This document shows positions 1 to 64,000 of a stretch of DNA of 64,000 bases, one piece after another (within the stretch, counting starts at the first letter, position 1; every line of letters starts with the position of its first letter). Made by a program: the position numbers and the translations under genes. The notes under the pieces are model-generated. The model saw only the letters and a program-made list of their open reading frames with translations. It did no database searches and was not told the DNA's origin. Source of the DNA: Dictyoglomus thermophilum H-6-12 (GTDB lineage: Bacteria; Dictyoglomota; Dictyoglomia; Dictyoglomales; Dictyoglomaceae); contig NC_011297.1 in the NCBI RefSeq assembly GCF_000020965.1, positions 1,192,387-1,256,386 of the forward strand, written 5' to 3'.

Positions 1-383
1 TCTACTTCTACAACTTCTCCTACATATCCTAAGTCTATATTATCAATAATTAATTTCTTGCATTTAAATATGGATTTTCCATTTAATCCCAAAACTTTTA
101 ACCCTGCTTTTTTTACTTCAGATATAACTTTTCCTTGTATATCTCCTGAAAGGACCATCTCAACTATTTTTAATGTGTTTTCATCAGTTATTCTTCTACC
201 TTTTACAAACTTTGGTTCAAAACCTAGTTTTTCCATCCAAGAATTTATCTCATTTCCCCCTCCATGCAATAAAACAAAATCATAACCCAATTCATAAAGG
301 GTTTTAATAAACGACAAAAAAAGAGAAAGTTTACTTAAAGTATTACCACCAATTTTTACAAGAATTAAACCTTTTCTATCCAC
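1..383 (-). CDS. argB: Acetylglutamate kinase family protein (ArgB/LysZ type), C-terminus beyond window
   Basis: Amino-acid kinase that would phosphorylate the side-chain carboxylate of N-acetylglutamate in arginine synthesis, or the LysW-bound analogue in lysine synthesis. The 127 visible codons show the N-terminal KIGGN phosphate-binding motif (about residues 10-14), the HGGGNEIN substrate loop, and RRITDENTLKIVEMVLSG, which matches the ArgB RxTDxxTxxVVEMVL signature. The frame starts at GTG 383, the only start after an in-frame stop, and overlaps the 3' end of the GTPase gene by 8 nt. An AGGAGG lies at 402-407, rather far upstream (18 nt). ArgB and LysZ cannot be separated from this fragment. 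The gene runs off position 1. Confidence 0.75.
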   Translation of the reverse strand, partial: MDRKGLILVKIGGNTLSKLSLFLSFIKTLYELGYDFVLLHGGGNEINSWMEKLGFEPKFVKGRRITDENTLKIVEMVLSGDIQGKVISEVKKAGLKVLGLNGKSIFKCKKLIIDNIDLGYVGEVVEV

Positions 384-963
384 GGGTAAGCTTTAATAAT
401 ACCTCCTGAGATATAGCTTTCAAAGTTTCCATTACTCCTTTTCCTTCGATTGCAACAGCTTCAAAATATTTATACTTTCCTTCAGGATTCAACCTTTGGT
501 TAAGCTCTTCAACACTCACAATATCCGGTAGATCCCTCTTATTATATTGAAAAACGAATGGAAGAGTGTTAAAATCATAACCCACAGCAGCAAGTTCTTT
601 TTTTAGAGCCTCAAATATCCTTACATTCTCTTCTAATCTCGACTTTTGAGAATCCACCACAAAGACAAGACCATCAACACCCCTCAAGATCAATTTTCTA
701 CTTGCCTCATATAAAGCTTGCCCTGGTGTAGTATATAATTGAAATCTTAACTTAAATCCCTGTACTGTTCCAAGATCTAATGGCAAAAAATCAAAAAACA
801 AAGTTCTCTCTGTTTCAGTAGCAAGAGAAACAAGCTCTCCACGTCTATCAGGAGAGACCATCTTATAAATCTGTTGTAAATTTACTGTTTTCCCGCTCAA
901 ACCTGGGCCACAATAAACAATTTTACAAGTGATCTCCCTTGCAGCATAATTTAAAACCGCCAT
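376..963 (-). CDS. mglA: MglA-type small Ras-like GTPase
   Basis: A 195-residue Ras-superfamily GTPase of the MglA family. In other bacteria these proteins mark a cell pole and control motility or polarity. Visible G motifs are the P-loop GPGLSGKT (residues 19-26), a switch region with TERTLFFDFLP (51-61), TTPGQ in place of DTAGQ (78-82, usual for MglA), and NKRD guanine specificity (141-144). The length is typical. It lies 31 nt downstream of a roadblock protein, the normal MglA partner (MglB), and overlaps the following kinase gene. The cellular role here is inferred; no motility genes are visible in the window. Confidence 0.85.
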   Translation of the reverse strand: MAVLNYAAREITCKIVYCGPGLSGKTVNLQQIYKMVSPDRRGELVSLATETERTLFFDFLPLDLGTVQGFKLRFQLYTTPGQALYEASRKLILRGVDGLVFVVDSQKSRLEENVRIFEALKKELAAVGYDFNTLPFVFQYNKRDLPDIVSVEELNQRLNPEGKYKYFEAVAIEGKGVMETLKAISQEVLLKLTRG

Positions 964-994
964 TTTTCTTCACCTTTCTATATTTTTTTATTTT

Positions 995-1477
995 TTACTT
1001 TTTAAAGAAATCCTCTATATCGCTAAAATTAAACTCTGCTTTAGGTATATCCTTTTGTTTTTCCTTAATCTTCTTTATTATCTTTGCAAGATTCTCACAA
1101 GCTTTTTGAGCAAAGAGTCTTACCATACCAAGAGTAGTAGAATCATCAAAAATCACAAGCAACAAGACTTGCTTCTCTATATGAGAGATATGAAGGTGAT
1201 TCCTCTTCCCCTGATGGAAAATTAATGAGAATTCTTCCTCACCCAAGAGTTTTGCAAGCTCTTGAGTAGCAGAAAAAGCTCCTGCAGCTAAAGCAGATAT
1301 AGTCACAAAATCAAACTGCGAAGCCGTTCCTCTTCCGCCAATAACAGTACCGCTTTTATCTATTAAAAGAGCAGCTTTAGCTTTAGATTCCGCAAGAAAT
1401 TGACCAAGATATCTCTCTATCTCTTCCTGATCCTCCAATGAAATTACTAGTGATAAAATCTGTTCTCTTTCGTCCAT
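995..1477 (-). CDS. Roadblock/LC7 domain protein (MglB-like)
   Basis: A 160-residue roadblock/LC7 protein. Such proteins dimerise and regulate MglA-type GTPases, in Myxococcus and Thermus as GTPase-activating protein. The fold is suggested by ESKAKAALLIDKSGTVI followed by the FDFVTISALAAGAFSATQELAKLLGEEEF helix region and a paired strand with a hydrophobic core. A lysine-rich tail with IEDFF at the C-terminus follows the domain. It is the first gene of the roadblock-mglA-argB unit, with a good SD (AAGGAGG) and a strong promoter just upstream. The partnership with the adjacent GTPase is inferred from gene order. Confidence 0.8.
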   Translation of the reverse strand: MDEREQILSLVISLEDQEEIERYLGQFLAESKAKAALLIDKSGTVIGGRGTASQFDFVTISALAAGAFSATQELAKLLGEEEFSLIFHQGKRNHLHISHIEKQVLLLVIFDDSTTLGMVRLFAQKACENLAKIIKKIKEKQKDIPKAEFNFSDIEDFFKK

Positions 1478-1531
1478 TAATAACCCTCCTTAAAAAAATT
1501 TAAAATTTTGTCACTTCTTAACTTGAAAAAA

Positions 1532-1560
1532 ATTATAAATCTTTAAAAAAATATAGTCAA
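1532..1560 (-). promoter_or_regulatory. Promoter of the roadblock-mglA-argB unit
   Basis: TTGACT (1560-1555) and TATAAT (1537-1532) are separated by 17 nt on the minus strand, close to the vegetative sigma consensus. Transcription would start near 1525, giving a leader of about 50 nt before the roadblock gene. The promoter sits immediately after the dnaB stop codon, so these genes can be transcribed apart from the replication/ribosomal operon upstream. Confidence 0.7.
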
Positions 1561-1566
1561 ACTTCA

Positions 1567-2928
1567 TTAGACTTCGTCTCTTAGACTTAAAGACTTAAAG
1601 GAAGTAGAATTCTTCATAAATAATAACTTAACTGTTCCAGTAGGACCATTCCTCTGTTTAGCTATTATTATCTCCACCTCTTCAGGTAAATCAGACTCCA
1701 CCTCTGCCTCTTGAGCCTTATAATATCCTTCTCTATAGATAAATATCACCACATCTGCATCTTGTTCAAGCCCACCTGAACCTCTTAAATCTGAAAGTTG
1801 AGGCCTCCTTTCAGCTCTGGTCTCCACAGCTCTTGATAACTGAGATATAGCAATAACTGGAACCTCAAGTTCTCTCGCCAAAGACTTAAGCCCTCTAGAA
1901 ATTTCAGAAATTTGTTGATGTTCACTCTTATCCCTATCTAAAAGTCTTATCAGCTGTAGATAATCCACAATAATAAGAGAAAGCCCTACTTCTGCCTTCA
2001 ACCTTCTTGCTCTTGCCCTCATCTCAATAACATTTAAGTCAGGCGTATCGTCCACAAAAATAGGCGCCTCTGCTAACTTCCCAAAAGCTCTAGCAAGTTT
2101 TGGCCATTCTTGCTCCCGAATTTGTCCCGTTCTCAGCCTATGAATGTCTATCTGAGCTTCAGAACCTAAAAGTCTTAAAGCCAACTGAAAACTAGACATT
2201 TCAAGACTAAATATTGCTACTGGTAAATGCTCTTCTAAAGCCACATGCTGTGCAATATTCAAACAAAAAGAAGTTTTACCCATTCCAGGGCGAGCCGCGA
2301 CTATAATCAAATCTGAAGGCTGAAAACCTCCTGTCTTTCTATCTAAGTCCCAAAATCCTGTAGGAATACCTGTAAAAGGCTTTCCTGTTTGATGAATTCT
2401 TTCTATCTCTTTAAAACTTTTTGCAAGCACATCTCTCAGCGGAACCAGGGTCCTAAATCTATGATGCTGAGCTATATCAAAAATCAATTGTTCTGCCTTA
2501 TCAACCAATAATTCTGGGTTTTCATTTTCCCTATATCCTAAAGAAACTATTTCAGTACCAGCTGAGATCAGTCTTCTTAAAAGTGCTTTTTCTGCCACAA
2601 TATTAGCATAGTACTCTACATTCGCAGCAGTTGGAACCACATCAAGCAAAGAAGCAATATAAACATTCCCTCCTACCCTTTCCAAAAGATTTCTACTTCT
2701 TAGTTCCTCAGTCACAGAAACTAAATCTACAGGAAGACCTTTCTCGAAAAGTTCTACAATAACTCTAAAGATTATTCCATGATGCTCATAATAAAAGCTA
2801 TCAGGATTTAATATTTCGATAACCTTAGCTATAGCATCTCTTGAAAGAAGCATCGCCCCAAGTACAGCCTGCTCCGCTTCTTCATTATGAGGGGGTACTC
2901 TTCCAAGAATATCCTCCTTATTTTTCAT
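1567..2928 (-). CDS. dnaB: Replicative DNA helicase DnaB
   Basis: Hexameric 5'-3' helicase of the replication fork; it also loads primase. The 453 residues are full length, with an N-terminal primase-interaction domain (about 10-110, PPHNEEAEQAVLGAML) and a RecA-like C-terminal domain. Walker A ARPGMGKTS lies near 212-220, Walker B IIVDYLQL near 320, followed by SRGLKSLARELEVPV and the DLRGSGGLEQDADVV motif. No intein interrupts it. The start is the ATG two bases after rplI. The order rpsF-ssb-rpsR-DUF2232-rplI-dnaB resembles that of Firmicutes. Confidence 0.97.
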   Translation of the reverse strand: MKNKEDILGRVPPHNEEAEQAVLGAMLLSRDAIAKVIEILNPDSFYYEHHGIIFRVIVELFEKGLPVDLVSVTEELRSRNLLERVGGNVYIASLLDVVPTAANVEYYANIVAEKALLRRLISAGTEIVSLGYRENENPELLVDKAEQLIFDIAQHHRFRTLVPLRDVLAKSFKEIERIHQTGKPFTGIPTGFWDLDRKTGGFQPSDLIIVAARPGMGKTSFCLNIAQHVALEEHLPVAIFSLEMSSFQLALRLLGSEAQIDIHRLRTGQIREQEWPKLARAFGKLAEAPIFVDDTPDLNVIEMRARARRLKAEVGLSLIIVDYLQLIRLLDRDKSEHQQISEISRGLKSLARELEVPVIAISQLSRAVETRAERRPQLSDLRGSGGLEQDADVVIFIYREGYYKAQEAEVESDLPEEVEIIIAKQRNGPTGTVKLLFMKNSTSFKSLSLRDEV

Positions 2929-2930
2929 AA

Positions 2931-3386
2931 TTATTCAGCCTCAACTAAAATTTTCGCTTTAGCTACAACTTGTGGGTGTAATTTCACCTCAACACTATAT
3001 TCTCCTAAAGACTTTATAGGTTCTTCAAGATTTATCTGCCTTTTATCTATTTCTATCTTTAGCTTTTTAGAAATTATTTCTGCAATATCTTTACTGGTTA
3101 TAGATCCAAAAAGTTTCCCTCTTTCTCCTACCTTGGCCTTAATTACAAAAGTTTCTTTCTCAATATTATCTTTCTCTTTTCTAAATCTCTCTAATAATTT
3201 TTCTTCCTTCTTTCTTTGAGAAGCTTCCTGCAATCTTAAATGTTCAAGCATTCCTTCATTAACTTCCTGAGCTAATCCCTTTGGGAATAGATAATTTCTT
3301 GCATACCCATCGCTTACATCTATTATCTGCCCTTTTTTACCTAGATTGTTTACATCCTTTAGAAGTAGAACTTTTATTTTCTTCAT
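2931..3386 (-). CDS. rplI: 50S ribosomal protein L9
   Basis: Binds domain V of 23S rRNA and projects from the L1 side of the large subunit. At 151 residues it is of normal length. The family signature appears at the N-terminus (KVLLLKDVNNLGKKGQIIDVSDGYARNYL pattern), followed by a long charged connecting helix (about 45-80) and the C-terminal domain beginning at VIKAKVGERGKLFGS. It is preceded by DUF2232 (4-nt gap) and followed by dnaB (2-nt gap), so the three are almost certainly co-transcribed. Confidence 0.97.
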   Translation of the reverse strand: MKKIKVLLLKDVNNLGKKGQIIDVSDGYARNYLFPKGLAQEVNEGMLEHLRLQEASQRKKEEKLLERFRKEKDNIEKETFVIKAKVGERGKLFGSITSKDIAEIISKKLKIEIDKRQINLEEPIKSLGEYSVEVKLHPQVVAKAKILVEAE

Positions 3387-3390
3387 AAAA

Positions 3391-4323
3391 CTACCCCTCT
3401 TTTGGTATTATTTTTTCTCTTAAAGGAAAAAATATATCAATAAAACCTGTTATAAATATTATACTCCCAAAAATAGGATTCAAGACAAAAATTATGAAAA
3501 GAAGTATTCTTAAAACTATATTTTTTATAAAATATCTCAACAAAATCCAAGCCAAAATATAGCCATTTATAAGTATAAAAAATTGCAAGCATAGAGACAA
3601 ATTTGAAAGAATTACATCTCTAAGAGGAATATTAATGAAAGCAAACAAGATATATAAAATAAAAATAATGAAAACTAACTTTTTGGGTACTCTTAAATTT
3701 TCAAGCTTTGGTAAAGATGGAGCTTCTATTCTGAATCTCTTTAATACTTTCTCTATAATTACATAATTGAGAAAAACCTGAAACAAAGCAGACATTATTA
3801 AGAAAGAAGGCACAAAAAGATGTAAATTCTCCATAAATTTATTTTGCATCTCGATATATTCATTTTGGGTATTACCCAAATAATTTTTAAATATCTCCAA
3901 AGACTTTTTCCAGCCCTCTCTCATAGCATCAATTCCTATAATCTTTTCAAAGGGCATTTTAAAAAGAACCATAGAGAGATATATACCTAAAAGTTGAAGA
4001 GCAAGAAGTAAAATAAAACTCCCTGCAAGAAGCAATTTCAAATTAAATCTCTTAGATAATCCATATCCCAAATATAATCCAAGCAACCCCGAGGGTAGAA
4101 TAAGAAAAACAGCACTAAAAGGGCTTAATACCAGAGAAAGAATAATAATAGATATAATTAAAGATAAAAAAGATATTCTTAAACCATTTCTATAAGTCAA
4201 AATCAAAGATGGCAGAGGAATAAAATAGGTTATAGGAAAAAACCAATAAGATAGCCACGCAAGAACAACATTTATAGCAGTGATCAGACTTCCCTCAACT
4301 AATCCTTGAAGTTTTTTATTCAT
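3391..4323 (-). CDS. DUF2232 (YybS-like) multispanning membrane protein
   Basis: A hydrophobic protein of 310 residues with about eight predicted transmembrane stretches and short polar loops. Its place between rpsR and rplI is where Firmicutes carry yybS (DUF2232), a membrane protein of unknown function. I choose ATG 4323, since GGAG lies 9 nt upstream. The longer frame to GTG 4332 would put the start inside the SD. A strong terminator hairpin precedes the gene, so it and rplI-dnaB depend on read-through or on a promoter I could not identify. The family call rests on context plus membrane topology. Confidence 0.65.
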   Translation of the reverse strand: MNKKLQGLVEGSLITAINVVLAWLSYWFFPITYFIPLPSLILTYRNGLRISFLSLIISIIILSLVLSPFSAVFLILPSGLLGLYLGYGLSKRFNLKLLLAGSFILLLALQLLGIYLSMVLFKMPFEKIIGIDAMREGWKKSLEIFKNYLGNTQNEYIEMQNKFMENLHLFVPSFLIMSALFQVFLNYVIIEKVLKRFRIEAPSLPKLENLRVPKKLVFIIFILYILFAFINIPLRDVILSNLSLCLQFFILINGYILAWILLRYFIKNIVLRILLFIIFVLNPIFGSIIFITGFIDIFFPLREKIIPKEG

Positions 4324-4349
4324 AAACCTCACTCCAAATAATTATTAAT

Positions 4350-4385
4350 ACAAAAAACAAGGAGGGCATATATGCCCTCCCTTAA
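4350..4385 (-). terminator. Intrinsic terminator after rpsR
   Basis: Positions 4361-4380 form a perfect 20-bp palindrome (GGAGGGCATA/TATGCCCTCC), extended by AAG/CTT-type pairs, and followed on the minus strand by TTGTTTTTTG. It sits about 30 nt after the rpsR stop and before the DUF2232 gene, so it divides the ribosomal operon into a strongly expressed front part and an attenuated rear part. Confidence 0.8.
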
Positions 4386-4409
4386 AAATTCTTAAAAAAT
4401 TCTTCTAAA

Positions 4410-4664
4410 TTACTTAACCACATAAGGTAGAAGGGCCATATATCTTGCCCTTTTAATTGCTGTACTTAATTGTCTTTGATGCCTTGCACAATTTCCGCTA
4501 ATTCTACGAGGGATTATTTTTCCTTTTTCTGTCATAAATCTCTTTAATCTTTCTACATTTTTATAGTCAATATAGTCTATTTTCTCACTGCAGAAAACAC
4601 AAAATTTCTTTTTGGATGAATAAGTAAACTTAGGAGCTTTTGTTGAAGTCTTTTCGTTACTCAT
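4410..4664 (-). CDS. rpsR: 30S ribosomal protein S18
   Basis: Small-subunit platform protein that assembles as a heterodimer with S6. The 84 residues include the S18 core [19 protein letters not shown] and [22 protein letters not shown]. The N-terminal part has CVFC, a cysteine pair seen in zinc-type S18. The start overlaps the end of ssb by 8 nt, with GGAGG six nt ahead of the ATG. Last gene of the rpsF-ssb-rpsR set before a terminator. Confidence 0.96.
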
Positions 4665-5097
4665 TATCTTCCTCCTCGCTTTCCTCTAATATTTCGTTTA
4701 ATATCTCCTCCTCATTCTCTATATCTACATCAGGAATCTCCTCAATAGGCTCTTCTATTGAGATGCTCTCAGTATTTTCACTTTTTCTTCCCAAGAAATG
4801 GACATTTATTGCCTCTACTTCGACAACTCTTCTTCTTTGACCATCAGGAGTTTGATAAGTTCTTGTTCTAAGTCTTCCCTCGACAGCTACAAGCCTACCC
4901 TTTTTAAGATAATCACCACATATTTCTGCCAATCTTCTCCATGCTACAATATCAATAAAATCTGCAGTAGACTCACCCTTGCTGTTCTTTGGCCTGTTAA
5001 CAGCAATTCTAAATGTGGTCACAGGTACACCTGACGGAGTGTACCTCATCTCAGGATCTCTAACTAAATGTCCAATAAGTAAAACTTTGTTCAGCAT
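4657..5097 (-). CDS. ssb: Single-stranded DNA-binding protein
   Basis: Coats and protects single-stranded DNA in replication and repair. The 146 residues begin with the OB-fold ([21 protein letters not shown], then FRIAVNRP and [14 protein letters not shown]), ending near residue 105. The tail is short and very acidic (about 115-146), as expected for partner binding. It ends in EESEEEDNE, not the common DDDIPF-type tip. It lies between the two S6:S18 partner genes, the usual bacterial arrangement. Confidence 0.96.
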
Positions 5098-5100
5098 TTT

Positions 5101-5394
5101 TCATTCTTCTTTCTCTAAAAGAGTAATCATATATCGCAGAAGTTTTTCTCTCAGTTTCAACCTTCTTTCAAATTCTGGAAGCTGGTTCTGAGGAAATAAA
5201 AAGTTCATAACCACATAATAACCTTCTGTAAATTTTTTCACAGGATAAGCAAGAGTTCTCTTACCCCACACATCTACATTTTGCACTTCTCCACCTAAAC
5301 TTTGAATATCTTGGTGAATGCTTTCATACAGAGTTTTAAACTCTTCCTCCGATAATTCAGGACTCATTAAACACATAATCTCGTACTTACGCAT
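5101..5394 (-). CDS. rpsF: 30S ribosomal protein S6
   Basis: Platform protein of the small subunit and partner of S18. The 97 residues start [18 protein letters not shown] and contain the S6 pattern [24 protein letters not shown]. The C-terminal helix with [12 protein letters not shown] is standard. A strong SD (GGAGGT) precedes the ATG. It is the first gene of the operon, preceded by a structured leader that probably binds the S6:S18 complex. Confidence 0.97.
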
Positions 5395-5414
5395 CTCCTA
5401 CCTCCTTTGGACTT

Positions 5415-5452
5415 TTTCGGCCCCATACCTTTATGTATGGAGCAGGATTAGC
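5415..5452 (-). ncRNA. Candidate S6:S18-binding mRNA leader
   Basis: In the rpsF leader, an 8-bp stem (5435-5442 with 5421-5428, one G-U pair, 6-nt loop) is followed directly on the 3' side by GCCG and an A-rich run. A hairpin next to an unpaired CCG before rpsF is the hallmark of the S6:S18 autoregulatory motif described in many bacteria. With the promoter at 5459-5487, the transcript begins near 5452, just before the hairpin. Part of the 5' strand (UCCU, CUCC) could also pair with the rpsF SD region. The outer stem of the published motif is not clear here. Confidence 0.6.
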
Positions 5453-5458
5453 TCAAAA

Positions 5459-5487
5459 ATTATACTATTATTTTAACAAAATGCCAA
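5459..5487 (-). promoter_or_regulatory. Promoter of the rpsF-ssb-rpsR operon
   Basis: TTGGCA (5487-5482) and TATAAT (5464-5459) with a 17-nt spacer on the minus strand. The predicted start, near 5452, lies just ahead of the candidate S6:S18 leader hairpin. It is divergent from the ilvE promoter, whose -35 begins 11 nt away. Confidence 0.7.
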
Positions 5488-5497
5488 GAGATTTCAA

Positions 5498-5526
5498 TTG
5501 AAAAATTTTCATTATAAATGTATAAT
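5498..5526 (+). promoter_or_regulatory. Promoter of the ilvE-lysC aspartate-family operon
   Basis: TTGAAA (5498-5503) and TATAAT (5521-5526) are 17 nt apart. The leader to the ilvE ATG is only about 24 nt, which leaves no room for a T-box, riboswitch or peptide attenuator. Control of this operon, if any, would be at the promoter or by enzyme feedback. Confidence 0.7.
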
Positions 5527-5556
5527 TTTACCTTAAAAAAAGGAGGGAAAGGCAAA

Positions 5557-6444
5557 ATGGGGTTAGTTTATATTAATGGAGAATTTGTTCCAACAGAAAA
5601 TGCAAAAATTTCTGTTTTTGATCGTGGGTTGCTTTATGGAGATGGAGTGTTCGAAGGTATAAGGTCTTATAATGGCAGTGTATTTAAACTAAAAGAACAT
5701 CTAGAAAGACTTTATGCTTCTGCAAAAGCAATATGGCTTAACATACCTTTATCCTTTAAAGAGATGGAAGAGGCGGTAATAGAAACGGTAAGAGTAAATA
5801 ACTTAAAAGATTCCTATATCAGGCTCATTGTCACAAGAGGACAATACGGACTTGGAATTGATCCTTGGGAGTGTAAAGAGGGTACTGTGATAATTATTGC
5901 AGATAAGATAAAAGTCTTCCCTGAAGAATTCTATCAAACAGGTCTAAATGCTGTTACTGTTGCTACAAGGAGAGCTCCTACTGATGTCTTAGATCCAAGG
6001 ATAAAATCATTAAATTATATGAGTAACATTCTTGCTCGGATAGAGGCAAGAATTGCTGGAGCTGCAGAGGGAATAATGTTAAACCATCAGGGATACGTAA
6101 CAGAAGCAACTGTTGATAATATCTTTTTTGTAAAAAAAGGTATATTGTTTACTCCCTCAGTAACTTTAGGAGCTCTTCCAGGTATAACAAGAGCTACAGT
6201 AATGGAACTTGCCCAAAAAGAACTTGGACTCGAAGTAGTAGAAGGGTTCTTTACAAGATATGATCTATATAATGCTGATGAGGTTTTCTTAACTGGTACC
6301 GCTGTAGAAATAATTTCTGTTATAAAAATTGATGAGAGAATTATTGGAAATGGGAAACCTGGAGAGATTACTCAAAAAATAAGAAGGGTTTTCCATGATT
6401 ATGCAAACTCGGGTGTAGCAGGGAGCCCTGTATATGGAAAGTAA
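5557..6444 (+). CDS. ilvE: Branched-chain amino acid aminotransferase (class IV PLP)
   Basis: Transfers the amino group of glutamate to branched-chain 2-keto acids. The 295 residues carry the fold-type IV features: YGDGVFEGIRSYNG near the N-terminus, the PLP lysine in IKSLNYMSN (about 150), and EATVDNIFFVKKG (about 185-197), typical of the class-IV signature. The start is ATG 5557, ten nt after AGGAGG; the open frame extends 13 codons upstream without an SD. It overlaps lysA and leads the aspartate-family operon. D-amino acid or 4-amino-4-deoxychorismate enzymes share the fold, but length and motifs favour IlvE. Confidence 0.88.
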   Translation: MGLVYINGEFVPTENAKISVFDRGLLYGDGVFEGIRSYNGSVFKLKEHLERLYASAKAIWLNIPLSFKEMEEAVIETVRVNNLKDSYIRLIVTRGQYGLGIDPWECKEGTVIIIADKIKVFPEEFYQTGLNAVTVATRRAPTDVLDPRIKSLNYMSNILARIEARIAGAAEGIMLNHQGYVTEATVDNIFFVKKGILFTPSVTLGALPGITRATVMELAQKELGLEVVEGFFTRYDLYNADEVFLTGTAVEIISVIKIDERIIGNGKPGEITQKIRRVFHDYANSGVAGSPVYGK

Positions 6445-7711
6445 AGTTTATCCTATAACCTTTTGCAAAGACGATCAAGACTACAAAATAGGGGGAGTAA
6501 GTATTCCATATTTAGGAGAAAAGCACAATACTCCCCTTTATATCTTAGATAAATCAACTCTCTCATTCCAAGCTAATACGTATATGGACTCCTGGAAGAA
6601 ATATTATAAAAACAATTATAAAGTACTTTTTGCAATAAAAGCCTTACCAATTTTAGAAGTAATTAGAATATTCAAAAATCATGGTTTAGGAGCCCTAGTC
6701 TCTACAGGAGGAGAGCTATATATAGCTCTCTCTGCGGGAGTATCACCTGAGAATATATATTTCCACGGGAATGCAAAAACTCTAAGAGAAATCGAATATG
6801 CCATAGATCAAAACATAGGCGCATTGATTATAGATAACTTTGATGAGTACGAAAAGATAAAATATTTGTTATCTAAAAAGGATGCAAAAATAAATGTCCT
6901 AGTAAGAATTATTCCCAACATAGAGGTCAATACTCATAGATCCATACGTACAGGGCAAACCGACACTAAATTTGGGCTACCTATAGATCAAGCCCTCATA
7001 CTTATACAAAAGATTAAAAAGGAGAAGAACATAATTTTTAAAGGAATTCACTCTCACATAGGCTCTCAAATATTTGATATCTCTGCTTATGTAAAGCTTT
7101 CTGAGGTATTGAGTGAGGTTTATAACGAACTAAAAAGTCAAAATATAGCTGTGGAAGAAATGAGTATAGGAGGTGGCTTAGGAGTAGCCTATACTGAAGA
7201 AGACAATCCGCCAAATATAGAAGACCTTGCTCGAGAAGTATCCAATAAATTTAAAGAAACTATTGGACACAATTTTACCCTGATTTGCGAACCAGGAAGG
7301 TCTCTTGTAGGTAGAGCAGGAATAACTCTTTATAGAATTGAAAGTAGAAAAGAATTACCTAACATAAGAAAATATGTCTCAGTAGATGGGGGAATGTCAG
7401 ATAACATAAGACCATCACTATACGGAGCAAAATATTCCGCCTTAGTCATCACTAAAAACGAAAAAGAAACAATATTTTCTATAGCTGGAAAACATTGTGA
7501 ATCAGGAGATATATTAATAAAAGACTTTAAGGGACCATGGCCTAATCCTGGAGACTATTTGATAACTTTTACCACTGGGGCTTATAATTTTTCTATGTAT
7601 ACATGGTATAATGCTACCCTAAGACCTGCTGTTGTTTTGGTAGAAAATGGAAAAGAAAAACTTATAGTAAAAAGAGAGAATTATGAAGATCTTTTGAGGG
7701 GACAACTATGA
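6434..7711 (+). CDS. lysA: Diaminopimelate decarboxylase
   Basis: Last step of lysine synthesis: meso-diaminopimelate to L-lysine and CO2, PLP-dependent. The 425-residue alanine-racemase-fold protein has the PLP lysine in FAIKALP (about residue 69), GIHSHIGSQ, the GGGLGVAY glycine loop, CEPGRSLVG, and the C-terminal CESGD motif that supplies the catalytic cysteine. The ATG lies inside the end of ilvE and the gene ends in an ATGA overlap with hom. No dap genes are in the window. Confidence 0.93.
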   Translation: MESKVYPITFCKDDQDYKIGGVSIPYLGEKHNTPLYILDKSTLSFQANTYMDSWKKYYKNNYKVLFAIKALPILEVIRIFKNHGLGALVSTGGELYIALSAGVSPENIYFHGNAKTLREIEYAIDQNIGALIIDNFDEYEKIKYLLSKKDAKINVLVRIIPNIEVNTHRSIRTGQTDTKFGLPIDQALILIQKIKKEKNIIFKGIHSHIGSQIFDISAYVKLSEVLSEVYNELKSQNIAVEEMSIGGGLGVAYTEEDNPPNIEDLAREVSNKFKETIGHNFTLICEPGRSLVGRAGITLYRIESRKELPNIRKYVSVDGGMSDNIRPSLYGAKYSALVITKNEKETIFSIAGKHCESGDILIKDFKGPWPNPGDYLITFTTGAYNFSMYTWYNATLRPAVVLVENGKEKLIVKRENYEDLLRGQL

Positions 7712-8982
7712 AGATTGGAATCTTAGGAGGAGGACAAGTAGGCCAAGCCCTTTGGAATACTATTTATGCGGAGAAAGAAAACATATTAAATATTCTTGGT
7801 GAACCTTTAGAGATTAAAAAAGTACTTGTTAGGGACTTGAATAAAAAAAGAGATATACCAAGAGACTTTCTAACTAATAATCCTGATGAGATAATTTATG
7901 ATAAAGAAATATCTCTTGTAGTTGAAGTAATGGGAGGAGAAGAACCTGCTCATACTTATATAAAAAAAGCTTTAGAAGAACAAAAATTTATAGTTACTGC
8001 TAATAAGGAGGTTATTGCCCTCCATGGAGATGAACTTTATAAGATAGCAAGGAAAAAAGGCGTTGATATAGCCTTTGAAGCAAGTGTAGGAGGAGGTATA
8101 CCTTTGATAAAAACCATTAAAGAAGCTATGGCCGTAGATAAAGTCAAGGAAATATGGGCGATTGTAAATGGAACTACCAACTATATATTAACAAAGATGG
8201 AAGAAGAGCACAGAGACTTTGAGGAAGTATTAAAAGAGGCTCAAAAATTAGGATATGCCGAACCTGATCCTTCAAAAGACATACTAGGACTTGATACAAG
8301 GTTCAAATTAGCAATACTTTCTTCTTTTGCTCATCACACTACTATAAAGCCAAATGATATTTACACAGAAGGAATTGAAAAAATCTCTTTAAGAGATATT
8401 CAATATGCAAAAGAGCTGGGATATAAAATAAAACTTCTTGCAATAAGTAAGTTTTATAATGGGGAAATAGAGGTCAGAGTTCATCCTACTATGATATCCT
8501 TATCCTCTCCCCTTTCTTCTGTAAATGGAGTATACAATGCCATATTACTAAAAGCAGAAAAAAGAGGAGATGTACTTCTTTATGGAGAAGGTGCAGGACC
8601 TTATCCTACTGCAATGGCACTTCTCTCTGATATATTAGAAGCAAGCCATACCATATTATATTCTGTTCCTAGATATTATTCCTTTGCTTATCTATATCCA
8701 TCAAAGATTAAAAAAAGCGATGAAATATATACAAGATATTATATGCGACTATGGGTAAAAGATCAGCCGGGGGTACTTGCCCAAATAGCAAAAATATTAG
8801 GAGAAAATAATATAAGTATTTCATCGGTAGTCCAGAAAGAAACATCGGAAAAAGAAGGAAAGGCAGAATTAGTAATTCTAACCCATAAAACGTACGAAAA
8901 GAATATGATAAAAGCAATAAAAGAGATAAAATTATTACCTATTCTTGAAGAATGGGGAAGTCTTATAAGAATTGAGGGGTAA
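7708..8982 (+). CDS. hom: Homoserine dehydrogenase with C-terminal ACT domain
   Basis: Reduces aspartate semialdehyde to homoserine with NAD(P)H, the branch to threonine and methionine. The 424 residues begin with a Rossmann motif GGGQVGQAL (7-15), followed by [11 protein letters not shown], the substrate region [17 protein letters not shown] and [11 protein letters not shown], and [11 protein letters not shown]. The last 80 residues form an ACT domain ([17 protein letters not shown]), which normally gives feedback inhibition by threonine. It is monofunctional, not fused to aspartokinase. It overlaps lysA by 4 nt, with thrC 2 nt downstream. Confidence 0.95.
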
Positions 8983-8984
8983 AA

Positions 8985-10025
8985 ATGAGTGGCGTATTAA
9001 TAAGATATAAAGAGCTTCTTCCTATAACCGAAAATACACCTATGATAACCCTACACGAAGGAGATACACCATTAATATACGCTAACAATCTATCAAAGAA
9101 ATATGGAATAGATGTATGGCTTAAATATGAGGGTATGAATCCTACAGGGTCTTTTAAAGACAGGGGTATGGTTGTAGCAATCGCTAAAGCCTTAGAAGAA
9201 AAAAGTGAGATGGTCATATGCGCCTCGACAGGAAATACTGCTGCCTCTGCAGCCGCTTATGCTGCTCTTACAAACCTAAAAGCCTTTGTAGTACTACCAG
9301 AAAAAGCAATTGCCTTAGGCAAGCTTGCCCAGGCCATAATGTACGGAGCAAAGATAATCAGCGTCAAAGGTAACTTCGACGATGCTCTTAAATTGGTAAG
9401 AGAGATTTCTCAAAAGTTTCCTATTACCTTGGTAAACTCTATAAATCCCTATAGGTTGGAAGGGCAAAAAACAGCAGCTTTTGAAATCTGCGATGTTCTA
9501 AAAAGAAATCCTGAAAACTTAGCTATTCCTGTAGGAAATGCTGGAAACATTTCAGCTTATTGGATGGGGTTTAAGGAATATTATAAAATAGGAAAAATAA
9601 AGGAATTACCTAAAATGCTTGGATTTCAAGCAGAAGGCGCTGCACCTCTAGTGAAAGGTCATCCTATCCCCAATCCTCAAACTATAGCCACTGCGATAAA
9701 AATAGGAAATCCTGCAAGTTGGGACAAGGCTATAAATGCAGTTAGAGAATCTTCAGGTTTAATCGATACAGTTTCTGACGAAGAAATATTAGAAGCCCAA
9801 AAAGAGTTAGCCTCAAAAGAAGGCGTATTTGTAGAACCAGCCTCGGCAGCCTCATGGGCAGGAGTAAAGAAACTTTTAAAAGAAAATAGATTTCCAGGAG
9901 AAGAAGTGGTATGTGTTCTCACAGGGCACGGTTTAAAGGATCCAGACATAGCTATAAAACAAGCCAAAATCGATATCTCCATTGAACCTAAAATAGAAGA
10001 ATTTCAAAAAATAATAGAAAAATGA
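8985..10025 (+). CDS. thrC: Threonine synthase
   Basis: Converts O-phosphohomoserine to threonine using PLP. The 346 residues belong to the short fold-type II class: [19 protein letters not shown], the PLP lysine in [11 protein letters not shown] (about 53-63), [16 protein letters not shown], and the phosphate-binding PVGNAGN loop (about 182). GAGGGGTAAAA gives a suitable SD for ATG 8985. The gene ends in an ATGA overlap with thrB, the enzyme that makes its substrate. Confidence 0.95.
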
Positions 10026-10915
10026 AATATCTTATTAAAGTTCCAGCTACATCTGCTAATTTAGGACCTGGTTTTGATACCCTTGGTATTTGCTGGGATC
10101 TTTTTCTAAAGATATATGTGGATTTAAACTCTAATGAAAAAGTAGTCATTAACAAAAACAAGCAAGAGATAAAAAAGAACGACTTATTTATTCAAGCTTT
10201 AAACTATACCTTAGAGTATCTCAATATTCCAAATAAATTCTACAAAATAGAATTAGACTCTGAAATTCCCATAGGAAAGGGACTTGGAAGTAGTGCTGCT
10301 GCAATTTTAGGAGGAATATCTACAGCAGAAATAATTTCAACAAAAAAAGTTGACAAAATTGAAAAAATAAAAATTGCCCTAAACTTCGAGAATCATATTG
10401 ATAACCTATCAGCTTGTTTAGAGGGAGGCGTTGTAACATGCTTAAAAAACGAAAATGAACTTTCATTTACTAGATTACCTATAAAATGTGATATCTATGG
10501 AGTTATATATATTCCAACTTATACTATAGCCACAGAATCTGCAAGAAAAATCCTACCTCTAAACTATCCCAAAGAAGACGTGATATTTAACCTACAGAAA
10601 CTTAGTTTCTTAATCACAGGTTTAGTTAAAGGAGACGAAGATTTAATAGATATGGGAATGGAAGACAAAATTCATCAACCTTATAGATTTAACTTGATAA
10701 AAGAGTATACCTTAATTAGTGAGTTACTAAATGGTAAGTTTAAGAAGAAAGTAGTATTAAGTGGTGCTGGACCATCGTTGCTAACCATAACTTTATCTTA
10801 CCAAAAAGCTCTTGAAATTTTGAAAAATCTAGAAAATAATTTAAGAAATGAAATTGAAGGAACCTTTAGGATCTTAAAACTTAATAACAAAGGTATTGAA
10901 ATAGAAAGTCTGTAA
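10022..10915 (+). CDS. thrB: Homoserine kinase
   Basis: GHMP-family kinase that phosphorylates homoserine ahead of threonine synthase. The 297 residues show [15 protein letters not shown] at the N-terminus, the ATP loop [12 protein letters not shown] (about 88-99) and the C-terminal [11 protein letters not shown] motif. The ATGA overlap with thrC implies translational coupling of the last two threonine steps. Lysine- and isoleucine-rich codon use (AAA, ATA) is typical of the window. Confidence 0.94.
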
Positions 10916-10931
10916 ATAGGGAGGTAATTGA

Positions 10932-11936
10932 ATGGGATATAAGATAGCTGTAGTAGGAGCAACAGGTCTTGTAGGTCAAGAAATGTTAAAAATACTTTAT
11001 GAAAGAAAAATTCCTGTTTCAGAAATATACGCTTTTGCTTCTGCAAAATCAGAAGGAACCTATGTAGAGTTTGGAGATGAAAAAATAAAGGTTGAAAAAG
11101 CTACTGTAGATGGAATTTCAAAAGCAGATTTTGCACTGTTTTCCATTGGAGAAGAAATTAGTCTCGAGCTTGCACCTGAGATTGCAAAAAGAGGAACAAT
11201 AATTATAGATAATAGCAACGCATTTAGAATGAATCCTGATGTGCCTCTTGTAATACCAGAGATAAATCCAGAAGATCTAAAGAACCACAAAAATATAATT
11301 GCAAATCCTAATTGTTCAACCATTCAAATGCTTGTAGCTTTAAACCCTTTACATAAAAAATGGAGGCTCAAAAAGATATTTGTAGCCACTTACCAATCGG
11401 TATCCGGAAAAGGAAAAGATGCTATAGACGAACTCTTAACAGCAACTTCTTCTTTCCTCAAAAAAGAAGATTATTCTCCTAAAGTTTTTCCATACCCCAT
11501 TGCTTTTAATCTAATTCCTCACATTGATAGTTTTGAAGATGAAAACTATACAAGAGAAGAAATGAAAATGGTAAGAGAAACCCATAAAATATTACATGAT
11601 CCAACTATAAAGGTCTCTCCAACGTGTGTAAGAGTCCCCGTATTAAGAGGACACTCAGAAGTCATTAATGCCGAATTTGAAGAGGAGTTTACATTAAAGG
11701 AGGTCTTTGAGGTATTATCCAACGCACCTGGAGTAAAAGTGTTAGATGATCCATCAAATAGAGTTTATCCAATGCCTCTATTTTGCGACGGAAAAGACGA
11801 GGTTTTTGTGGGAAGAATCCGTAAAGACTTATTTGAACCTAAAGCCCTAAATATGTGGGTTGTATCGGACAACATTAGGAAAGGTGCCGCTTTGAATGCA
11901 GTACAAATTCTTGAATATATGATAAATAACAAATAA
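10932..11936 (+). CDS. asd: Aspartate-semialdehyde dehydrogenase
   Basis: NADPH-dependent reduction of aspartyl phosphate, the second step shared by lysine, threonine and methionine synthesis. The 334 residues begin with VVGATGLVGQEML (Rossmann), and carry the catalytic cysteine in ANPNCSTIQM (about 129) and the catalytic histidine in RGHSEVINAE (about 237). It has an SD (GGGAGG) 6-7 nt before the ATG. It precedes lysC, so the pathway's first two enzymes are the last two genes of the operon. Confidence 0.96.
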   Translation: MGYKIAVVGATGLVGQEMLKILYERKIPVSEIYAFASAKSEGTYVEFGDEKIKVEKATVDGISKADFALFSIGEEISLELAPEIAKRGTIIIDNSNAFRMNPDVPLVIPEINPEDLKNHKNIIANPNCSTIQMLVALNPLHKKWRLKKIFVATYQSVSGKGKDAIDELLTATSSFLKKEDYSPKVFPYPIAFNLIPHIDSFEDENYTREEMKMVRETHKILHDPTIKVSPTCVRVPVLRGHSEVINAEFEEEFTLKEVFEVLSNAPGVKVLDDPSNRVYPMPLFCDGKDEVFVGRIRKDLFEPKALNMWVVSDNIRKGAALNAVQILEYMINNK

Positions 11937-11952
11937 GGAGGAAGATCAAAAA

Positions 11953-13176
11953 GTGGGCTTAATAGTACAGAAATATGGCGGAACCTCTGTGGGATCTATA
12001 GACAGAATCAAAAACGTAGCTCAGAGAATAGCAAAGTATTACAAAGAAGGGCATAAATTAGTTGTAGTAGTATCTGCTATGGGCGACACTACTGATGATC
12101 TTATAGAAATGGCAGAAGCAATAAATCCTAATCCCAACCCCAGAGAGATGGACTTCCTATTATCTTCTGGCGAAAGAATATCTGCAGCACTTACTGCAAT
12201 GGCTTTGCAAAGCTTAGGAATTCCTGCTATAGCACTGTCTGGAAAACAGGCAGGAATCATGACTGATGCTATTTTCACAAAGGCAAACATAAAGAAAATA
12301 GAACCTAAAAGGATATTAGAAGAATTGGAAAAAGGAAATGTTGTCATCGTAGCAGGCTTTCAAGGATACGAACCTGAAAAAGGAGATGTAACAACCCTTG
12401 GAAGAGGAGGTTCTGATGCTACTGCTGTAGCTCTTGCAGCCGTACTAAAAGCAGATATTTGTGAAATATATACTGACGTAGATGGTATTTTTACAGCTGA
12501 TCCAAGGGTTGTACCAAATGCTAAAAAACTTGATTTTATCTCTTATGAGGAGATGCTTGAAATGGCAGGTCAAGGTGCACAAGTGATGCAGCTCCGCTCT
12601 GTAGACCTTGCAGCCACACACCATGTACCAGTAGTAGTAAGATCAAGTTTTAATGAAAATTCTGGGACTCTAATAGGGGAGGTAAAAGAAGTGGAATCCA
12701 AACAAAAAGTAAAGGGAATAGCCCATAATAAAAGTATAGCTAAGATAACAGTGGTAGGTGTACCTGATAAACCTGGTATAGCTCACAAGATATTTGCGCC
12801 TCTTGGAGAAAAATCAATAAATGTGGATGACATTGTACAAAACGTAAGCAAAGATGGAATAACTGATCTCTCCTTCACTGTATCAGAAAAGGAATTAAAT
12901 GAAGCCCTAAAAATAGTTGAAAAAACTGCTAAGGAAATTGGAGCTAAAGAAGTAATATATGATAACAACGTAGGAAAAGTGTCTATCGTTGGATGGGGAA
13001 TTCAAAGTACTCCAGGAATTGCTGCAAAAATGTTTGGTATTTTAGCTTCAGAAGGCATAAATATAGAGATGATAACAACATCTGAGATTAAAATCACATG
13101 TATAATAAAGAGAGATCTAGTAGAAAAAGCAGTGAAGGCATTACATGAAGGGTTTAATCTTGGGGGAGAGGAATAA
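11953..13176 (+). CDS. lysC: Aspartokinase, monofunctional with two ACT domains
   Basis: Phosphorylates aspartate, the first committed step of the family. The 407 residues have the kinase domain (VQKYGGTSVGS at the N-terminus; LGRGGSDATAVALA near 150; DVDGIFTADPR near 177) and two tandem ACT domains from about residue 265 (VVGVPDKPGIAHKIF and SIVGWGIQSTPGIAAKMF) that usually bind lysine or threonine. The start is GTG 11953 after AAGGAGGAAG. The last codons form part of the terminator hairpin. Confidence 0.95.
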   Translation: MGLIVQKYGGTSVGSIDRIKNVAQRIAKYYKEGHKLVVVVSAMGDTTDDLIEMAEAINPNPNPREMDFLLSSGERISAALTAMALQSLGIPAIALSGKQAGIMTDAIFTKANIKKIEPKRILEELEKGNVVIVAGFQGYEPEKGDVTTLGRGGSDATAVALAAVLKADICEIYTDVDGIFTADPRVVPNAKKLDFISYEEMLEMAGQGAQVMQLRSVDLAATHHVPVVVRSSFNENSGTLIGEVKEVESKQKVKGIAHNKSIAKITVVGVPDKPGIAHKIFAPLGEKSINVDDIVQNVSKDGITDLSFTVSEKELNEALKIVEKTAKEIGAKEVIYDNNVGKVSIVGWGIQSTPGIAAKMFGILASEGINIEMITTSEIKITCIIKRDLVEKAVKALHEGFNLGGEE

Positions 13177-13200
13177 TCCCCTCCCCCTTTTAAATTTTTT
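13162..13200 (+). terminator. Terminator of the aspartate-family operon
   Basis: GGGGGAGAGG (13162-13171) pairs with CCCCTCCCCC (13178-13187) with one mismatch and a 6-nt loop, followed by CTTTTAAATTTTTTT. The lysC stop codon is inside the hairpin. The rplL gene converges and stops at 13200, with no comparable U tract on the minus strand. Confidence 0.8.
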
Positions 13201-13577
13201 TACTTAATTTCTACTACTGCTCCCTCTGCTTCTAATTTAGCCTTAATCTCTTCTGCCTCTTGTTTAGATACTCCTTCCTTAATGGGTTTTGGAGTAGAGT
13301 CTACAAGATCTTTTGCCTCTTTTAAGCCAAGTCCTGTTATTTCCCTTACAACTTTAAGTACCTTTATCTTATTTGCTCCTGCATCCTTCAAAATTACATC
13401 AAAAGTAGTTTTCTCTTCAACTGGAGCTGCTGCCGCTGCGCCAGCAACAGGAGATCCCACTGCTGCAACAGGCATTGCCGCACTAACTCCAAACTCTTCC
13501 TCGAGAGCTTTTACTAACTCAACTAGTTCAGTTACTTTCATCTCTTTTATAGCTTGAATAATTTCCTCTTTATTCAT
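13200..13577 (-). CDS. rplL: 50S ribosomal protein L7/L12
   Basis: Stalk protein that recruits translation GTPases. The 125 residues comprise the N-terminal dimerisation helices ([20 protein letters not shown]), an alanine-rich hinge (about 35-53), and the conserved C-terminal domain ([35 protein letters not shown]). It follows rplJ by 16 nt with a good SD. It is the last gene of the cluster: rpoB and rpoC, usually next, are absent and a convergent operon follows. Confidence 0.97.
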
Positions 13578-13593
13578 TTCACATTACCTCCTT

Positions 13594-14139
13594 TTATTGA
13601 TTTATTGAAATTTTTTCTTTTTCTTTAGCAATAGCATCTAAAGTCCAGACCAATTTATTAACAGGCCATTTTAAACTCCAAACAAGAGATGACAAAGGTG
13701 CAGATATAGCACCAACAACTTGAGACAGTAAAACTTCTTTTGGTGGCAGTTTTGCTAATTCCTTAACCTCATCAGCAGAGTATACTTCTCCTTCTATTAT
13801 TCCACCTTTAAATTTTAACAATTCATGCTCTTTAGCATAATCTACAAGAGCCTTTAAAACTCCAAAAGGATCACCATAACAGTAGGTTATAGCAGTAGGC
13901 CCCACAAAAAATTTCTCCAAATCCTTATCAGGATAAATTTTACGGATTGCAAGAAGAGCTAAAGTATTCTTTACTACTCGATATTCTGCATTTAAAGGTC
14001 TTATCTTGCCTCTTAACTGGGTCAAATCAGCCACAGATAATCCCTTAAATTCTGTAAAAATCAAGGCATTAGCATTTAACATTTTTTGATACAGTTCTTC
14101 AACCTTCTGTACCTTTTCTGGCTTTGGCAATCTTTTCAC
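13594..14139 (-). CDS. rplJ: 50S ribosomal protein L10
   Basis: Base of the L7/L12 stalk. The 181 residues show the L10 pattern FTEFKGLSVADLTQLRGKIR and EYRVVKNTLALLAIR, with a C-terminal helix for L12 dimers (about 150-181). It lies downstream of an L10-type leader and an intrinsic attenuator that separate it from rplA, so rplJ-rplL expression is probably autoregulated by L10(L12). Confidence 0.96.
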   Translation of the reverse strand: MKRLPKPEKVQKVEELYQKMLNANALIFTEFKGLSVADLTQLRGKIRPLNAEYRVVKNTLALLAIRKIYPDKDLEKFFVGPTAITYCYGDPFGVLKALVDYAKEHELLKFKGGIIEGEVYSADEVKELAKLPPKEVLLSQVVGAISAPLSSLVWSLKWPVNKLVWTLDAIAKEKEKISINQ

Positions 14140-14164
14140 CTCCTTCCTTATCCCTATTATTCAA

Positions 14165-14196
14165 AAATAAGGGAAAGCCTCCTGGCTTTCCCTTAA
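14165..14196 (-). terminator. Attenuator hairpin between rplA and rplJ
   Basis: A 12-bp stem (14184-14195 with 14168-14179, 4-nt loop) is followed on the minus strand by TTATTTTTG. It stands between the L10 leader fold and rplJ, as expected of a conditional or partial terminator controlling entry into rplJL. Its loop contains AGGAGG-like sequence. Confidence 0.7.
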
Positions 14197-14224
14197 GTAA
14201 TTGCTTTTATTTAATTTTCGAAAA

Positions 14225-14275
14225 CCAGTAAGGCCTACGTAGGAAATTTAAGAACCTACGGTCTTCGGCCCTATT
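14225..14275 (-). ncRNA. L10 (rplJ) leader RNA
   Basis: On the minus strand GGCC-GAAGAC-CGTAGG (14270-14254) pairs with CCTACG-TA-GGCC (14242-14231), giving two helices around an internal loop of kink-turn type. The GACCGUAGG...CCUACGUAGGCC pattern matches the L10 leader family known upstream of rplJ in many bacteria, where L10 binding shuts down its own operon. Confidence 0.75.
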
Positions 14276-14304
14276 TATATTAACTTTTTACTTTTCCTTC
14301 TGCC

Positions 14305-15033
14305 TTATGCAGCCTCCTCTTGTTTTATAAGATCTGCAATATTCTTAGTATCTATTGGCACGCTTGGTCCCATACTCGGAGATATATAAATACTCTTGAA
14401 ATATTGCCCTTTAGCTGCAGCAGGCTTTAATCTTAAAAGTGTACCTAAGACAGTCATCAAGTTTTTATATAATGCCTCTTCTGAAAAGGATGCTTTTCCT
14501 ATTGGAACATGTACTATTCCGTATCGATCTGTTCTAAACTCTACTCTTCCAGCCTTATATTCCTTAACAGCTTTAGCAATATCATTAGTAACCGTACCTG
14601 TCTTAGGATTAGGCATTAGTCCCCTTGGACCTAAAATCTTACCTAAACGAGAGGGTATCTTCAAAGTTCCCATTATATCAGGAGTAGCTATTGCCACATC
14701 AAAATCGAGCCAGCCACTTTCAATCTGTTTTACTAAATCCTCTCCACCCACATAATCCGCTCCAGCTTCCCTTGCTTCCTGAGCTTTTTCACCCTCGGCA
14801 AACACTAAAACTTTCTTTTCTTTACCCGTACCATAAGGTAAAACCACCGTACCTCTTACTTGTTGATCAGCATGTCTTGGATCTACCCCAAGCCTAACTG
14901 CTAAATTTATTGTCTCATCAAATTTTGCAGTTGCAAGCTTTTTAACTAAACTTACAGCCTCTTTTGGAGAATACAGTTTTCCTTTCTCAATTAATGAAAG
15001 CAATTGTTGATATCTTTTTCCTCTCTTTGCCAT
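14305..15033 (-). CDS. rplA: 50S ribosomal protein L1
   Basis: Forms the mobile L1 stalk beside the E site; also a translational repressor of its own mRNA. The 242 residues include the KRGKRYQQL start, [28 protein letters not shown], and the signature [14 protein letters not shown] near 140. ATG 15033 is chosen because AGGAGG lies 9 nt upstream; the longer TTG start is only 3 nt from that SD. The intergenic region upstream carries a likely L1-binding site. Confidence 0.96.
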
Positions 15034-15054
15034 GCCCAAATTCCTCCTTAATTA

Positions 15055-15086
15055 AGTGGTATTAACGAGGGGAAGCCTCTCCCACC
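15055..15086 (-). promoter_or_regulatory. Probable L1 autoregulatory site between rplK and rplA
   Basis: The minus-strand mRNA reads GGTGGGAGAGG, a short hairpin, then TTAATACCAC just before the rplA SD. GGUGGGAG and AAUACCAC are also the two strands of helix 76 of 23S rRNA, where L1 binds. GTGG (15085-15082) pairs with CCAC (15059-15056) and GAGG with CCTC closes the inner hairpin. Molecular mimicry of the rRNA target is the known mode of L1 autoregulation. Confidence 0.6.
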
Positions 15087-15092
15087 ATCTCA

Positions 15093-15521
15093 TCAACCCT
15101 CAATTATTTCAATACCCATGCTCCTTGCTGTACCCTCAATCATTCTCATAGCTGCCTCTATATCATTAGCATTTAAATCTTTCATCTTTAGTTCTGCGAT
15201 TTCTCTTATTTTACTCCTTTTTACCTTTCCTACTTTTACCTTATTAGGCTCTCCAGACCCTTTTTCCACTCCTGCAGCTTTCTTTAAAAGATCAGAAGCA
15301 GGGGGAGTCTTAGTCACAAAAGTAAAAGATCTATCCTCATAAATAGTTATCTCAACAGGTATTATCATTCCCTCTTGACCAGCCGTAGCAGCATTATAAG
15401 CTTTACAAAACTCCATAATATTAACCCCATACTGACCTAATGCTGGTCCAACTGGTGGGGCAGGTGTCGCCTTACCTGCAGGCAATTGAAGTTTTACTTT
15501 TCCTACAACTTTTTTAGGCAA
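15093..15521 (-). CDS. rplK: 50S ribosomal protein L11
   Basis: GTPase-centre protein that binds 23S rRNA and is needed for the stringent response. The 142 residues show [26 protein letters not shown] at the N-terminus and the rRNA-binding C-terminal domain with [21 protein letters not shown] and GTARSMGI. The start is TTG 15521 after AGGGAGGG. It lies 17 nt after nusG. Confidence 0.97.
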
Positions 15522-15538
15522 TTATATTCCCTCCCTTT

Positions 15539-16069
15539 CTAATCAGTCTTCTCTACTTGGGTATGATCTATCTCTGTAGGAGTCTCTCTTCCAAAAATAG
15601 ACAATAAAACTTTTACAGTTCCTTTTTCAGGATATACCTCATCTACAAAACCTTCATATCCCATAAATGGACCAGATTTTATGTATACTCTATCACCTTT
15701 TTTAACTTTAAGCTCTGGTCTTATTTCCTTCTGTTCTAAGAATCTCTTTATCCAGTGTTCCTCCTGTGGATTTAAGGTACTTGGCCTACCAGGTGTACCT
15801 ACAAATCCCGTCACCCCTGTAGTATTTCGGATTAATCTTATCACATCCTCATCCTCTACCATCCTTATAAATAAATATCCAGGGAACACTTTTTTAACCT
15901 GTATCCTCTTTTTTCCTCCTTTTACAGTCATCACCTTTTCTTCAGGAACCACTATCTCAAAAACCTTATCCTCCAAGTGATTAAGTTTTACTTGCCTCTC
16001 CAATATAGCCTTAACCTTATGCTCATGCCCTGCAAGAGTATGTACTACAAACCACTTTGGCTCAGCCAC
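15539..16069 (-). CDS. nusG: Transcription antitermination/elongation factor NusG
   Basis: Binds RNA polymerase and couples it to Rho or the ribosome. The 176 residues have the NGN domain (AEPKWFVVHTLAGHE; VFPGYLFIRMVEDEDV; RNTTGVTGFVG) and a C-terminal KOW domain (KKGDRVYIKSGPFMGYEGFVDEV). I choose GTG 16069: GGAGG lies 8 nt before it and the protein then begins like other NusG proteins. ATG 16084 has no SD. It follows secE, a universal pairing. Confidence 0.95.
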   Translation of the reverse strand: MAEPKWFVVHTLAGHEHKVKAILERQVKLNHLEDKVFEIVVPEEKVMTVKGGKKRIQVKKVFPGYLFIRMVEDEDVIRLIRNTTGVTGFVGTPGRPSTLNPQEEHWIKRFLEQKEIRPELKVKKGDRVYIKSGPFMGYEGFVDEVYPEKGTVKVLLSIFGRETPTEIDHTQVEKTD

Positions 16070-16087
16070 TTGAATTACCTCCATTTT

Positions 16088-16303
16088 CTAACCAGTAAAG
16101 CTTCCAAGAATCAATCTACTTAACAAAACAAACACAAAATCATAAAGAGATATGATCAATATCAATAAAATTAAAGTTATACCTAAAGCCAAAGAAAGTT
16201 GTAAAACCTTCTTCCTATCGGGCCACATAACTTTTTTTAACTCTAATTTTTCTTCAGCCCAAAAATCTTTTATCTTGTCTATAATAGATCTTCTCTTATT
16301 CAT
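16088..16303 (-). CDS. secE: Preprotein translocase subunit SecE
   Basis: Small essential subunit of SecYEG. The 71 residues have an amphipathic N-terminal helix with the family motif EELKKVMWPDRKKV-like (ELKKVMWPDRKKVL, about 21-34) and a single transmembrane segment (about 37-60). Length fits the short one-helix bacterial type. Located between tRNA-Trp and nusG. Confidence 0.95.
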   Translation of the reverse strand: MNKRRSIIDKIKDFWAEEKLELKKVMWPDRKKVLQLSLALGITLILLILIISLYDFVFVLLSRLILGSFTG

Positions 16304-16335
16304 AATAAGCCATCTCCCATTAATATAAAAATTTT

Positions 16336-16412
16336 TGGCAGGCCCGGCAGGGCTCGAACCTGCAACCCCCGGATTTGGAGTCCGGTGCTCTCCCTATTAG
16401 AGCTACGGGCCT
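16336..16412 (-). tRNA. tRNA-Trp (anticodon CCA)
   Basis: Cloverleaf on the minus strand with acceptor AGGCCCG/CGGGCCT, discriminator G and encoded CCA. The anticodon loop CTCCAAA gives CCA, and the T arm contains GTTCGAGC. The first bases coincide with the rpmG stop codon. It lies between rpmG and secE, as in several other bacterial lineages. Confidence 0.95.
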
Positions 16413-16560
16413 ACCTCACTTCCCTATGAATAGTATGTTTTCTACACCTAGGACAATATTTTCTTAATTCTAACCTATCTGGATCATTCTTCTTATTTTT
16501 CTCCGTAGTATAATTTCTTTCCTTACACTCAGTACAAGCTAACGTAATTACTACTCTCAT
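16411..16560 (-). CDS. rpmG: 50S ribosomal protein L33
   Basis: A 49-residue large-subunit protein. It begins [19 protein letters not shown] and ends [16 protein letters not shown], with two CxxC pairs (C9/C12 and a pair near 36-39), so it is the zinc-binding form. The TAG stop (16413-16411) overlaps the first two bases of tRNA-Trp. It is placed between tuf and tRNA-Trp/secE, its usual neighbourhood. Confidence 0.95.
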
Positions 16561-16584
16561 AACTATTATAACACCTCACTATCC

Positions 16585-17802
16585 TTATTCAATAATTTTA
16601 GTTATGACGCCTGCACCAACTGTTCTTCCACCTTCTCTTATAGCAAACCTTAAACCTTCCTCTAACGCTACAGGCTTGATTAACTTTATCTCCATCTCTA
16701 GGTTGTCACCTGGCATAACCATCTGTACTCCCTCTGGTAACTTTATCTCCCCTGTTACATCTGTCGTCCTAAAGTAAAATTGTGGCTTGTATCCACTGAA
16801 AAATGGCGTGTGCCTTCCACCTTCTTCCTTCTTCAATACATATACCTGCGCCTTGAAATGTGTGTGCGGCTTTATCGTACCTGGCGCAGCTACTACTTGA
16901 CCCCTCTCTACTTCATCTTTGTCTATCCCTCTTAATAGTATCCCTATGTTGTCACCAGCTATCGCTTCATCTAATTGCTTCCTGAACATCTCTACTCCCG
17001 TCACTACACTCTTCTTTATCTCATCACTTAATCCTACTATCTCTACTTCGTCCCCTACCTTCACCCTTCCTCTCTCTACTCTACCCGTCACTACTGTTCC
17101 TCTCCCTGTTATGCTAAATATGTCCTCTATCGGCATCAAAAATGGCTTGTCTACATCTCTCTCCGGTATCGGTATGTAATTGTCTACAGCATCCATTAAC
17201 TCCCATATCGCATCTACCCACTGGTTCTCCCCTCTCTTTATCTGAGGGTTCTGGAATAACGCCTCTAATGCCTTTAATGCTGACCCCCTTACTACCGGTA
17301 CCTCATCCCCTGGATATCCATACTTCGTTAATAAATCCCTTACCTCCATCTCTACTAAGTCCACTATCTCAGGATCATCTACCATGTCTATCTTGTTCAA
17401 AAATACTACTATGTATGGCACATTGACTTGCCTCGCAAGTAATATGTGCTCCCTCGTCTGAGGCATCGGACCATCCGCAGCTGATACTACTAGTATCGCT
17501 CCGTCCATCTGTGCAGCACCAGTAATCATGTTCTTTATGTAGTCAGCATGACCAGGCGCATCTATGTGCGCATAATGCCTGTTGTGCGTCTCATACTCTA
17601 CATGCGCAAGGTTTATCGTCACTCCCCTTGCCCTTTCCTCTGGCGCTTTGTCTATGTCTTCATACTTCAAGGGCTTCGCTAATCCTTCAGCCGCTAGCGT
17701 CATCGTTATCGCTGATGTTAATGTCGTCTTTCCATGGTCTACGTGCCCTATCGTACCTATATTCACATGTGGCTTCGTCCTTACAAATTTCTCCTTCGCC
17801 AT
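16585..17802 (-). CDS. tuf: Elongation factor Tu
   Basis: GTPase that delivers aminoacyl-tRNA to the ribosome. The 405 residues have GHVDHGKT (19-26), [16 protein letters not shown], then domains II and III to the C-terminus ([12 protein letters not shown]). An SD (AGGAGG) precedes ATG 17802. Codon choice differs sharply from neighbours: AAG, GAG, ACG, CCG and GCG are common, while the ribosomal protein genes around it prefer AAA, GAA and A/T-ending codons. Only one tuf copy is in the window. Confidence 0.98.
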
Positions 17803-17846
17803 CCTTTATCTCCTCCTAAAGAATATATTTTAAAAAATCTCTAAAG

Positions 17847-17852
17847 ATTATA
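17847..17852 (-). promoter_or_regulatory. Possible tuf-proximal -10 element
   Basis: TATAAT (17852-17847) lies in the 88-nt gap between tRNA-Thr(GGT) and tuf. Only a T-rich, poor -35 (TTTTTT) is found 17 nt upstream. It may provide extra tuf transcription in addition to the tRNA-cluster promoter; this is weak evidence. Confidence 0.3.
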
Positions 17853-17890
17853 GCCTAAATTTAATAAATAAAAAAGAGATGATAATCAAA

Positions 17891-17966
17891 TGGAGCCCAC
17901 GACCGGGATCGAACCGGTGACCTTACCCTTACCAAGGGTACGCTCTGCCAACTGAGCTACGTGGGC
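17891..17966 (-). tRNA. tRNA-Thr (anticodon GGT)
   Basis: Acceptor GCCCACG/CGTGGGC with discriminator T and encoded CCA. The anticodon loop TTGGTAA gives GGT, reading ACC/ACU. The T arm has GGTTCGATCCC. It is the last of four tRNAs ahead of tuf. Confidence 0.95.
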
Positions 17967-17971
17967 CCAAT

Positions 17972-18048
17972 TGGTTGCGGGGGAGGGATTTGAACCCTCG
18001 ACCTCCGGGTTATGAGCCCGGTGAGCTACCTGGCTGCTCTACCCCGCG
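17972..18048 (-). tRNA. Initiator tRNA-fMet (anticodon CAT)
   Basis: Begins CGCGGGG and ends CCCCGCAACCA on the minus strand. It therefore has the initiator-specific C1-A72 mismatch. The anticodon stem contains GGG/CCC pairs flanking CTCATAA, the second initiator hallmark. It occupies the slot held by a tRNA-Gly in the E. coli tufB tRNA cluster. Confidence 0.93.
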
Positions 18049-18055
18049 ATCACAA

Positions 18056-18141
18056 TGGTGGGGAGGGAGGGATTTGAACCCCCGAAGGCACCCGCCAGCA
18101 GATTTACAGTCTGCCCCCTTTGGCCACTTGGGTACCTCCCC
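18056..18141 (-). tRNA. tRNA-Tyr (anticodon GTA)
   Basis: Class II tRNA with acceptor GGGGAGG/CCTCCCC, discriminator A and encoded CCA. The anticodon loop CTGTAAA gives GTA, and there is a long variable arm (TGCTGGCGGGTGCCTTC region). Adjacent to the other cluster tRNAs with 7-11 nt gaps. Confidence 0.95.
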
Positions 18142-18152
18142 AACTACTATTA

Positions 18153-18227
18153 TGGAGCCGAGGGAGGGATTCGAACCCACGACCCGCTGATTACAAATCA
18201 GCTGCTCTGCCTCTGAGCTACCTCGGC
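18153..18227 (-). tRNA. tRNA-Thr (anticodon TGT)
   Basis: Acceptor GCCGAGG/CCTCGGC, discriminator T and encoded CCA. The anticodon loop TTTGTAA gives TGT, reading ACA. It is the first gene after the cluster promoter; the transcript would have a leader of only a few nucleotides. Confidence 0.95.
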
Positions 18228-18239
18228 TAACCATTGAAA

Positions 18240-18268
18240 AGTATATACATAAATCTATACTAAGTCAA
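18240..18268 (-). promoter_or_regulatory. Promoter of the tRNA-tuf-secE-nusG-rpl cluster
   Basis: TTGACT (18268-18263) and TATACT (18245-18240) have an exact 17-nt spacer on the minus strand. The -10 ends 12 nt before tRNA-Thr(TGT). Transcription from here could run through all four tRNAs into tuf and beyond. Confidence 0.8.
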
Positions 18269-18299
18269 GATCTATCTTTTTATCTTTACAAACATTTTA

Positions 18300-18308
18300 T
18301 GTTATAAT
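18300..18308 (+). promoter_or_regulatory. Extended -10 promoter of the S1-domain gene
   Basis: TGTTATAAT (18300-18308) is a TGn-TATAAT extended -10 with no good -35. It lies about 55 nt before the ATG of the S1 protein gene and is divergent from the tRNA cluster promoter. Confidence 0.5.
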
Positions 18309-18362
18309 TTGAAAAGTACTTTTTCATAATTAATTATCTTTATAAAAAAGGGAGGGAAAAAC

Positions 18363-20021
18363 ATGGAAGAACTCTCAGACATAAAACTTGAAGAAACCGA
18401 TTTATCAATTTCTATTGATACCCTTGTATATGGGAATATCCTCAACATAACCAAAGATGGACTATGGTTAGACATTGGGAAAAAATATGATGCCTTTCTA
18501 CCTTACAATGAATTATCTAAGGAACTTAAGGCAAAACTTGAAAAAAAGCAAGAAATTGATAGTATTCCCGTAGTCATTAAACATGTAAATTATAAGGATG
18601 GAGTCATCACCGTTTCAAATAAAAAGGCGGTAGAAAATAAAATATGGGAAGAACTCTTATGGGCTTATGAAAATAATCAACCTATTCAAGGGAAAGTTAT
18701 CAATTATAATGGCAGGGGTTTTATCCTGGAGATCAACAACGAAGTAGAAGGTTTTATTCCTGCAAAAGAAATTGATGTCCCTCCTATTAAACCTCCTAAA
18801 TACTATATAAACAGAAGAATAGAGGGAAAAATTAAGAGGATAAATCCTGAAAAGAATCAGTTAATAATCTCTGCAAGAGAACTCCTTGAACAAAAACAAG
18901 AAGAAGAAAGATCAAACCTTTGGGAAAAAATAAAAAATTCTCAGATCGTAAGAGGCAGAATAATAAAAGTTGACGAAGATAAACTCACTGTAGACTTAGG
19001 CTTAGGAATTATAGGTATAGTGGAAAAAGATGAAATATCTTGGTTTCCTATTAAAAACATAAGAAGATATTACAATACCGGAGACATAGTAAAAGCAAGA
19101 GTACTATCTTTAGATGAGAATAGTAGAACAGCTCAACTAAGTATAAAACAGGCACAACCAAATCCATGGTCATTATTCAAGGAAAAATATCCTGAAGGTT
19201 CTATTATAAAGGCCGAAATAATAAAAATATCTGGAGGTATTGTAGTAAAAGTAGATAACCTTATAGGATATGTTCCCATGAGTGAGATATCTTGGGGAAG
19301 ACCTCAGGATGTTAAAAATAGCTTAAAAGTCGGGGACAAGGTCAAAGCAAAAGTTCTTAGTGTAGATGACTTAAACCAAAAAATATTTCTAAGTATAAAA
19401 CAAGTAGAACCGAATCCATGGGAAGTAATAGATCAAAATTATAAGATTGGTGAGATTGTTTCAGGAAAGGTAACCAATATCACCGACTTTGGAATATTTA
19501 TCGAAATTAAGCCAGGGCTTGAAGGACTCATACCTAGAAAACTAATTTCTTGGGAAAGGATAAGCAATATCTCAGACATATTTAAACCTGGAGATTTTAT
19601 AGAAGCGAAAATTATAGAGATAGACAAAGAGAATAAAAAGCTAACTCTTAGTAGAAGAGACTTATTAAAAGATCCATGGGAAGATATAGATGAAAAATAT
19701 AGAGAAGGACAAAATATTAAGGGAAGAATAATAGAAAAATTAAAAGATGGGTATATCGTGGAATTGGAACCTGGAATAGAAGGATTTTTACCTTATACTC
19801 AAATCAACTTTGAAAAAGAAAATGAAATACAAGGATTTAAAGAAAATGAAGAGGTCGAAGCAAAAATAGTTAAAATAAATCCAAGGTTTAGAAGAATAAC
19901 CCTCTCAATTAAAGCTTTAATAAAAGAAAAGCTTGATCAAGAAATGAAAAAATATCTAAGTGAATATGCTCCACCCCCATTGACTCTAGGTGAGCTTTTA
20001 AAGCTAAAAAATAATGAGTAG
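18363..20021 (+). CDS. rpsA: Six-domain S1 RNA-binding protein (ribosomal protein S1 type)
   Basis: Likely the S1 protein that helps mRNA bind the 30S subunit. The 552 residues hold six S1 repeats, beginning near 22, 104, 192, 277, 361 and 449. Most have the G-x-V/I...G...V/D-L pattern and EGFIP/EGLIP/IGYVP strand motifs. The fifth (VSGKVTNITDFGIFIEIKPGLEGLIP) is the most canonical. Repeats are joined by SW- and NPW-containing linkers. Start ATG 18363 follows GGGAGGG. There is no IspH or CMP-kinase fusion, as some lineages have. Confidence 0.88.
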   Translation: MEELSDIKLEETDLSISIDTLVYGNILNITKDGLWLDIGKKYDAFLPYNELSKELKAKLEKKQEIDSIPVVIKHVNYKDGVITVSNKKAVENKIWEELLWAYENNQPIQGKVINYNGRGFILEINNEVEGFIPAKEIDVPPIKPPKYYINRRIEGKIKRINPEKNQLIISARELLEQKQEEERSNLWEKIKNSQIVRGRIIKVDEDKLTVDLGLGIIGIVEKDEISWFPIKNIRRYYNTGDIVKARVLSLDENSRTAQLSIKQAQPNPWSLFKEKYPEGSIIKAEIIKISGGIVVKVDNLIGYVPMSEISWGRPQDVKNSLKVGDKVKAKVLSVDDLNQKIFLSIKQVEPNPWEVIDQNYKIGEIVSGKVTNITDFGIFIEIKPGLEGLIPRKLISWERISNISDIFKPGDFIEAKIIEIDKENKKLTLSRRDLLKDPWEDIDEKYREGQNIKGRIIEKLKDGYIVELEPGIEGFLPYTQINFEKENEIQGFKENEEVEAKIVKINPRFRRITLSIKALIKEKLDQEMKKYLSEYAPPPLTLGELLKLKNNE

Positions 20022-20032
20022 AATGCATTAGG

Positions 20033-20076
20033 ATCCCCCTCTTATTACAAAACTCAAGAGCAAAAGAGGGGGATTC
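20033..20076. terminator. Bidirectional hairpin between convergent S1 and coiled-coil genes
   Basis: ATCCCCCTCTT (20033-20043) pairs perfectly with AAGAGGGGGAT (20064-20074) around a 20-nt loop. The U tracts on either strand are weak, but the position between two convergent stop codons supports a shared terminator. Confidence 0.55.
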
Positions 20077-20430
20077 TTACTTAGACATTAACAATTCCAA
20101 GATTCTTGTAAGTTTTTTATCTAATAGGTTTATCTTCTGTTCCAATTCTTGTAAATTTACACCAGTACTTTGTTTCTCTGTAACTTTTTTAACCTCTTCT
20201 AACAATGCATTTTCTTGAGCTCTAAGACTCCTAATAAGATCTGTTATTTCTCTAATTTCCTTTCTTAAATATTCCTCTTTCTCTGAGAGCTCATCTATTT
20301 TTTTATGAATCTCATAAATATCAGCAATTTTTCCTTGCGAAGAACTTAAAAGCCTATATAAGAAAATAAGAAACACTATTATTACTCCAAAAATAACAAA
20401 ATCCAAGATTCTCGCTATATTTATTACCAT
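20077..20430 (-). CDS. Small membrane-anchored coiled-coil protein, function unknown
   Basis: I do not recognise this 117-residue protein. It has one N-terminal transmembrane segment (about residues 8-28, FVIFGVIIVFLIFLYRLL) and then about 85 residues of heptad-like helix rich in E, K, L and I, ending LDKKLTRILELLMSK. ATG 20430 is chosen because GGGAGG lies 6 nt before it; the longer start has no SD. It is a single gene, convergent with the S1 gene and divergent from the YdjM-like gene. A small structural or divisome-like scaffold is possible, but nothing shows it. Confidence 0.6.
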   Translation of the reverse strand: MVINIARILDFVIFGVIIVFLIFLYRLLSSSQGKIADIYEIHKKIDELSEKEEYLRKEIREITDLIRSLRAQENALLEEVKKVTEKQSTGVNLQELEQKINLLDKKLTRILELLMSK

Positions 20431-20475
20431 TATTATCCTCCCCCCAATATAAAGCATGATTTTTTATAGAATTCC

Positions 20476-20484
20476 TGTTATACT
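20476..20484 (+). promoter_or_regulatory. Possible extended -10 promoter for the YdjM-like gene and serS
   Basis: TGTTATACT (20476-20484) is an extended -10 without an obvious -35, about 40 nt ahead of the YdjM-like start. No T-box leader is seen ahead of serS. Confidence 0.4.
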
Positions 20485-20523
20485 TTATAAATATAGCACA
20501 TAGGGAGGCAATAGTAAATAATT

Positions 20524-21219
20524 ATGATATACAAAACCCACATATCATTAAATATATTGTTTCTACAAGTAATTTTAAGAACATCTAATGTTCAGCTTCA
20601 AGAAATAATGACACCTTGGGGCATTGGAATACTTTCTGGGACAATTGTAGGAAGCTTCATTCCCGACATTGATGCTCCAAAATCTGAAATATCTAAAAGA
20701 CTCTTACCAGCTAAAACTTTGTTAAATTTATTCATTCCATTGTTAAGCATTATCCTAACATTTTCTATCTTCACCTTTTTACACCAAAGTTTTAAACTGA
20801 CAACTACGGAAGGAAAATCAATTACTTTCTTAATGCTCTTTATGATAATAGTGGCTTTACTAAACTTGCTCTTTAATATATTACTAAAACCATTATTTGA
20901 ACATAGAGGGTTTTTACACAGTTTGACGGGTTTAATTTTTCTAAATATATTGTTCTTAATATTCTATATAAACAATCTCAAAAACTTGCCGATAAATTTT
21001 GTAAAATTATACAATGGTTTCTATGTAGGTATAAATATAGGATATATAGGACACATTATTGGAGATTCCTTTACCTATCAAGGGATAAGGCCCTTTTATC
21101 CCGCTAAATGGAGACTATCCTTAAAAATATTTAGAACTAACTCTCCTCAAGAAAAAATTTTATTTTACATATTAAACCTTGCAAATTTTGTTCTTTTTCT
21201 AAAAAATATACTTCAATAA
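20524..21219 (+). CDS. YdjM-family (DUF457) predicted membrane-bound metal-dependent hydrolase
   Basis: A 231-residue protein of the YdjM/DUF457 family, predicted integral membrane metal-dependent hydrolases of unknown substrate. Conserved residues are visible: TH near the N-terminus (5-6), GSFIPDIDAPKS (about 39-50), EHRGFLHSLTG (about 127-137) and GHIIGDSFTYQGIRPFYP (about 179-196). Four or five hydrophobic helices lie between them. GGAGG lies 15 nt upstream of the ATG, longer than normal. It is 17 nt from serS and probably co-transcribed. Confidence 0.75.
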   Translation: MIYKTHISLNILFLQVILRTSNVQLQEIMTPWGIGILSGTIVGSFIPDIDAPKSEISKRLLPAKTLLNLFIPLLSIILTFSIFTFLHQSFKLTTTEGKSITFLMLFMIIVALLNLLFNILLKPLFEHRGFLHSLTGLIFLNILFLIFYINNLKNLPINFVKLYNGFYVGINIGYIGHIIGDSFTYQGIRPFYPAKWRLSLKIFRTNSPQEKILFYILNLANFVLFLKNILQ

Positions 21220-21236
21220 AAGAAGGAGGTACAAGA

Positions 21237-22514
21237 ATGATTGATATTAAAGTTCTAAGAGAGAATCCTGAGCTCATGAAGGAAAATATAGTACTAAGAA
21301 ACCTAGATCCTAATAAATATGATGTAGACTACATTTTAGAATTAGACGCAAAACGAAGATCTTTACAAAAAGAATTGGACACTTTAAAAGCTCAAAGAAA
21401 TAAAATATCACAAGAAATAGGGAAACGCAAAGGTGAAGAAAGAGAAGAATTAATTAAAAAAGCTAAAACCCTAAAAGAGAAAATAGAAGAATTGGAGAAA
21501 GAATATGAAAAAATAGAGAAAGAGCTATACTTAAAATTATGGCAACTTCCTAACTTTTTGTCTCCTAAAGCCCCAAAAGGAAAAGACGAAAAAGACAATA
21601 TAGAGATAAAAAGATGGGGAAATATAAAAACTTTTACCTTTACTCCTAAAGACCATTTAGATCTTGCCTTATTAAATGACCTAGTAGACTTTGAGAGAGG
21701 AAGTAAGGTTACAGGATCCAATTTTTATTATCTAAAGAATGAAGCTGTACTCTTAGAATTTGCTCTTTTTAGATTGGTAATAGATACCCTCCTTCCTGAA
21801 GGCTTTAAATTGTTCATAACCCCTGATTTGGCACGAATGGAAATAATAGATGGAATTGGCTTCCAACCTAGAGGACCTGAAGCCCAAATATATAGAGTGG
21901 AAGATACAGATTTAGGGCTAATTGCTACAGCAGAAATCACTCTAGGAGGATATCATAAGGACGAAATTCTTGATGAACTTGACTTACCTTTAAAATATTT
22001 GGGATTTTCTCACTGTTTTAGAACAGAAGCTGGTGCCTACGGTAGATACAATAGAGGATTGTATAGAGTGCATCAATTTAGTAAAGCAGAGATCTTTATA
22101 ATATGTAGGCCTGAAGATTCCGAAGAAATGCACGAATACATATTAAGCCTTGAGGAAAAAATCTTCCAAAAATTAGAAATTCCATATAGAGTAGTAGACA
22201 TATGTTCAGGTGATCTTGGGGCTCCTGCCGCAAGAAAATTTGATATTGAGGCATGGATGCCAGGAAGAGGAGACTTTGGAGAAGTAACAAGTTGTTCAAA
22301 TTGCACTGATTATCAAGCAAGAAGACTAAATATCCGCTTCCGAAGAGTTACAGGCGAAGTAGAATATGTACATATGCTAAATGGAACAGCCATTGCCATT
22401 TCAAGAGCTTTAATTGCAATCTTGGAGAACTATCAACAAGAAGATGGAAGTATATTAATACCTAAAGTTCTTCAACCCTATATTGGTATCTCTGAAATTA
22501 AACCAAAAAAATAG
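21237..22514 (+). CDS. serS: Seryl-tRNA synthetase
   Basis: Class II synthetase that charges tRNA-Ser. The 425 residues begin with the tRNA-binding coiled-coil arm (about 27-100, KRRSLQKELDTLKAQRNKIS). The catalytic domain follows with motif 2 (FSHCFRTEAGAYGRYNRGLYRVHQF) and motif 3 (NGTAIAISRALIAILENYQ). An SD (AAGGAGG) precedes ATG 21237. It ends at a bidirectional terminator shared with nrdJ. Confidence 0.97.
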   Translation: MIDIKVLRENPELMKENIVLRNLDPNKYDVDYILELDAKRRSLQKELDTLKAQRNKISQEIGKRKGEEREELIKKAKTLKEKIEELEKEYEKIEKELYLKLWQLPNFLSPKAPKGKDEKDNIEIKRWGNIKTFTFTPKDHLDLALLNDLVDFERGSKVTGSNFYYLKNEAVLLEFALFRLVIDTLLPEGFKLFITPDLARMEIIDGIGFQPRGPEAQIYRVEDTDLGLIATAEITLGGYHKDEILDELDLPLKYLGFSHCFRTEAGAYGRYNRGLYRVHQFSKAEIFIICRPEDSEEMHEYILSLEEKIFQKLEIPYRVVDICSGDLGAPAARKFDIEAWMPGRGDFGEVTSCSNCTDYQARRLNIRFRRVTGEVEYVHMLNGTAIAISRALIAILENYQQEDGSILIPKVLQPYIGISEIKPKK

Positions 22515-22545
22515 GGAAGCCTTTTAGGCTTCCCTATTTTAATTT
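22510..22545. terminator. Bidirectional terminator between serS and nrdJ
   Basis: A perfect 12-bp stem, AATAGGGAAGCC (22510-22521) with GGCTTCCCTATT (22527-22538), and a 5-nt loop. On the minus strand it is followed by TTTTTTT; on the plus strand by TTAATTTA. The serS stop codon is inside the stem. Confidence 0.85.
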
Positions 22546-22549
22546 ATGA

Positions 22550-24805
22550 TTAATAACACTTTGAATAGCCACAAACTCTACAAGTCAAACATCCTTCTGC
22601 AACTTGCAATGGCGAACCACATTCAGGACAAGGCATTCCAGAGTAACTTTCATCCTTTTCTATGTTATCTTTATTCTTTACAACAAAGTTATTAATGGTA
22701 TTGTTTTTGCCTTCTTTTATATCAAGATATTTTTCTATTGCCTTTCCTATGGCATCAGAACAAGAAAGGATAAAGTCACCGTCCTCAGTTCTTGCTGGAT
22801 TAGGACATCTTATTCCCTTTAACTGCTTAACTATAGCTCTTACATCAACACCACTTCTTAATGCAAGGGATATCAATCTGGATATAGCTTCTGTCTGAGA
22901 GGCTGCACACCCTCCAGCCTTTCCAAGGGTTGAAAAAACCTCACATATACCAAATTCATCTTCATTTATGGTAACATACAAATTTCCACATCCAGTTTTT
23001 ATCTTTATAGTCGCCCCCTTGGTTATTATAGGCCTTGGTCTAGGGATTAATTTGTGAGGCTCTCTTTCTTCTTTACCTTCTTCTTTTTTCTCTTTTTCAA
23101 CAGACAAAACCTGTGAAGCCCTTGATTTATCTCTATATACTGTTATACCTTTAAGCTTTAGGTCATAAGCCATTAAATATACTCTTCTTATGTCCTCTAA
23201 AGTAGCACTCTCTCTTAAATTTACCGTTTTAGATACTGCATTATCTACATATTTTTGAAAAGCTGCCTGCATTAATACATGATCTTCAGGATCAATATCT
23301 AAAGCTGTTACAAAAAGTCTTTTGAGTCTTTCTGGAATTTCATCCATATGCTGTATAGTTCCTTCTTGAACTATCTTTTCTATTAAATCTTCAGAATAAA
23401 TGTCCTCCTTGATTAAAGCTTCCTTAAATAACGGATATACCTCATTCCATTCTCCAAGACTTATTTTTCGCTTAAAAGCAAGAGCAAAGATAGGTTCTAT
23501 TCCAGAGGAACAGTTAGCAATAATACTTATACTTCCAGTAGGAGCAATAGTCGTCAAAGTTGCATTTCTAAGCTTCAGTCCCATATCTTTGTAAATACTC
23601 TTATCCCAATTAGGAAATACTCCTCTTTCTTCTGCAAGTTTCTGGGATGCCTCACTTGCTTCTCTTTGAATAAAACTCATTATATTCTCTGCTATATCCC
23701 TTGCTTCTTTAGTATTATAAGGTACTTCAAGCCTCACCAACAAATCGTAAAAACCCATTACTCCAAGCCCAATCTTCCTATTTGCCTTTGTCATTTCCTC
23801 GATAGGTTTTAATGGATAAAAATTAGCGTCGATAACATTATCCAGAAAATGTACCGCATTATGTACTGTGATTTTTAACTTATCCCAGTCTATTTCGTAC
23901 TTTTCTCCTACCCTTTTTAACATCTTGCCAAGATTTATAGAACCTAAGTTGCAAGACTCAAAAGGAAGCAAAGGTTGCTCACCACAAGGATTGGTAGACT
24001 CAATCTCTCCAACCTCAGGAGTTGGGTTCTTTCTATTTATTTCATCAATAAAAACCACACCTGGCTCTCCATTTTTCCACGCCTGCTTCACTATAAGATC
24101 AAAAAGATCCCTTGCTTTTACTTTTCTAACTACTTCCTTATTCCTAGGATTTATAAGAGGGAAATCCTCATCTTTTAAGACCGCTTCCATAAAGCTATCG
24201 GTTATAGCAACAGAAATATTGAAATTGGAAAGAACTCCTTCTTGATCTTTACACGTTATGAATTCCTCAATGTCAGGATGATCTATTCTTAGAATTCCCA
24301 TATTGGCTCCTCTTCTAACTCCACCTTGCTTTATAGTATCCGTAGCTGCATCATAAACCTTCATAAAACTTACAGGTCCTGATGCTATTCCTCCTGTAGT
24401 CTTAACAATATCTCCTTTAGGACGAAGTTTAGAAAAAGAAAAACCTGTACCTCCTCCTGACTGATGTATCAGAGCAGCATATTTTAACCCATCAAATATG
24501 CTCACTAATGAGTCTTCTATGGGTATCACAAAACAAGCCGAAAGTTGTCCTAAAGGTCTTCCTGCATTCATCAGAGTTGGAGAGTTTGGCAAAAACTCAA
24601 GAGAAACCATCATATCATAAAATGTATTTTTTATGGCTTCTAAATCAGCCTTAGGATTGTATATTAAGTCTACTTTAGCAATAGTCTCTGCTACCCTCTC
24701 AAACATCTCCTCTGGAGTTTCAATAACATTACCCTTTTCATCTTTTTTTAAGTATCTTTTCTCAAGGATCATCAAGGCTTGTTCAGTTAATTCCACTTTT
24801 CTCAT
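22550..24805 (-). CDS. nrdJ: Adenosylcobalamin-dependent ribonucleotide reductase (class II)
   Basis: Reduces ribonucleotides to deoxyribonucleotides using a B12 radical, independent of oxygen. The 751 residues show GGGTGFSFSKLRPKGD, QGGVRRGANMGIL, NPCGEQ with downstream ESCNLGSINL, and ATLTTIAPTGSISIIANCSSGIEP. The C-terminal region has the NrdJ-type domain and a cysteine-rich tail (CPECG, CLTCRVCGY) that serves as redox shuttle. I prefer ATG 24805, which has AAGGAG 9 nt upstream. ATG 24814 forms an ATGA overlap with the upstream stop but abuts the SD. No intein or class I/III partner is present. Confidence 0.95.
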   Translation of the reverse strand: MRKVELTEQALMILEKRYLKKDEKGNVIETPEEMFERVAETIAKVDLIYNPKADLEAIKNTFYDMMVSLEFLPNSPTLMNAGRPLGQLSACFVIPIEDSLVSIFDGLKYAALIHQSGGGTGFSFSKLRPKGDIVKTTGGIASGPVSFMKVYDAATDTIKQGGVRRGANMGILRIDHPDIEEFITCKDQEGVLSNFNISVAITDSFMEAVLKDEDFPLINPRNKEVVRKVKARDLFDLIVKQAWKNGEPGVVFIDEINRKNPTPEVGEIESTNPCGEQPLLPFESCNLGSINLGKMLKRVGEKYEIDWDKLKITVHNAVHFLDNVIDANFYPLKPIEEMTKANRKIGLGVMGFYDLLVRLEVPYNTKEARDIAENIMSFIQREASEASQKLAEERGVFPNWDKSIYKDMGLKLRNATLTTIAPTGSISIIANCSSGIEPIFALAFKRKISLGEWNEVYPLFKEALIKEDIYSEDLIEKIVQEGTIQHMDEIPERLKRLFVTALDIDPEDHVLMQAAFQKYVDNAVSKTVNLRESATLEDIRRVYLMAYDLKLKGITVYRDKSRASQVLSVEKEKKEEGKEEREPHKLIPRPRPIITKGATIKIKTGCGNLYVTINEDEFGICEVFSTLGKAGGCAASQTEAISRLISLALRSGVDVRAIVKQLKGIRCPNPARTEDGDFILSCSDAIGKAIEKYLDIKEGKNNTINNFVVKNKDNIEKDESYSGMPCPECGSPLQVAEGCLTCRVCGYSKCY

Positions 24806-24810
24806 TGATC

Positions 24811-27414
24811 TCATCTCCTTTTAAGCTCTTCTATTTTTTTCTTTAACTCCTTTAAATTTTCATCGTTAGGAGCATATTTCAATCCTTCATTTACTGTGTC
24901 TTCCGCAGAAATAAGATCACCCTTTTGAATATAAGCATAAGTAAGATTTCCATAAGCTTGAACATAGTCCTTCTTAAGTTCTAAAGCCTTTTTAAACCAA
25001 GCTATAGCCTCATCGTATTTATTTAGCATAAATAAACAGGCTCCTATATTGTTCATAATTTCAGGAGAATTGGGATTATAAGATAGAGCTTTTTTAAAAT
25101 ACTCAATAGCTATACTATAATTTTTATTGTTATAAGCCTCAAGGCCCTTTTGAACATAAACTTTATCATTTAGTGGAATTTCTTTAATCTTATCTTCTTT
25201 TCCAAGCTGCTTGTAAATAACTCTTAAAAGATTAAGAGCACTCTCGTAAGTAGGATCAAGATTAATAACTTTCAAAAGATATTCCTCTGCTTTATTTAAA
25301 TCACCTAATTTATACATTACCACCCCAAGATTATACAAAGTGTCTTTATCATTTGAATTTCTACTTAAAAGTCTTTCATAAATCTCTTTAGACTTATCAA
25401 ATTTTCCTTCTTGAAAATAAACTCTAGCAACATAATTTGCTGCTTGAGAATGATAAGGATCTACTTCAAGAATCCTATTAGCCATTTCAAGAGCCTTTTT
25501 CTCATCTACTAAGTCTGTAGAATACATCTTTAATAAGTTTTCCATAGGAGGAACACAATACCTATCATAAGTTAATGCTTTTTTCAGGTACTCCTCTGCT
25601 TTTATTATTAAGCTCTTATCTTTTTGGCCCAAATAATGGTAAGCTTGAGCATAAAAAGCTCCGACAAGGTTATTACTTAAAGATTTATAATAATCATTTT
25701 TCAAAAGTCCATTAATATGACTTTCTCCTTTTCTAAACGCCTCCATCTTTATATCCTCATTTTCTGCTCCTCCCATAACTCCTAAATATGCTTTTATTAC
25801 TGCCTCGTGGAAAGCTGTCTCCTGAGGTCTTAGTTTTATTGCCTCCTCTAACACAGCCACTGCTTTTCCAACCTCTCCACTATTTAAATAGTCAAGTCCA
25901 TATCTATAATAGATCTCTGCTCTAAAGAATCTTAGAGAAATCCATATACTGAAAATACTTATAAAGGTAAAGATTATCAGAATAAAAACTCTGAATAGGA
26001 AGGAAATAGATATCTTCCATATAGAATCTGGTTTTTCCAATTTAAAAAATAGCATAATAAAAGAAGTAAGCATCCAAAAATATAAATATGTTGCTGACAA
26101 TCCAAAAAGCACAAGACCTTGTATTAAGAAAGATAACCACCCAATAAGGGTTCCTAAAAAGAGAATTCTATTTTCTGCTCCAATTTTATTGTAATTCTTA
26201 ATACTGTAGAGAAAAACACTTAATAAAACAAAAATAAACGACAACAACCCCAATAAACCTTGAGGGAATAATATGTCTAGAAATTCATTATGCTCTCTAT
26301 CGGGATAGCCTTTTCCACCATCATATCTTGCCAAATCTAAAGACTTATAGGGAGTAAAATTAAAGGAGAAGGTTTCAGGACCTAAACCATATATTATTCT
26401 TGGTGATTTTAAAATTTTATCTTCAAAAAGCCTTATACTATCCCTCCAAGTCAAGATTCTTGGATTTTGTTGAGTTACTCTAAGTCCTGCCCCTATGCTC
26501 TCAAATCTCTCTTTAAGAGAAAATAAACCTACATCCTTTTTCTCGATATATAGTTTATTCTCGGTTATGTAAAAAATGCCCACTGTAAGGGCTAATCCTA
26601 AAACCAGAGCTAAAGTTATAATCTTATTCTTTTTAGTAAAAAAGCCTTTCTCCTTCCACAGAACAAAAACATAGTAAATTATAATTCCAGCCAAAAAAGC
26701 CACCCAAGAACCACGAGTATAACTTCCAAGTAAAACTAAAAAAGAAGCTAAAAATAAAACATAAAGTAAAACCCTTAAAACATTGTTCTTTACATAATAA
26801 ATGAAAGACAAAATTATTGGCATAACCATTACTAAGAAATGCCCCAAAAAATCAGCATGACCTAATGTAGCGATTATTCTAGATTCTGTCCTAACCCTCT
26901 CATACCAAGGCATTAACCTATAAAGCTGTAATATTCCAAAAAAATCGACAATAACTGTAGTAATAAAAACAGTCCAGTAAAAATATTTAAGCTCCGTATA
27001 GTTTTCCACCACATTATAAAGAAGAAAGAAAATCACAAAATAAAAAAAATAAGTCAAAAAACCCATCTGCCTCATGTAAGAACCGAAAAAGCTTAAATAA
27101 AAGTTAGTAGAAAATATGGTAGATATAATCCAAGAAATTAAAAAAAGAAAAACACTAGCTGAAATGACCTTAGGAGGCAAATTCAATTCTTTTCTTGAAA
27201 CATAAACCCAAATCGCCCACAGTAATAAAGCAAAGCCTGTCAGTACCCTAATAAGAGTAACTTTTGGAATTTCAGATATGTCATGCAGTTTTAAAAAACT
27301 AGGTTGTGCAATTGGAACTAAAAAAATCATCAGAAGTAAAAAGGCAAAAACAAACAATCTAAAATAATGATCCAAAAAACCATGCTTATTATCACGCTTA
27401 AGATTTTTCCTCAT
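24811..27414 (-). CDS. O-antigen ligase-like (Wzy/WaaL) membrane protein fused to TPR repeats
   Basis: An 867-residue fusion. Residues about 20-480 hold 10-12 transmembrane helices with a large extracytoplasmic loop containing GLGPETFSFNFTPY and YPDREHNEFLDILFPQGLLG, the pattern of Wzy/WaaL O-antigen polymerases or ligases. The second half (about 500-867) is a run of TPR units, for example YNLGVVMYKLGDLNKAEEYL and NNIGACLFMLNKYDEAIAWF. Such proteins transfer glycans onto acceptors, including proteins, on the outer face. The start has GAGGGG 8 nt upstream. It precedes nrdJ with overlapping stop/start, an unexpected pairing. Confidence 0.8.
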   Translation of the reverse strand: MRKNLKRDNKHGFLDHYFRLFVFAFLLLMIFLVPIAQPSFLKLHDISEIPKVTLIRVLTGFALLLWAIWVYVSRKELNLPPKVISASVFLFLISWIISTIFSTNFYLSFFGSYMRQMGFLTYFFYFVIFFLLYNVVENYTELKYFYWTVFITTVIVDFFGILQLYRLMPWYERVRTESRIIATLGHADFLGHFLVMVMPIILSFIYYVKNNVLRVLLYVLFLASFLVLLGSYTRGSWVAFLAGIIIYYVFVLWKEKGFFTKKNKIITLALVLGLALTVGIFYITENKLYIEKKDVGLFSLKERFESIGAGLRVTQQNPRILTWRDSIRLFEDKILKSPRIIYGLGPETFSFNFTPYKSLDLARYDGGKGYPDREHNEFLDILFPQGLLGLLSFIFVLLSVFLYSIKNYNKIGAENRILFLGTLIGWLSFLIQGLVLFGLSATYLYFWMLTSFIMLFFKLEKPDSIWKISISFLFRVFILIIFTFISIFSIWISLRFFRAEIYYRYGLDYLNSGEVGKAVAVLEEAIKLRPQETAFHEAVIKAYLGVMGGAENEDIKMEAFRKGESHINGLLKNDYYKSLSNNLVGAFYAQAYHYLGQKDKSLIIKAEEYLKKALTYDRYCVPPMENLLKMYSTDLVDEKKALEMANRILEVDPYHSQAANYVARVYFQEGKFDKSKEIYERLLSRNSNDKDTLYNLGVVMYKLGDLNKAEEYLLKVINLDPTYESALNLLRVIYKQLGKEDKIKEIPLNDKVYVQKGLEAYNNKNYSIAIEYFKKALSYNPNSPEIMNNIGACLFMLNKYDEAIAWFKKALELKKDYVQAYGNLTYAYIQKGDLISAEDTVNEGLKYAPNDENLKELKKKIEELKRR

Positions 27415-27454
27415 ACCTTCTACCCCTCAAATATTTATTAATCTACGACTATAA

Positions 27455-27483
27455 AGTCTAACAATCCTTAAAAAGCTTGTCAA
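27455..27483 (-). promoter_or_regulatory. Promoter of the Wzy-TPR/nrdJ unit
   Basis: TTGACA (27483-27478) and TAGACT (27460-27455) are 17 nt apart on the minus strand. The -35 overlaps the -35 of the divergent phosphofructokinase promoter. Confidence 0.6.
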
Positions 27484-27505
27484 TTTTTACTCTAAATAAT
27501 AAAAT
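27477..27505 (+). promoter_or_regulatory. Promoter of the PPi-type phosphofructokinase gene
   Basis: TTGTCA (27477-27482) and TAAAAT (27500-27505) with a 17-nt spacer. The -35 hexamer shares five bases with the opposing -35 of the Wzy-TPR unit, so polymerase cannot occupy both at once. Confidence 0.6.
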
Positions 27506-27546
27506 CATAATTAACCAAAAACAAAATCTAAGAAGGAGGAGGAAAA

Positions 27547-28587
27547 ATGAGTAAAATGCGTATTGGTGTATTAACAGGTGGAGGCGATTGCCCAGGTCTA
27601 AACCCAGCCATCCGTGGTATTGTCATGAGAGCGTTAGATTATGGAGACGAAGTTATAGGTTTGAAGTATGGATGGGCTGGTCTTCTTAAGGCAGATACTA
27701 TGCCTTTAACCTTAGAAATGGTAGAAGATATTCTTGAAATCGGCGGAACAATTCTTGGAAGTTCTAGAACAAACCCATTCAAAAAAGAAGAAGATGTTCA
27801 GAAATGTGTTGAGAACTTCAAAAAGTTAAACTTAGATGCCTTAATTGCTATAGGTGGAGAAGACACTCTAGGAGTTGCATCAAAATTTAGCAAACTTGGT
27901 CTTCCAATGATCGGAGTTCCAAAAACTATTGATAAAGATTTAGAAGAAACTGACTATACTCTTGGATTTGACACTGCTGTTGAAGTAGTGGTAGATGCAA
28001 TTAAAAGACTTAGAGATACTGCAAGATCTCATGCAAGAGTTATCGTAGTAGAAATAATGGGAAGACATGCAGGATGGTTAGCTCTTTATGGGGGACTTGC
28101 AGGAGGAGCAGATTATATCTTAATCCCTGAAGTAGAACCTAATCTTGAGGATCTTTACAATCACATAAGAAAACTATACGCAAGAGGAAGAAATCACGCA
28201 GTTGTAGCTATCGCTGAGGGAGTACAACTACCAGGATTTACTTATCAAAAAGGACAAGAGGGAATGGTAGATGCCTTTGGTCACATTCGTTTAGGTGGTG
28301 TAGGTAATGTACTGGCTGAAGAAATACAGAAAAACTTGGGAATTGAAACCAGAGCAGTAATCTTAAGCCACCTACAAAGAGGAGGAAGTCCATCGATAAG
28401 AGATAGAATCATGGGGCTTCTCCTTGGCAAGAAGGCTGTAGACTTAGTACATGAAGGAAAATCTGGATTATTTGTTGCTGTAAAAGGAAACGAATTAGTA
28501 CCAGTAGATATAACTTTAATTGAAGGGAAAACAAAGAATGTTGATCCTGCCTTTTATGAAAGCGTAAAAACTTTCTTTAATAAGTAA
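27547..28587 (+). CDS. pfp: Phosphofructokinase, pyrophosphate-type by active-site residues
   Basis: Interconverts fructose 6-phosphate and fructose 1,6-bisphosphate. The 346 residues carry GGGDCPGLN (11-19), GGED (103-106) and PKTIDKD (125-131), with MGRHAGW further on. Asp106 stands where ATP enzymes have Gly104 (E. coli numbering), and Lys126 where they have Gly124. This pair is the known marker of PPi-dependent enzymes. The gene is monocistronic with its own promoter and a strong terminator. Phosphoryl donor is inferred from these residues; some ATP enzymes have one of the two changes. Confidence 0.85.
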   Translation: MSKMRIGVLTGGGDCPGLNPAIRGIVMRALDYGDEVIGLKYGWAGLLKADTMPLTLEMVEDILEIGGTILGSSRTNPFKKEEDVQKCVENFKKLNLDALIAIGGEDTLGVASKFSKLGLPMIGVPKTIDKDLEETDYTLGFDTAVEVVVDAIKRLRDTARSHARVIVVEIMGRHAGWLALYGGLAGGADYILIPEVEPNLEDLYNHIRKLYARGRNHAVVAIAEGVQLPGFTYQKGQEGMVDAFGHIRLGGVGNVLAEEIQKNLGIETRAVILSHLQRGGSPSIRDRIMGLLLGKKAVDLVHEGKSGLFVAVKGNELVPVDITLIEGKTKNVDPAFYESVKTFFNK

Positions 28588-28593
28588 GAAAAC

Positions 28594-29058
28594 TCAAGAA
28601 GAGGAAGGCGTTTGCCTTCCTCTTTTTTTTCTTTTTCTATAAGCTATTATTATATTCTTTACCACAAAATAAGAGATTATCGAAAAAACAGTAGATACAA
28701 AGAGGTTTCCAATTAAATAAGATATGGCAAAGCCTTTTAAGCTACTTCTTTCAAATCCTTTCCATTCAAGTTTTCCACTGACAATAAATTCCCCCACAAA
28801 GTAGCTCAAAACCCAAAAAAACGGGGATGTAACATAATTCATAATAAAAGTTCCTAATAATCCTGCTATATAATTTAGCTTGAAGATATAAGAGATTAGT
28901 ATTACTAAAATTCCTCCAATACCAAATGTAGGAAAAATTCCTATAAAAACACCTATACTAAAACTTAAAGCAATTTTCTCAGGAGAATCTTTAAACCTTA
29001 AGAGCTTGAGATAAATATACTTGAAAAGGCTTTTAAGATCTCTTCTTTTTTTCTTCAT
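28594..29058 (-). CDS. DUF2062 membrane protein
   Basis: A 154-residue protein of the DUF2062 family, small membrane proteins of unknown role. Typical residues are visible: FKDSPEKIALSFSIGVFIGIFPTFGIGG (about 23-50), NYIAGLLGTFIMNYVTSPFFWVLSYFVGE (about 62-90) and a third hydrophobic segment near 115-138. The tail is basic (YRKRKKRGRQTPSSS) and its last codons lie within the terminator of the convergent PFK gene. The ATG is 26 nt inside the HIT gene with no clear SD, which suggests coupled translation. Confidence 0.78.
   Translation of the reverse strand: MKKKRRDLKSLFKYIYLKLLRFKDSPEKIALSFSIGVFIGIFPTFGIGGILVILISYIFKLNYIAGLLGTFIMNYVTSPFFWVLSYFVGEFIVSGKLEWKGFERSSLKGFAISYLIGNLFVSTVFSIISYFVVKNIIIAYRKRKKRGRQTPSSS
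28599..28631 (+). terminator. Terminator of the PPi-type PFK gene
   Basis: AAGAGGAAGGC (28599-28609) pairs with GCCTTCCTCTT (28614-28624) around GTTT, followed by eight or more T. The opposite strand of the stem encodes the C-terminus of the convergent DUF2062 gene. Confidence 0.9.
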
Positions 29059-29539
29059 ACAATTTTTCTAATGCTGGTCTTAACTTTTTATACGTACTTT
29101 GCAAATCTTCTGGAATCACTTTTGTCTCCCCAAAAACAAACATAAAGTTAGTATCTCCACTCCATCTTGGGACCACATGCATATGTAAATGTTCTGCTAT
29201 TCCAGCTCCAGCCACCTCTCCTATATTGAAACCTATATTAAAACCATGAGGTTTCATTGTTTCTTTTAAGGCCTCCACAGATATTTGTAAGAGCTCCATC
29301 ATCTCGGTCAAAACCTCGATACTTAACTTAGTTATGTCATTGGTATGTTCATAGGGCACAATCATAAGATGACCATTATTATAAGGATACAAGTTTAGTA
29401 TAATGAAATTGAACTTCCCTCTGAGGAGAATAAGATTTTCTTCATCTCTGTTTTCGGAGGGTTTTTTACAAAATATACATTCTTTCTCTTTTTCAGATGT
29501 GATATATTTTATTCTCCAAGGACAAAATAATCTTTTCAT
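29033..29539 (-). CDS. HIT-family nucleotide hydrolase/phosphorylase with zinc motif
   Basis: Histidine-triad protein of 168 residues, probably cleaving dinucleoside polyphosphates or related nucleotides. The triad HLHMHVVPRW is near residues 118-127. Zinc ligands are visible in CPW (6-8) and CIFC (21-24), an arrangement found in the Ap4A phosphorylase-like HIT branch. NNGHLMIVPYEHT is the conserved strand before the triad. Its end overlaps the DUF2062 gene; it is divergent from tRNA-Leu. Confidence 0.85.
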   Translation of the reverse strand: MKRLFCPWRIKYITSEKEKECIFCKKPSENRDEENLILLRGKFNFIILNLYPYNNGHLMIVPYEHTNDITKLSIEVLTEMMELLQISVEALKETMKPHGFNIGFNIGEVAGAGIAEHLHMHVVPRWSGDTNFMFVFGETKVIPEDLQSTYKKLRPALEKLYEEKKKRS

Positions 29540-29573
29540 TAATTATTTCCCCTTTCCCTAAAAATTTTAGATC

Positions 29574-29603
29574 TTGACAAAAAATTACTTTAAAAGTTAT
29601 CAT
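29574..29603 (+). promoter_or_regulatory. Promoter of tRNA-Leu
   Basis: TTGACA (29574-29579) and TATCAT (29598-29603) with an 18-nt spacer, ending 11 nt before the mature tRNA start. Confidence 0.7.
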
Positions 29604-29614
29604 TTATCAAGAGT

Positions 29615-29704
29615 GCCGAAGTGGCGGAATTGGCAGACGCGCCAGACTCAAAATCTGGTGGGTGGGTGACACCCGTGCCGGTTCGACTCCGGCCTTCGGC
29701 ACCA
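29615..29704 (+). tRNA. tRNA-Leu (anticodon CAA)
   Basis: Class II tRNA of 90 nt with acceptor GCCGAAG/CTTCGGC, discriminator A and encoded CCA. The anticodon loop CTCAAAA gives CAA, reading UUG. It has a long variable arm and T arm GGTTCGACTCC. It is a single gene, and its 3' end is 5 nt from the convergent stop codon of the ATP-type PFK gene. Confidence 0.95.
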
Positions 29705-29709
29705 GTACT

Positions 29710-30669
29710 TTACCATAAAGATTCCACTTCCCAGTAAAGTTCTGGTGAAACTCGCTTTTTATTTTTTACAACTTCCTCAAGAGGAACAGAAACAGGAGAA
29801 TTATTTTGCCACCCTATCATCACTCCACTTTCTCCAGCAAGAAGTCTTTTCACTGCATCAACCCCCATAAAGGTAGCTATACTCCTATCAAAGACCGAGG
29901 GAGAACCTCCTCTTTGGATATGTCCAAGAACTACAATTCTTGTGGATATTCCAAGTCTATCCTCAATCTGCTTACCAATAAAATAAGCACTTCCTACTCC
30001 TTCTGCAACTACAATAATATTGTGTTTTTTATTTTTTCTCTGTCTTTCTTTCAATTTCTCAGTAATATAAGGAAAATCTATAGGAACCTCAGGTATGAGA
30101 ATTATATCTGCACCACTAACAAGTCCTGAAGTAAAGGCTATAAAACCACATTCCCTTCCCATAACCTCAATAACAAAAGTCCTCTCATGAGCAGCAGCTG
30201 TATCTCTGATCTTGTTTATTGCATCTATAACATTATTGCATGCAGTATCAAAACCTATAGAAAAATCTGTACCCCATATATCATTGTCAATACTCCCAGG
30301 AATCCCTACTACATTGACACCTTTCTTAAATAGATCATAAGCGCCTTTAAGAGAACCTTCACCACCAATAACAATTAAACCATCTATTCCATGTTTTTTT
30401 AGATTTTCAATAGCCCTTCTTTGTCCTTCCTCTTCTTTAAATTCCTCAGATCTTGCAGTACGCAGAATAGTACCACCTCTTTGAACTATCTCACTCACAT
30501 CATCCTTATGAAGTACTCTAAACTCTTCTTCAATTAATCCCTGATATCCTCGTTCAATTCCTATAACTTCTATTCCCTTAGATATTCCGAACCTTACAAT
30601 AGCCCTTATAGCAGAATTCATTCCAGGAGCATCTCCCCCGCTTGTAAGAACACCTATTCTCTTAATCAT
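29710..30669 (-). CDS. pfkA: 6-phosphofructokinase, ATP-type
   Basis: Committed step of glycolysis with ATP as donor. The 319 residues are the usual bacterial length. The motifs are [10 protein letters not shown] (9-18), GGEGS (102-106) and PGSIDND (124-130). Gly105 and Gly125 are the residues of ATP-dependent enzymes. Glu104 replaces the more usual Asp of GGDGS. ATG 30669 is chosen because AGAGGAG precedes it and it forms an ATGA overlap with accA; 16 upstream codons have no SD. The order dnaE-accD-accA-pfkA is that of Bacillus. Confidence 0.92.
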
Positions 30670-31481
30670 TTCTCCTCTTCCTCCAAGAACCTTCCATAAT
30701 TTCTTAGTTTTATCCATCTCTCTTCAAGTAAGGTTTTTACATCCTTATTTTTATACTTCCTAATAATTTTACTTAATGATTTTTTCAAATTCTCTACAGT
30801 ACCACGAAAATCTTCGTGAGCTCCACCATTAGGCTCTGAAATGATTTCGTCCACAAGCCCTAATTTTAAAAGTTCTTCTGATGTAATCTTTAAAGCCTCC
30901 GCAGCCTCAGGTGCCTTTGAAGAATCTCTAAACAAGATAGAGGCACACCCCTCAGGAGATATGACAGAGTAGTAAGCGTTTTCGAGAATCATAATATAAT
31001 CCCCGACTCCTATCCCAAGAGCCCCACCACTTCCTCCCTCGCTTAAAACCACAACTATTATAGGAGTCTCTAAAAGCGACATCTCCTTCAAATTATTAGC
31101 AATAGCCCAGGCTTGTCCTCTCTCTTCTGCTCCTATCCCTGGATAAGCACCAGCAGTATCAATAAAGGATATAACGGGCAAAGAAAATTTTTCTGCTAGT
31201 TTCATAACTCTCAAAGCTTTTCTGTAACCTTCTGGATGAGGCATACCAAAATTTCTCTTCATTTTTTCCTGAATAGATTTTCCTTTCTCCTGCCCTATTA
31301 TAACTACACTTTCATTTTCAAAAGTTCCCAAACCAGTAATTATTGCAGGATCATCCCCAAAAAGTCTATCACCATGAAGTTCTACAAAATTGTCAAAAAG
31401 TTCATTTAGAAAATCAATAAAGGTAGGCCTTTTAGGATGTCTGGCAATCAAAATTCTTTCCCATGGTGATAGCTTTACCAT
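30666..31481 (-). CDS. accA: Acetyl-CoA carboxylase carboxyltransferase, alpha subunit
   Basis: With AccD, transfers CO2 from carboxybiotin to acetyl-CoA, making malonyl-CoA for fatty acids. The 271 residues show [63 protein letters not shown] and [18 protein letters not shown] 31481 follows GGAGG by 5 nt and overlaps the accD stop. The biotin carrier and carboxylase genes (accB, accC) are not in the window. Confidence 0.95.
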
Positions 31482-32317
31482 ACCTTCCTCCAAAGATGAT
31501 TTAATATTAAATACAATACACTTTTAAGTTTTTTCCTTTCTACAACCATGTCTACCATACCATGCTCCAAAAGAAACTCAGATCTTTGAAATCCCTCAGG
31601 AAGTTTTTGTTTTATAGTTTGCTCAATAACTCTTGGACCTGTAAAACCAATTAACGCTCCTGGTTCTGCTATAATCACATCTCCAAGAGAACCAAAACTA
31701 GCAAGAACACCTGCTGTAGACGGGTGAGTAAGAATGCTTATATAAGGCACTTTTGCTTTTCCAAGTCTTCCTATAGCAGCACTTGTTTTTGCCATTTGAT
31801 ATAGTGAAAATAATCCTTCTTGCATTCTTGCACCACCCGAAGCAATCACAGCTACTACTGGAATTTTATCAACAATCGCTCTTTCCGCAATCCTTACGAC
31901 CTTTTCCCCAACCACTGACCCCATGCTTCCGCCTATAAACCTAAAATCCATTACCATAATGTAAACAGGAATTCCATTGACCTCACCTTTACCAGTAACA
32001 ATAGAATCCTTTAAACCTGTTGCCTCTTGGGCCTCTTTAAGTCTCTGAGTGTAGGACTTTGTATCTGTAAATCCTAAAATATCGATCGGAACAATATTTT
32101 TATCTAATTCATTAAAAGTACCATAGTCTATTAGCAAATCTATTCTCTCATAAGCATTCAGCTGATCATGATAACCACACTTAATACAAACTTTATAATT
32201 TTCATTCCAGTCTTTCGAATAAATTATCTGAGAACATTGAGGACATTTTATCCATAAACCATCAGGAATATCTCGATACTTATTCTTATCATCTTTTTTT
32301 AACCAGTCCTTGAACAT
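31475..32317 (-). CDS. accD: Acetyl-CoA carboxylase carboxyltransferase, beta subunit
   Basis: Partner of AccA in the carboxyltransferase. The 280 residues begin with the zinc ribbon (CPQC near 25-28 and CIKCG near 44-47), followed by the crotonase-like fold with [37 protein letters not shown] and [16 protein letters not shown]. It is located 45 nt after dnaE and overlaps accA. Confidence 0.95.
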
Positions 32318-32362
32318 ATCCCCTCCTCACAGAAATTCAAATTTCAATTATTTTACCATAAA

Positions 32363-35300
32363 CTACAAAAGCTTATTTATACTCTCAATTCTACACTCAA
32401 TTCCATACTTTCTTAGAGACTCTAAATTTTTTCTGAGTTCTTCATCATAAAAAACCCAAAAATCCGGAGCAGTAAGAATAGCGTGTTCATCAAATCTTAT
32501 AATTACAGGCACAAGGCCTTTTTTGTTTTTTAAAATTTCTCTCACCTTAAAAAGCACCTCATAACCAATTTTATTATCCAATTGAATCACTAAAATATTA
32601 CTCTCTAGATCTCCTACCTGATCTACAATTATTTTTATTCTCTCTTCAGATTCATCCCTATCAATCTCCAACTTTCCACTAATAATTACTTTTTTACCTT
32701 CTTTTAATATATCTTTGTAGTTACCATAAACACTTGAAAAAACTGTAATCTCTGCCTCACCAGTAAAATCCTCAAGTGTGGCAAACAACATCTTTTGATT
32801 TTTCCTATCAATTACTTCTCTTACATTCTTTAAAATACCTGGAACAATCACCTGAGAACCAGATTCAACCTCAACCAGATCATCGATGGTATAATCAAAA
32901 AGTTTTTCTGAAATCTTTCTCAATTCCTCCTGTGGATCATAAGATACATAAAATCCTAGCATCTCTTTTTCCATCTCTAAAATCTCATCTATAGAAAACT
33001 CAGGCATATTATTGATAATTTCCTCCTGAGGCAATGACTCCAAATCAATAAGAGAAACCTGGCCTATATGAGCCCTTTTCATCACCTGAGCTGATTCAAG
33101 AATTTTGTCTATATTTTCTAAAAGTGCCCTTCTACTATAACCAAAACTATCAAAAGCTCCACTCTTTATAAGACTTTCTAATGCTCTCTTATTAATAACC
33201 TTTGAACTTAATCTTTTTATAAAATCAAATATTGACTTAAATCTACCCCTTGATCTTTCCTCTACTATTGCTTCGGCCACACTTTCACCCACATTTTTAA
33301 TAGCAGATAATCCAAATCTTATGCCTTGAGGAGTAACAGTAAAGTCTACTACGCTCTCATTAACGTCAGGTGGCAAAATCTTTATACCTATTCTTTTAGC
33401 TTCAGCTATATATTTACTCAATTTAGTAGTACTATTTTTGACACTTGTGAGAAGAGATGCCATATATTCTTTAGGATAATAGGCCTTAAGATAAGCCGTT
33501 TGAAAAGAGACAAAAGCATAAGCTGCACTATGAGATTTGTTAAAACCATACTCTGCAAACTTTGCCATGTCCTCAAAAATCTCTATAGCTACATTTTCAG
33601 GAATACCTCTTTCTACAGCTCCCTTTACAAAAATACCTCTCTGTTCCTCCATAACTTCGGGCTTTTTCTTCCCCATGGCTCTTCTCAATACATCGGCCTG
33701 CCCCAGAGTAAATCCTGCAAGTCTGTGGGCAATTTCCATAACTTGTTCTTGATAAATTATTACTCCATAAGTTTCAGCCAAGATAGGCTCTAAGGCAGGA
33801 TGCATATATTCAACTTTCTCTTCTCCTCTTTTCCTTTTTATATAACTTTCTAATCTACCAAGAGGACCAGGTCTATATAAAGCAAGGACTGCTATAAGAT
33901 CCTCAAACTTCTCAGGCTTAATATCTCGTAGAAGATTTCTCATGCCTCTACTTTCCAATTGGAACACCCCAATAGTTTCTCCTTTTTGTAAAAGTTCATA
34001 TACTTTTTCGTCACTTAAAGAAATATTGTTTATATCTATTTCAATACCATAATTTTCTTTGATTTTCTTAATAGTATCGTATATTACAGTAAGAGTTCTA
34101 AGTCCCAAAAAATCCATCTTTAAAAGTCCCAATTCCTCGAGATTAGTCATTGGAAGTTGAGTAACCACATCAGTACCGTTCATAACCTGTAAAGGAACAT
34201 ACTCCATCAAAGGATCCTTTGAAATTACTATCCCAGCAGCATGAATTGATGCATGCCTTGCATTTCCTTCTATTCTTTTCGCAATTTCTATAATTCTTTT
34301 TGCCTGTGGATTATTTTCTACTAAGTTTCTCAACTCCTCAGATGTATTTAAGGCTTCTTCAATACTTGTATTAGGAGGTATAAGCTTTGCTATCCTATCT
34401 ACTTCATTATATGGAACATCCAAAACCCTTCCTACGTCTCTTACCGATGCTCTTGCAGCCATTGTTCCAAAAGTTATAATTTGTGCCACATGTTCTTTAC
34501 CGTACTTATTCCTAACGTATTCAATTACTTCCTCTCTTCTCTCAAAACAAAAGTCAATGTCTATATCTGGCATCGTCACTCTCTCAGGATTCAAAAATCG
34601 CTCAAAAATTAATCCCCATCTTGTAGGTTCTATATTTGTTATACCTAAAACATAAGAGACTAGAGAACCTGCTGCGGATCCTCTTCCAGGGCCTACAGGT
34701 ATTCCTCTGCTTTTTGCATAATTAACAAAATCTTGAACAATAAGGAAATACCCCGAAAAACCCATCTGCTTTATAACTGAGATCTCATAAGATAGTCTTT
34801 CTCTTATGTTTTCAGGTATATCCTCGCCAAACCTCTTCTTCGCCCCTTCCCAACATAATCTTTCAAAATAAGAATCTAAGGTCTCCCCTTCGGGAACCTC
34901 AAACACAGGAAGAATAACATTATTAAGAGGAATCTCAACGTTACATTTTTCAGCTATCTTTAGGGTGTTTTCTATAGCGTCAGGAACATCTTTAAACAAA
35001 GCTTTCATCTCTTCTGGAGACTTAAAGTAGAATTCATTAGTTTTAAATCTTAACCTATCTTTATCATTTAACTTGGACCCCGTTTGTATACAGAGAAGTA
35101 TATCGTGGATCTCGGCATCTTCCTTTCTAAGATAATGAACATCGTTTGTAGCTACAAGTGGAACATTAAGTTCTCTTGAAAGTTTTATTAAATAACTGTT
35201 CACATATTCTTGTTCTTCCATTCCATTGTTTTGTAACTCTAAATAAAAATCTTCCCCAAATATATCCAAATACTCCTTAATCGCATTTTTTGCTTTTTCT

Positions 35301-35746
35301 AAGTTATTCTGCAAGATATAACTTGGTATCTCACCCGCTAAGCAACTTGATAAAGCAATAATACCCTTTGAATATTCTCTAAGTAACTCCTTATCAACCC
35401 TTGGTTTATAGTAGAATCCTTCTAAGAAAGACAAGCTTACAATCTTTATTAAGTTTTTATACCCCTCAAAATCTTTTGCAAGAAGTATTAAGTGATAAAG
35501 GTCAGTCCTTTGTTTCTTATCAAATCTTGATCCTGGAGCTACATAGACTTCGCATCCAATAATTGGCTTTATTCCTTTTTCTTTAGCATTCTTATAAAAA
35601 TCTATAACTCCATACATTACGCCATGATCAGTGATGGCTACAGCAGGCATATTAAACTCAAGAGCTTGATCTATCAATTCATCAATGCGACAAGCTCCAT
35701 CAAGCAAACTATACTCTGTATGTACATGAAGATGTACAAAACTCAT
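32363..35746 (-). CDS. dnaE: DNA polymerase III alpha subunit
   Basis: Replicative polymerase of the C family. The 1127 residues have an N-terminal PHP domain (FVHLHVHTEYSLLDGACRI; AITDHGVMYG), the palm with GPGRGSAAGSLVSYVLGIT and PDIDIDFCFERREEVIEY, the fingers with YQEQVMEIAHRLAGF and GKKKPEVM, and a C-terminal OB domain (VIVPGILKNVREVIDRKNQKMLFATLED). No intein or split. It is of DnaE1 length; PolC is not in the window. Upstream is the unrecognised 99-residue gene, downstream accDA-pfkA. Confidence 0.97.
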   Translation of the reverse strand: MSFVHLHVHTEYSLLDGACRIDELIDQALEFNMPAVAITDHGVMYGVIDFYKNAKEKGIKPIIGCEVYVAPGSRFDKKQRTDLYHLILLAKDFEGYKNLIKIVSLSFLEGFYYKPRVDKELLREYSKGIIALSSCLAGEIPSYILQNNLEKAKNAIKEYLDIFGEDFYLELQNNGMEEQEYVNSYLIKLSRELNVPLVATNDVHYLRKEDAEIHDILLCIQTGSKLNDKDRLRFKTNEFYFKSPEEMKALFKDVPDAIENTLKIAEKCNVEIPLNNVILPVFEVPEGETLDSYFERLCWEGAKKRFGEDIPENIRERLSYEISVIKQMGFSGYFLIVQDFVNYAKSRGIPVGPGRGSAAGSLVSYVLGITNIEPTRWGLIFERFLNPERVTMPDIDIDFCFERREEVIEYVRNKYGKEHVAQIITFGTMAARASVRDVGRVLDVPYNEVDRIAKLIPPNTSIEEALNTSEELRNLVENNPQAKRIIEIAKRIEGNARHASIHAAGIVISKDPLMEYVPLQVMNGTDVVTQLPMTNLEELGLLKMDFLGLRTLTVIYDTIKKIKENYGIEIDINNISLSDEKVYELLQKGETIGVFQLESRGMRNLLRDIKPEKFEDLIAVLALYRPGPLGRLESYIKRKRGEEKVEYMHPALEPILAETYGVIIYQEQVMEIAHRLAGFTLGQADVLRRAMGKKKPEVMEEQRGIFVKGAVERGIPENVAIEIFEDMAKFAEYGFNKSHSAAYAFVSFQTAYLKAYYPKEYMASLLTSVKNSTTKLSKYIAEAKRIGIKILPPDVNESVVDFTVTPQGIRFGLSAIKNVGESVAEAIVEERSRGRFKSIFDFIKRLSSKVINKRALESLIKSGAFDSFGYSRRALLENIDKILESAQVMKRAHIGQVSLIDLESLPQEEIINNMPEFSIDEILEMEKEMLGFYVSYDPQEELRKISEKLFDYTIDDLVEVESGSQVIVPGILKNVREVIDRKNQKMLFATLEDFTGEAEITVFSSVYGNYKDILKEGKKVIISGKLEIDRDESEERIKIIVDQVGDLESNILVIQLDNKIGYEVLFKVREILKNKKGLVPVIIRFDEHAILTAPDFWVFYDEELRKNLESLRKYGIECRIESINKLL

Positions 35747-35773
35747 ATACCCTAATCACCTTGAAAAATTAAA

Positions 35774-36073
35774 TTATAATTGTGAGGGATCTATCCCAAC
35801 CAAAACAAAGAAACTCTCTAAAGCTCTCTTTTTTCCCCTTACAACAGGATCACTTTCATCTTTAAGACTTTTATATTCTTCAACCGTTTTCTCGATAGCT
35901 GCCTCTAATCCTAATTCTTCTACAAGCTTATACAATTCCTTATATTTATCATGTCTTGCCTCAGCGTTTTTTTTCCAATACTCAGGATCTTTTGTATGAA
36001 TACTCATAAGCATATCCTGTTTTGCTAACTTTGAAAAACCATCTAATCCTTTTAATATTGCTTCCTTATCCAT
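35774..36073 (-). CDS. Small helical protein of unknown function, upstream of dnaE
   Basis: I do not recognise this 99-residue protein. It appears wholly helical and soluble, with no cysteines and no transmembrane segment, and is rich in K, E and L. Notable stretches are ILKGLDGFSKLAKQDML near the start and RHDKYKELYKLVEELGLEAAIEKTVEEY in the middle. ATG 36073 is preferred, since the earlier ATG 36085 abuts the SD; the SD to 36073 spacing is 12 nt, so the start is uncertain. It sits between the Fe-S uracil-DNA glycosylase and dnaE in a tight operon, hinting at a replication or repair link, which is inference only. Confidence 0.6.
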   Translation of the reverse strand: MDKEAILKGLDGFSKLAKQDMLMSIHTKDPEYWKKNAEARHDKYKELYKLVEELGLEAAIEKTVEEYKSLKDESDPVVRGKKRALESFFVLVGIDPSQL

Positions 36074-36109
36074 GACAAAGATCATCTCCCTTCGTAAATT
36101 TTTAAGAAT

Positions 36110-36742
36110 TTACCAAAAGGAAAGCTGTTCTTTCTCTTTCTTATTTGTCTCCTTTTGCTCTTCTTCTGACTTCAACGTTAATTCATATAATTCTTTTAAT
36201 TTTTCAAAATCTTTTCTAATATTTTCAAGAAGTTTTCCATGATAAAGAGCAGCAGCAGGATGATAAGTAACAAAAATCCTCTTCCCATCAACAACATAAT
36301 CCTTACCGTGAGAATTAGAGATATTTACCGAGTGTCCTAATATGGCATAAGCAGCATATCTACCCAAAGTGCATATAACCTTCGGATTTATAATCTCAAT
36401 CTGACGTCTCAGAAAGGGAAAACATGCTTTTATCTCTTCAGGAAGAGGCTCTCTATTATTAGGAGGCCTACATTTTAAAACATTTGCTATGTATATATCC
36501 TCTCTTTTCAAGCCCATCGATTCTATGAGTTCTGTAAGAAGCCTTCCAGCAGCTCCTACAAAAGGCCTTCCCTGTTGATCTTCATGAAACCCTGGAGCCT
36601 CACCTATAAACATTATAGAGCTATTTGGATTCCCTTCTCCAAAAACCAAGTTGGTTCTTTGCTGCCATAGAGAACAATTCTTACAATTTTCAGCTTCTCT
36701 TCTTAAAATCTCCAACTCATCAATCTTAGTTAATCTTTCCAT
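36110..36742 (-). CDS. udg: Uracil-DNA glycosylase, family 4 (Fe-S)
   Basis: Removes uracil from DNA, important where cytosine deaminates fast at high temperature. The 210 residues show four cysteines placed as in family 4: C20 and C23 (CKNC), one in LKCRPPNN and one in ACFPFLRRQ. Family motifs are GEAPGFHEDQQGRPFVG (about 48-64) and TYHPAAALYH. It overlaps pcm by 13 nt. A charged tail (EEQKETNKKEKEQLSFW) follows the domain. Confidence 0.9.
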   Translation of the reverse strand: MERLTKIDELEILRREAENCKNCSLWQQRTNLVFGEGNPNSSIMFIGEAPGFHEDQQGRPFVGAAGRLLTELIESMGLKREDIYIANVLKCRPPNNREPLPEEIKACFPFLRRQIEIINPKVICTLGRYAAYAILGHSVNISNSHGKDYVVDGKRIFVTYHPAAALYHGKLLENIRKDFEKLKELYELTLKSEEEQKETNKKEKEQLSFW

Positions 36743-37392
36743 CCATATTCCCCTTTCAATGGAACGAATCTTACACCTCCTAAATTTTCCCTATAAAAGT
36801 TATCACCTTTCTTCGTTATCCTATAAAGATACTGAAAATCTCTTCCTCCTATGGGAATAACCATTATCCCACCATCTTTTAGTTGTTCTTTCAAAGGTTC
36901 TGGAATGTCATAAGAAGCTGCTGTAACTATAATTCTATCATAGGGAGCAAACTCTTCCCATCCTAAAGTACCATCCCCCAGTTTAAAGTAAACATTATTA
37001 TAACCTAATACTCTTAACCTTTTCTTTGCTTCCTCTAATAATTCTTTTATTCTTTCAACGGTATAGATTTCAAGAGCGAGCTCTGCAAGTATAGCGGTCT
37101 GATAACCAGATCCCGTTCCTATCTCTAAAACTTTTTCGTTTCCCTGAAGATTTAAAGCTTCTGTCATCAAAGCTACAATATAAGGTTGAGAGATTGTTTG
37201 ACCATATCCTATAGGTAAAGCTTCATTCTCATAGGACAAACTCAAATACTCTTGAGGAACAAACATATGTCTTGGTATCTTTAAGATAGCATTCAGCACT
37301 TTTTGAGATTTTATACCTTCGTCTTTTAAAATCTCAACTAATTTTCTTCTTTTATGTTCATACTCTGGAGTATCAAACTTTTTAAAATCCAA
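36730..37392 (-). CDS. pcm: Protein-L-isoaspartate O-methyltransferase
   Basis: Repairs isoaspartyl residues that form in ageing or heated proteins, using SAM. The 220 residues contain the family region IPRHMFVP, ALPIGYGQTISQPYIVALMTEAL, and the SAM loop VLEIGTGSGYQTAILAEL (about 80-97). The start is TTG 37392, six nt after the speE stop, preceded by AAAGG. It overlaps the udg gene. Confidence 0.93.
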   Translation of the reverse strand: MDFKKFDTPEYEHKRRKLVEILKDEGIKSQKVLNAILKIPRHMFVPQEYLSLSYENEALPIGYGQTISQPYIVALMTEALNLQGNEKVLEIGTGSGYQTAILAELALEIYTVERIKELLEEAKKRLRVLGYNNVYFKLGDGTLGWEEFAPYDRIIVTAASYDIPEPLKEQLKDGGIMVIPIGGRDFQYLYRITKKGDNFYRENLGGVRFVPLKGEYGWKD

Positions 37393-37397
37393 GGCCT

Positions 37398-38255
37398 TTA
37401 AAAAGCCCCTCTTAAATACTTTGGTAAATGGAAAAGATGATTATGGGTTTCTCCATCGTAATACCTTAATTCACCTTTTATTCTTTGACTAATTAATTTA
37501 TTAATAACATCAACAGGTTTAAAAGGATCTAAATTATCCCTTGAACCTATAAGAAAACCCCAACTTCCATCAAAAGACGGAATAAAAGTTTGATAAGAAT
37601 AAGAACTCTTAAATACCGCACTAAAACTTTTTTTAATATTAAAATGTTTGTATTCTTGACCTAATTGAACAGTTTCAGCTTGAGTAACCACTATGCCTGA
37701 AGGGTTAAGGATATTATAAACCATCTTATAGAAATCTTCAGTATATAATCTATAAGCTGGAGTATCTGGATAAGGTTCTGGCAAATCAAGAACTACTACA
37801 TCAAATCTTTCGTTGGTATCTCTAACAAAATTCCAACCATCCTCAAAAACTAATCTCACCCTATCACTCCTAAAGGCACCTTGATGCCATTCCCATAAAT
37901 ATTTCTCAGCAAAATCCACTACATTAGGATCTATTTCCACTGCCACGATACTTAAGTTTTCATATTTGAGAAGTTCCCTTAAAGTTGCACCTTCGCCAGC
38001 ACCTATAACAAGAACATTCTTAGGATTAGGATGTAAAATCAAAGCAGGATGAATAAGGGTTTCATGATAAATAAACTCATCTTTTTCAGCAGATTGCATT
38101 TTTCCGTCTATTATTAAACATTTACCATAAGTCGGGTTTTTGATAATTTGTATTTTTTGATAAGGGGATATAAGATCTACTATCACCTCTTCTACCTTAT
38201 AACAATGCATCTGATCTTCAGCAACCAAATCTACATACCATTCATAGTCATGCAT
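37398..38255 (-). CDS. speE: Polyamine aminopropyltransferase (spermidine synthase family)
   Basis: Transfers an aminopropyl group from decarboxylated SAM to putrescine or agmatine. The 285 residues show YQKIQIIKNPTYGKCLIIDGKMQSAEKDEFIYHE, VLVIGAGEGATLRELLKY (about 80-97), VEIDPNVVDFAEKYL, and VVLDLPEPYPDTPAYRLYTEDFY. The DxPEP loop, with Leu-Pro in place of the usual DSTDP, and a substituted acceptor loop resemble thermophile enzymes of relaxed substrate choice. speD and speB lie 18 kb away on the same strand. The amine acceptor is not certain from sequence. Confidence 0.88.
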   Translation of the reverse strand: MHDYEWYVDLVAEDQMHCYKVEEVIVDLISPYQKIQIIKNPTYGKCLIIDGKMQSAEKDEFIYHETLIHPALILHPNPKNVLVIGAGEGATLRELLKYENLSIVAVEIDPNVVDFAEKYLWEWHQGAFRSDRVRLVFEDGWNFVRDTNERFDVVVLDLPEPYPDTPAYRLYTEDFYKMVYNILNPSGIVVTQAETVQLGQEYKHFNIKKSFSAVFKSSYSYQTFIPSFDGSWGFLIGSRDNLDPFKPVDVINKLISQRIKGELRYYDGETHNHLFHLPKYLRGAF

Positions 38256-38261
38256 CTTTAC

Positions 38262-38534
38262 TCACCTTATCTCAAAATCAACAAATCTATTTCCATACTC
38301 TCCCCAGTTAACATCAACCCTTTCAACTATAGCCCCTAATGGACCCTCTTCTAATTTCTTAATAAGTTCCTTTAAGGCTTCTTCTTCTCCTTCTGCTTCA
38401 ACTTCTACTCTTCCATCTCTCAAATTTCTAACATAACCTGAAATACCCAATCTCTTTGCCCATTTATAGGCAAAATATCTAAATCCCACTCCTTGTACTA
38501 TTCCTGAAATATACGCATGAAAATATTTCTTCAT
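38262..38534 (-). CDS. acyP: Acylphosphatase
   Basis: Hydrolyses acyl phosphates such as carbamoyl or 1,3-bisphosphoglycerate phosphate. The 90-residue protein has GIVQGVGFRYFAYKWA with the phosphate-binding Arg19 and GYVRNLRDGRVEVEAEG with catalytic Asn37. It lies just downstream of two tRNA-Pro genes and 6 nt before speE. Confidence 0.95.
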   Translation of the reverse strand: MKKYFHAYISGIVQGVGFRYFAYKWAKRLGISGYVRNLRDGRVEVEAEGEEEALKELIKKLEEGPLGAIVERVDVNWGEYGNRFVDFEIR

Positions 38535-38543
38535 CCCTGAAAG

Positions 38544-38620
38544 TGGTCGGGGCGACTGGACTTGAACCAGCGACCTCCTACTCCCGAAGCAGGCGCGCTA
38601 GCCAACTGCGCTACGCCCCG
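38544..38620 (-). tRNA. tRNA-Pro (anticodon CGG)
   Basis: Acceptor CGGGGCG/CGCCCCG, discriminator A and encoded CCA. The anticodon loop TTCGGGA gives CGG, and the T arm has GGTTCAAGTCC. It is 9 nt downstream of tRNA-Pro(GGG) and 9 nt upstream of the acyP start, so processing is needed to free it. Confidence 0.94.
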
Positions 38621-38629
38621 ATTAAAAAA

Positions 38630-38704
38630 TGGTCGGGGCGACTGGACTCGAACCAGCGACCTTCCGCACCCCAAACGGACGCGCTTCCCCTGCGCTACGC
38701 CCCG
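38630..38704 (-). tRNA. tRNA-Pro (anticodon GGG)
   Basis: Acceptor CGGGGCG/CGCCCCG, discriminator A and encoded CCA. The anticodon loop TTGGGGT gives GGG, and the T arm has GGTTCGAGTCC. The D loop is short (AGCGCAGGGGAAGCGC). Acceptor and T arms are nearly identical to the neighbouring tRNA-Pro(CGG), indicating an old duplication. Confidence 0.93.
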
Positions 38705-38718
38705 ACTTTTCTTGGAAT

Positions 38719-38727
38719 ATTATACCA
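38719..38727 (-). promoter_or_regulatory. Extended -10 promoter of the tRNA-Pro/acyP run
   Basis: TGGTATAAT (38727-38719) is a TGn-TATAAT extended -10 in the 31-nt gap between the pcrA stop and the first tRNA-Pro. The -35 region, GTTAAA, is poor. Confidence 0.55.
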
Positions 38728-38735
38728 TAAATTAT

Positions 38736-40613
38736 CTATTTTTTAACAGTTAAAAGATGGTAAATTTCTTCAAGAAATCTTGATGGTTCCTGATAACGGC
38801 TGTATCTCTTGGCAGCATAAGATAAGTAAAGCTTCTCTTTTGCTCTGGTTATTCCCACGTAACATAATCTTCTCTCTTCTTGTATCTCTTCCTTTGTGGT
38901 CGCATTATAATGAGGTAATATTCCTTCTTCCATACCTACCAAGAAAACTACCTCAAATTCCAGACCTTTTACACTATGAAGAGTTATCAGCGATACCTTA
39001 CCTTCTTCTAAAGTACTTTCAAGCTTGCTATTAGTTAGACTTAAATGAGTTAAGAACTCTCCCAAAGTATCTTGGGCTTTACCTGAAAAATTATCTGCAA
39101 AATCCATAAGTTCCATTAAATTTTCCATTCTATTTTCTAATTCTTTTTTCTCCTGGTTCTCAAATTCCGACAAGTAATTTGTCTTGTTAATAATTGTAGA
39201 AATTAGATCCCTTAAAGTTAGACTATCTTTTAACACTAAAAGGTAAGTCCAAAGCTCATAAAAAGATTTGACTTCTTTTTTAATTTTTGAAACTTCTTTC
39301 ACAGCCTCTAACAGAGAATAGCCCTTATTATAATATTCCCTTATCATGTTAAACGTAGCATCTCCTATTCCTCTACGTGGAACATTGATTATTCTCTTCA
39401 TACTCACTATATCATTAGGGTTATATATAACATTCAAATAAGCAACTATATCCTTTACTTCTTTCCTATCAAAAAAACTCATTCCTCCTATAACTTTATA
39501 GGGTATATTATTCCTTATTAATGCCTCCTCAAAGGATCTTGACTGTCGATTAGTTCTATATAAAACAGCTATCTCAGACCATCTTCTACCTTTTGCCACC
39601 TCAAGTTTTATCTGACGCGCAACGAAATTAGCCTCATCTTCCTCATTTAATGCTCTAAAAAGTACAGGGTAAGTACCATCTTTTTTGTCACTCCAAAGTT
39701 CTTTTGGATATCTTTTATCATTGTTAGCAATAAGCACATTTGCAATTTCAAGAATCTGTTGGGTTGATCTATAATTCTTTGTCAAAAAAATAACTCTTAA
39801 ATTCTTAAAATCCTTTTCAAGTCTAAAGATATTTTGATAATCCGCTCCTCTAAAGCTATATATACTTTGGTCATCATCTCCTACTACAGAAAATTTTTGC
39901 TTATCAAGAACAATAATTTTAAATAACTCATACTGAGCCTTATTAGTGTCTTGATATTCGTCTACTAGTACATATTCTATCTTATCTTGTAAAAAGCCAC
40001 ATATAGCCGGTTTCTCCTGCAATAACCTAATGGAATATAAAAGCAGATCAGCAAAATCCAAAGCATTATTCCTTCTCAACTCTTTTTCATATCTTTTATA
40101 GACTTCTAAAACTATTTCATCAAAAGAATTGGAAATAAGACTGGAAAATTCTTGAGGGGTAATTAATTGATCTTTAAGACGAGATATTTTCTCCTTTATA
40201 TCTCTTGCATTATAATCTTTAGCTCTATTAAGATCCTTAAGAATATCCTTTATTAAATCTTCTTGATCATTCTCATCGTAAATAACAAAATAAGGTGATA
40301 AACTCCAATATTTTCCAAAATTCTTCAAGAGGTATAGACCAAATCCATGAAAAGTACCCGCCCATACTTTATCGGCATCCTTTGCTCCTAACATGTTATT
40401 TATTCTCTTTTTCATCTCTTCTGCGGCTTTATTTGTAAAAGTTAGTGCAACAATATTTTCTGGCTTCGCAATATTATTTTTGATTAGGTAAGCTATCTTA
40501 TAGGTAATAACCCTGGTCTTTCCAGATCCAGCACCGGCTAAAATTAGAACAGGTCTTTCTATCTCAAGAACAGCCTCTAATTGTTCCTTATTTAGTTCTT
40601 TAAGAAAATCCAT
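38736..40613 (-). CDS. pcrA: UvrD/PcrA-type superfamily 1 DNA helicase
   Basis: ATP-dependent 3'-5' helicase of repair and replication. The 625 residues have the Q motif LNKEQLEAV, Walker A LAGAGSGKT (about 26-34), LVDEYQDTN (motif II), VGDDDQSIYSFRGAD (III), LTKNYRST (IV), VSLITLHSVKGLEFEVVFLVG (V) and EERRLCYVGITRAKEKLY (VI). It stops soon after motif VI and so lacks the roughly 80-100 residue C-terminal Tudor-like tail of longer PcrA proteins. It is 4 nt after minE. Confidence 0.92.
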   Translation of the reverse strand: MDFLKELNKEQLEAVLEIERPVLILAGAGSGKTRVITYKIAYLIKNNIAKPENIVALTFTNKAAEEMKKRINNMLGAKDADKVWAGTFHGFGLYLLKNFGKYWSLSPYFVIYDENDQEDLIKDILKDLNRAKDYNARDIKEKISRLKDQLITPQEFSSLISNSFDEIVLEVYKRYEKELRRNNALDFADLLLYSIRLLQEKPAICGFLQDKIEYVLVDEYQDTNKAQYELFKIIVLDKQKFSVVGDDDQSIYSFRGADYQNIFRLEKDFKNLRVIFLTKNYRSTQQILEIANVLIANNDKRYPKELWSDKKDGTYPVLFRALNEEDEANFVARQIKLEVAKGRRWSEIAVLYRTNRQSRSFEEALIRNNIPYKVIGGMSFFDRKEVKDIVAYLNVIYNPNDIVSMKRIINVPRRGIGDATFNMIREYYNKGYSLLEAVKEVSKIKKEVKSFYELWTYLLVLKDSLTLRDLISTIINKTNYLSEFENQEKKELENRMENLMELMDFADNFSGKAQDTLGEFLTHLSLTNSKLESTLEEGKVSLITLHSVKGLEFEVVFLVGMEEGILPHYNATTKEEIQEERRLCYVGITRAKEKLYLSYAAKRYSRYQEPSRFLEEIYHLLTVKK

Positions 40614-40617
40614 ACTC

Positions 40618-40860
40618 CTAATCTTTAAGTGGTATATCTATCCTAAGAATTGATTTATTATCCTCACTAGACAGTTCTATTTTTATGTTATCTGAATCGA
40701 AGGTCAAATATTTAGACACTGTATTCATAAGATCCTCTTTCAACTTCTCAACAAGCTGGGGCTCGATTTTAGCCCTGTCATACACTAACACAACTTGAAG
40801 CCTTTCTTTTGCAACATCTTTTGAGGTAACCCTCTTTCCCCAAATTGTACTCAGCAACAT
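40618..40860 (-). CDS. minE: Cell division topological specificity factor MinE
   Basis: Displaces MinCD from mid-cell. The 80 residues fit the family: SKDVAKERLQVVLVYDRAKIEPQLVEKLKEDLMNTVSKYL forms the contact helix and topological specificity core, followed by IELSSEDNKSILRIDIPL. The presence of minE with minC and minD implies an oscillating Min system without need for DivIVA. Confidence 0.93.
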   Translation of the reverse strand: MLLSTIWGKRVTSKDVAKERLQVVLVYDRAKIEPQLVEKLKEDLMNTVSKYLTFDSDNIKIELSSEDNKSILRIDIPLKD

Positions 40861-40872
40861 CTCACCCTCCTC

Positions 40873-41667
40873 TTACCCTCTAAAGAACTTAAAAATTCTT
40901 TCTAAGAACGTCTCATTTTTCTCAAGTTCATCCCAAGACACATCTTCTCCCAGAAGCCTTTTTACTATGAGACTAAAAGCAAGTCCAGATTTATATTTAT
41001 CAGCACCATATATTATAGGTTCCCCCTTATTTACACTAATTATTAGATTCTCATCCTCGGGAATAATACCCAAAAGCTCTATAGACAATATCTCCAAAAG
41101 ATCATCAACACCAAGCATCTCTCCATTTTTTACCATATCAAACCTTACCCTGTTCACTATAAGCCTTGGCTCTCCAAATCCGTTAGCTTCCAATAGGCCA
41201 ATAACTCTATCAGCATCTCTCACAGAGGAAACCTCTGGGGTAGTAATAACTATAGCCTCATCAGCTCCAGATATAGCAGATCTAAATCCATGTTCAATAC
41301 CAGCAGGAGAATCTATTAGGACAAAATCAAAGTCTCTCTTTAATTCATTAATAAGAGATCTCATCTGATCTATGCTTACTGCTTCCTTTTCCTTCGTTTG
41401 AGCTGCTGGTAAAAGATAAAGATTGTTTAATCTTTTATCTTTTACAAGAGCTTGCCTTAAATTACACCTTCCCTCCACCACATCTACAAGATTATAGACT
41501 ATTCTATTCTCAAGACCAAGCAATAAATCAAGATTTCTTAGCCCAATATCAGTGTCAACAAGAGCCGTTTTAAACCCCCTCATAGCAAGTCCAGTACCAA
41601 TATTTGCCACCGCGGTTGTTTTTCCAACACCACCTTTTCCTGAAGTTATTACGATAGCCTTACCCAT
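40873..41667 (-). CDS. minD: Septum site-determining ATPase MinD
   Basis: Membrane-cycling ATPase that carries MinC. The 264 residues have the deviant Walker motif GKGGVGKTT (10-18), DTDIGLRNLD, DSPAGIEHGF and TTPEVSSVRDADR, with a basic amphipathic C-terminal end (FLERIFKFFRG) that should act as membrane-targeting sequence. It overlaps minC by 8 nt and precedes minE by 12 nt. Confidence 0.96.
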   Translation of the reverse strand: MGKAIVITSGKGGVGKTTAVANIGTGLAMRGFKTALVDTDIGLRNLDLLLGLENRIVYNLVDVVEGRCNLRQALVKDKRLNNLYLLPAAQTKEKEAVSIDQMRSLINELKRDFDFVLIDSPAGIEHGFRSAISGADEAIVITTPEVSSVRDADRVIGLLEANGFGEPRLIVNRVRFDMVKNGEMLGVDDLLEILSIELLGIIPEDENLIISVNKGEPIIYGADKYKSGLAFSLIVKRLLGEDVSWDELEKNETFLERIFKFFRG

Positions 41668-42268
41668 CCCTTTTACCCCCTGAATATTTACTTATTTTTA
41701 TCTCTCCATCCTCCACATAAACCCAATATCCAAATTCATTGTTTTTCTTTTTTAATTTAGAAAGGTCTAGAATATAACCTGCTATCTGTATTTTTTCAGG
41801 CTCAAGCTCAAGAGCAAAAATCGTAGCTTTATCGTTATTCTCATATCCAGCCCAGATAGACCCTCTAACTTTTCCTAAAACAAAAACATTCCTGTTACAA
41901 ATTATCTCTGATCCTGAATTAACGTCACCTATAATAAGCAGGCTATCCTTAACGTTTAAAAGTTTTCCACTTCTTATAGGACCTAAAACTATCTTAGCAG
42001 TATTAGAATTGGAAATTTTTAACTTAAAAAGTTCCTTGCTTAACATTATACCATATTTATCGTAGATTTCTTTTCTAAATTCTTGCCAATCTTCTTCTTT
42101 TATTTCCTTACCTTGAAAATCCACATATATACTACTACCTTTTAAAAAACTACTCTTTTCTTCTATTTCAGCAATAATTAAACTTCTTATATCATCCCAA
42201 TTAAGACTTGGATCAAGAACAATTTTTATTCCCTCTTTTAAATCGCCTTTAAAAAATATCTTACTCAA
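41660..42268 (-). CDS. minC: Septum site-determining protein MinC
   Basis: Inhibits FtsZ assembly when bound to MinD. The 202 residues split into an N-terminal FtsZ-inhibiting domain (1-95) and a C-terminal beta-helix with the family residues GPIRSGKLLNVKDSLLIIGDVNSGSEI and NVFVLGKVRGSIWAG (about 97-150). It overlaps the PBP2 gene by 4 nt, linking division-site selection to elongation genes in one run. Confidence 0.92.
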   Translation of the reverse strand: MSKIFFKGDLKEGIKIVLDPSLNWDDIRSLIIAEIEEKSSFLKGSSIYVDFQGKEIKEEDWQEFRKEIYDKYGIMLSKELFKLKISNSNTAKIVLGPIRSGKLLNVKDSLLIIGDVNSGSEIICNRNVFVLGKVRGSIWAGYENNDKATIFALELEPEKIQIAGYILDLSKLKKKNNEFGYWVYVEDGEIKISKYSGGKRDG

Positions 42269-43989
42269 TTTTTTATTCCCCCCTTGACTATGTATTCTAT
42301 CACTTTTTTAGCTATAGGTGCTGCCCTACCTCCACCACTCTTGCCATGTTCTACAAACACAGTAACCACATATTGAGGATTCTCCGAAGGGAAAAAACAA
42401 GAAAACCAAGCATGACTTTCACCATGAGGATTTTCTGCGGTTCCAGTTTTTCCCGAAATATTAACTCCAGGTATGCGAGTAGCCAAACCCGTCCCTTCAT
42501 CTACTACTTTTCTCATGCCCTTTTTTAATACAGACCAAGAGCTTGGGCTTATGTTCACTTTTCCTATTAATTCAGGTTTGACGATCTCCTCACTCCCATC
42601 TACCCCTATAATCTTAGAGACTAAATGAGGTTTATACAGCATTCCTTCAGTTGCGATAATACTCATCATTGCATGTATCTCTATAGGCGTGACAAGTACA
42701 TACCCCTGACCAATAGAAAGATTAAGGGTGTCACCTGGATACCAAGGTTCCTTTAGTTTATTCCCTTTCCATTCTCGAGAAGGAATAAAACCCCTTAACT
42801 CTCCAGGCAGATCTATTCCTGTCTTAGAATCTAAAAAAAATCTACGGGCATAATCTTCGATAACTCTGTCACCAACCCTTAATCCTACATTAAAAAATAC
42901 CACATTACAAGATTGAGCAATTCCATCAATGAAATCTAAACGACCATGGCCTCCCTTTTTCCAACATTTAAATATATACTTTCCCATCCAATATTCTCCA
43001 GGACAAAAAAACCTATCATCAGGAGAGACTTTTTTATTTTCAAGAGCAGAAAGCGCAACTATCAATTTAAAAATTGAACCAGGCGGATACAGAGAGGATA
43101 TAGCACGGTTATTTAAGGGATTATCAGGGTTTTTAATCAAATCCTCCCATTCTTTTTTGGTAAACCCCTCAATAAACTTATTAGGATCAAAAGAGGGATG
43201 ACTAACAAGAGCCAAAATTTCTCCAGTCCATGGGTTAGAAACAATTATTACTCCCTTTTCTTCTCCTAATGCTTCTTCAGCAACCCTTTGAAGCTCAATA
43301 TCAATACTTGTTACAATTGATTTACCAGGAATAGGATCTTTTTGTGCAGTAATGATTCTTTTATCCTTAGATGCATATAAAGAAACTCCCCTAAACCCTT
43401 TTTTTCCTCTTAATACCTTCTCGTAACTTGCCTCTAAACCATATTTTCCGCTTTTCTCTCCTAAAGAATAATCTGCCTCTTCACTCTCTAATTCTTCTTT
43501 GCTAACCTCTCCCATATAACCTAAGACGTGAGCCGCAATAGTTCCGTAAGGATAAGACCTATCAAATTCCATATTTATGGTAAAAGAAGGTAAACTATCT
43601 CGATTCGCTTCTAATAAAATAATTTCCTTAGGAGTAAGCTTCCTTTTTAATAAATAAGCCGGCATATAGGGAGATATTTTTTCGTATATTTTTTGAATAT
43701 CCTCGATCTTAACCCCTACTATTTCAGATAATTTACTAATCTTACTCTTTTCAAATTTATAAGGAGGAATCAAATATAAAGAATAAACTATTTTATTTTC
43801 AGCTAAAATGTTATTATTCCTATCATAAATGATACCTCTAGGAGCTGGAAGCACCATTGATTTTAAATAATTTCTTTCAGAAAGATCTGCATAGAAATCT
43901 TTATTGTACACTTGCAGATAGAAAAGACGTAATAAGATCAGTATTAATCCCAACTCTATAATTCTTTTAAACACTAATTCTTTACTCAT
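42265..43989 (-). CDS. mrdA: Penicillin-binding protein 2, elongation transpeptidase
   Basis: Cross-links peptidoglycan of the side wall with the Mre complex. The 574 residues have one N-terminal transmembrane segment (about 8-26), the class B dimerisation domain (APRGIIYDRNNNILAEN onward), and the transpeptidase domain with active serine in GSIFK (about 305-309), SCN and SGKTGTAE. Gene order mreB-mreC-mreD-mrdA-minC-minD-minE matches many rod-shaped bacteria. No rodA is adjacent. Confidence 0.94.
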   Translation of the reverse strand: MSKELVFKRIIELGLILILLRLFYLQVYNKDFYADLSERNYLKSMVLPAPRGIIYDRNNNILAENKIVYSLYLIPPYKFEKSKISKLSEIVGVKIEDIQKIYEKISPYMPAYLLKRKLTPKEIILLEANRDSLPSFTINMEFDRSYPYGTIAAHVLGYMGEVSKEELESEEADYSLGEKSGKYGLEASYEKVLRGKKGFRGVSLYASKDKRIITAQKDPIPGKSIVTSIDIELQRVAEEALGEEKGVIIVSNPWTGEILALVSHPSFDPNKFIEGFTKKEWEDLIKNPDNPLNNRAISSLYPPGSIFKLIVALSALENKKVSPDDRFFCPGEYWMGKYIFKCWKKGGHGRLDFIDGIAQSCNVVFFNVGLRVGDRVIEDYARRFFLDSKTGIDLPGELRGFIPSREWKGNKLKEPWYPGDTLNLSIGQGYVLVTPIEIHAMMSIIATEGMLYKPHLVSKIIGVDGSEEIVKPELIGKVNISPSSWSVLKKGMRKVVDEGTGLATRIPGVNISGKTGTAENPHGESHAWFSCFFPSENPQYVVTVFVEHGKSGGGRAAPIAKKVIEYIVKGGIKN

Positions 43990-44435
43990 TTTTGTTCTTC
44001 ATTAGAATATATCTCAGGAAGTAAGAAATAAAAAGGAATAAAAAACAATAAATTAAAACTCAAGAACTTTAATAAATCCAGCCAATAGTTAAAACCTAAT
44101 GCATAACCTGTTCTCCAAAATATAAAAGAATAAACACTTAGACTTATTATCAAAAAGAAGGAGGCACTTTTATGGATAGATATAAAACTTCTTCTCCACA
44201 TGTTTATTATAATCTCTATGATTATCCAGTATAGAATTATACTGATGGTAGAGGCTGAGGAAAGCGCCATCAAAACCAGAATAAATAATAAAGAAATCCC
44301 TTGAAAATATATTTTCTTGAAAACTAAAAAAACGAAAAATAATAACAATAAATCAGGTACCACGTTGCCAATCTTAAATTGAGTTTGGAAAATTCCCAAC
44401 AAAAAAACAAGAATAAAGGTTAGAATCTTAGACAA
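43986..44435 (-). CDS. mreD: Rod shape-determining membrane protein MreD
   Basis: Membrane subunit of the elongation machinery. The 149 residues are almost wholly hydrophobic with about five transmembrane segments and FQTQFKIGNVVPDLLLLFFVF near the start, as in MreD. It overlaps mreC by 16 nt and PBP2 by 4 nt. Identification leans on position between mreC and mrdA. Confidence 0.85.
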   Translation of the reverse strand: MSKILTFILVFLLGIFQTQFKIGNVVPDLLLLFFVFLVFKKIYFQGISLLFILVLMALSSASTISIILYWIIIEIIINMWRRSFISIHKSASFFLIISLSVYSFIFWRTGYALGFNYWLDLLKFLSFNLLFFIPFYFLLPEIYSNEEQK

Positions 44436-45208
44436 ACCGCAACCCCCTTTATATTTGATACATCTTCGAAAGGTAGTATTCTTATACTAGAAAAAGATAA
44501 TATTGCCTTCTCCCTTAGATCAGCTATGTAGCCAACTTTTAAGCCATAAGGAATATTATCCTCGGTACCAGAAGTTATCAAAGTATTTCCTTTCTCTATA
44601 CCATGATCAGAAAAAAGATAAGACATCTCTAAATGGTCATACCCACCCCTCAGTATACCTTGATCTTTAGTTTCTAAAACAGTGACACCGATTATAAAAT
44701 TAGGATCATAGATGGTTCTTACTACGGAATAATATTTTTCCGTCTTTATAATTCTACCAACCACCTGATCTTTATATAAAACCACCATTCCTACTCTTAT
44801 TCCATCAGCATATCCTTTATTTATCTTTAACTCCAAGTTCCACTTAACAGGATCCCTACCTACAACATCTGCATAAACTATCTCAATTCTTCTATCAACT
44901 AAGTCTTTCAGCCATGGAAGATAATCTTCTCTCTTTTTTATATTCTCTAAAATAAGTTTGAGATTTTGATTTTCTTTATATAAGTTAAGTACTTCTTTTT
45001 GCAGATCCGAGATTTCTTTCTGCAAGTTTTCAGTAACAGTAATATAAGATTTAAAATCCTTCCAAAAATCTTCTAAACTGGTAAAAAAATGATTAAAAGA
45101 GTACTGTACCCAAAAAGCTAAATTTTCTAAATAACCAGCACCCCATAGAATTATGGACAAAAAAACAAGGAATAAAAATAGTCTCCATATATTCTTATCT
45201 TTCTTCAT
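44420..45208 (-). CDS. mreC: Rod shape-determining protein MreC
   Basis: Periplasmic or extracytoplasmic scaffold of the elongasome. The 262 residues have one N-terminal transmembrane helix (about 9-27), a coiled coil (about 55-95, LQKEISDLQKEVLNLYKENQNL), and the beta domain with ADVVGRDPVKWNLELKINKGYADGI and GMVVLYKDQVVGRI. Its ATG touches the mreB stop codon. Confidence 0.93.
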   Translation of the reverse strand: MKKDKNIWRLFLFLVFLSIILWGAGYLENLAFWVQYSFNHFFTSLEDFWKDFKSYITVTENLQKEISDLQKEVLNLYKENQNLKLILENIKKREDYLPWLKDLVDRRIEIVYADVVGRDPVKWNLELKINKGYADGIRVGMVVLYKDQVVGRIIKTEKYYSVVRTIYDPNFIIGVTVLETKDQGILRGGYDHLEMSYLFSDHGIEKGNTLITSGTEDNIPYGLKVGYIADLREKAILSFSSIRILPFEDVSNIKGVAVCLRF

Positions 45209-46254
45209 TAATAGTTTTCCGACGCATTAGATAAAACTTGCTTATACTTCTCAAATTCTTCAATAATCTTTCCTGTACCCTTTACTACACATAAAAGTGG
45301 ATCCTCTGCTACTATAGTTGATACACCTATCTGTTCAGAGATATAACTATCTAACCCCCTCAAAAGTGCTCCTCCTCCTGCAAGTACTATGCCCTTATCG
45401 ATTATATCTGCAGCAAGCTCTGGAGGAGTTTTCTCAAGAGTCTCCCTTATAGACTCTACAATAATATCAACAGTATCTTTTAAAGCGTCCCTTATCTCCT
45501 CTGATGTAAGCTCAATATTTCTTGGGACACCTGTCAAAAGATCTCTCCCTTTTACTTCCATATAATCCTTATTTTCTTCTCCAAAAGCAACATTACCAAG
45601 CTTAATCTTAATTTCCTCAGCAGTACGCTCACCAATAAAAAGATTGTACTTCTTCTTAACATAATGAATTATTGCCTCATCCATTTCGTCCCCTGCAACT
45701 TTTATGGATGTACTCACTACTATTCCCCCTAAAGAAATTACTGCTATCTCTGTGGTTCCACCACCTATATCTACAATGATATTTCCTGATGGTTCCCAAA
45801 TAGGGAGATCTGCTCCAAGAGCACTAGCTATAGGCTCAGTAACTAGCAAAACATCTCTTGCTCCAGCTGAATATGCTGTATCAATAACAGCTCTCCTTTC
45901 AACAGGCGTTGTACCCGAAGGAATTCCTATAACCATCCTAGGACTCACTAAAAAATCTCTCTTATTATGTACTTTCTCAATGAAATAACGAATCATTTTT
46001 TCTGCTGCATCAAAATCAGCTATTACACCATCTTTTAATGGCCTTATAGTAACTATCTCTTCAGGGGTCCTTCCCAACATCTTTTTTGCCTCTTCCCCTA
46101 CTGCAACAACTTTCTTGTCACTTCTTCTTATAGCCACCATAGAGGGCTCAAAAGCCACAATTCCCTTTCCCCTTACATATACCACTGTATTAGCAGTTCC
46201 AAGATCAATTCCTAAGTCTTTTGAAAAAAGTCCTGATAAAAAATTAAATGCCAT
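45208..46254 (-). CDS. mreB: Rod shape-determining actin homologue MreB
   Basis: Actin-like filament that guides side-wall synthesis. The 348 residues have [20 protein letters not shown] (phosphate 1), [15 protein letters not shown] (phosphate 2), and [15 protein letters not shown] (adenosine motif). The N-terminus [11 protein letters not shown] suggests the amphipathic membrane-binding segment. AAGGAGGAG precedes the ATG. Confidence 0.97.
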
Positions 46255-46289
46255 AACTCCTCCTTCTTTCCCTTTTAGAATTTGACTAA

Positions 46290-46871
46290 CTATAAAAGGC
46301 TATAACCTAACCTATTTAAAAGAGAATTTAATCTTACTAAAGGCAATCCAACTATATTATAGTAATCACCTTCTATTTTTTCAACGAGAAGTGCACCTTT
46401 CCCTTGTATTCCATAGGCACCAGCTTTATCCATAGGTTCACCAGTAGCTATATATCTTTCTATTTCTTCCTCAGAGTAATCTCTCATCTTCACCTTACTT
46501 CTTACCACCGAAACTAATACTTTATCTTCTGGCGTTTCCATAACAGCAACACCTGAAAAAACAAAATGATACCTACCTCTCAATTTTCTTAAAATTCTCC
46601 TCGCATCCTTTTCATTAGTAGGTTTTCCTATTATCTCTCCATCAATAACCACCACTGTATCTGCTCCAATTATTATTGCATTTCTATAATCTTCAGCTAC
46701 TTTTTGAACCTTCATTATGGCATTCTTTTTTACTACTTCAACAGGAGACCTTTTTTCTCCATTACCCTCTTCTTCAACATTTGGAGAAACAACTTTAAAA
46801 TCAACACCCATATGCTTTAATAGATCAATTCTTCTTGGCGAATTAGATGCTAATATTATCTCTTTCTTCAT
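46290..46871 (-). CDS. maf: Maf-family nucleotide pyrophosphatase
   Basis: House-cleaning enzyme hydrolysing non-canonical nucleoside triphosphates. The 193 residues open with [20 protein letters not shown] and contain [34 protein letters not shown] and [31 protein letters not shown], all Maf hallmarks. maf next to mreB is common. It overlaps the YitT-like gene by 4 nt. Confidence 0.94.
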
Positions 46872-47713
46872 CTCTGAAAAGACTTAAATCCCTCCCCTAA
46901 TACTTCGTGAGCTGGAGAAATCACTACAAAAGCCTTCGGATCACAACTATGAATTATCTCTTTTAATTTGCCAACCTCAGATTGACTTACTACACAATAC
47001 AAAATTTCCCTATCTTTTCCAGTATACATACCTTTACCATAAAAAATTGTTACTCCTCTTCCAAGCCCCTTAAGTATTTTTTCACCGATTTCTCTAGGGT
47101 TGTCAGAGAAAACTAAAGCCGCTTTCGTATAAGATAGACCCTGTTGCACTAGGTCAATAGCATAACCTTGAATTAAAATTACAAGTAAGGCATAAAGAGC
47201 TAAGACAAAATCAAAAATAAAACCAGCAGAAAGAACAATTATACCATCAATAATAAGTAAAGCTTGTCCAAGATTAAGTCCTGTAAAATGAGATAACACT
47301 TGAGCCAGTATATCAGTTCCTCCTGTAGATCCTCCATACTTGAAAACAATTCCAAGCCCAATACCCCCCAATATACCTCCATATACAGTAGCAAGGATAG
47401 GATCTTTTACTTGAGGAAGCCCAAAAAGAGTTAAGAGATCAATAAATAAAGAAAGGATCACCGTACCATAGATAGTTTTTATCCCAAAATGAAGCCCCAA
47501 AACTTTTACACCAAGCAAAAATATAGGAATATTTAAAAGAAGCATTACAATACCAACAGGGGTTTTGAAAACATGATATAAAATAATGGCGATACCACTA
47601 ACTCCACCTCCAACAAGCTTGTTGGGCACTAAGAAGATATCTATACTTAGAGCTATAAGAAAAGCTCCAAAAGAAATTCCTAAGAATTCAATTGTTTTTC
47701 TCATAATACTCAT
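46868..47713 (-). CDS. YitT-family membrane protein (DUF161-DUF2179)
   Basis: Membrane protein of unknown transport role. The 281 residues have five or six transmembrane helices with the duplicated DUF161 pattern (VPNKLVGGGVSGIAIILYHVFKTPVG, and FKYGGSTGGTDILAQVLSHFTGLNLGQ), then a soluble DUF2179 domain (about 195-275, KGLGRGVTIFYGKGMYTGKDREILYCVV). It overlaps the tagA/wecG gene by 26 nt and maf by 4 nt. Confidence 0.87.
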   Translation of the reverse strand: MSIMRKTIEFLGISFGAFLIALSIDIFLVPNKLVGGGVSGIAIILYHVFKTPVGIVMLLLNIPIFLLGVKVLGLHFGIKTIYGTVILSLFIDLLTLFGLPQVKDPILATVYGGILGGIGLGIVFKYGGSTGGTDILAQVLSHFTGLNLGQALLIIDGIIVLSAGFIFDFVLALYALLVILIQGYAIDLVQQGLSYTKAALVFSDNPREIGEKILKGLGRGVTIFYGKGMYTGKDREILYCVVSQSEVGKLKEIIHSCDPKAFVVISPAHEVLGEGFKSFQR

Positions 47714-48428
47714 ACTTAAAATAAAATTTTATAAACTTTATAAGGTTTGGAACTCTATTTAATATCCTTTTCGGATCCTGTAATATCCTATATAACCATT
47801 CTAAATTTAATTTCCTTATTATTTCAGGTGCTCTCTTTTTTTTACCGGAAAGAACATCAAAACTCCCTCCAACTCCCATTGCTATTTTAACATTTAATCT
47901 ATTTTTATATCTATCGATAAAAATCTCTTGCTTAGGGAAACCTAAAGCTACAAACAATATACCTGCTCCTGAGTTATTAACTTCCTCAATAATACTATCT
48001 TCTTCCTCCTCCTTAAAATATCCATCCCTATAACCCGCAATCACTAAATTAGGATACCTCAACTTCAACCTATCTACCATACTCTCTACTACTTCCTTCT
48101 TTGCCCCTAAAAAGTAAACTGGCACTTTTAAAGTCTCTGCCAAAGTCAAAATTTCAAGCATAGCTTCAATTCCAGGAAATCTTTTCACATTAAATCCCAT
48201 CTTCTTACTAAGAAGTAAAACTCCAACCCCGTCAGGTAAATTAATTTCAGATCTCATTAGGATCCCTCTAAAATTCTCATCTTCCGTAGCCCTTGCAATC
48301 ATTTCAGCATTAGGAGTAAAAATACTTATGCACTTATCTCCTACAAAGAACTTTGTAATCTCATTTTTAAATTCTTCTGTACTATCAAAAGCATAAAACC
48401 TAATGCCTAATATATTTACAATCTGCAT
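47688..48428 (-). CDS. tagA: WecG/TagA/CpsF-family N-acetylmannosaminyltransferase
   Basis: Adds N-acetylmannosamine (or its acid form) to an undecaprenyl-linked GlcNAc. The 246 residues fit the family: TPNAEMIARATEDENFRGIL, LPDGVGVLLLSKKMGF, VYFLGAKKEVVESM, ALGFPKQEIFI and AMGVGGSFDVLSGKKKRAPEIIRKLNLEWLYRIL. It lies directly after csaB and 7 kb from wecB, which would provide UDP-ManNAc. Confidence 0.88.
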   Translation of the reverse strand: MQIVNILGIRFYAFDSTEEFKNEITKFFVGDKCISIFTPNAEMIARATEDENFRGILMRSEINLPDGVGVLLLSKKMGFNVKRFPGIEAMLEILTLAETLKVPVYFLGAKKEVVESMVDRLKLRYPNLVIAGYRDGYFKEEEEDSIIEEVNNSGAGILFVALGFPKQEIFIDRYKNRLNVKIAMGVGGSFDVLSGKKKRAPEIIRKLNLEWLYRILQDPKRILNRVPNLIKFIKFYFKYEYYEKNN

Positions 48429-49438
48429 AACACCTCTTCAAAATTAGCAATATCCTCTTTAGCTTTTTCTTTCAGTATCTTCCCTTTTGAGAGCAAATAA
48501 TCCTTGTAGTCTTTATAATTCTCTTCTATTTCATTAACATAGCACAAAATTTTATCCCATGAAAAGTCCTTAATTATAAATTTCCATCCTATATCATGAC
48601 AAAAGGCCTCTACCTTTTCATCATAGGATATCGCAATAAAAGGAATACCTGAAAGAACACTCAGGATACAACTATGAAGCCTCATTCCTATAAACAATCT
48701 ACAAGAAGAATAATAATCATAAAAATTAGGATCTTGAGGCTCTATCAAGTCAATTTTCTTAAATTTATCTTTTAAGATTTCATAGAATTGTGAGTCTTCT
48801 TGCTGGAAAGAAAAAAAATAAAAAGAGTCATATTTTGATATTAAAGTCTCAAGAGTAGAGTTTAGGTTTTCTAAATTTAAATTACCCCATTTTCTAAGAT
48901 TAATACCTAATATTTTTTTATCTTCTTCTCTACTAGGAAAGGGTATATCTAATAAGAAGGCTAGATCTGTAGAAAGTATTATCTTGTCAGACCTAACCCC
49001 GAGTTTTTCAAGATAGTTTTTTGAAAAGGAATCTCTCACATATATTTTCTCTACATTGTTAAGAAAAAATCTCAGGAGAAACCCGTTTATTCTCTTTTTT
49101 AAAGGAGAAAAACTTTGACCAATTAAATAAACTTTTTTTTTGAAAAGCAGAGATAAAAAAATAATAAAAAGATAATAGTAAAAAGATTTACTGCTAGTCT
49201 TATCTTGAAATATACCTCCTCCTCCACCTATAACCACGTCAGTCCATCTTATTCCTTTCAAAATTTCGATAGAAAATTTGTTGAATTCTACAATGTCATC
49301 TTTTTGACCTTTGTTTACCTTATTTGTCAAAATTCCAACCTTATGATTTTTTCTAAAAACAGAAATTAAACTCCTTAAAAGCAGTTCATCACCCAAATTT
49401 CCCTCTCCATAATATCCAAAAAGGAGTAACTTTAACAT
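48416..49438 (-). CDS. csaB: Polysaccharide pyruvyl transferase CsaB
   Basis: Adds ketal pyruvate to a cell-wall polysaccharide; in bacteria with SLH-domain surface proteins the modified polymer anchors them. The 340 residues have FGYYGEGNLGDELLLRSLISVF, VIGGGGGIFQDKTSS, LIGQSFSPLKKRINGFLLRFFLNNV, IYVRDSFSKNYLEKLGV and the C-terminal GMRLHSCILSVLSGIPFIAISYDEKV. ATG 49438 is chosen, since AAGG lies 7 nt upstream. It overlaps tagA by 13 nt. Confidence 0.88.
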   Translation of the reverse strand: MLKLLLFGYYGEGNLGDELLLRSLISVFRKNHKVGILTNKVNKGQKDDIVEFNKFSIEILKGIRWTDVVIGGGGGIFQDKTSSKSFYYYLFIIFLSLLFKKKVYLIGQSFSPLKKRINGFLLRFFLNNVEKIYVRDSFSKNYLEKLGVRSDKIILSTDLAFLLDIPFPSREEDKKILGINLRKWGNLNLENLNSTLETLISKYDSFYFFSFQQEDSQFYEILKDKFKKIDLIEPQDPNFYDYYSSCRLFIGMRLHSCILSVLSGIPFIAISYDEKVEAFCHDIGWKFIIKDFSWDKILCYVNEIEENYKDYKDYLLSKGKILKEKAKEDIANFEEVLCRL

Positions 49439-49439
49439 T

Positions 49440-50550
49440 TTAAGCCTTACTCTTTTTCTTAAACTCACTATAAAGATAAGCTTCTATAAATGGATCTATT
49501 TCACCATCAATAACAGCTTGCACATTTCCAATTTCAAGACCTGTTCTGTGGTCTTTAACCAAGGTATAAGGATGGAAAACATAGGATCTTATCTGATTAC
49601 CCCAGCTTATCTCCTGAACTTCCCCTTTTAAAGATGCAATCTTCTCCCTTCTCTTCTTTTCTTCAAGCTCTTCTAATCTTGCTTTTAAAACCCTTAAGGC
49701 CATTTCCTTATTAGCGTGTTGAGATCTTTCGTTTTGGCATTGAACTACTATACCCGTTGGAATGTGAGTAATTCTCACTGCTGATTCCACCTTATTCACA
49801 TGTTGTCCACCCGCTCCTCCAGCTCTAAAAGTCTCTATTTTCAAATCTTCGGGCCTTATTTCAATGGTACTCTCAGGAAGTTCTGGAATTACTTCTACCA
49901 AGGCAAAAGATGTATGTCTTCTATGATTAGCATCAAAAGGCGAAATTCTAACTAACCTATGTACCCCTTTTTCACCCTTAAGATAACCGTAGGCTTTGTC
50001 TCCTTCAATCAATAAAGTAGCACTCTTTATCCCTGCCTCCTCGCCAGGAGATATATCAAGTATTTTTACCTGATATCCCTTTCTTTCCGCCCACCTTATA
50101 TACATTCTTAGAAGAATTTCAGTCCAATCCTGAGCATCAGTACCACCTGTTCCTGCATGCAAAGATAAAATAGCATTTGCCTCATCATGAGGATCTTGTA
50201 GAATCATCTCAATCTCAAACTCTTTTAAACTATTTTCTACTTCTTTTAATTTTTTTTCAAATTCTTCTTTATATTCATCTCCCTCTTCTAATAGGTCCTT
50301 CCACTCCGACAGCTCTTTTATATCAGCCTTTAATTTTTCCCAATTTTCAATTTCTTTTTGAAGTTTATTATATTTAGTAAGAATTGGCTTTACTTTCTCT
50401 GCATCATCCCATCTGTGATTAGCAATCTCCATTTCAAGTGCTCTAAGTTCTTTTTTCTTGTCCTCAAGGTCAAAGATACCCCCCTAACTTATTAAATATA
50501 TCAATTAGTTCTTCGTATTTGGCTATTAACTCATTTATAGATACTACCAA
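49440..50550 (-). CDS. prfB: Peptide chain release factor 2, with programmed +1 frameshift
   Basis: Terminates translation at UGA and UAA. The gene is in two frames. Zero frame runs from TTG 50550 through 26 codons to CTT (50475-50473) and an in-frame TGA (50472-50470). Translation resumes in the +1 frame from GAC at 50471 to 49440, giving about 369 residues. The shift site has AGGGGGG, TAT, CTT, TGA, C, the classical prfB signal. Downstream are SPF tripeptide-type residues (VIPELPESTIEI region is near GG) and GGQ in RAGGAGGQHVNKVES. It starts immediately after the secA stop, with GGAGG 9 nt upstream. Confidence 0.95.
50470..50485 (-). promoter_or_regulatory. prfB recoding (frameshift) site
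   Basis: On the minus strand, an internal SD-like AGGGGGG (50485-50479) lies three nt before the slippery CTT and the in-frame TGA (50472-50470), followed by C. When release factor 2 is scarce, ribosomes pause at TGA and slip +1. The spacing equals the well-known bacterial prfB element. Confidence 0.93.
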
Positions 50551-52914
50551 TTAAGTTCTCCTCCCTTTTGCTGTAGTTTTACTTTCTTGAGTAGAGATAT
50601 GAATATTGAATAAGTATCTTATACTCTCCCATTCAAAGCTCTCTACCATATCTTGAAACATTTGATAAGCTTCCTTTTTGTATTCTACCAAAGGATCGTG
50701 ATGAGCTATAGCTCTGAGTCCAATACCATCTCTTAATGCATCCATATCATTAAGATGTTCTATCCATAATTTATCAATTACATAAAGAAGAACAATTCTC
50801 TGTATCTCTTTCCACATTTCTTCTCCAAATTCTTCTTTTTTCCTTTCATATCTCTCTCTTATTTTATTCTCTAATTTTTCCCTTATCTTTTCAGGGTCAT
50901 CTTCGTTAATTATATCTTCCCAATCAAAAGGCAAGAAACCAAAAGTTTCTAAAAACATGTTCTTCCAACTGCTTTTATCTTCTTGATTAAACATAACATT
51001 GAAAAATCTATCGAGTACTCTATTCATTATCCTCTGTACAATATCTTCTAGATTTTCCATAAGTAATATTTTTCTTCTCTCTTTATAAACAATATCTCTT
51101 TGAGTATTTAGTACATCATCATATTCGAGCAATTGTTTTCTTATTTCAAAATTCATTCTTTCCACTTTTGCTTGGCTATTCTCAATAATCCTAGTAAGAA
51201 GCGGTGACTCAATAGGCTGTCCTCTTTCCATTCCTAATCTTTCCATTAAAGCCTTTATCTGATCTCCTCCAAAAAGTCTCAAAAGATCGTCCTCAAGAGA
51301 AAGATAAAATCTTGACGAACCTGGATCTCCCTGTCTTCCTGCTCTACCCCTCAACTGATTATCAATTCTTCGACTTTCATGTCTTTCTGTTCCAATCACA
51401 TGAAGTCCTCCAAGTTCCGCTACTCCTTCTCCCAGAACTATATCTGTACCTCTTCCAGCCATATTGGTAGCAATAGTTACAGCATATTTTTGTCCTGCCT
51501 TAGCTATAATCTCAGCCTCTTTCTCATGATACTTAGCATTTAGTACATTATGAGGAATTCCTTTTTTCTTAAGCATCTTGCTCAGCCTTTCAGATTTCTC
51601 AATAGAAGTAGTACCAACCAGAACAGGCCTACCTATTTTATACATCTCTTCAATTTCTTTTACCACTGCTTCAAACTTTTCCTCTTCCGTTCTAAAGATA
51701 ACATCAGGATAATTTATTCTTCTTAGGGGTTTATTAGGAGGTATTACTACCACTTCTAAGCCATATATTTTAACAAATTCTTCTTCTTCCGTAGCAGCTG
51801 TACCTGTCATACCCGCAAGTTTTTTATACATTCTAAAGTAGTTTTGGATAGAAATAGTAGCAAGAGTAACATTCTCCTCTCTTATTCTTACCCCTTCCTT
51901 TGCCTCTATTGCCTGATGTAATCCATCACTATATCTTCTTCCAAACATTAATCTGCCCGTAAACTCATCTACAATTATTACCTCACCATCTTTCACAATA
52001 TAATCTCTATCCCTATGATAAAAATTCAAAGCCTTTAAACACTGAAGAAGGGCATGGGCAAGATCCATATTTTTGAAATCATAAAGATCTTTAACCCCAA
52101 GGAATTTCTCAGCCTTTCTCAAACCCTCCTCAGTTAAGGATACAGTCCTTGTTTTTTCATCAGTTGTATAATCTATGTCCTTCTTTAAGTACCTTGCAGC
52201 CCTTATAGCAAGCTTATAAATATGACTTTCACCCTTTGCAGGTCCAGATATAATCAAAGGTGTTCTTGCCTCATCTATTAATATACTATCTACCTCATCC
52301 ACAATAGCATAATTAAGCTCTCTTTGAACAAGTTGATCAGGAGATAAAGCTATATTATCTCTTAGATAATCAAAACCAAATTCATTATTAGTACCATAGG
52401 TAATATCAGCCATATATGCCTTTCTTCTTTCCAAAGTAGGAGTGTCATTCTGCAAAAGGCCTACTTCCAAACCTAAGAATTCATAGATAGGCCCCATCCA
52501 ATACCTATCTCTTTTAGCCAGATAATCATTTACTGTAACTATGTGAACTCCTTTTCCTTCCAAAGCATTAAGGTAAGCTGGCAGAGTTGCTACTAAAGTT
52601 TTTCCTTCTCCTGTCTGCATCTCCGCAATCTTTCCCTGATGAAGTACAATACCTCCCATAAGCTGCACATCAAAATGCCTCATTCCTATGGTTCTCTTAG
52701 CCACTTCTCTTACAACCGCGAAAGCCTCAACTAATAGGTCATCCAGACTTTCGCCTCTTTCTAATCTCTGTTTAAATTCAGGTGTTTTTCTCTTTAAATC
52801 TTCATCAGATAATTTACTTATCTCAGGCTCTAAGGCGTTAATCCTCTTAACGTATTCTTCTAGTTTTTTCAATGTACGAGCGTTAGAATCAAATAGCTTC
52901 GATAAAAAGCCCAT
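50551..52914 (-). CDS. secA: Protein translocase ATPase SecA
   Basis: Motor that pushes preproteins through SecYEG. The 787 residues have Walker [33 protein letters not shown], the helicase motifs [16 protein letters not shown] and [20 protein letters not shown], the preprotein cross-linking domain and the helical scaffold ([21 protein letters not shown]). The protein ends at TTAKGRRT with no CxCxSG-type zinc tail, so it is shorter than most SecA proteins. It overlaps the hpf stop by one base and abuts prfB. Confidence 0.96.
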
Positions 52915-53453
52915 TATTCCTCCTCTCCTATGATTAAACCATATTTTCCATCTTTTCTCTTGTACACTACTCCTATTCTGTCTGTCTCTGCATCTCTAAA
53001 AATAAAGAAGTCATGGCCTAAGAGTTCCATTTGCAAAATAGCTTCTTCAACATCCATTGGCTTTAATAAAAACCTCTTTACCTTAACTACTTGAGGTTTT
53101 TCTTCTACCTCTTTTTCTGCCAAAATCTCTCTAATACTCTCTGCTCTTCTGCCCTTATCTACTAACTTTTCTTTTAATCTCTTTAATTGAGTCTCAAGCT
53201 TATCTACTACGAGATCAATACTAGTTCTAAAATCTTGATTGGCTTCTGAAGCTTTTATTATTCTTCCATTAGCCTTTATCGTAACTTCAACTCTATGTCT
53301 CTTACTACCGTCTTTCCAATCCTCTTCTGAAAATAAAACCTCGATATTTTCAATATTGTCAAAAAATCTGGATAATCTAGAAAGCTTCTTTTCAGCATAT
53401 TGCTGAAGATTATCAGTAATGTTAACATTTTTAGACACATAATTTATTTGCAT
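52914..53453 (-). CDS. hpf: Ribosome hibernation promoting factor, long form
   Basis: Stabilises idle ribosomes as 100S dimers. The 179 residues have the N-terminal RaiA/HPF domain (1-95, [27 protein letters not shown] with [20 protein letters not shown]) and the C-terminal dimerisation domain (about 120-178, [30 protein letters not shown]). It sits directly before secA, a neighbourhood shared with Firmicutes. Confidence 0.93.
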
Positions 53454-53476
53454 AATAAAACCTCCCTACAAAATTT

Positions 53477-54172
53477 TTAAATAAGAGCCCTCACAGCTGT
53501 AAAAACATAAATCTTATTTAGAGAAAGATTTTCTCTTAAAGTTTTTGCACACTCCTTTAAAGTAGCCCCAGTTGTATAGACATCATCCACCAGAAGTATA
53601 TTCCCACTAACTTTTTTATCCTCAATTACTCCAAAAGCATTTAAAACATTCTTCTCTCTTTCTCTCAGATTCAAACTCTTCTGAGGTTTTATATCTTTTT
53701 TTAGATAAAGTAAAGGTCCGTATGGAATTTTCAAATTTTTACCTAAGAAATGAGCAATATATTCGGACTGATTATATCCTCGATATACTAAAGCCCTATA
53801 ACTCAGCGGTACATAAGTTATATAATCAATTCTCCACTCTCTTTTTAAGATTTTTTCTTTTCCTATTTGAGAAATAAAATCTGCTAAATAAGGTTTATTC
53901 TTAAATTTAAAGGAAGCTATAATCTCTTTCCACATGCCATCATAATAGGCTACAAACTCATAACTATCCCACACTTTTTTCTCTTTACTACAATTATAAC
54001 AAATTTCTAAACTACCAGTAAGAGGCCTTCCGCACATCCCACAATAATTCTTAGGAAACTTCAACTTTTCAAAACAACTCTTGCACACAAAACCCTCAGA
54101 ATATTTACCGCAAAATATACATCGTGTCGGAAATAGGATTTCAAAAAGTAGATCTTTTAGAAAAAAACTCAT
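53477..54172 (-). CDS. comF: ComF-family phosphoribosyltransferase-like protein
   Basis: Homologue of ComFC, linked to natural transformation in other bacteria. The 231 residues start with a zinc-finger region holding four CxxC pairs (CIFC, CKSC, CGMC, CYNC between about 18 and 61), then a type I phosphoribosyltransferase domain with the PRPP loop ILLVDDVYTTGATL (about 195-208) and YRGYNQSEYIA. comFA is not adjacent. It is linked by an ATGA overlap to wecB. Confidence 0.88.
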   Translation of the reverse strand: MSFFLKDLLFEILFPTRCIFCGKYSEGFVCKSCFEKLKFPKNYCGMCGRPLTGSLEICYNCSKEKKVWDSYEFVAYYDGMWKEIIASFKFKNKPYLADFISQIGKEKILKREWRIDYITYVPLSYRALVYRGYNQSEYIAHFLGKNLKIPYGPLLYLKKDIKPQKSLNLREREKNVLNAFGVIEDKKVSGNILLVDDVYTTGATLKECAKTLRENLSLNKIYVFTAVRALI

Positions 54173-55311
54173 GGATTAAACTCTGAGGGTGGAGTATCAA
54201 TAAACCCAAAATAATAAAGAAGAATATCTCTTATTCTCTCACTTGCCTTTCCATCACCATAAGGATTTATCGCCTTAGACATTTTTACGTACTCTTCCTT
54301 ATTAAGAATAAGTCTTCTCACCTCTCTTACAATACTCTCTTTAGAAGTACCTACAATCTTCACAGTTCCTGCTTCTACTGCCTCAGGCCTTTCTGTAACT
54401 TCTCTTAAAACAAGCACAGGCTTTCCTAAAGAAGGAGCCTCCTCCTGTAATCCCCCAGAATCCGTTAAGACTAGATAACACTTATCTAAGAGGTATACCA
54501 TAGTTACATAGTCTACAGGAGGAATCAATATAGCCCTCTTGTTATCTTTAAGGACTGAATATACTTGTTCTCTAACCAAGGGATTGGGATGAACTGGAAA
54601 AACTACGTAAAAATCCTCAAATTCCTTCAAAATCTCATCTAAAGCCAGTACAATATTTTTAAGAGGTTCACCCCAATTCTCTCTACGATGGGCTGTAACA
54701 AGAATAAATTTTTCGGGAAGATTTTTAACTAAATCTTGAGGTTTTAGTTGATTCATATTCCTATGAACAAAAAGCAACGCATCTATAACAGTATTTCCTG
54801 TGATAAATATATTCTCTTTAGGTACCCTCTCATTTATTAAATTATCTTTCGCTCTTTGTGTTGGAGCAAAATGTAAATCAGCAAGAACACCAGTAAGATG
54901 TCTATTCATCTCTTCAGGATAAGGCTGATATTTATTATAAGTTCTCAAACCTGCTTCCACATGTCCTATAGGTAACTTTTTATAAAATGCTGCTAAGCTT
55001 GCTGCAAAAGTTGTAGTTGTATCACCATGAACAAGAACCATATCAGGAGGATCCTTCTGCCAAATAATATCAAGACCTTGCAGAACCTTTACTGTGATGT
55101 GAGTAAGAGTTTGTTTCTCTTGCATAATATTCAAATCATAATCACTTTTTAAACCAAATATCTCAATTACCTGATCTAAAAGCTCTCTATGCTGAGCTGT
55201 AAGTATAATTTGCAAATCAAAGAATTCTGATTCCTTTATGATCTTTGCAACAGGAGCCATCTTTATAGCTTCAGGTCTTGTACCAAATACAAGAGAAATT
55301 TTCTTCTTCAT
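54169..55311 (-). CDS. wecB: UDP-N-acetylglucosamine 2-epimerase (non-hydrolysing)
   Basis: Makes UDP-ManNAc from UDP-GlcNAc for wall or surface polysaccharide. The 380 residues show FGTRPEAIKMAPVAKII (8-24), VHGDTTTTFAASLAAFY, GHVEAGLRTYNKYQPYPEEMNR, VTAHRRENWGEPL and LTDSGGLQEEAPSLGKPVLVLREVTERPE. The substrate for TagA/WecG family transferases would come from this enzyme. It overlaps speB and comF by 4 nt each. Confidence 0.95.
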   Translation of the reverse strand: MKKKISLVFGTRPEAIKMAPVAKIIKESEFFDLQIILTAQHRELLDQVIEIFGLKSDYDLNIMQEKQTLTHITVKVLQGLDIIWQKDPPDMVLVHGDTTTTFAASLAAFYKKLPIGHVEAGLRTYNKYQPYPEEMNRHLTGVLADLHFAPTQRAKDNLINERVPKENIFITGNTVIDALLFVHRNMNQLKPQDLVKNLPEKFILVTAHRRENWGEPLKNIVLALDEILKEFEDFYVVFPVHPNPLVREQVYSVLKDNKRAILIPPVDYVTMVYLLDKCYLVLTDSGGLQEEAPSLGKPVLVLREVTERPEAVEAGTVKIVGTSKESIVREVRRLILNKEEYVKMSKAINPYGDGKASERIRDILLYYFGFIDTPPSEFNP

Positions 55312-56201
55312 AGTCTTTTCTCTAAAGAATATTTCTTATAATATCCTATGATCTTATAAATTAACCTTGCTGCCATATAATCCGGATATATAAGTCCAGG
55401 AATTGGAGAAAACTCTACCAGATCAATCCCTATGACTTTTTTATTTTTGAAAACTTCTCTTAGCAATGAAAGAACTTGATACCAAGAAAGACCACCTGGC
55501 TCTGGTGTACCTACTGCAGGCATTTCAGCAGGATTAAACACATCAAAATCGAGAGTTATATAAACTTCATCCTTCAGACTTTTTAAAATATCCTCAATCA
55601 AGGTTGTATTAAACCTTTCCTGAAACTTATAATCAAAGTATACCTTTATGTTATCTCTTTCCTTTACATATTTCTTCTCTTCTTCTGACATACTTCTTAT
55701 ACCAACCTGAACTATATCTAATGTCTCTGAGGCTTCTCGCAAAGCACAAGCATGATTATTTTTAGTCCCCTCATATTCATTCCTTAGATCTGAATGGGCA
55801 TCAAGATGTAATACTGAAAAATGCTTGTATTTCTTATTGTAAGCCCTTAATATTCCCTTAGTAATTGTATGCTCTCCGCCTATAAAAATAGGAAAATGAT
55901 CGTAATCAATAATGTTAAAAGTAAGTTCTTCTATCTCTTCAAGAACTTTTTCAACATTTCCCAAAGATAATAAAAGATCTGGATAGGTATATATACCAAT
56001 TTCTGCTGGAATATCATCAAGCTCTTCGTCGTAGAGTTCTAAATTATAAGAAGCAGATAAAATTGCTTGGGGGCCTTCCTTTGTGCCTTTTTTATAAGTA
56101 GTTGTTACTTCGAGAGGATAAGAAATAATAAGTACTTTTGCTTTTTCAGGATTGGTAAAAGGAAGGCCCCCAAAAGATGGCAGTGGTCTATATTGTTGCA
56201 T
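55308..56201 (-). CDS. speB: Agmatinase/ureohydrolase family protein
   Basis: Manganese enzyme removing urea from agmatine or, in thermophiles, from N1-aminopropylagmatine. The 297 residues carry the metal sites GGEHTIT, LHLDAHSDLRNEYEG, and the C-terminal ITLDFDVFNPAEMPAVGTPEPGGLSW (the DxD pair), all as in agmatinase. It overlaps speD by 14 nt, so decarboxylated SAM production and ureohydrolase are made together. Substrate is inferred; arginase and guanidinobutyrase are less likely in this context. Confidence 0.9.
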   Translation of the reverse strand: MQQYRPLPSFGGLPFTNPEKAKVLIISYPLEVTTTYKKGTKEGPQAILSASYNLELYDEELDDIPAEIGIYTYPDLLLSLGNVEKVLEEIEELTFNIIDYDHFPIFIGGEHTITKGILRAYNKKYKHFSVLHLDAHSDLRNEYEGTKNNHACALREASETLDIVQVGIRSMSEEEKKYVKERDNIKVYFDYKFQERFNTTLIEDILKSLKDEVYITLDFDVFNPAEMPAVGTPEPGGLSWYQVLSLLREVFKNKKVIGIDLVEFSPIPGLIYPDYMAARLIYKIIGYYKKYSLEKRL

Positions 56202-56589
56202 TCCTTCCTCTTTTAAGGAGATTAATAGGAAATTCTCTACCTCTTACTAATATTTCCCATTCTGTCTTTTCTGCAGATAATTTTTTCTCAATAATTTCTT
56301 TAGCAAGGTCAATATTAAAGGTCTTACAGGAGAAGATGTCCACACTTGCATAATTAAGATCTGGCCATGTGTGAATTGCTATATGACTTTCCGCAATTAA
56401 TACTACACCTGAAATTCCCCAATCCAAAGGATCATCCTCTGGAACATACCTCATAACATATGGAGGCATGATCTTCTGCATACCGATCTGTTCTGGAAGT
56501 TCGTCCAGAAGATCATAAATAAATTTTACGTCTTCTAACTTCTCTTTAGGACAACCATATAAATCTAAAACTAAATGCGGTCCTAACAT
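56188..56589 (-). CDS. speD: S-adenosylmethionine decarboxylase proenzyme
   Basis: Makes decarboxylated SAM, the aminopropyl donor. The 133 residues are the short prokaryotic class 1B type. Self-cleavage at Glu67-Ser68 in AESHIAIHTWP would create the pyruvoyl group; His73 and the downstream Cys in DIFSCKT (about 87) are the expected processing and proton-donor residues. First gene of the long minus-strand run, with its own promoter. Confidence 0.95.
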   Translation of the reverse strand: MLGPHLVLDLYGCPKEKLEDVKFIYDLLDELPEQIGMQKIMPPYVMRYVPEDDPLDWGISGVVLIAESHIAIHTWPDLNYASVDIFSCKTFNIDLAKEIIEKKLSAEKTEWEILVRGREFPINLLKRGRNATI

Positions 56590-56634
56590 CTCTTCTCCTT
56601 ACTTCCCCTTTCTTCAAAATTATGTTCAACGCTA

Positions 56635-56663
56635 AATATAATACAATTAGACCCCTATGTCAA
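56635..56663 (-). promoter_or_regulatory. Promoter of the speD-speB-wecB-comF-hpf-secA run
   Basis: TTGACA (56663-56658) and TATATT (56640-56635) with a 17-nt spacer on the minus strand, about 45 nt ahead of speD. It lies directly after the purD stop; I see no terminator hairpin between them, so purine-operon read-through is possible. Confidence 0.75.
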
Positions 56664-56681
56664 TAATTTTGGGAAAAATTT

Positions 56682-57923
56682 TTATAGATTCTCGACTTCA
56701 ATAGCAATATCCCTGCGGTAATACATATTCTCAAAACTGATATTGTTAATATTTCTATATACTTTCTCTCTGGCTTCTTTAAAGCTTTCTCCAAGAGCAA
56801 CCACATTAAGAACTCTTCCGCCAGCAGTAACTAATTTTCCATCCATAACTTTAGTTCCAGCATGAAATATTATTACTTCTTTGCTCTCTCTTATACTAAT
56901 CTCTTTCCCAACCTCATACTTATCAGGATATCCCTTTGAAGCAATTACCACACACACAGCCTTTTTATCTTTTACCTTCTGATTTCTCCAAACTTCTTCT
57001 CTAAAAGAGAGTAAAGAAAAATCTAAAAGTGGTAAAATTACTTGAGCTTCTGGATCCCCAAGTCTCACATTAAACTCTAAAACATAAGGTTCACCATTCA
57101 CCAAAATAAGCCCACCGTATAAAAATCCCTCATATTTAAAACCCATTTTGTAAATCTCTTCCATAAGAGGTTTAAAAATCTTTTTGTCACATACATTAAT
57201 AAGTTTCTCATCTATCCAAGGTACAGGAGCGTAAGATCCCATTCCTCCTGTATTTGGTCCAGTATTACCTTCTCCTACTCTCTTATAATCTTGAGCAGGC
57301 GGAAGATAATAAATCTTTTCACCTTTGATGGCTGCTATGAGAGAAAACTCCTTACCTTCAAGAAATTTCTCAATAACTACCTTCTTCCCTGCCTCCCCAA
57401 GTATTCCTTCATTTAAAAGCTTATTTGCTATATCCAATCCTTCTCCTTCGCTATTTACAATAAACACTCCCTTCCCAGCTGCAAGTCCGTCCGCCTTTAT
57501 CACCAAGGGATACCTCTCTTTTTTCAAAAATTCTCTTACATCATTAAAATCATCAAAAATTCTAAAATCAGCGGTTGGTATTCCAGCCCTCTTCATAACT
57601 TCCTTTGCAAAAGCCTTGCTAGATTCGAATTTTGCCAAATCTTTGATAGGTCCCCATATTTCTAAACCATTTTCTTTGAACTTATCGGCTATCCCTAGGG
57701 CAAGAGGTAGTTCAGGCCCTATTATAGTCCAATCTATTTTATTTTCTTTAGCAAACCTTACTATGGACTCAATATCATCAACTCTAAAAGGTATGCACTC
57801 AGCAATATCACTTATACCTGGATTACCAGGAATTGCATATATCTTTTCTATGTTCTTATCTTGTGAAAGCTTCCAACAAATAGCATGTTCTCTACCTCCG
57901 CTTCCTACAACTAATACTTTCAT
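56682..57923 (-). CDS. purD: Phosphoribosylamine-glycine ligase
   Basis: Second step of purine synthesis. The 413 residues of the ATP-grasp protein begin VLVVGSGGREHAICWKLSQD, continue with YPLVIKADGLAAGKGVFIV (ATP lid), NTGGMGSYAPVPW, and EFNVRLGDPEAQVILPLL (metal site). It is the last gene of the operon, 4 nt after purN. Confidence 0.96.
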   Translation of the reverse strand: MKVLVVGSGGREHAICWKLSQDKNIEKIYAIPGNPGISDIAECIPFRVDDIESIVRFAKENKIDWTIIGPELPLALGIADKFKENGLEIWGPIKDLAKFESSKAFAKEVMKRAGIPTADFRIFDDFNDVREFLKKERYPLVIKADGLAAGKGVFIVNSEGEGLDIANKLLNEGILGEAGKKVVIEKFLEGKEFSLIAAIKGEKIYYLPPAQDYKRVGEGNTGPNTGGMGSYAPVPWIDEKLINVCDKKIFKPLMEEIYKMGFKYEGFLYGGLILVNGEPYVLEFNVRLGDPEAQVILPLLDFSLLSFREEVWRNQKVKDKKAVCVVIASKGYPDKYEVGKEISIRESKEVIIFHAGTKVMDGKLVTAGGRVLNVVALGESFKEAREKVYRNINNISFENMYYRRDIAIEVENL

Positions 57924-57927
57924 GTTT

Positions 57928-58545
57928 TTACCCCCTCTTTTTAAAAACTACTCTTCTTCCAATTATTTCGTATTCTTCTGTTAATACTTTCTTAACTGAC
58001 TCCACTATAAGCTTATGCTCTTCTTGAAGAATCCTTTCTGCTAAAGTCTCTGGAGTGTCATCGTCATAAACAGGAACAGCTCTTTGACCAATAATGGGTC
58101 CCGAATCTATCCCCTCATCTACAAAATGGACAGTACAACCCGATATTTTAACTCCATACTCCCAGGCCTGTTTTTGCGCCTCAAGCCCAGGAAAAGAAGG
58201 AAGGAGTGAAGGATGAATATTTATGATCCTATTAGGAAAAGCCTCAAGCAAAGTTTTTCCTACAATTTTCATATATCCAGCAAGAACTACTAAATCGACC
58301 CTAAAACTCTGCAAAATTTCTTTTATCTTTTCTTCATACTCCTTTTTATTTTTATAATTTTCCCTCTCCACTACAAAAACGGGAATATTTTCCCTTTTTG
58401 CCCTCTCTATGGCATAAGCAGAAGGATTATTACTTATAACCACAACAACTTCCGCAGGATAATCCTTATCCTTAGAAGCATCAATAAGAGCTTGAAGATT
58501 TGACCCTCTTCCTGAAACTAAGACTCCAAGACGCTTTCTTTCCAT
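57928..58545 (-). CDS. purN: Phosphoribosylglycinamide formyltransferase (folate-dependent)
   Basis: Third purine step using 10-formyl-tetrahydrofolate. The 205 residues show VLVSGRGSNLQALIDA, the catalytic NIHPSLLPSFPGLEAQ (Asn and His) and TVHFVDEGIDSGPIIGQRAV (Asp). Its ATG lies 28 nt inside the 3' end of purM. Confidence 0.96.
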   Translation of the reverse strand: MERKRLGVLVSGRGSNLQALIDASKDKDYPAEVVVVISNNPSAYAIERAKRENIPVFVVERENYKNKKEYEEKIKEILQSFRVDLVVLAGYMKIVGKTLLEAFPNRIINIHPSLLPSFPGLEAQKQAWEYGVKISGCTVHFVDEGIDSGPIIGQRAVPVYDDDTPETLAERILQEEHKLIVESVKKVLTEEYEIIGRRVVFKKRG

Positions 58546-59603
58546 CTGATTTTCACACTTCTTTCTCCTTTACTTAATGAACCAATAACATACGCCTTTT
58601 CACCTGAATTCTTTAAGTCTTCTAAAATCTCGTTCTCTCTTTCCGATACAATAAGTATTAGACCTATTCCCATATTAAACACCTTAAAAGCTTCTTTCCA
58701 TGTCAAATTTCCTTTTTTAATGAGAAACTTAAAAATCCAAGGAATCTCCCATAAAGAGGGATCAATTTCTGCCTGGATATGCCCAGGCAAAATCCTTGGT
58801 AAATTTCCAGGTATTCCTCCACCAGTTATATGAGCTATACCTAAGATATTATCCCTATACTTCTCTAGTAATGGCAGAATAACAGGTGAATATATTTTAG
58901 TGGGTTTCAATAGTTCCTCCAGTAAATCATGACCATCTATTTTCTTCCTAATAGAAATTCTCTTTTTCTTTAAGATATACCTAATCAATGAATACCCATT
59001 ACTATGTAGCCCTGAGGAAGAAACTCCTATTAAAATATTCCCTTCCTGGATTTTACCCATTTTAGGAAGTAGATTTTCTTCTTCTACAATTCCAACCACA
59101 AAACCCGCAAGATCTATCTCCTTACCTTTATACACACCAGGCATTTCTGCAGTTTCTCCTCCAACAAGGCTACAATCAGCCTTTTTACATGCATTGGCAA
59201 TACTTACAAGAACTTTTTTATATACCTCTGGATCTATCCTGCCTCCTGCAAAATAATCCATAAAAAACAAAGGTTTTGCTCCAGCCGTAAGAATATCATT
59301 AACGTTCATTGCCAAAAGATCTTCTCCAATAGTATCCAATTTTTTGTATTTTAGAGCTATCATTAATTTTGTTCCTACTCCATCAGTACTTGCCACAAGA
59401 ATTGGATTTTCATATTCCTTAAGAGGAATTTTCAGCATACTTGCAAAACTGTTCCAAAAACTAAAAACATAAGGCTTATATGTAGAAACAATAAAATCTT
59501 TAACCTCACTAAGAGCTTTTTCTACTTTACTTATACTTACCCCACTCAAACTATAAGTAATACTTTTCCCTTTTCTTTTTTTACTATTTTCTTTCCGAAA
59601 CAT
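58518..59603 (-). CDS. purM: Phosphoribosylformylglycinamidine cyclo-ligase (AIR synthase)
   Basis: Fifth purine step, closing the imidazole ring with ATP. Homology begins at ITYSLSGVSISKVEKAL, followed by VASTDGVGTKLMIAL, DLLAMNVNDILTAGAKPLFFMDYFAGG, SLVGGETAEMPGVY and HITGGGIPGNLPRIL. The start is uncertain. ATG 59603 lies 58 nt inside purF with a poor SD; the extra N-terminal 18 residues are not family-like. A start at ATT 59561, six nt after AAGGG and just where homology begins, or TTG 59549 at the purF stop, are alternatives. Confidence 0.88.
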   Translation of the reverse strand: MFRKENSKKRKGKSITYSLSGVSISKVEKALSEVKDFIVSTYKPYVFSFWNSFASMLKIPLKEYENPILVASTDGVGTKLMIALKYKKLDTIGEDLLAMNVNDILTAGAKPLFFMDYFAGGRIDPEVYKKVLVSIANACKKADCSLVGGETAEMPGVYKGKEIDLAGFVVGIVEEENLLPKMGKIQEGNILIGVSSSGLHSNGYSLIRYILKKKRISIRKKIDGHDLLEELLKPTKIYSPVILPLLEKYRDNILGIAHITGGGIPGNLPRILPGHIQAEIDPSLWEIPWIFKFLIKKGNLTWKEAFKVFNMGIGLILIVSERENEILEDLKNSGEKAYVIGSLSKGERSVKIRWKESVLES

Positions 59604-60931
59604 TCTCCACAATATCCCCTTTCTGGAAGAATACTCAAAAGCCCTTCTATACTTAAAAAGGCCACCGAATCAAATCCCAAAATTCTTGAGATCTCCTCAG
59701 GAGAGTAGTAATAACTAATCAATTCTTTAGTATTGGGAATATCAACACCATAATAGCAAGGATGAATAAGAGGAGGAGAAGAAAGTCTCAAATGTACCTC
59801 TTTTGCACCCTCTTCCCTAAGCTTCTCAGCAAGAATCTTTCCAGTAGTACCTCTAACCAGGGAATCATCCACTAAAACAATTCTCTTTCCCTTAATCAGA
59901 TCACTGATAAAAAGAAACTTCATTCTAACTCCAGATTCTCTCTCTTTCTGCTTAGGCTGAATAAAAGTTCGCCCTACATAGTGACTTCGCATTAGTAACA
60001 TCTGAAGAGGGATTCCTGATTCTTCACCATATCCTATTGCTGCAGGAATACCCGAATCAGGCACTGGCACAACCCAGTCTGCATCAACAGGAGCCTCTTT
60101 AGCAAGAACTTTTCCCATCTCTTTTCGGTAGTGATATACAGTCTTTCCGTCGTATATGCTATCAGGTCTCGAAAAATAGATGAATTCAAAAAGGCAAAAC
60201 CGCGAAATATTGCTTTCTGCAAAGCTTTCTCTGCTTACTCTTCCATCCTTATCAATATAAATCATTTCTCCAGGCTTTACCTCTACCAATTCGGAAAGAG
60301 GATACTCTTTTAGGGCACAAGTCTCTGAAGCAAAGATATAACTTCCATCCTCCAATTTTCCTAAAAAAAGAGGCCTAAATCCGTAAGGATCTCTTATTCC
60401 ATATACTCCTTCGTGAGATCCTATAACCAAAGAGTAACTACCTTCCACCTTAGAGAGTGCTTCCTTTACTCTTTCTTTTAAATCACTCATCTTAGATTTA
60501 GCTATTAAATGTAAAATAACCTCTGTATCAGAGGTGCTCTGAAAAATAACACCCTCTTTCTCTAAACCCCTTCGCAAAGAAACCGCATTTGAAATATGCC
60601 CATTGTGAGCAAGAGCAACATATCCATATCTTGGTAAATTTACTAGGAAAGGTTGAATGTTTTCTTTTTCAGTTTTTCCAGAAGTAGAATACCTTACATG
60701 TCCTACAGCTATTTTACCCTTCAATTTCTTTAATTTTTCTCCGTTAAAAATCTGAGATACAAGGCCAAAATCTTTATATAAGTAATACTCATTCCCAGAA
60801 AAAGTGACAATTCCTGCACTTTCTTGACCTCGATGTTGGAGTTTCAAAAGGCCTCTATATGCTATAAAACTTGCTTGTACTTTATCCCTAGTTAATACAC
60901 CTACAACCCCACACTCCTCTTTTAGCTTCAT
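59546..60931 (-). CDS. purF: Amidophosphoribosyltransferase
   Basis: First committed purine step: PRPP plus glutamine to phosphoribosylamine. The 461 residues have a six-residue propeptide (MKLKEE) before the nucleophile Cys7 in CGVVGVL, the glutaminase region QHRGQESAGIV, and the PRPP site RIVLVDDSLVRGTTGK. Cysteines in SRFCLFEFIYFSRPDS, HPCYYGVD and the C-terminal YCGECFG are placed as in the 4Fe-4S Bacillus-type enzyme. ATG 60931 is chosen (AAGG 8 nt upstream); a GTG at 60940 overlaps the purL stop and lacks spacing. Confidence 0.95.
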   Translation of the reverse strand: MKLKEECGVVGVLTRDKVQASFIAYRGLLKLQHRGQESAGIVTFSGNEYYLYKDFGLVSQIFNGEKLKKLKGKIAVGHVRYSTSGKTEKENIQPFLVNLPRYGYVALAHNGHISNAVSLRRGLEKEGVIFQSTSDTEVILHLIAKSKMSDLKERVKEALSKVEGSYSLVIGSHEGVYGIRDPYGFRPLFLGKLEDGSYIFASETCALKEYPLSELVEVKPGEMIYIDKDGRVSRESFAESNISRFCLFEFIYFSRPDSIYDGKTVYHYRKEMGKVLAKEAPVDADWVVPVPDSGIPAAIGYGEESGIPLQMLLMRSHYVGRTFIQPKQKERESGVRMKFLFISDLIKGKRIVLVDDSLVRGTTGKILAEKLREEGAKEVHLRLSSPPLIHPCYYGVDIPNTKELISYYYSPEEISRILGFDSVAFLSIEGLLSILPERGYCGECFGKKIVKKEKGKVLLIV

Positions 60932-60936
60932 AGATT

Positions 60937-63075
60937 TCACCTTCTTTGATAAAATTCATTAATATCCTCTTTAATAAAAGGCTCTATGATGAAATCTTTT
61001 TCTACAACCTCTCCCATTTTGTGAGTTTTTAACTCATATTTCTTTATAAATTCCATATATTCATCTTCCCTATCTTTGTTAACCTCAACTATTATCAATC
61101 CAGATCCTTCTCCAACCAAGTTATCCAGTTTCTCTGAAGGAAGGCTAACTTCTACCCCTTTATTTCCCCAAAAAGCCATTTCAAGAAGAGCAACCAATAT
61201 ACCACCCTCACTCACATCGTGGGCTGATACAATTATGTCTCTTTCTTTCCTTATTTCCTCCATAAATAACTTTAATTTTCTTTCCCATATAAGATCTACA
61301 TAGGGTGCTTCTCCTTCTATCTTGTCAAAAACATCTTTTATAAATCTAGAACCTTCTAAAGAGAGCCAAGAAAAGTCACCAATTAAATAAAGACGATTTC
61401 CAACAACCTTTAAGCCAGGCTTTATTAGATAACTCAAATCTTCAAGAACCCCAACCATTCCTATAATTGGTGTTGGAAATATCTTCTTTTCTCCTTGGCC
61501 ATTATAAAAGCTAACATTTCCACTTACGACTGGTATTTCAAGAGTCCTTGAGGCAAGATTTATCCCTTTAACTACTTCCCTAAACTGATAAAAGACTTCA
61601 GGCTCATCAGGATCACCAAAATTAAGTCCATCTGTAATTGCTAAAGGTCTACCCCCAACACATAAAATATTCCTACAAGCTTCTGCAACAGCATACATTG
61701 CACCTCTTTTAGGGTTAAGATAGCAATATCTTCCGTTTCCATCGGTAACCACTGCAATACCTTTGTTGGTTCCTTTTATTCTTAATACAGAAGCATCACC
61801 AAATCCAGGAGGAAGAACTGTGTTAGTTTGCACTGAGTAATCATATTGCCTATATATTTTTTCTTTCAAAGATAGATCATTAATAGCATTATTCATAAAT
61901 TTCTCTATATGTTCTTTTTTTATTAATGACCTAAGATCAGAGGATAAATTTGGAACCTTATATTCCTTATAAGGAGGGTCAAATATTAAAGATCCATCTA
62001 CAAGAAGCTCTGTAGGAAGGTCAACCACTTTTTCTCCTTTAAAGTAAACAATAAATTTTTCCTCTTCTATTACTTCTCCTATAATCTCTGCCTCAAGATC
62101 CCATTTCTTAAATATACTTATTATCTCTTCTGCTTTCTCTGGCCTTATAACAAGCAGCATCCTCTCCTGAGACTCTGAAAGTAAGATTTCCTCAGCAGTC
62201 ATATTCTCTTCTCTTTGAGGAACCTTATCCAAATATACCTTTACTCCACTTCTTCCCCTTCTTGCAGATTCTGAAAGACTACTAACAAGTCCAGCAGCAC
62301 CAAGGTCTTGAATTCCAACTACACCGTCAGTAGAAGCTGCCTCTAAACAAGACTCAATAAGGAGTTTTCCTAAAAATGGGTCCCCAACTTGTACAGAAGG
62401 CCTCTTTTTGTGCACCTCATCATCTAACTTTTCAGAAGCAAAACTTGCACCCTGCAAGCCATCTCTCCCCGTTCTTGCTCCCACAAGAAGTAAAAGATTT
62501 CCCTTGCCTTCAGCTTTTCCCCTATAAGATTTCTGTTCAGGACCCAATAAACCAACACACATGACGTTAACCAAAGGGTTTGAAGAATAACAATCCTCAA
62601 AGACGATTTCTCCACCAACAACAGGAACACCTATACAATTTCCATAAAAACTAATTCCCCCTACAACCCCCTCAAATAGATACTTATTCCTTCCTTTTTC
62701 TATAGGACCAAACCTAAGAGAATCCAGTAAAGCTATAGGTCTTGCCCCAATAGCAAGTATATCTCTTACTATTCCTCCCACACCTGTGGCTGCTCCTTGA
62801 AAAGGCTCTACCGCAGAGGGATGGTTATGACTTTCTATTTTAAAAACCACCCTATATCCATCACCTAAATTTATTATTCCTGCATTTTCCCCTGGGCCCT
62901 GTTCTACCCATTCTGCCTTTGTAAGAAAATCTTTTAAATATTTTCTTGAATGCTTATAGCTACAATGTTCGGACCATATAACTGATATCACAGACCATTC
63001 CACATCATTAGGTTCTCTACCTAAAAGCTCAATGGCATGTTTTATTTCTTCTTCCTTAAGTCCAAATACACCCAT
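60937..63075 (-). CDS. purL: Phosphoribosylformylglycinamidine synthase II (PurL, small form)
   Basis: Synthetase subunit of FGAM synthase, working with PurS and PurQ. The 712 residues show [58 protein letters not shown] and the second half with [28 protein letters not shown] and [21 protein letters not shown] 63075 is used; GGAG lies 11 nt upstream and the longer GTG start overlaps the SD. Confidence 0.96.
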
Positions 63076-63090
63076 TTTTCTTTTCACTCC

Positions 63091-63753
63091 TTAAACTTTT
63101 TCTAGTAAAGATAAAAATAAATTTAAGCCTGAAGTACTACCAAGAATCTCTTCTACAGCCCTCTCAGGATGAGGCATAAGCCCCATCACATTTCCTTTTC
63201 TATTTATGATCCCAGCAATATTTTCCACCGATCCATTAGGATTCTCTCCATGATACTTAAGAACTATTTGATTATATTCCTTCAATTCCTCAAGACCTCT
63301 ATCAGGAATATAATATCTTCCTTCTTTATGCGCTATGGGCATTTTAAGAATTTCTCCCACCCTGTAATTCTTTAAAAACAGAGTATTGTTATTTACTACC
63401 TCCAACAAAACTTCTTTACATATAAAGGAGTTAGTCTCATTAGGAAGCATAGCTCCAGGAAGAAGACCAGCTTCAAGAAGAATTTGAAAACCATTACATA
63501 TACCAAGAACATAACCGCCTCTTTTTGCAAAATCTATTATTTCGTTCATTATGGGAGAAAATCTTGCAATAGCACCTGCTCTTAAGTAATCTCCATAAGA
63601 AAAACCTCCTGGAAGAATAATTACCTCCGAATCTTTTAAATCATGTTCTTTATGCCATAAGTAAATTGGATCAATCCCTACAACTTTTAAAGCATGATAA
63701 GTATCCATATCACAATTAGTACCTGGAAAAATTACTACTCCTACCCTCATCAT
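63091..63753 (-). CDS. purQ: Phosphoribosylformylglycinamidine synthase I (PurQ, glutaminase)
   Basis: Releases ammonia from glutamine for PurL. The 220-residue class I glutaminase has VVIFPGTNCDMDT, LPGGFSYGDYLRAGAIARFSPIM, the nucleophile in GICNGFQILLEAGLLPGAM (about 92-95), and the His-Glu pair in MGLMPHPERAVEE. Its first ATG overlaps the purS stop (ATGATGA), a translational coupling; either of two adjacent ATGs could be used. Confidence 0.97.
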   Translation of the reverse strand: MMRVGVVIFPGTNCDMDTYHALKVVGIDPIYLWHKEHDLKDSEVIILPGGFSYGDYLRAGAIARFSPIMNEIIDFAKRGGYVLGICNGFQILLEAGLLPGAMLPNETNSFICKEVLLEVVNNNTLFLKNYRVGEILKMPIAHKEGRYYIPDRGLEELKEYNQIVLKYHGENPNGSVENIAGIINRKGNVMGLMPHPERAVEEILGSTSGLNLFLSLLEKV

Positions 63754-64000
63754 TCTTCCACCCTTATGCTAAAATCTTCAGTAACAGGATTCACAAGAAA
63801 TATTTCACTCATTTTTCTTACTTTACCCACAACCTCTTCTTTATTCTCCCCTAAGATCTCTATCTTGAGTACTTTTCCTATTCTTACGTCTTCTACTTCC
63901 CCAAAACCTAAATTATATAAAGCATTCTTAACAGTCTTTCCTTGTGGATCAAATATACCTTCTTTCAGAAATATTTCTAAAATTACCGTCCACTTTTTCA
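63750..64000 (-). CDS. purS: Phosphoribosylformylglycinamidine synthase subunit PurS (start at window edge)
   Basis: Small subunit bridging PurL and PurQ. The visible 82 codons after the start read KKWTVILEIFLKEGIFDPQG then KTVKNALYNLGF and VEDVRIGKVLKIEI, matching PurS (about 83 residues). Positions 64000-63999 give TG, so the first base of the start codon lies just beyond the window. Upstream purine genes (purE, purC and others) may continue outside. Confidence 0.92.
   Translation of the reverse strand, partial: KKWTVILEIFLKEGIFDPQGKTVKNALYNLGFGEVEDVRIGKVLKIEILGENKEEVVGKVRKMSEIFLVNPVTEDFSIRVEE

Follow-up and report, generated by a model that had tools for sequence, protein, structure and literature searches.

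Genes and intergenic features at the locus

The stretch of DNA that was analysed (the window, 64 kb) is part of the Dictyoglomus thermophilum genome, a single contig of 1,959,987 bases, and carries on its minus strand, in this order, tuf, an rpmG-like gene, a tRNA gene, secE, nusG, rplK, rplA, rplJ and rplL (Table 1). Genes were named by sequence recognition and, for L1, additionally by the match of the protein to the L1 chains of solved structures, which is nearly full-length (best E 6.5e-85). The list of open reading frames opens rplA at an in-frame TTG (15039), as opposed to the ATG used here, and rplK and rplA lie on the same strand with 59 nt between them. The tRNA gene (16339-16412, minus strand; tryptophan anticodon by eye) sits between the rpmG-like gene and secE, an order that is common to the other genus of the family.

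Within the rplK-rplA spacer, the minus strand from 15086 to 15056 reads GUGG-GA-GAGG(CUUCC)CCUC-GUUAAUA-CCAC. The minus strand is hence the sense strand of the element, for which the first-pass annotation had named no strand, and the two strings that drew attention to it, GGTGGGAG (15079-15086) and AATACCAC (15056-15063), both fall inside the spacer on this strand. Their mutual pairing is limited to GUGG and CCAC, with an optional extra G-U pair between 15086 and 15055, and their remaining bases form part of the internal loop and of the hairpin foot. The rplK stop codon (15093-15095) lies 7 nt 5' of the outer helix.

Table 1. Features of the rplK-rplA region and of the candidate L1 site, with positions in the window
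Feature	Position	Strand	Remark
nusG	15539-16084	-	identified by sequence recognition
nusG-rplK gap	15522-15538	-	17 nt; no L1 site seen
rplK, ribosomal protein L11	15093-15521	-	identified by sequence recognition
Outer helix, 5' strand GUGG	15082-15085	-	counterpart of 23S H77
GA, asymmetric internal loop, 5' side	15080-15081	-	E. coli rplK leader also has GA (by eye)
Inner hairpin GAGG(CUUCC)CCUC	15067-15079	-	counterpart of the foot of H78
GUUAAUA, internal loop, 3' side	15060-15066	-	E. coli rplK leader has GUUAUUA here (by eye)
Outer helix, 3' strand CCAC	15056-15059	-	
rplA Shine-Dalgarno sequence AGGAGG	15043-15048	-	7 nt 3' of the element
rplA, ribosomal protein L1, 242 aa	14305-15033	-	ATG at 15031-15033

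Resemblance to 23S rRNA and to known L1 sites

Two strings identical to those of the spacer, GGUGGGAG and AAUACCAC, are found in the L1 stalk (H77-H78) of the 23S rRNA of the same genome, where the distance between them is 42 nt compared to 15 nt in the spacer and where the 3' side of the loop is GCCGGUGGAAUA instead of GUUAAUA. In the E. coli 23S rRNA (rrlB) the strings occupy nucleotides 2120-2127 and 2170-2177, and with H77 spanning 2120-2124/2174-2178, they represent H77 and the junction with H78, not helix 76 as had been proposed from the letters alone. That 23S-like strings lie between rplK and rplA is nevertheless correct: the pattern GGTGGGAGN{12,42}AATACCAC has three matches in the whole genome, namely both 23S genes and the rplK-rplA spacer, while a reversed control pattern has none. 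The narrower pattern GGTGGGAGN{8,20}AATACCAC has a single match in the window and none in any of its 100 dinucleotide shuffles.

The established L1 target of E. coli, the rplK leader, reads GGG-GA-GCCUCUCAGAGGC-GUUAUUA-CCC and, by eye, shares its plan with the Dictyoglomus element. It differs in that it stands before rplK and has a GGG/CCC outer helix, and the rplK-rplA gap of E. coli measures only 3 nt.

According to a 2024 review (PMC10931766), L1 sites resemble the 23S site in both sequence and structure and form an irregular stem-loop with an internal bulge, with L1 acting as a repressor. Citing Fu et al. (2013), it describes such sites ahead of rplK for Proteobacteria, ahead of the cistron of L1 for Actinobacteria and Cyanobacteria, and ahead of both genes for, among others, Firmicutes. 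Both genes are also preceded by a site in Thermus thermophilus and Thermotoga maritima, for which the review refers to Mikhaylina et al. (2021). The Dictyoglomus element resembles the rplA sites of Firmicutes, Actinobacteria and Cyanobacteria (Fu et al., 2013, as cited in PMC10931766), having the same layout just before the rplA Shine-Dalgarno (SD) sequence. T. thermophilus and T. maritima are thermophiles with an rplA site, as is Dictyoglomus, but carry a second site before rplK, of which none was found in Dictyoglomus. The kind of element is thus already known, and a position before rplA is both on record (PMC10931766) and frequent. The position on the coding strand before rplA, a layout that can form the irregular stem-loop and the similarity to 23S rRNA, by which a bacterial L1 element is recognised, are all present at this locus.

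Among the matches listed by a literature search on ribosomal-protein autoregulation in Dictyoglomus, the genus was named only in a paper on a ribosomal-protein tree, and in the excerpt of PMC7247131 the terms uL1, rplA, rplK and Dictyoglom- do not occur. Rfam returned no family at the element, either for the window with gathering thresholds or for 14100-15700 with E<=5, so that a curated model could help annotation.

Occurrence of the element in other bacteria

In named genomes at least 596 rplA loci were matched, of which the 80 best-scoring were used. They form a Firmicutes-rich and uneven sample of bacteria that includes one further Dictyoglomus locus (L033), whose L1 is 95% identical to the L1 of our genome. 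A regular expression combined with a stem criterion was applied to the 75 spacers between rplK and rplA that measure <=300 nt and found the element in 42 (L033 included), with five of the 80 loci left out (L051, L073, L084 and L094 with unreadable spacers, and L106 with a spacer of 814 nt). All 42 sites were among the 54 spacers of >=40 nt, whereas shuffled spacers gave 3 in 5400. In the rplK leader a site was found in 29 of 73 readable loci, and 18 loci had sites at both positions. The 100% pairing among the named sites is a result of their selection and is not counted as evidence. Other properties recur in them: an SD sequence starts 0-10 nt 3' of CCAC in 42/42, and the 3' side of the internal loop begins with G in 40 and ends with A in all 42 (one of them Dictyoglomus). 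In one metagenome-assembled Bacillota genome (L036) the site before rplA, GUGG-GA-GAGGUG(UUGC)CGCCUC-GUUAAUA-CCAC, follows the same plan as in Dictyoglomus. Two details set the genus apart, namely that the four Dictyoglomus genomes have A-U as second pair of the hairpin while G-C is commonest elsewhere (34/45), and that the SD motif AGGAG begins 5-10 nt after CCAC in Dictyoglomus compared to 0-3 nt in 40 of the 42 named sites.

MAFFT misplaced the outer helix when it aligned sites that differ in length, so these alignments were dropped and a first covariance model (R1) was seeded with seven hand-chosen, gap-free sites with equal part lengths, three of them from Dictyoglomus. In the 79 other rplA loci (L033 excluded) R1 gave 60 hits at E<=0.1, of which four were its own seed rows. 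Every one of the 60 lay on the coding strand, either <=80 nt before rplA (40 loci) or <=120 nt before rplK (20 loci), with 16 loci having both, and none was found anywhere else in the 79 loci. For 73 of the 80 loci the hits could be tabulated against the gaps between the genes (left out were L033 and, with unreadable spacer or gap, L051, L058, L073, L084, L094 and L100): 22 had a site before rplA only, which, together with the documentation in PMC10931766, makes the intergenic placement that the first-pass annotation had contrasted with the E. coli rplK leader a common one and not a departure. No model hit was obtained in 31 of the 73, although the regular expression finds sites in some of these. 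The model placed an rplA site in 0 of 20 loci with a spacer of <35 nt and in 38 of the 53 with a longer one.

In an alignment that was fitted to the model and therefore leans towards it, the inner hairpin of the 60 sites covaries, with 43 both-side-changed cells compared to 13.0 +- 2.6 in shuffles and a covariation score of 0.205 compared to 0.070. The number of pairs changed on both sides, three, is not above that of shuffles (170 of 500 reach three). GUGG/CCAC is invariant in 60/60 model hits, and because it never varies, the outer helix has no covariation support.

A second covariance model (R2) was built from the 60 R1 sites, i.e. without Dictyoglomus rows. In our genome, with 150 of 741 first-look candidates scored, the spacer element was its sole match at E<=10 (31.9 bits, E 3.9e-5). 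With its 30 positions, the model thus picks out the element before rplA just once in a 2 Mb genome, which shows how regular this element is. Both R1 (E<=1) and R2 (E<=5) missed the E. coli rplK leader and the 23S site, we think because of differing outer helix or loop lengths. Among 23 distant rplA loci (L010-L032) R2 reached E<=0.05 at only four sites, which lie before rplA in L011 and L028 and about 500 nt further upstream in L015 and L024, and gave two weaker hits. The element is thus either widespread yet far from universal or has diverged past the model. Three of these loci show divergent L1-like sites before rplA by eye (L015, 1450-1482; L017, 1418-1486; L012, 2201-2235), with a GUGGU/ACCAC outer helix or a long hairpin (GGCUGC/GCAGCC) and with weak or no model scores. 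Given such sites, the counts may understate how widely the element occurs.

Conservation in Dictyoglomus and absence from the other genus of the family

Close relatives were compared in a set consisting of the best 30 of 40 loci with a match among 41 genomes, our own genome included. The element is kept in all four Dictyoglomus genomes of this set, ours being one of them, with a constant GUGG/CCAC outer helix and GA, while the hairpin loops and the flanks vary. One compensatory change occurs in the genus (n=1), the fourth hairpin pair being A-U in one genome (G001) and G-C in the others. R2 found the spacer element as its best match in each of the other three (G001, G002, G003), with a second match of E 7.54 in G003.

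The set also holds three genomes from another genus of this family, and all three lack the element, both in the spacers and by R2 over the whole genomes. The rplK-rplA spacers of its three loci (L007, L008, L009) are shorter than 25 nt and hold little besides a ribosome-binding site, and inspection by eye from the rpmG-like gene through rplA revealed no convincing L1 site, and none before rplK. The whole-genome R2 searches, in which 150 of 607-686 first-look candidates were scored per genome, gave no match in G005 and G006 and a single one in G004 (E 1.37). This match lies within an apparent sugar-transporter coding sequence (by eye) and was set aside as due to chance. The absence is an absence of this form of the element, as E. 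coli-type variants with a different outer helix would escape R2. The genus retains an L10 leader before rplJ, seen as sub-gathering matches to the Rfam L10_leader in L008 and L009 and by eye in L007.

With respect to conservation and compensatory change, we therefore find the element in 4/4 genomes of its own genus and 0/3 of the other, and covariation of the hairpin in more distant bacteria. Our tentative reading, which we consider possible but not probable, is that in Dictyoglomus the element, with no site at rplK, would directly control L1 only, whereas in the other genus the autoregulation of L1 would have been lost or have moved to an unrecognised form. It is the absence from the other genus that calls for further explanation, and if this reading is true, two genera of one family would form a natural pair, with and without, for the worth of L1 feedback.

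Predicted folding of the free RNA

The minimum free energy (MFE) structure of the spacer is not the L1 fold but a different one (-13.9 compared to -10.3 kcal/mol at 37 °C), with the L1 fold lying above it by 3.6 kcal/mol at 37 °C and by 0.45 at 73 °C. Of the four genus members, one has the L1 fold as its MFE structure, and three, this genome included, have another. As folding of single sequences does not return the L1 fold, the case for the element rests on comparison. We do not treat the predicted fold of the free RNA as a defining property, since L1 can select the fold.

Nor does the spacer surpass its shuffles in stability (z 0.43), 135 of 200 of them folding equally well or better, which is what might be expected if a short spacer merely happened to contain two L1-stalk 8-mers. 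Against such a coincidence stand the 0/100 shuffles with the pattern, the confinement of the string pair to the 23S genes and the spacer genome-wide, the conservation in all four genus genomes and the recurrence at the same place in other bacteria, so that we regard its probability as negligible.

In the MFE structure of this spacer the CCUC arm pairs with the SD sequence of rplA, whose mean pairing probability is 0.59 at 37 °C. This would suit a switch, in which the CCUC arm serves as an anti-SD sequence in the free RNA and L1, by fixing CCUC in the hairpin, frees the SD sequence and so acts as an activator or timing device. However, the corresponding SD value falls to 0.35 at 73 °C and is lower in the three other genus members (0.38, 0.30 and 0.13), values above 0.5 are not unusual (11 of the 42 named sites, with a median of 0.38), and PMC10931766 presents L1 as a repressor. 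We consider a switch of this kind very improbable.

Proposed action on rplA translation

From the comparison of sequences we conclude that the spacer element is most probably a classical L1 autoregulatory element, a reading to which we assign a probability of roughly 0.93 and in which L1 binding, repression and the restriction to rplA are the predicted parts. It is also the best reading of the imitation of the L1 site postulated in the first-pass annotation, with its predicted repression of rplA, and the expectation that the paired strands are conserved in relatives is borne out by the four genus genomes and by the element before rplA in 40 of the 79 other loci. The element would imitate the H77-H78 part of the rRNA site of L1. 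L1 in excess of free 23S rRNA would bind to the helix, the asymmetric GA-GUUAAUA loop and the hairpin, and, when bound 7 nt 5' of the rplA SD sequence, would hide the start region and block the loading of 30S subunits, with less synthesis of L1 as the consequence. As the rplK stop codon is only 7 nt away from the outer helix, the 5' strand of this helix would be overlapped by a ribosome that terminates there, and L1 would thus presumably have two kinds of competitors, ribosomes that have finished rplK and ribosomes that initiate on rplA.

A further question is how far the control would reach. L11 and L1 are required in equal amounts, the two genes are only 59 nt apart on one strand and no separate site is seen before rplK, all of which could be taken to mean that the element acts on the entire rplK-rplA mRNA, through decay or halted through-transcription, and represses L11 as well. 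The element lies 3' of rplK, however, a scan of the spacer gave no terminator-like sequence, and named loci often have a copy of their own at rplK (model hits in 20/79). We regard such operon-wide action as unlikely, albeit less so than a switch, and the earlier suggestion that rplK may be repressed too finds no support here. Because the 17-nt nusG-rplK gap has no site, direct control by the classical L1 element should be of rplA alone, and the originally proposed action of the repressor on its own cistron fits both this gap and the 7 nt to the rplA SD sequence. A textbook feedback loop, the control of ribosomal-protein synthesis via rRNA mimicry, would thereby be extended to Dictyoglomota.

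The L10 leader downstream

Upstream of rplJ, at 14156-14286 on the minus strand, the window also holds an L10 leader (RF00557) with 40.6 bits, below the gathering score of 44. Sub-threshold Rfam matches of 33.6-41.8 bits were obtained in five of six relatives, and in the sixth (L007) a similar sequence can be seen by eye. At its 3' end the leader has a hairpin of 12 pairs that is followed by a U-rich tail (14195-14168, minus strand). Such an end would be in line with transcription attenuation, which the title of PMC4538822 names for rplJL of B. subtilis.
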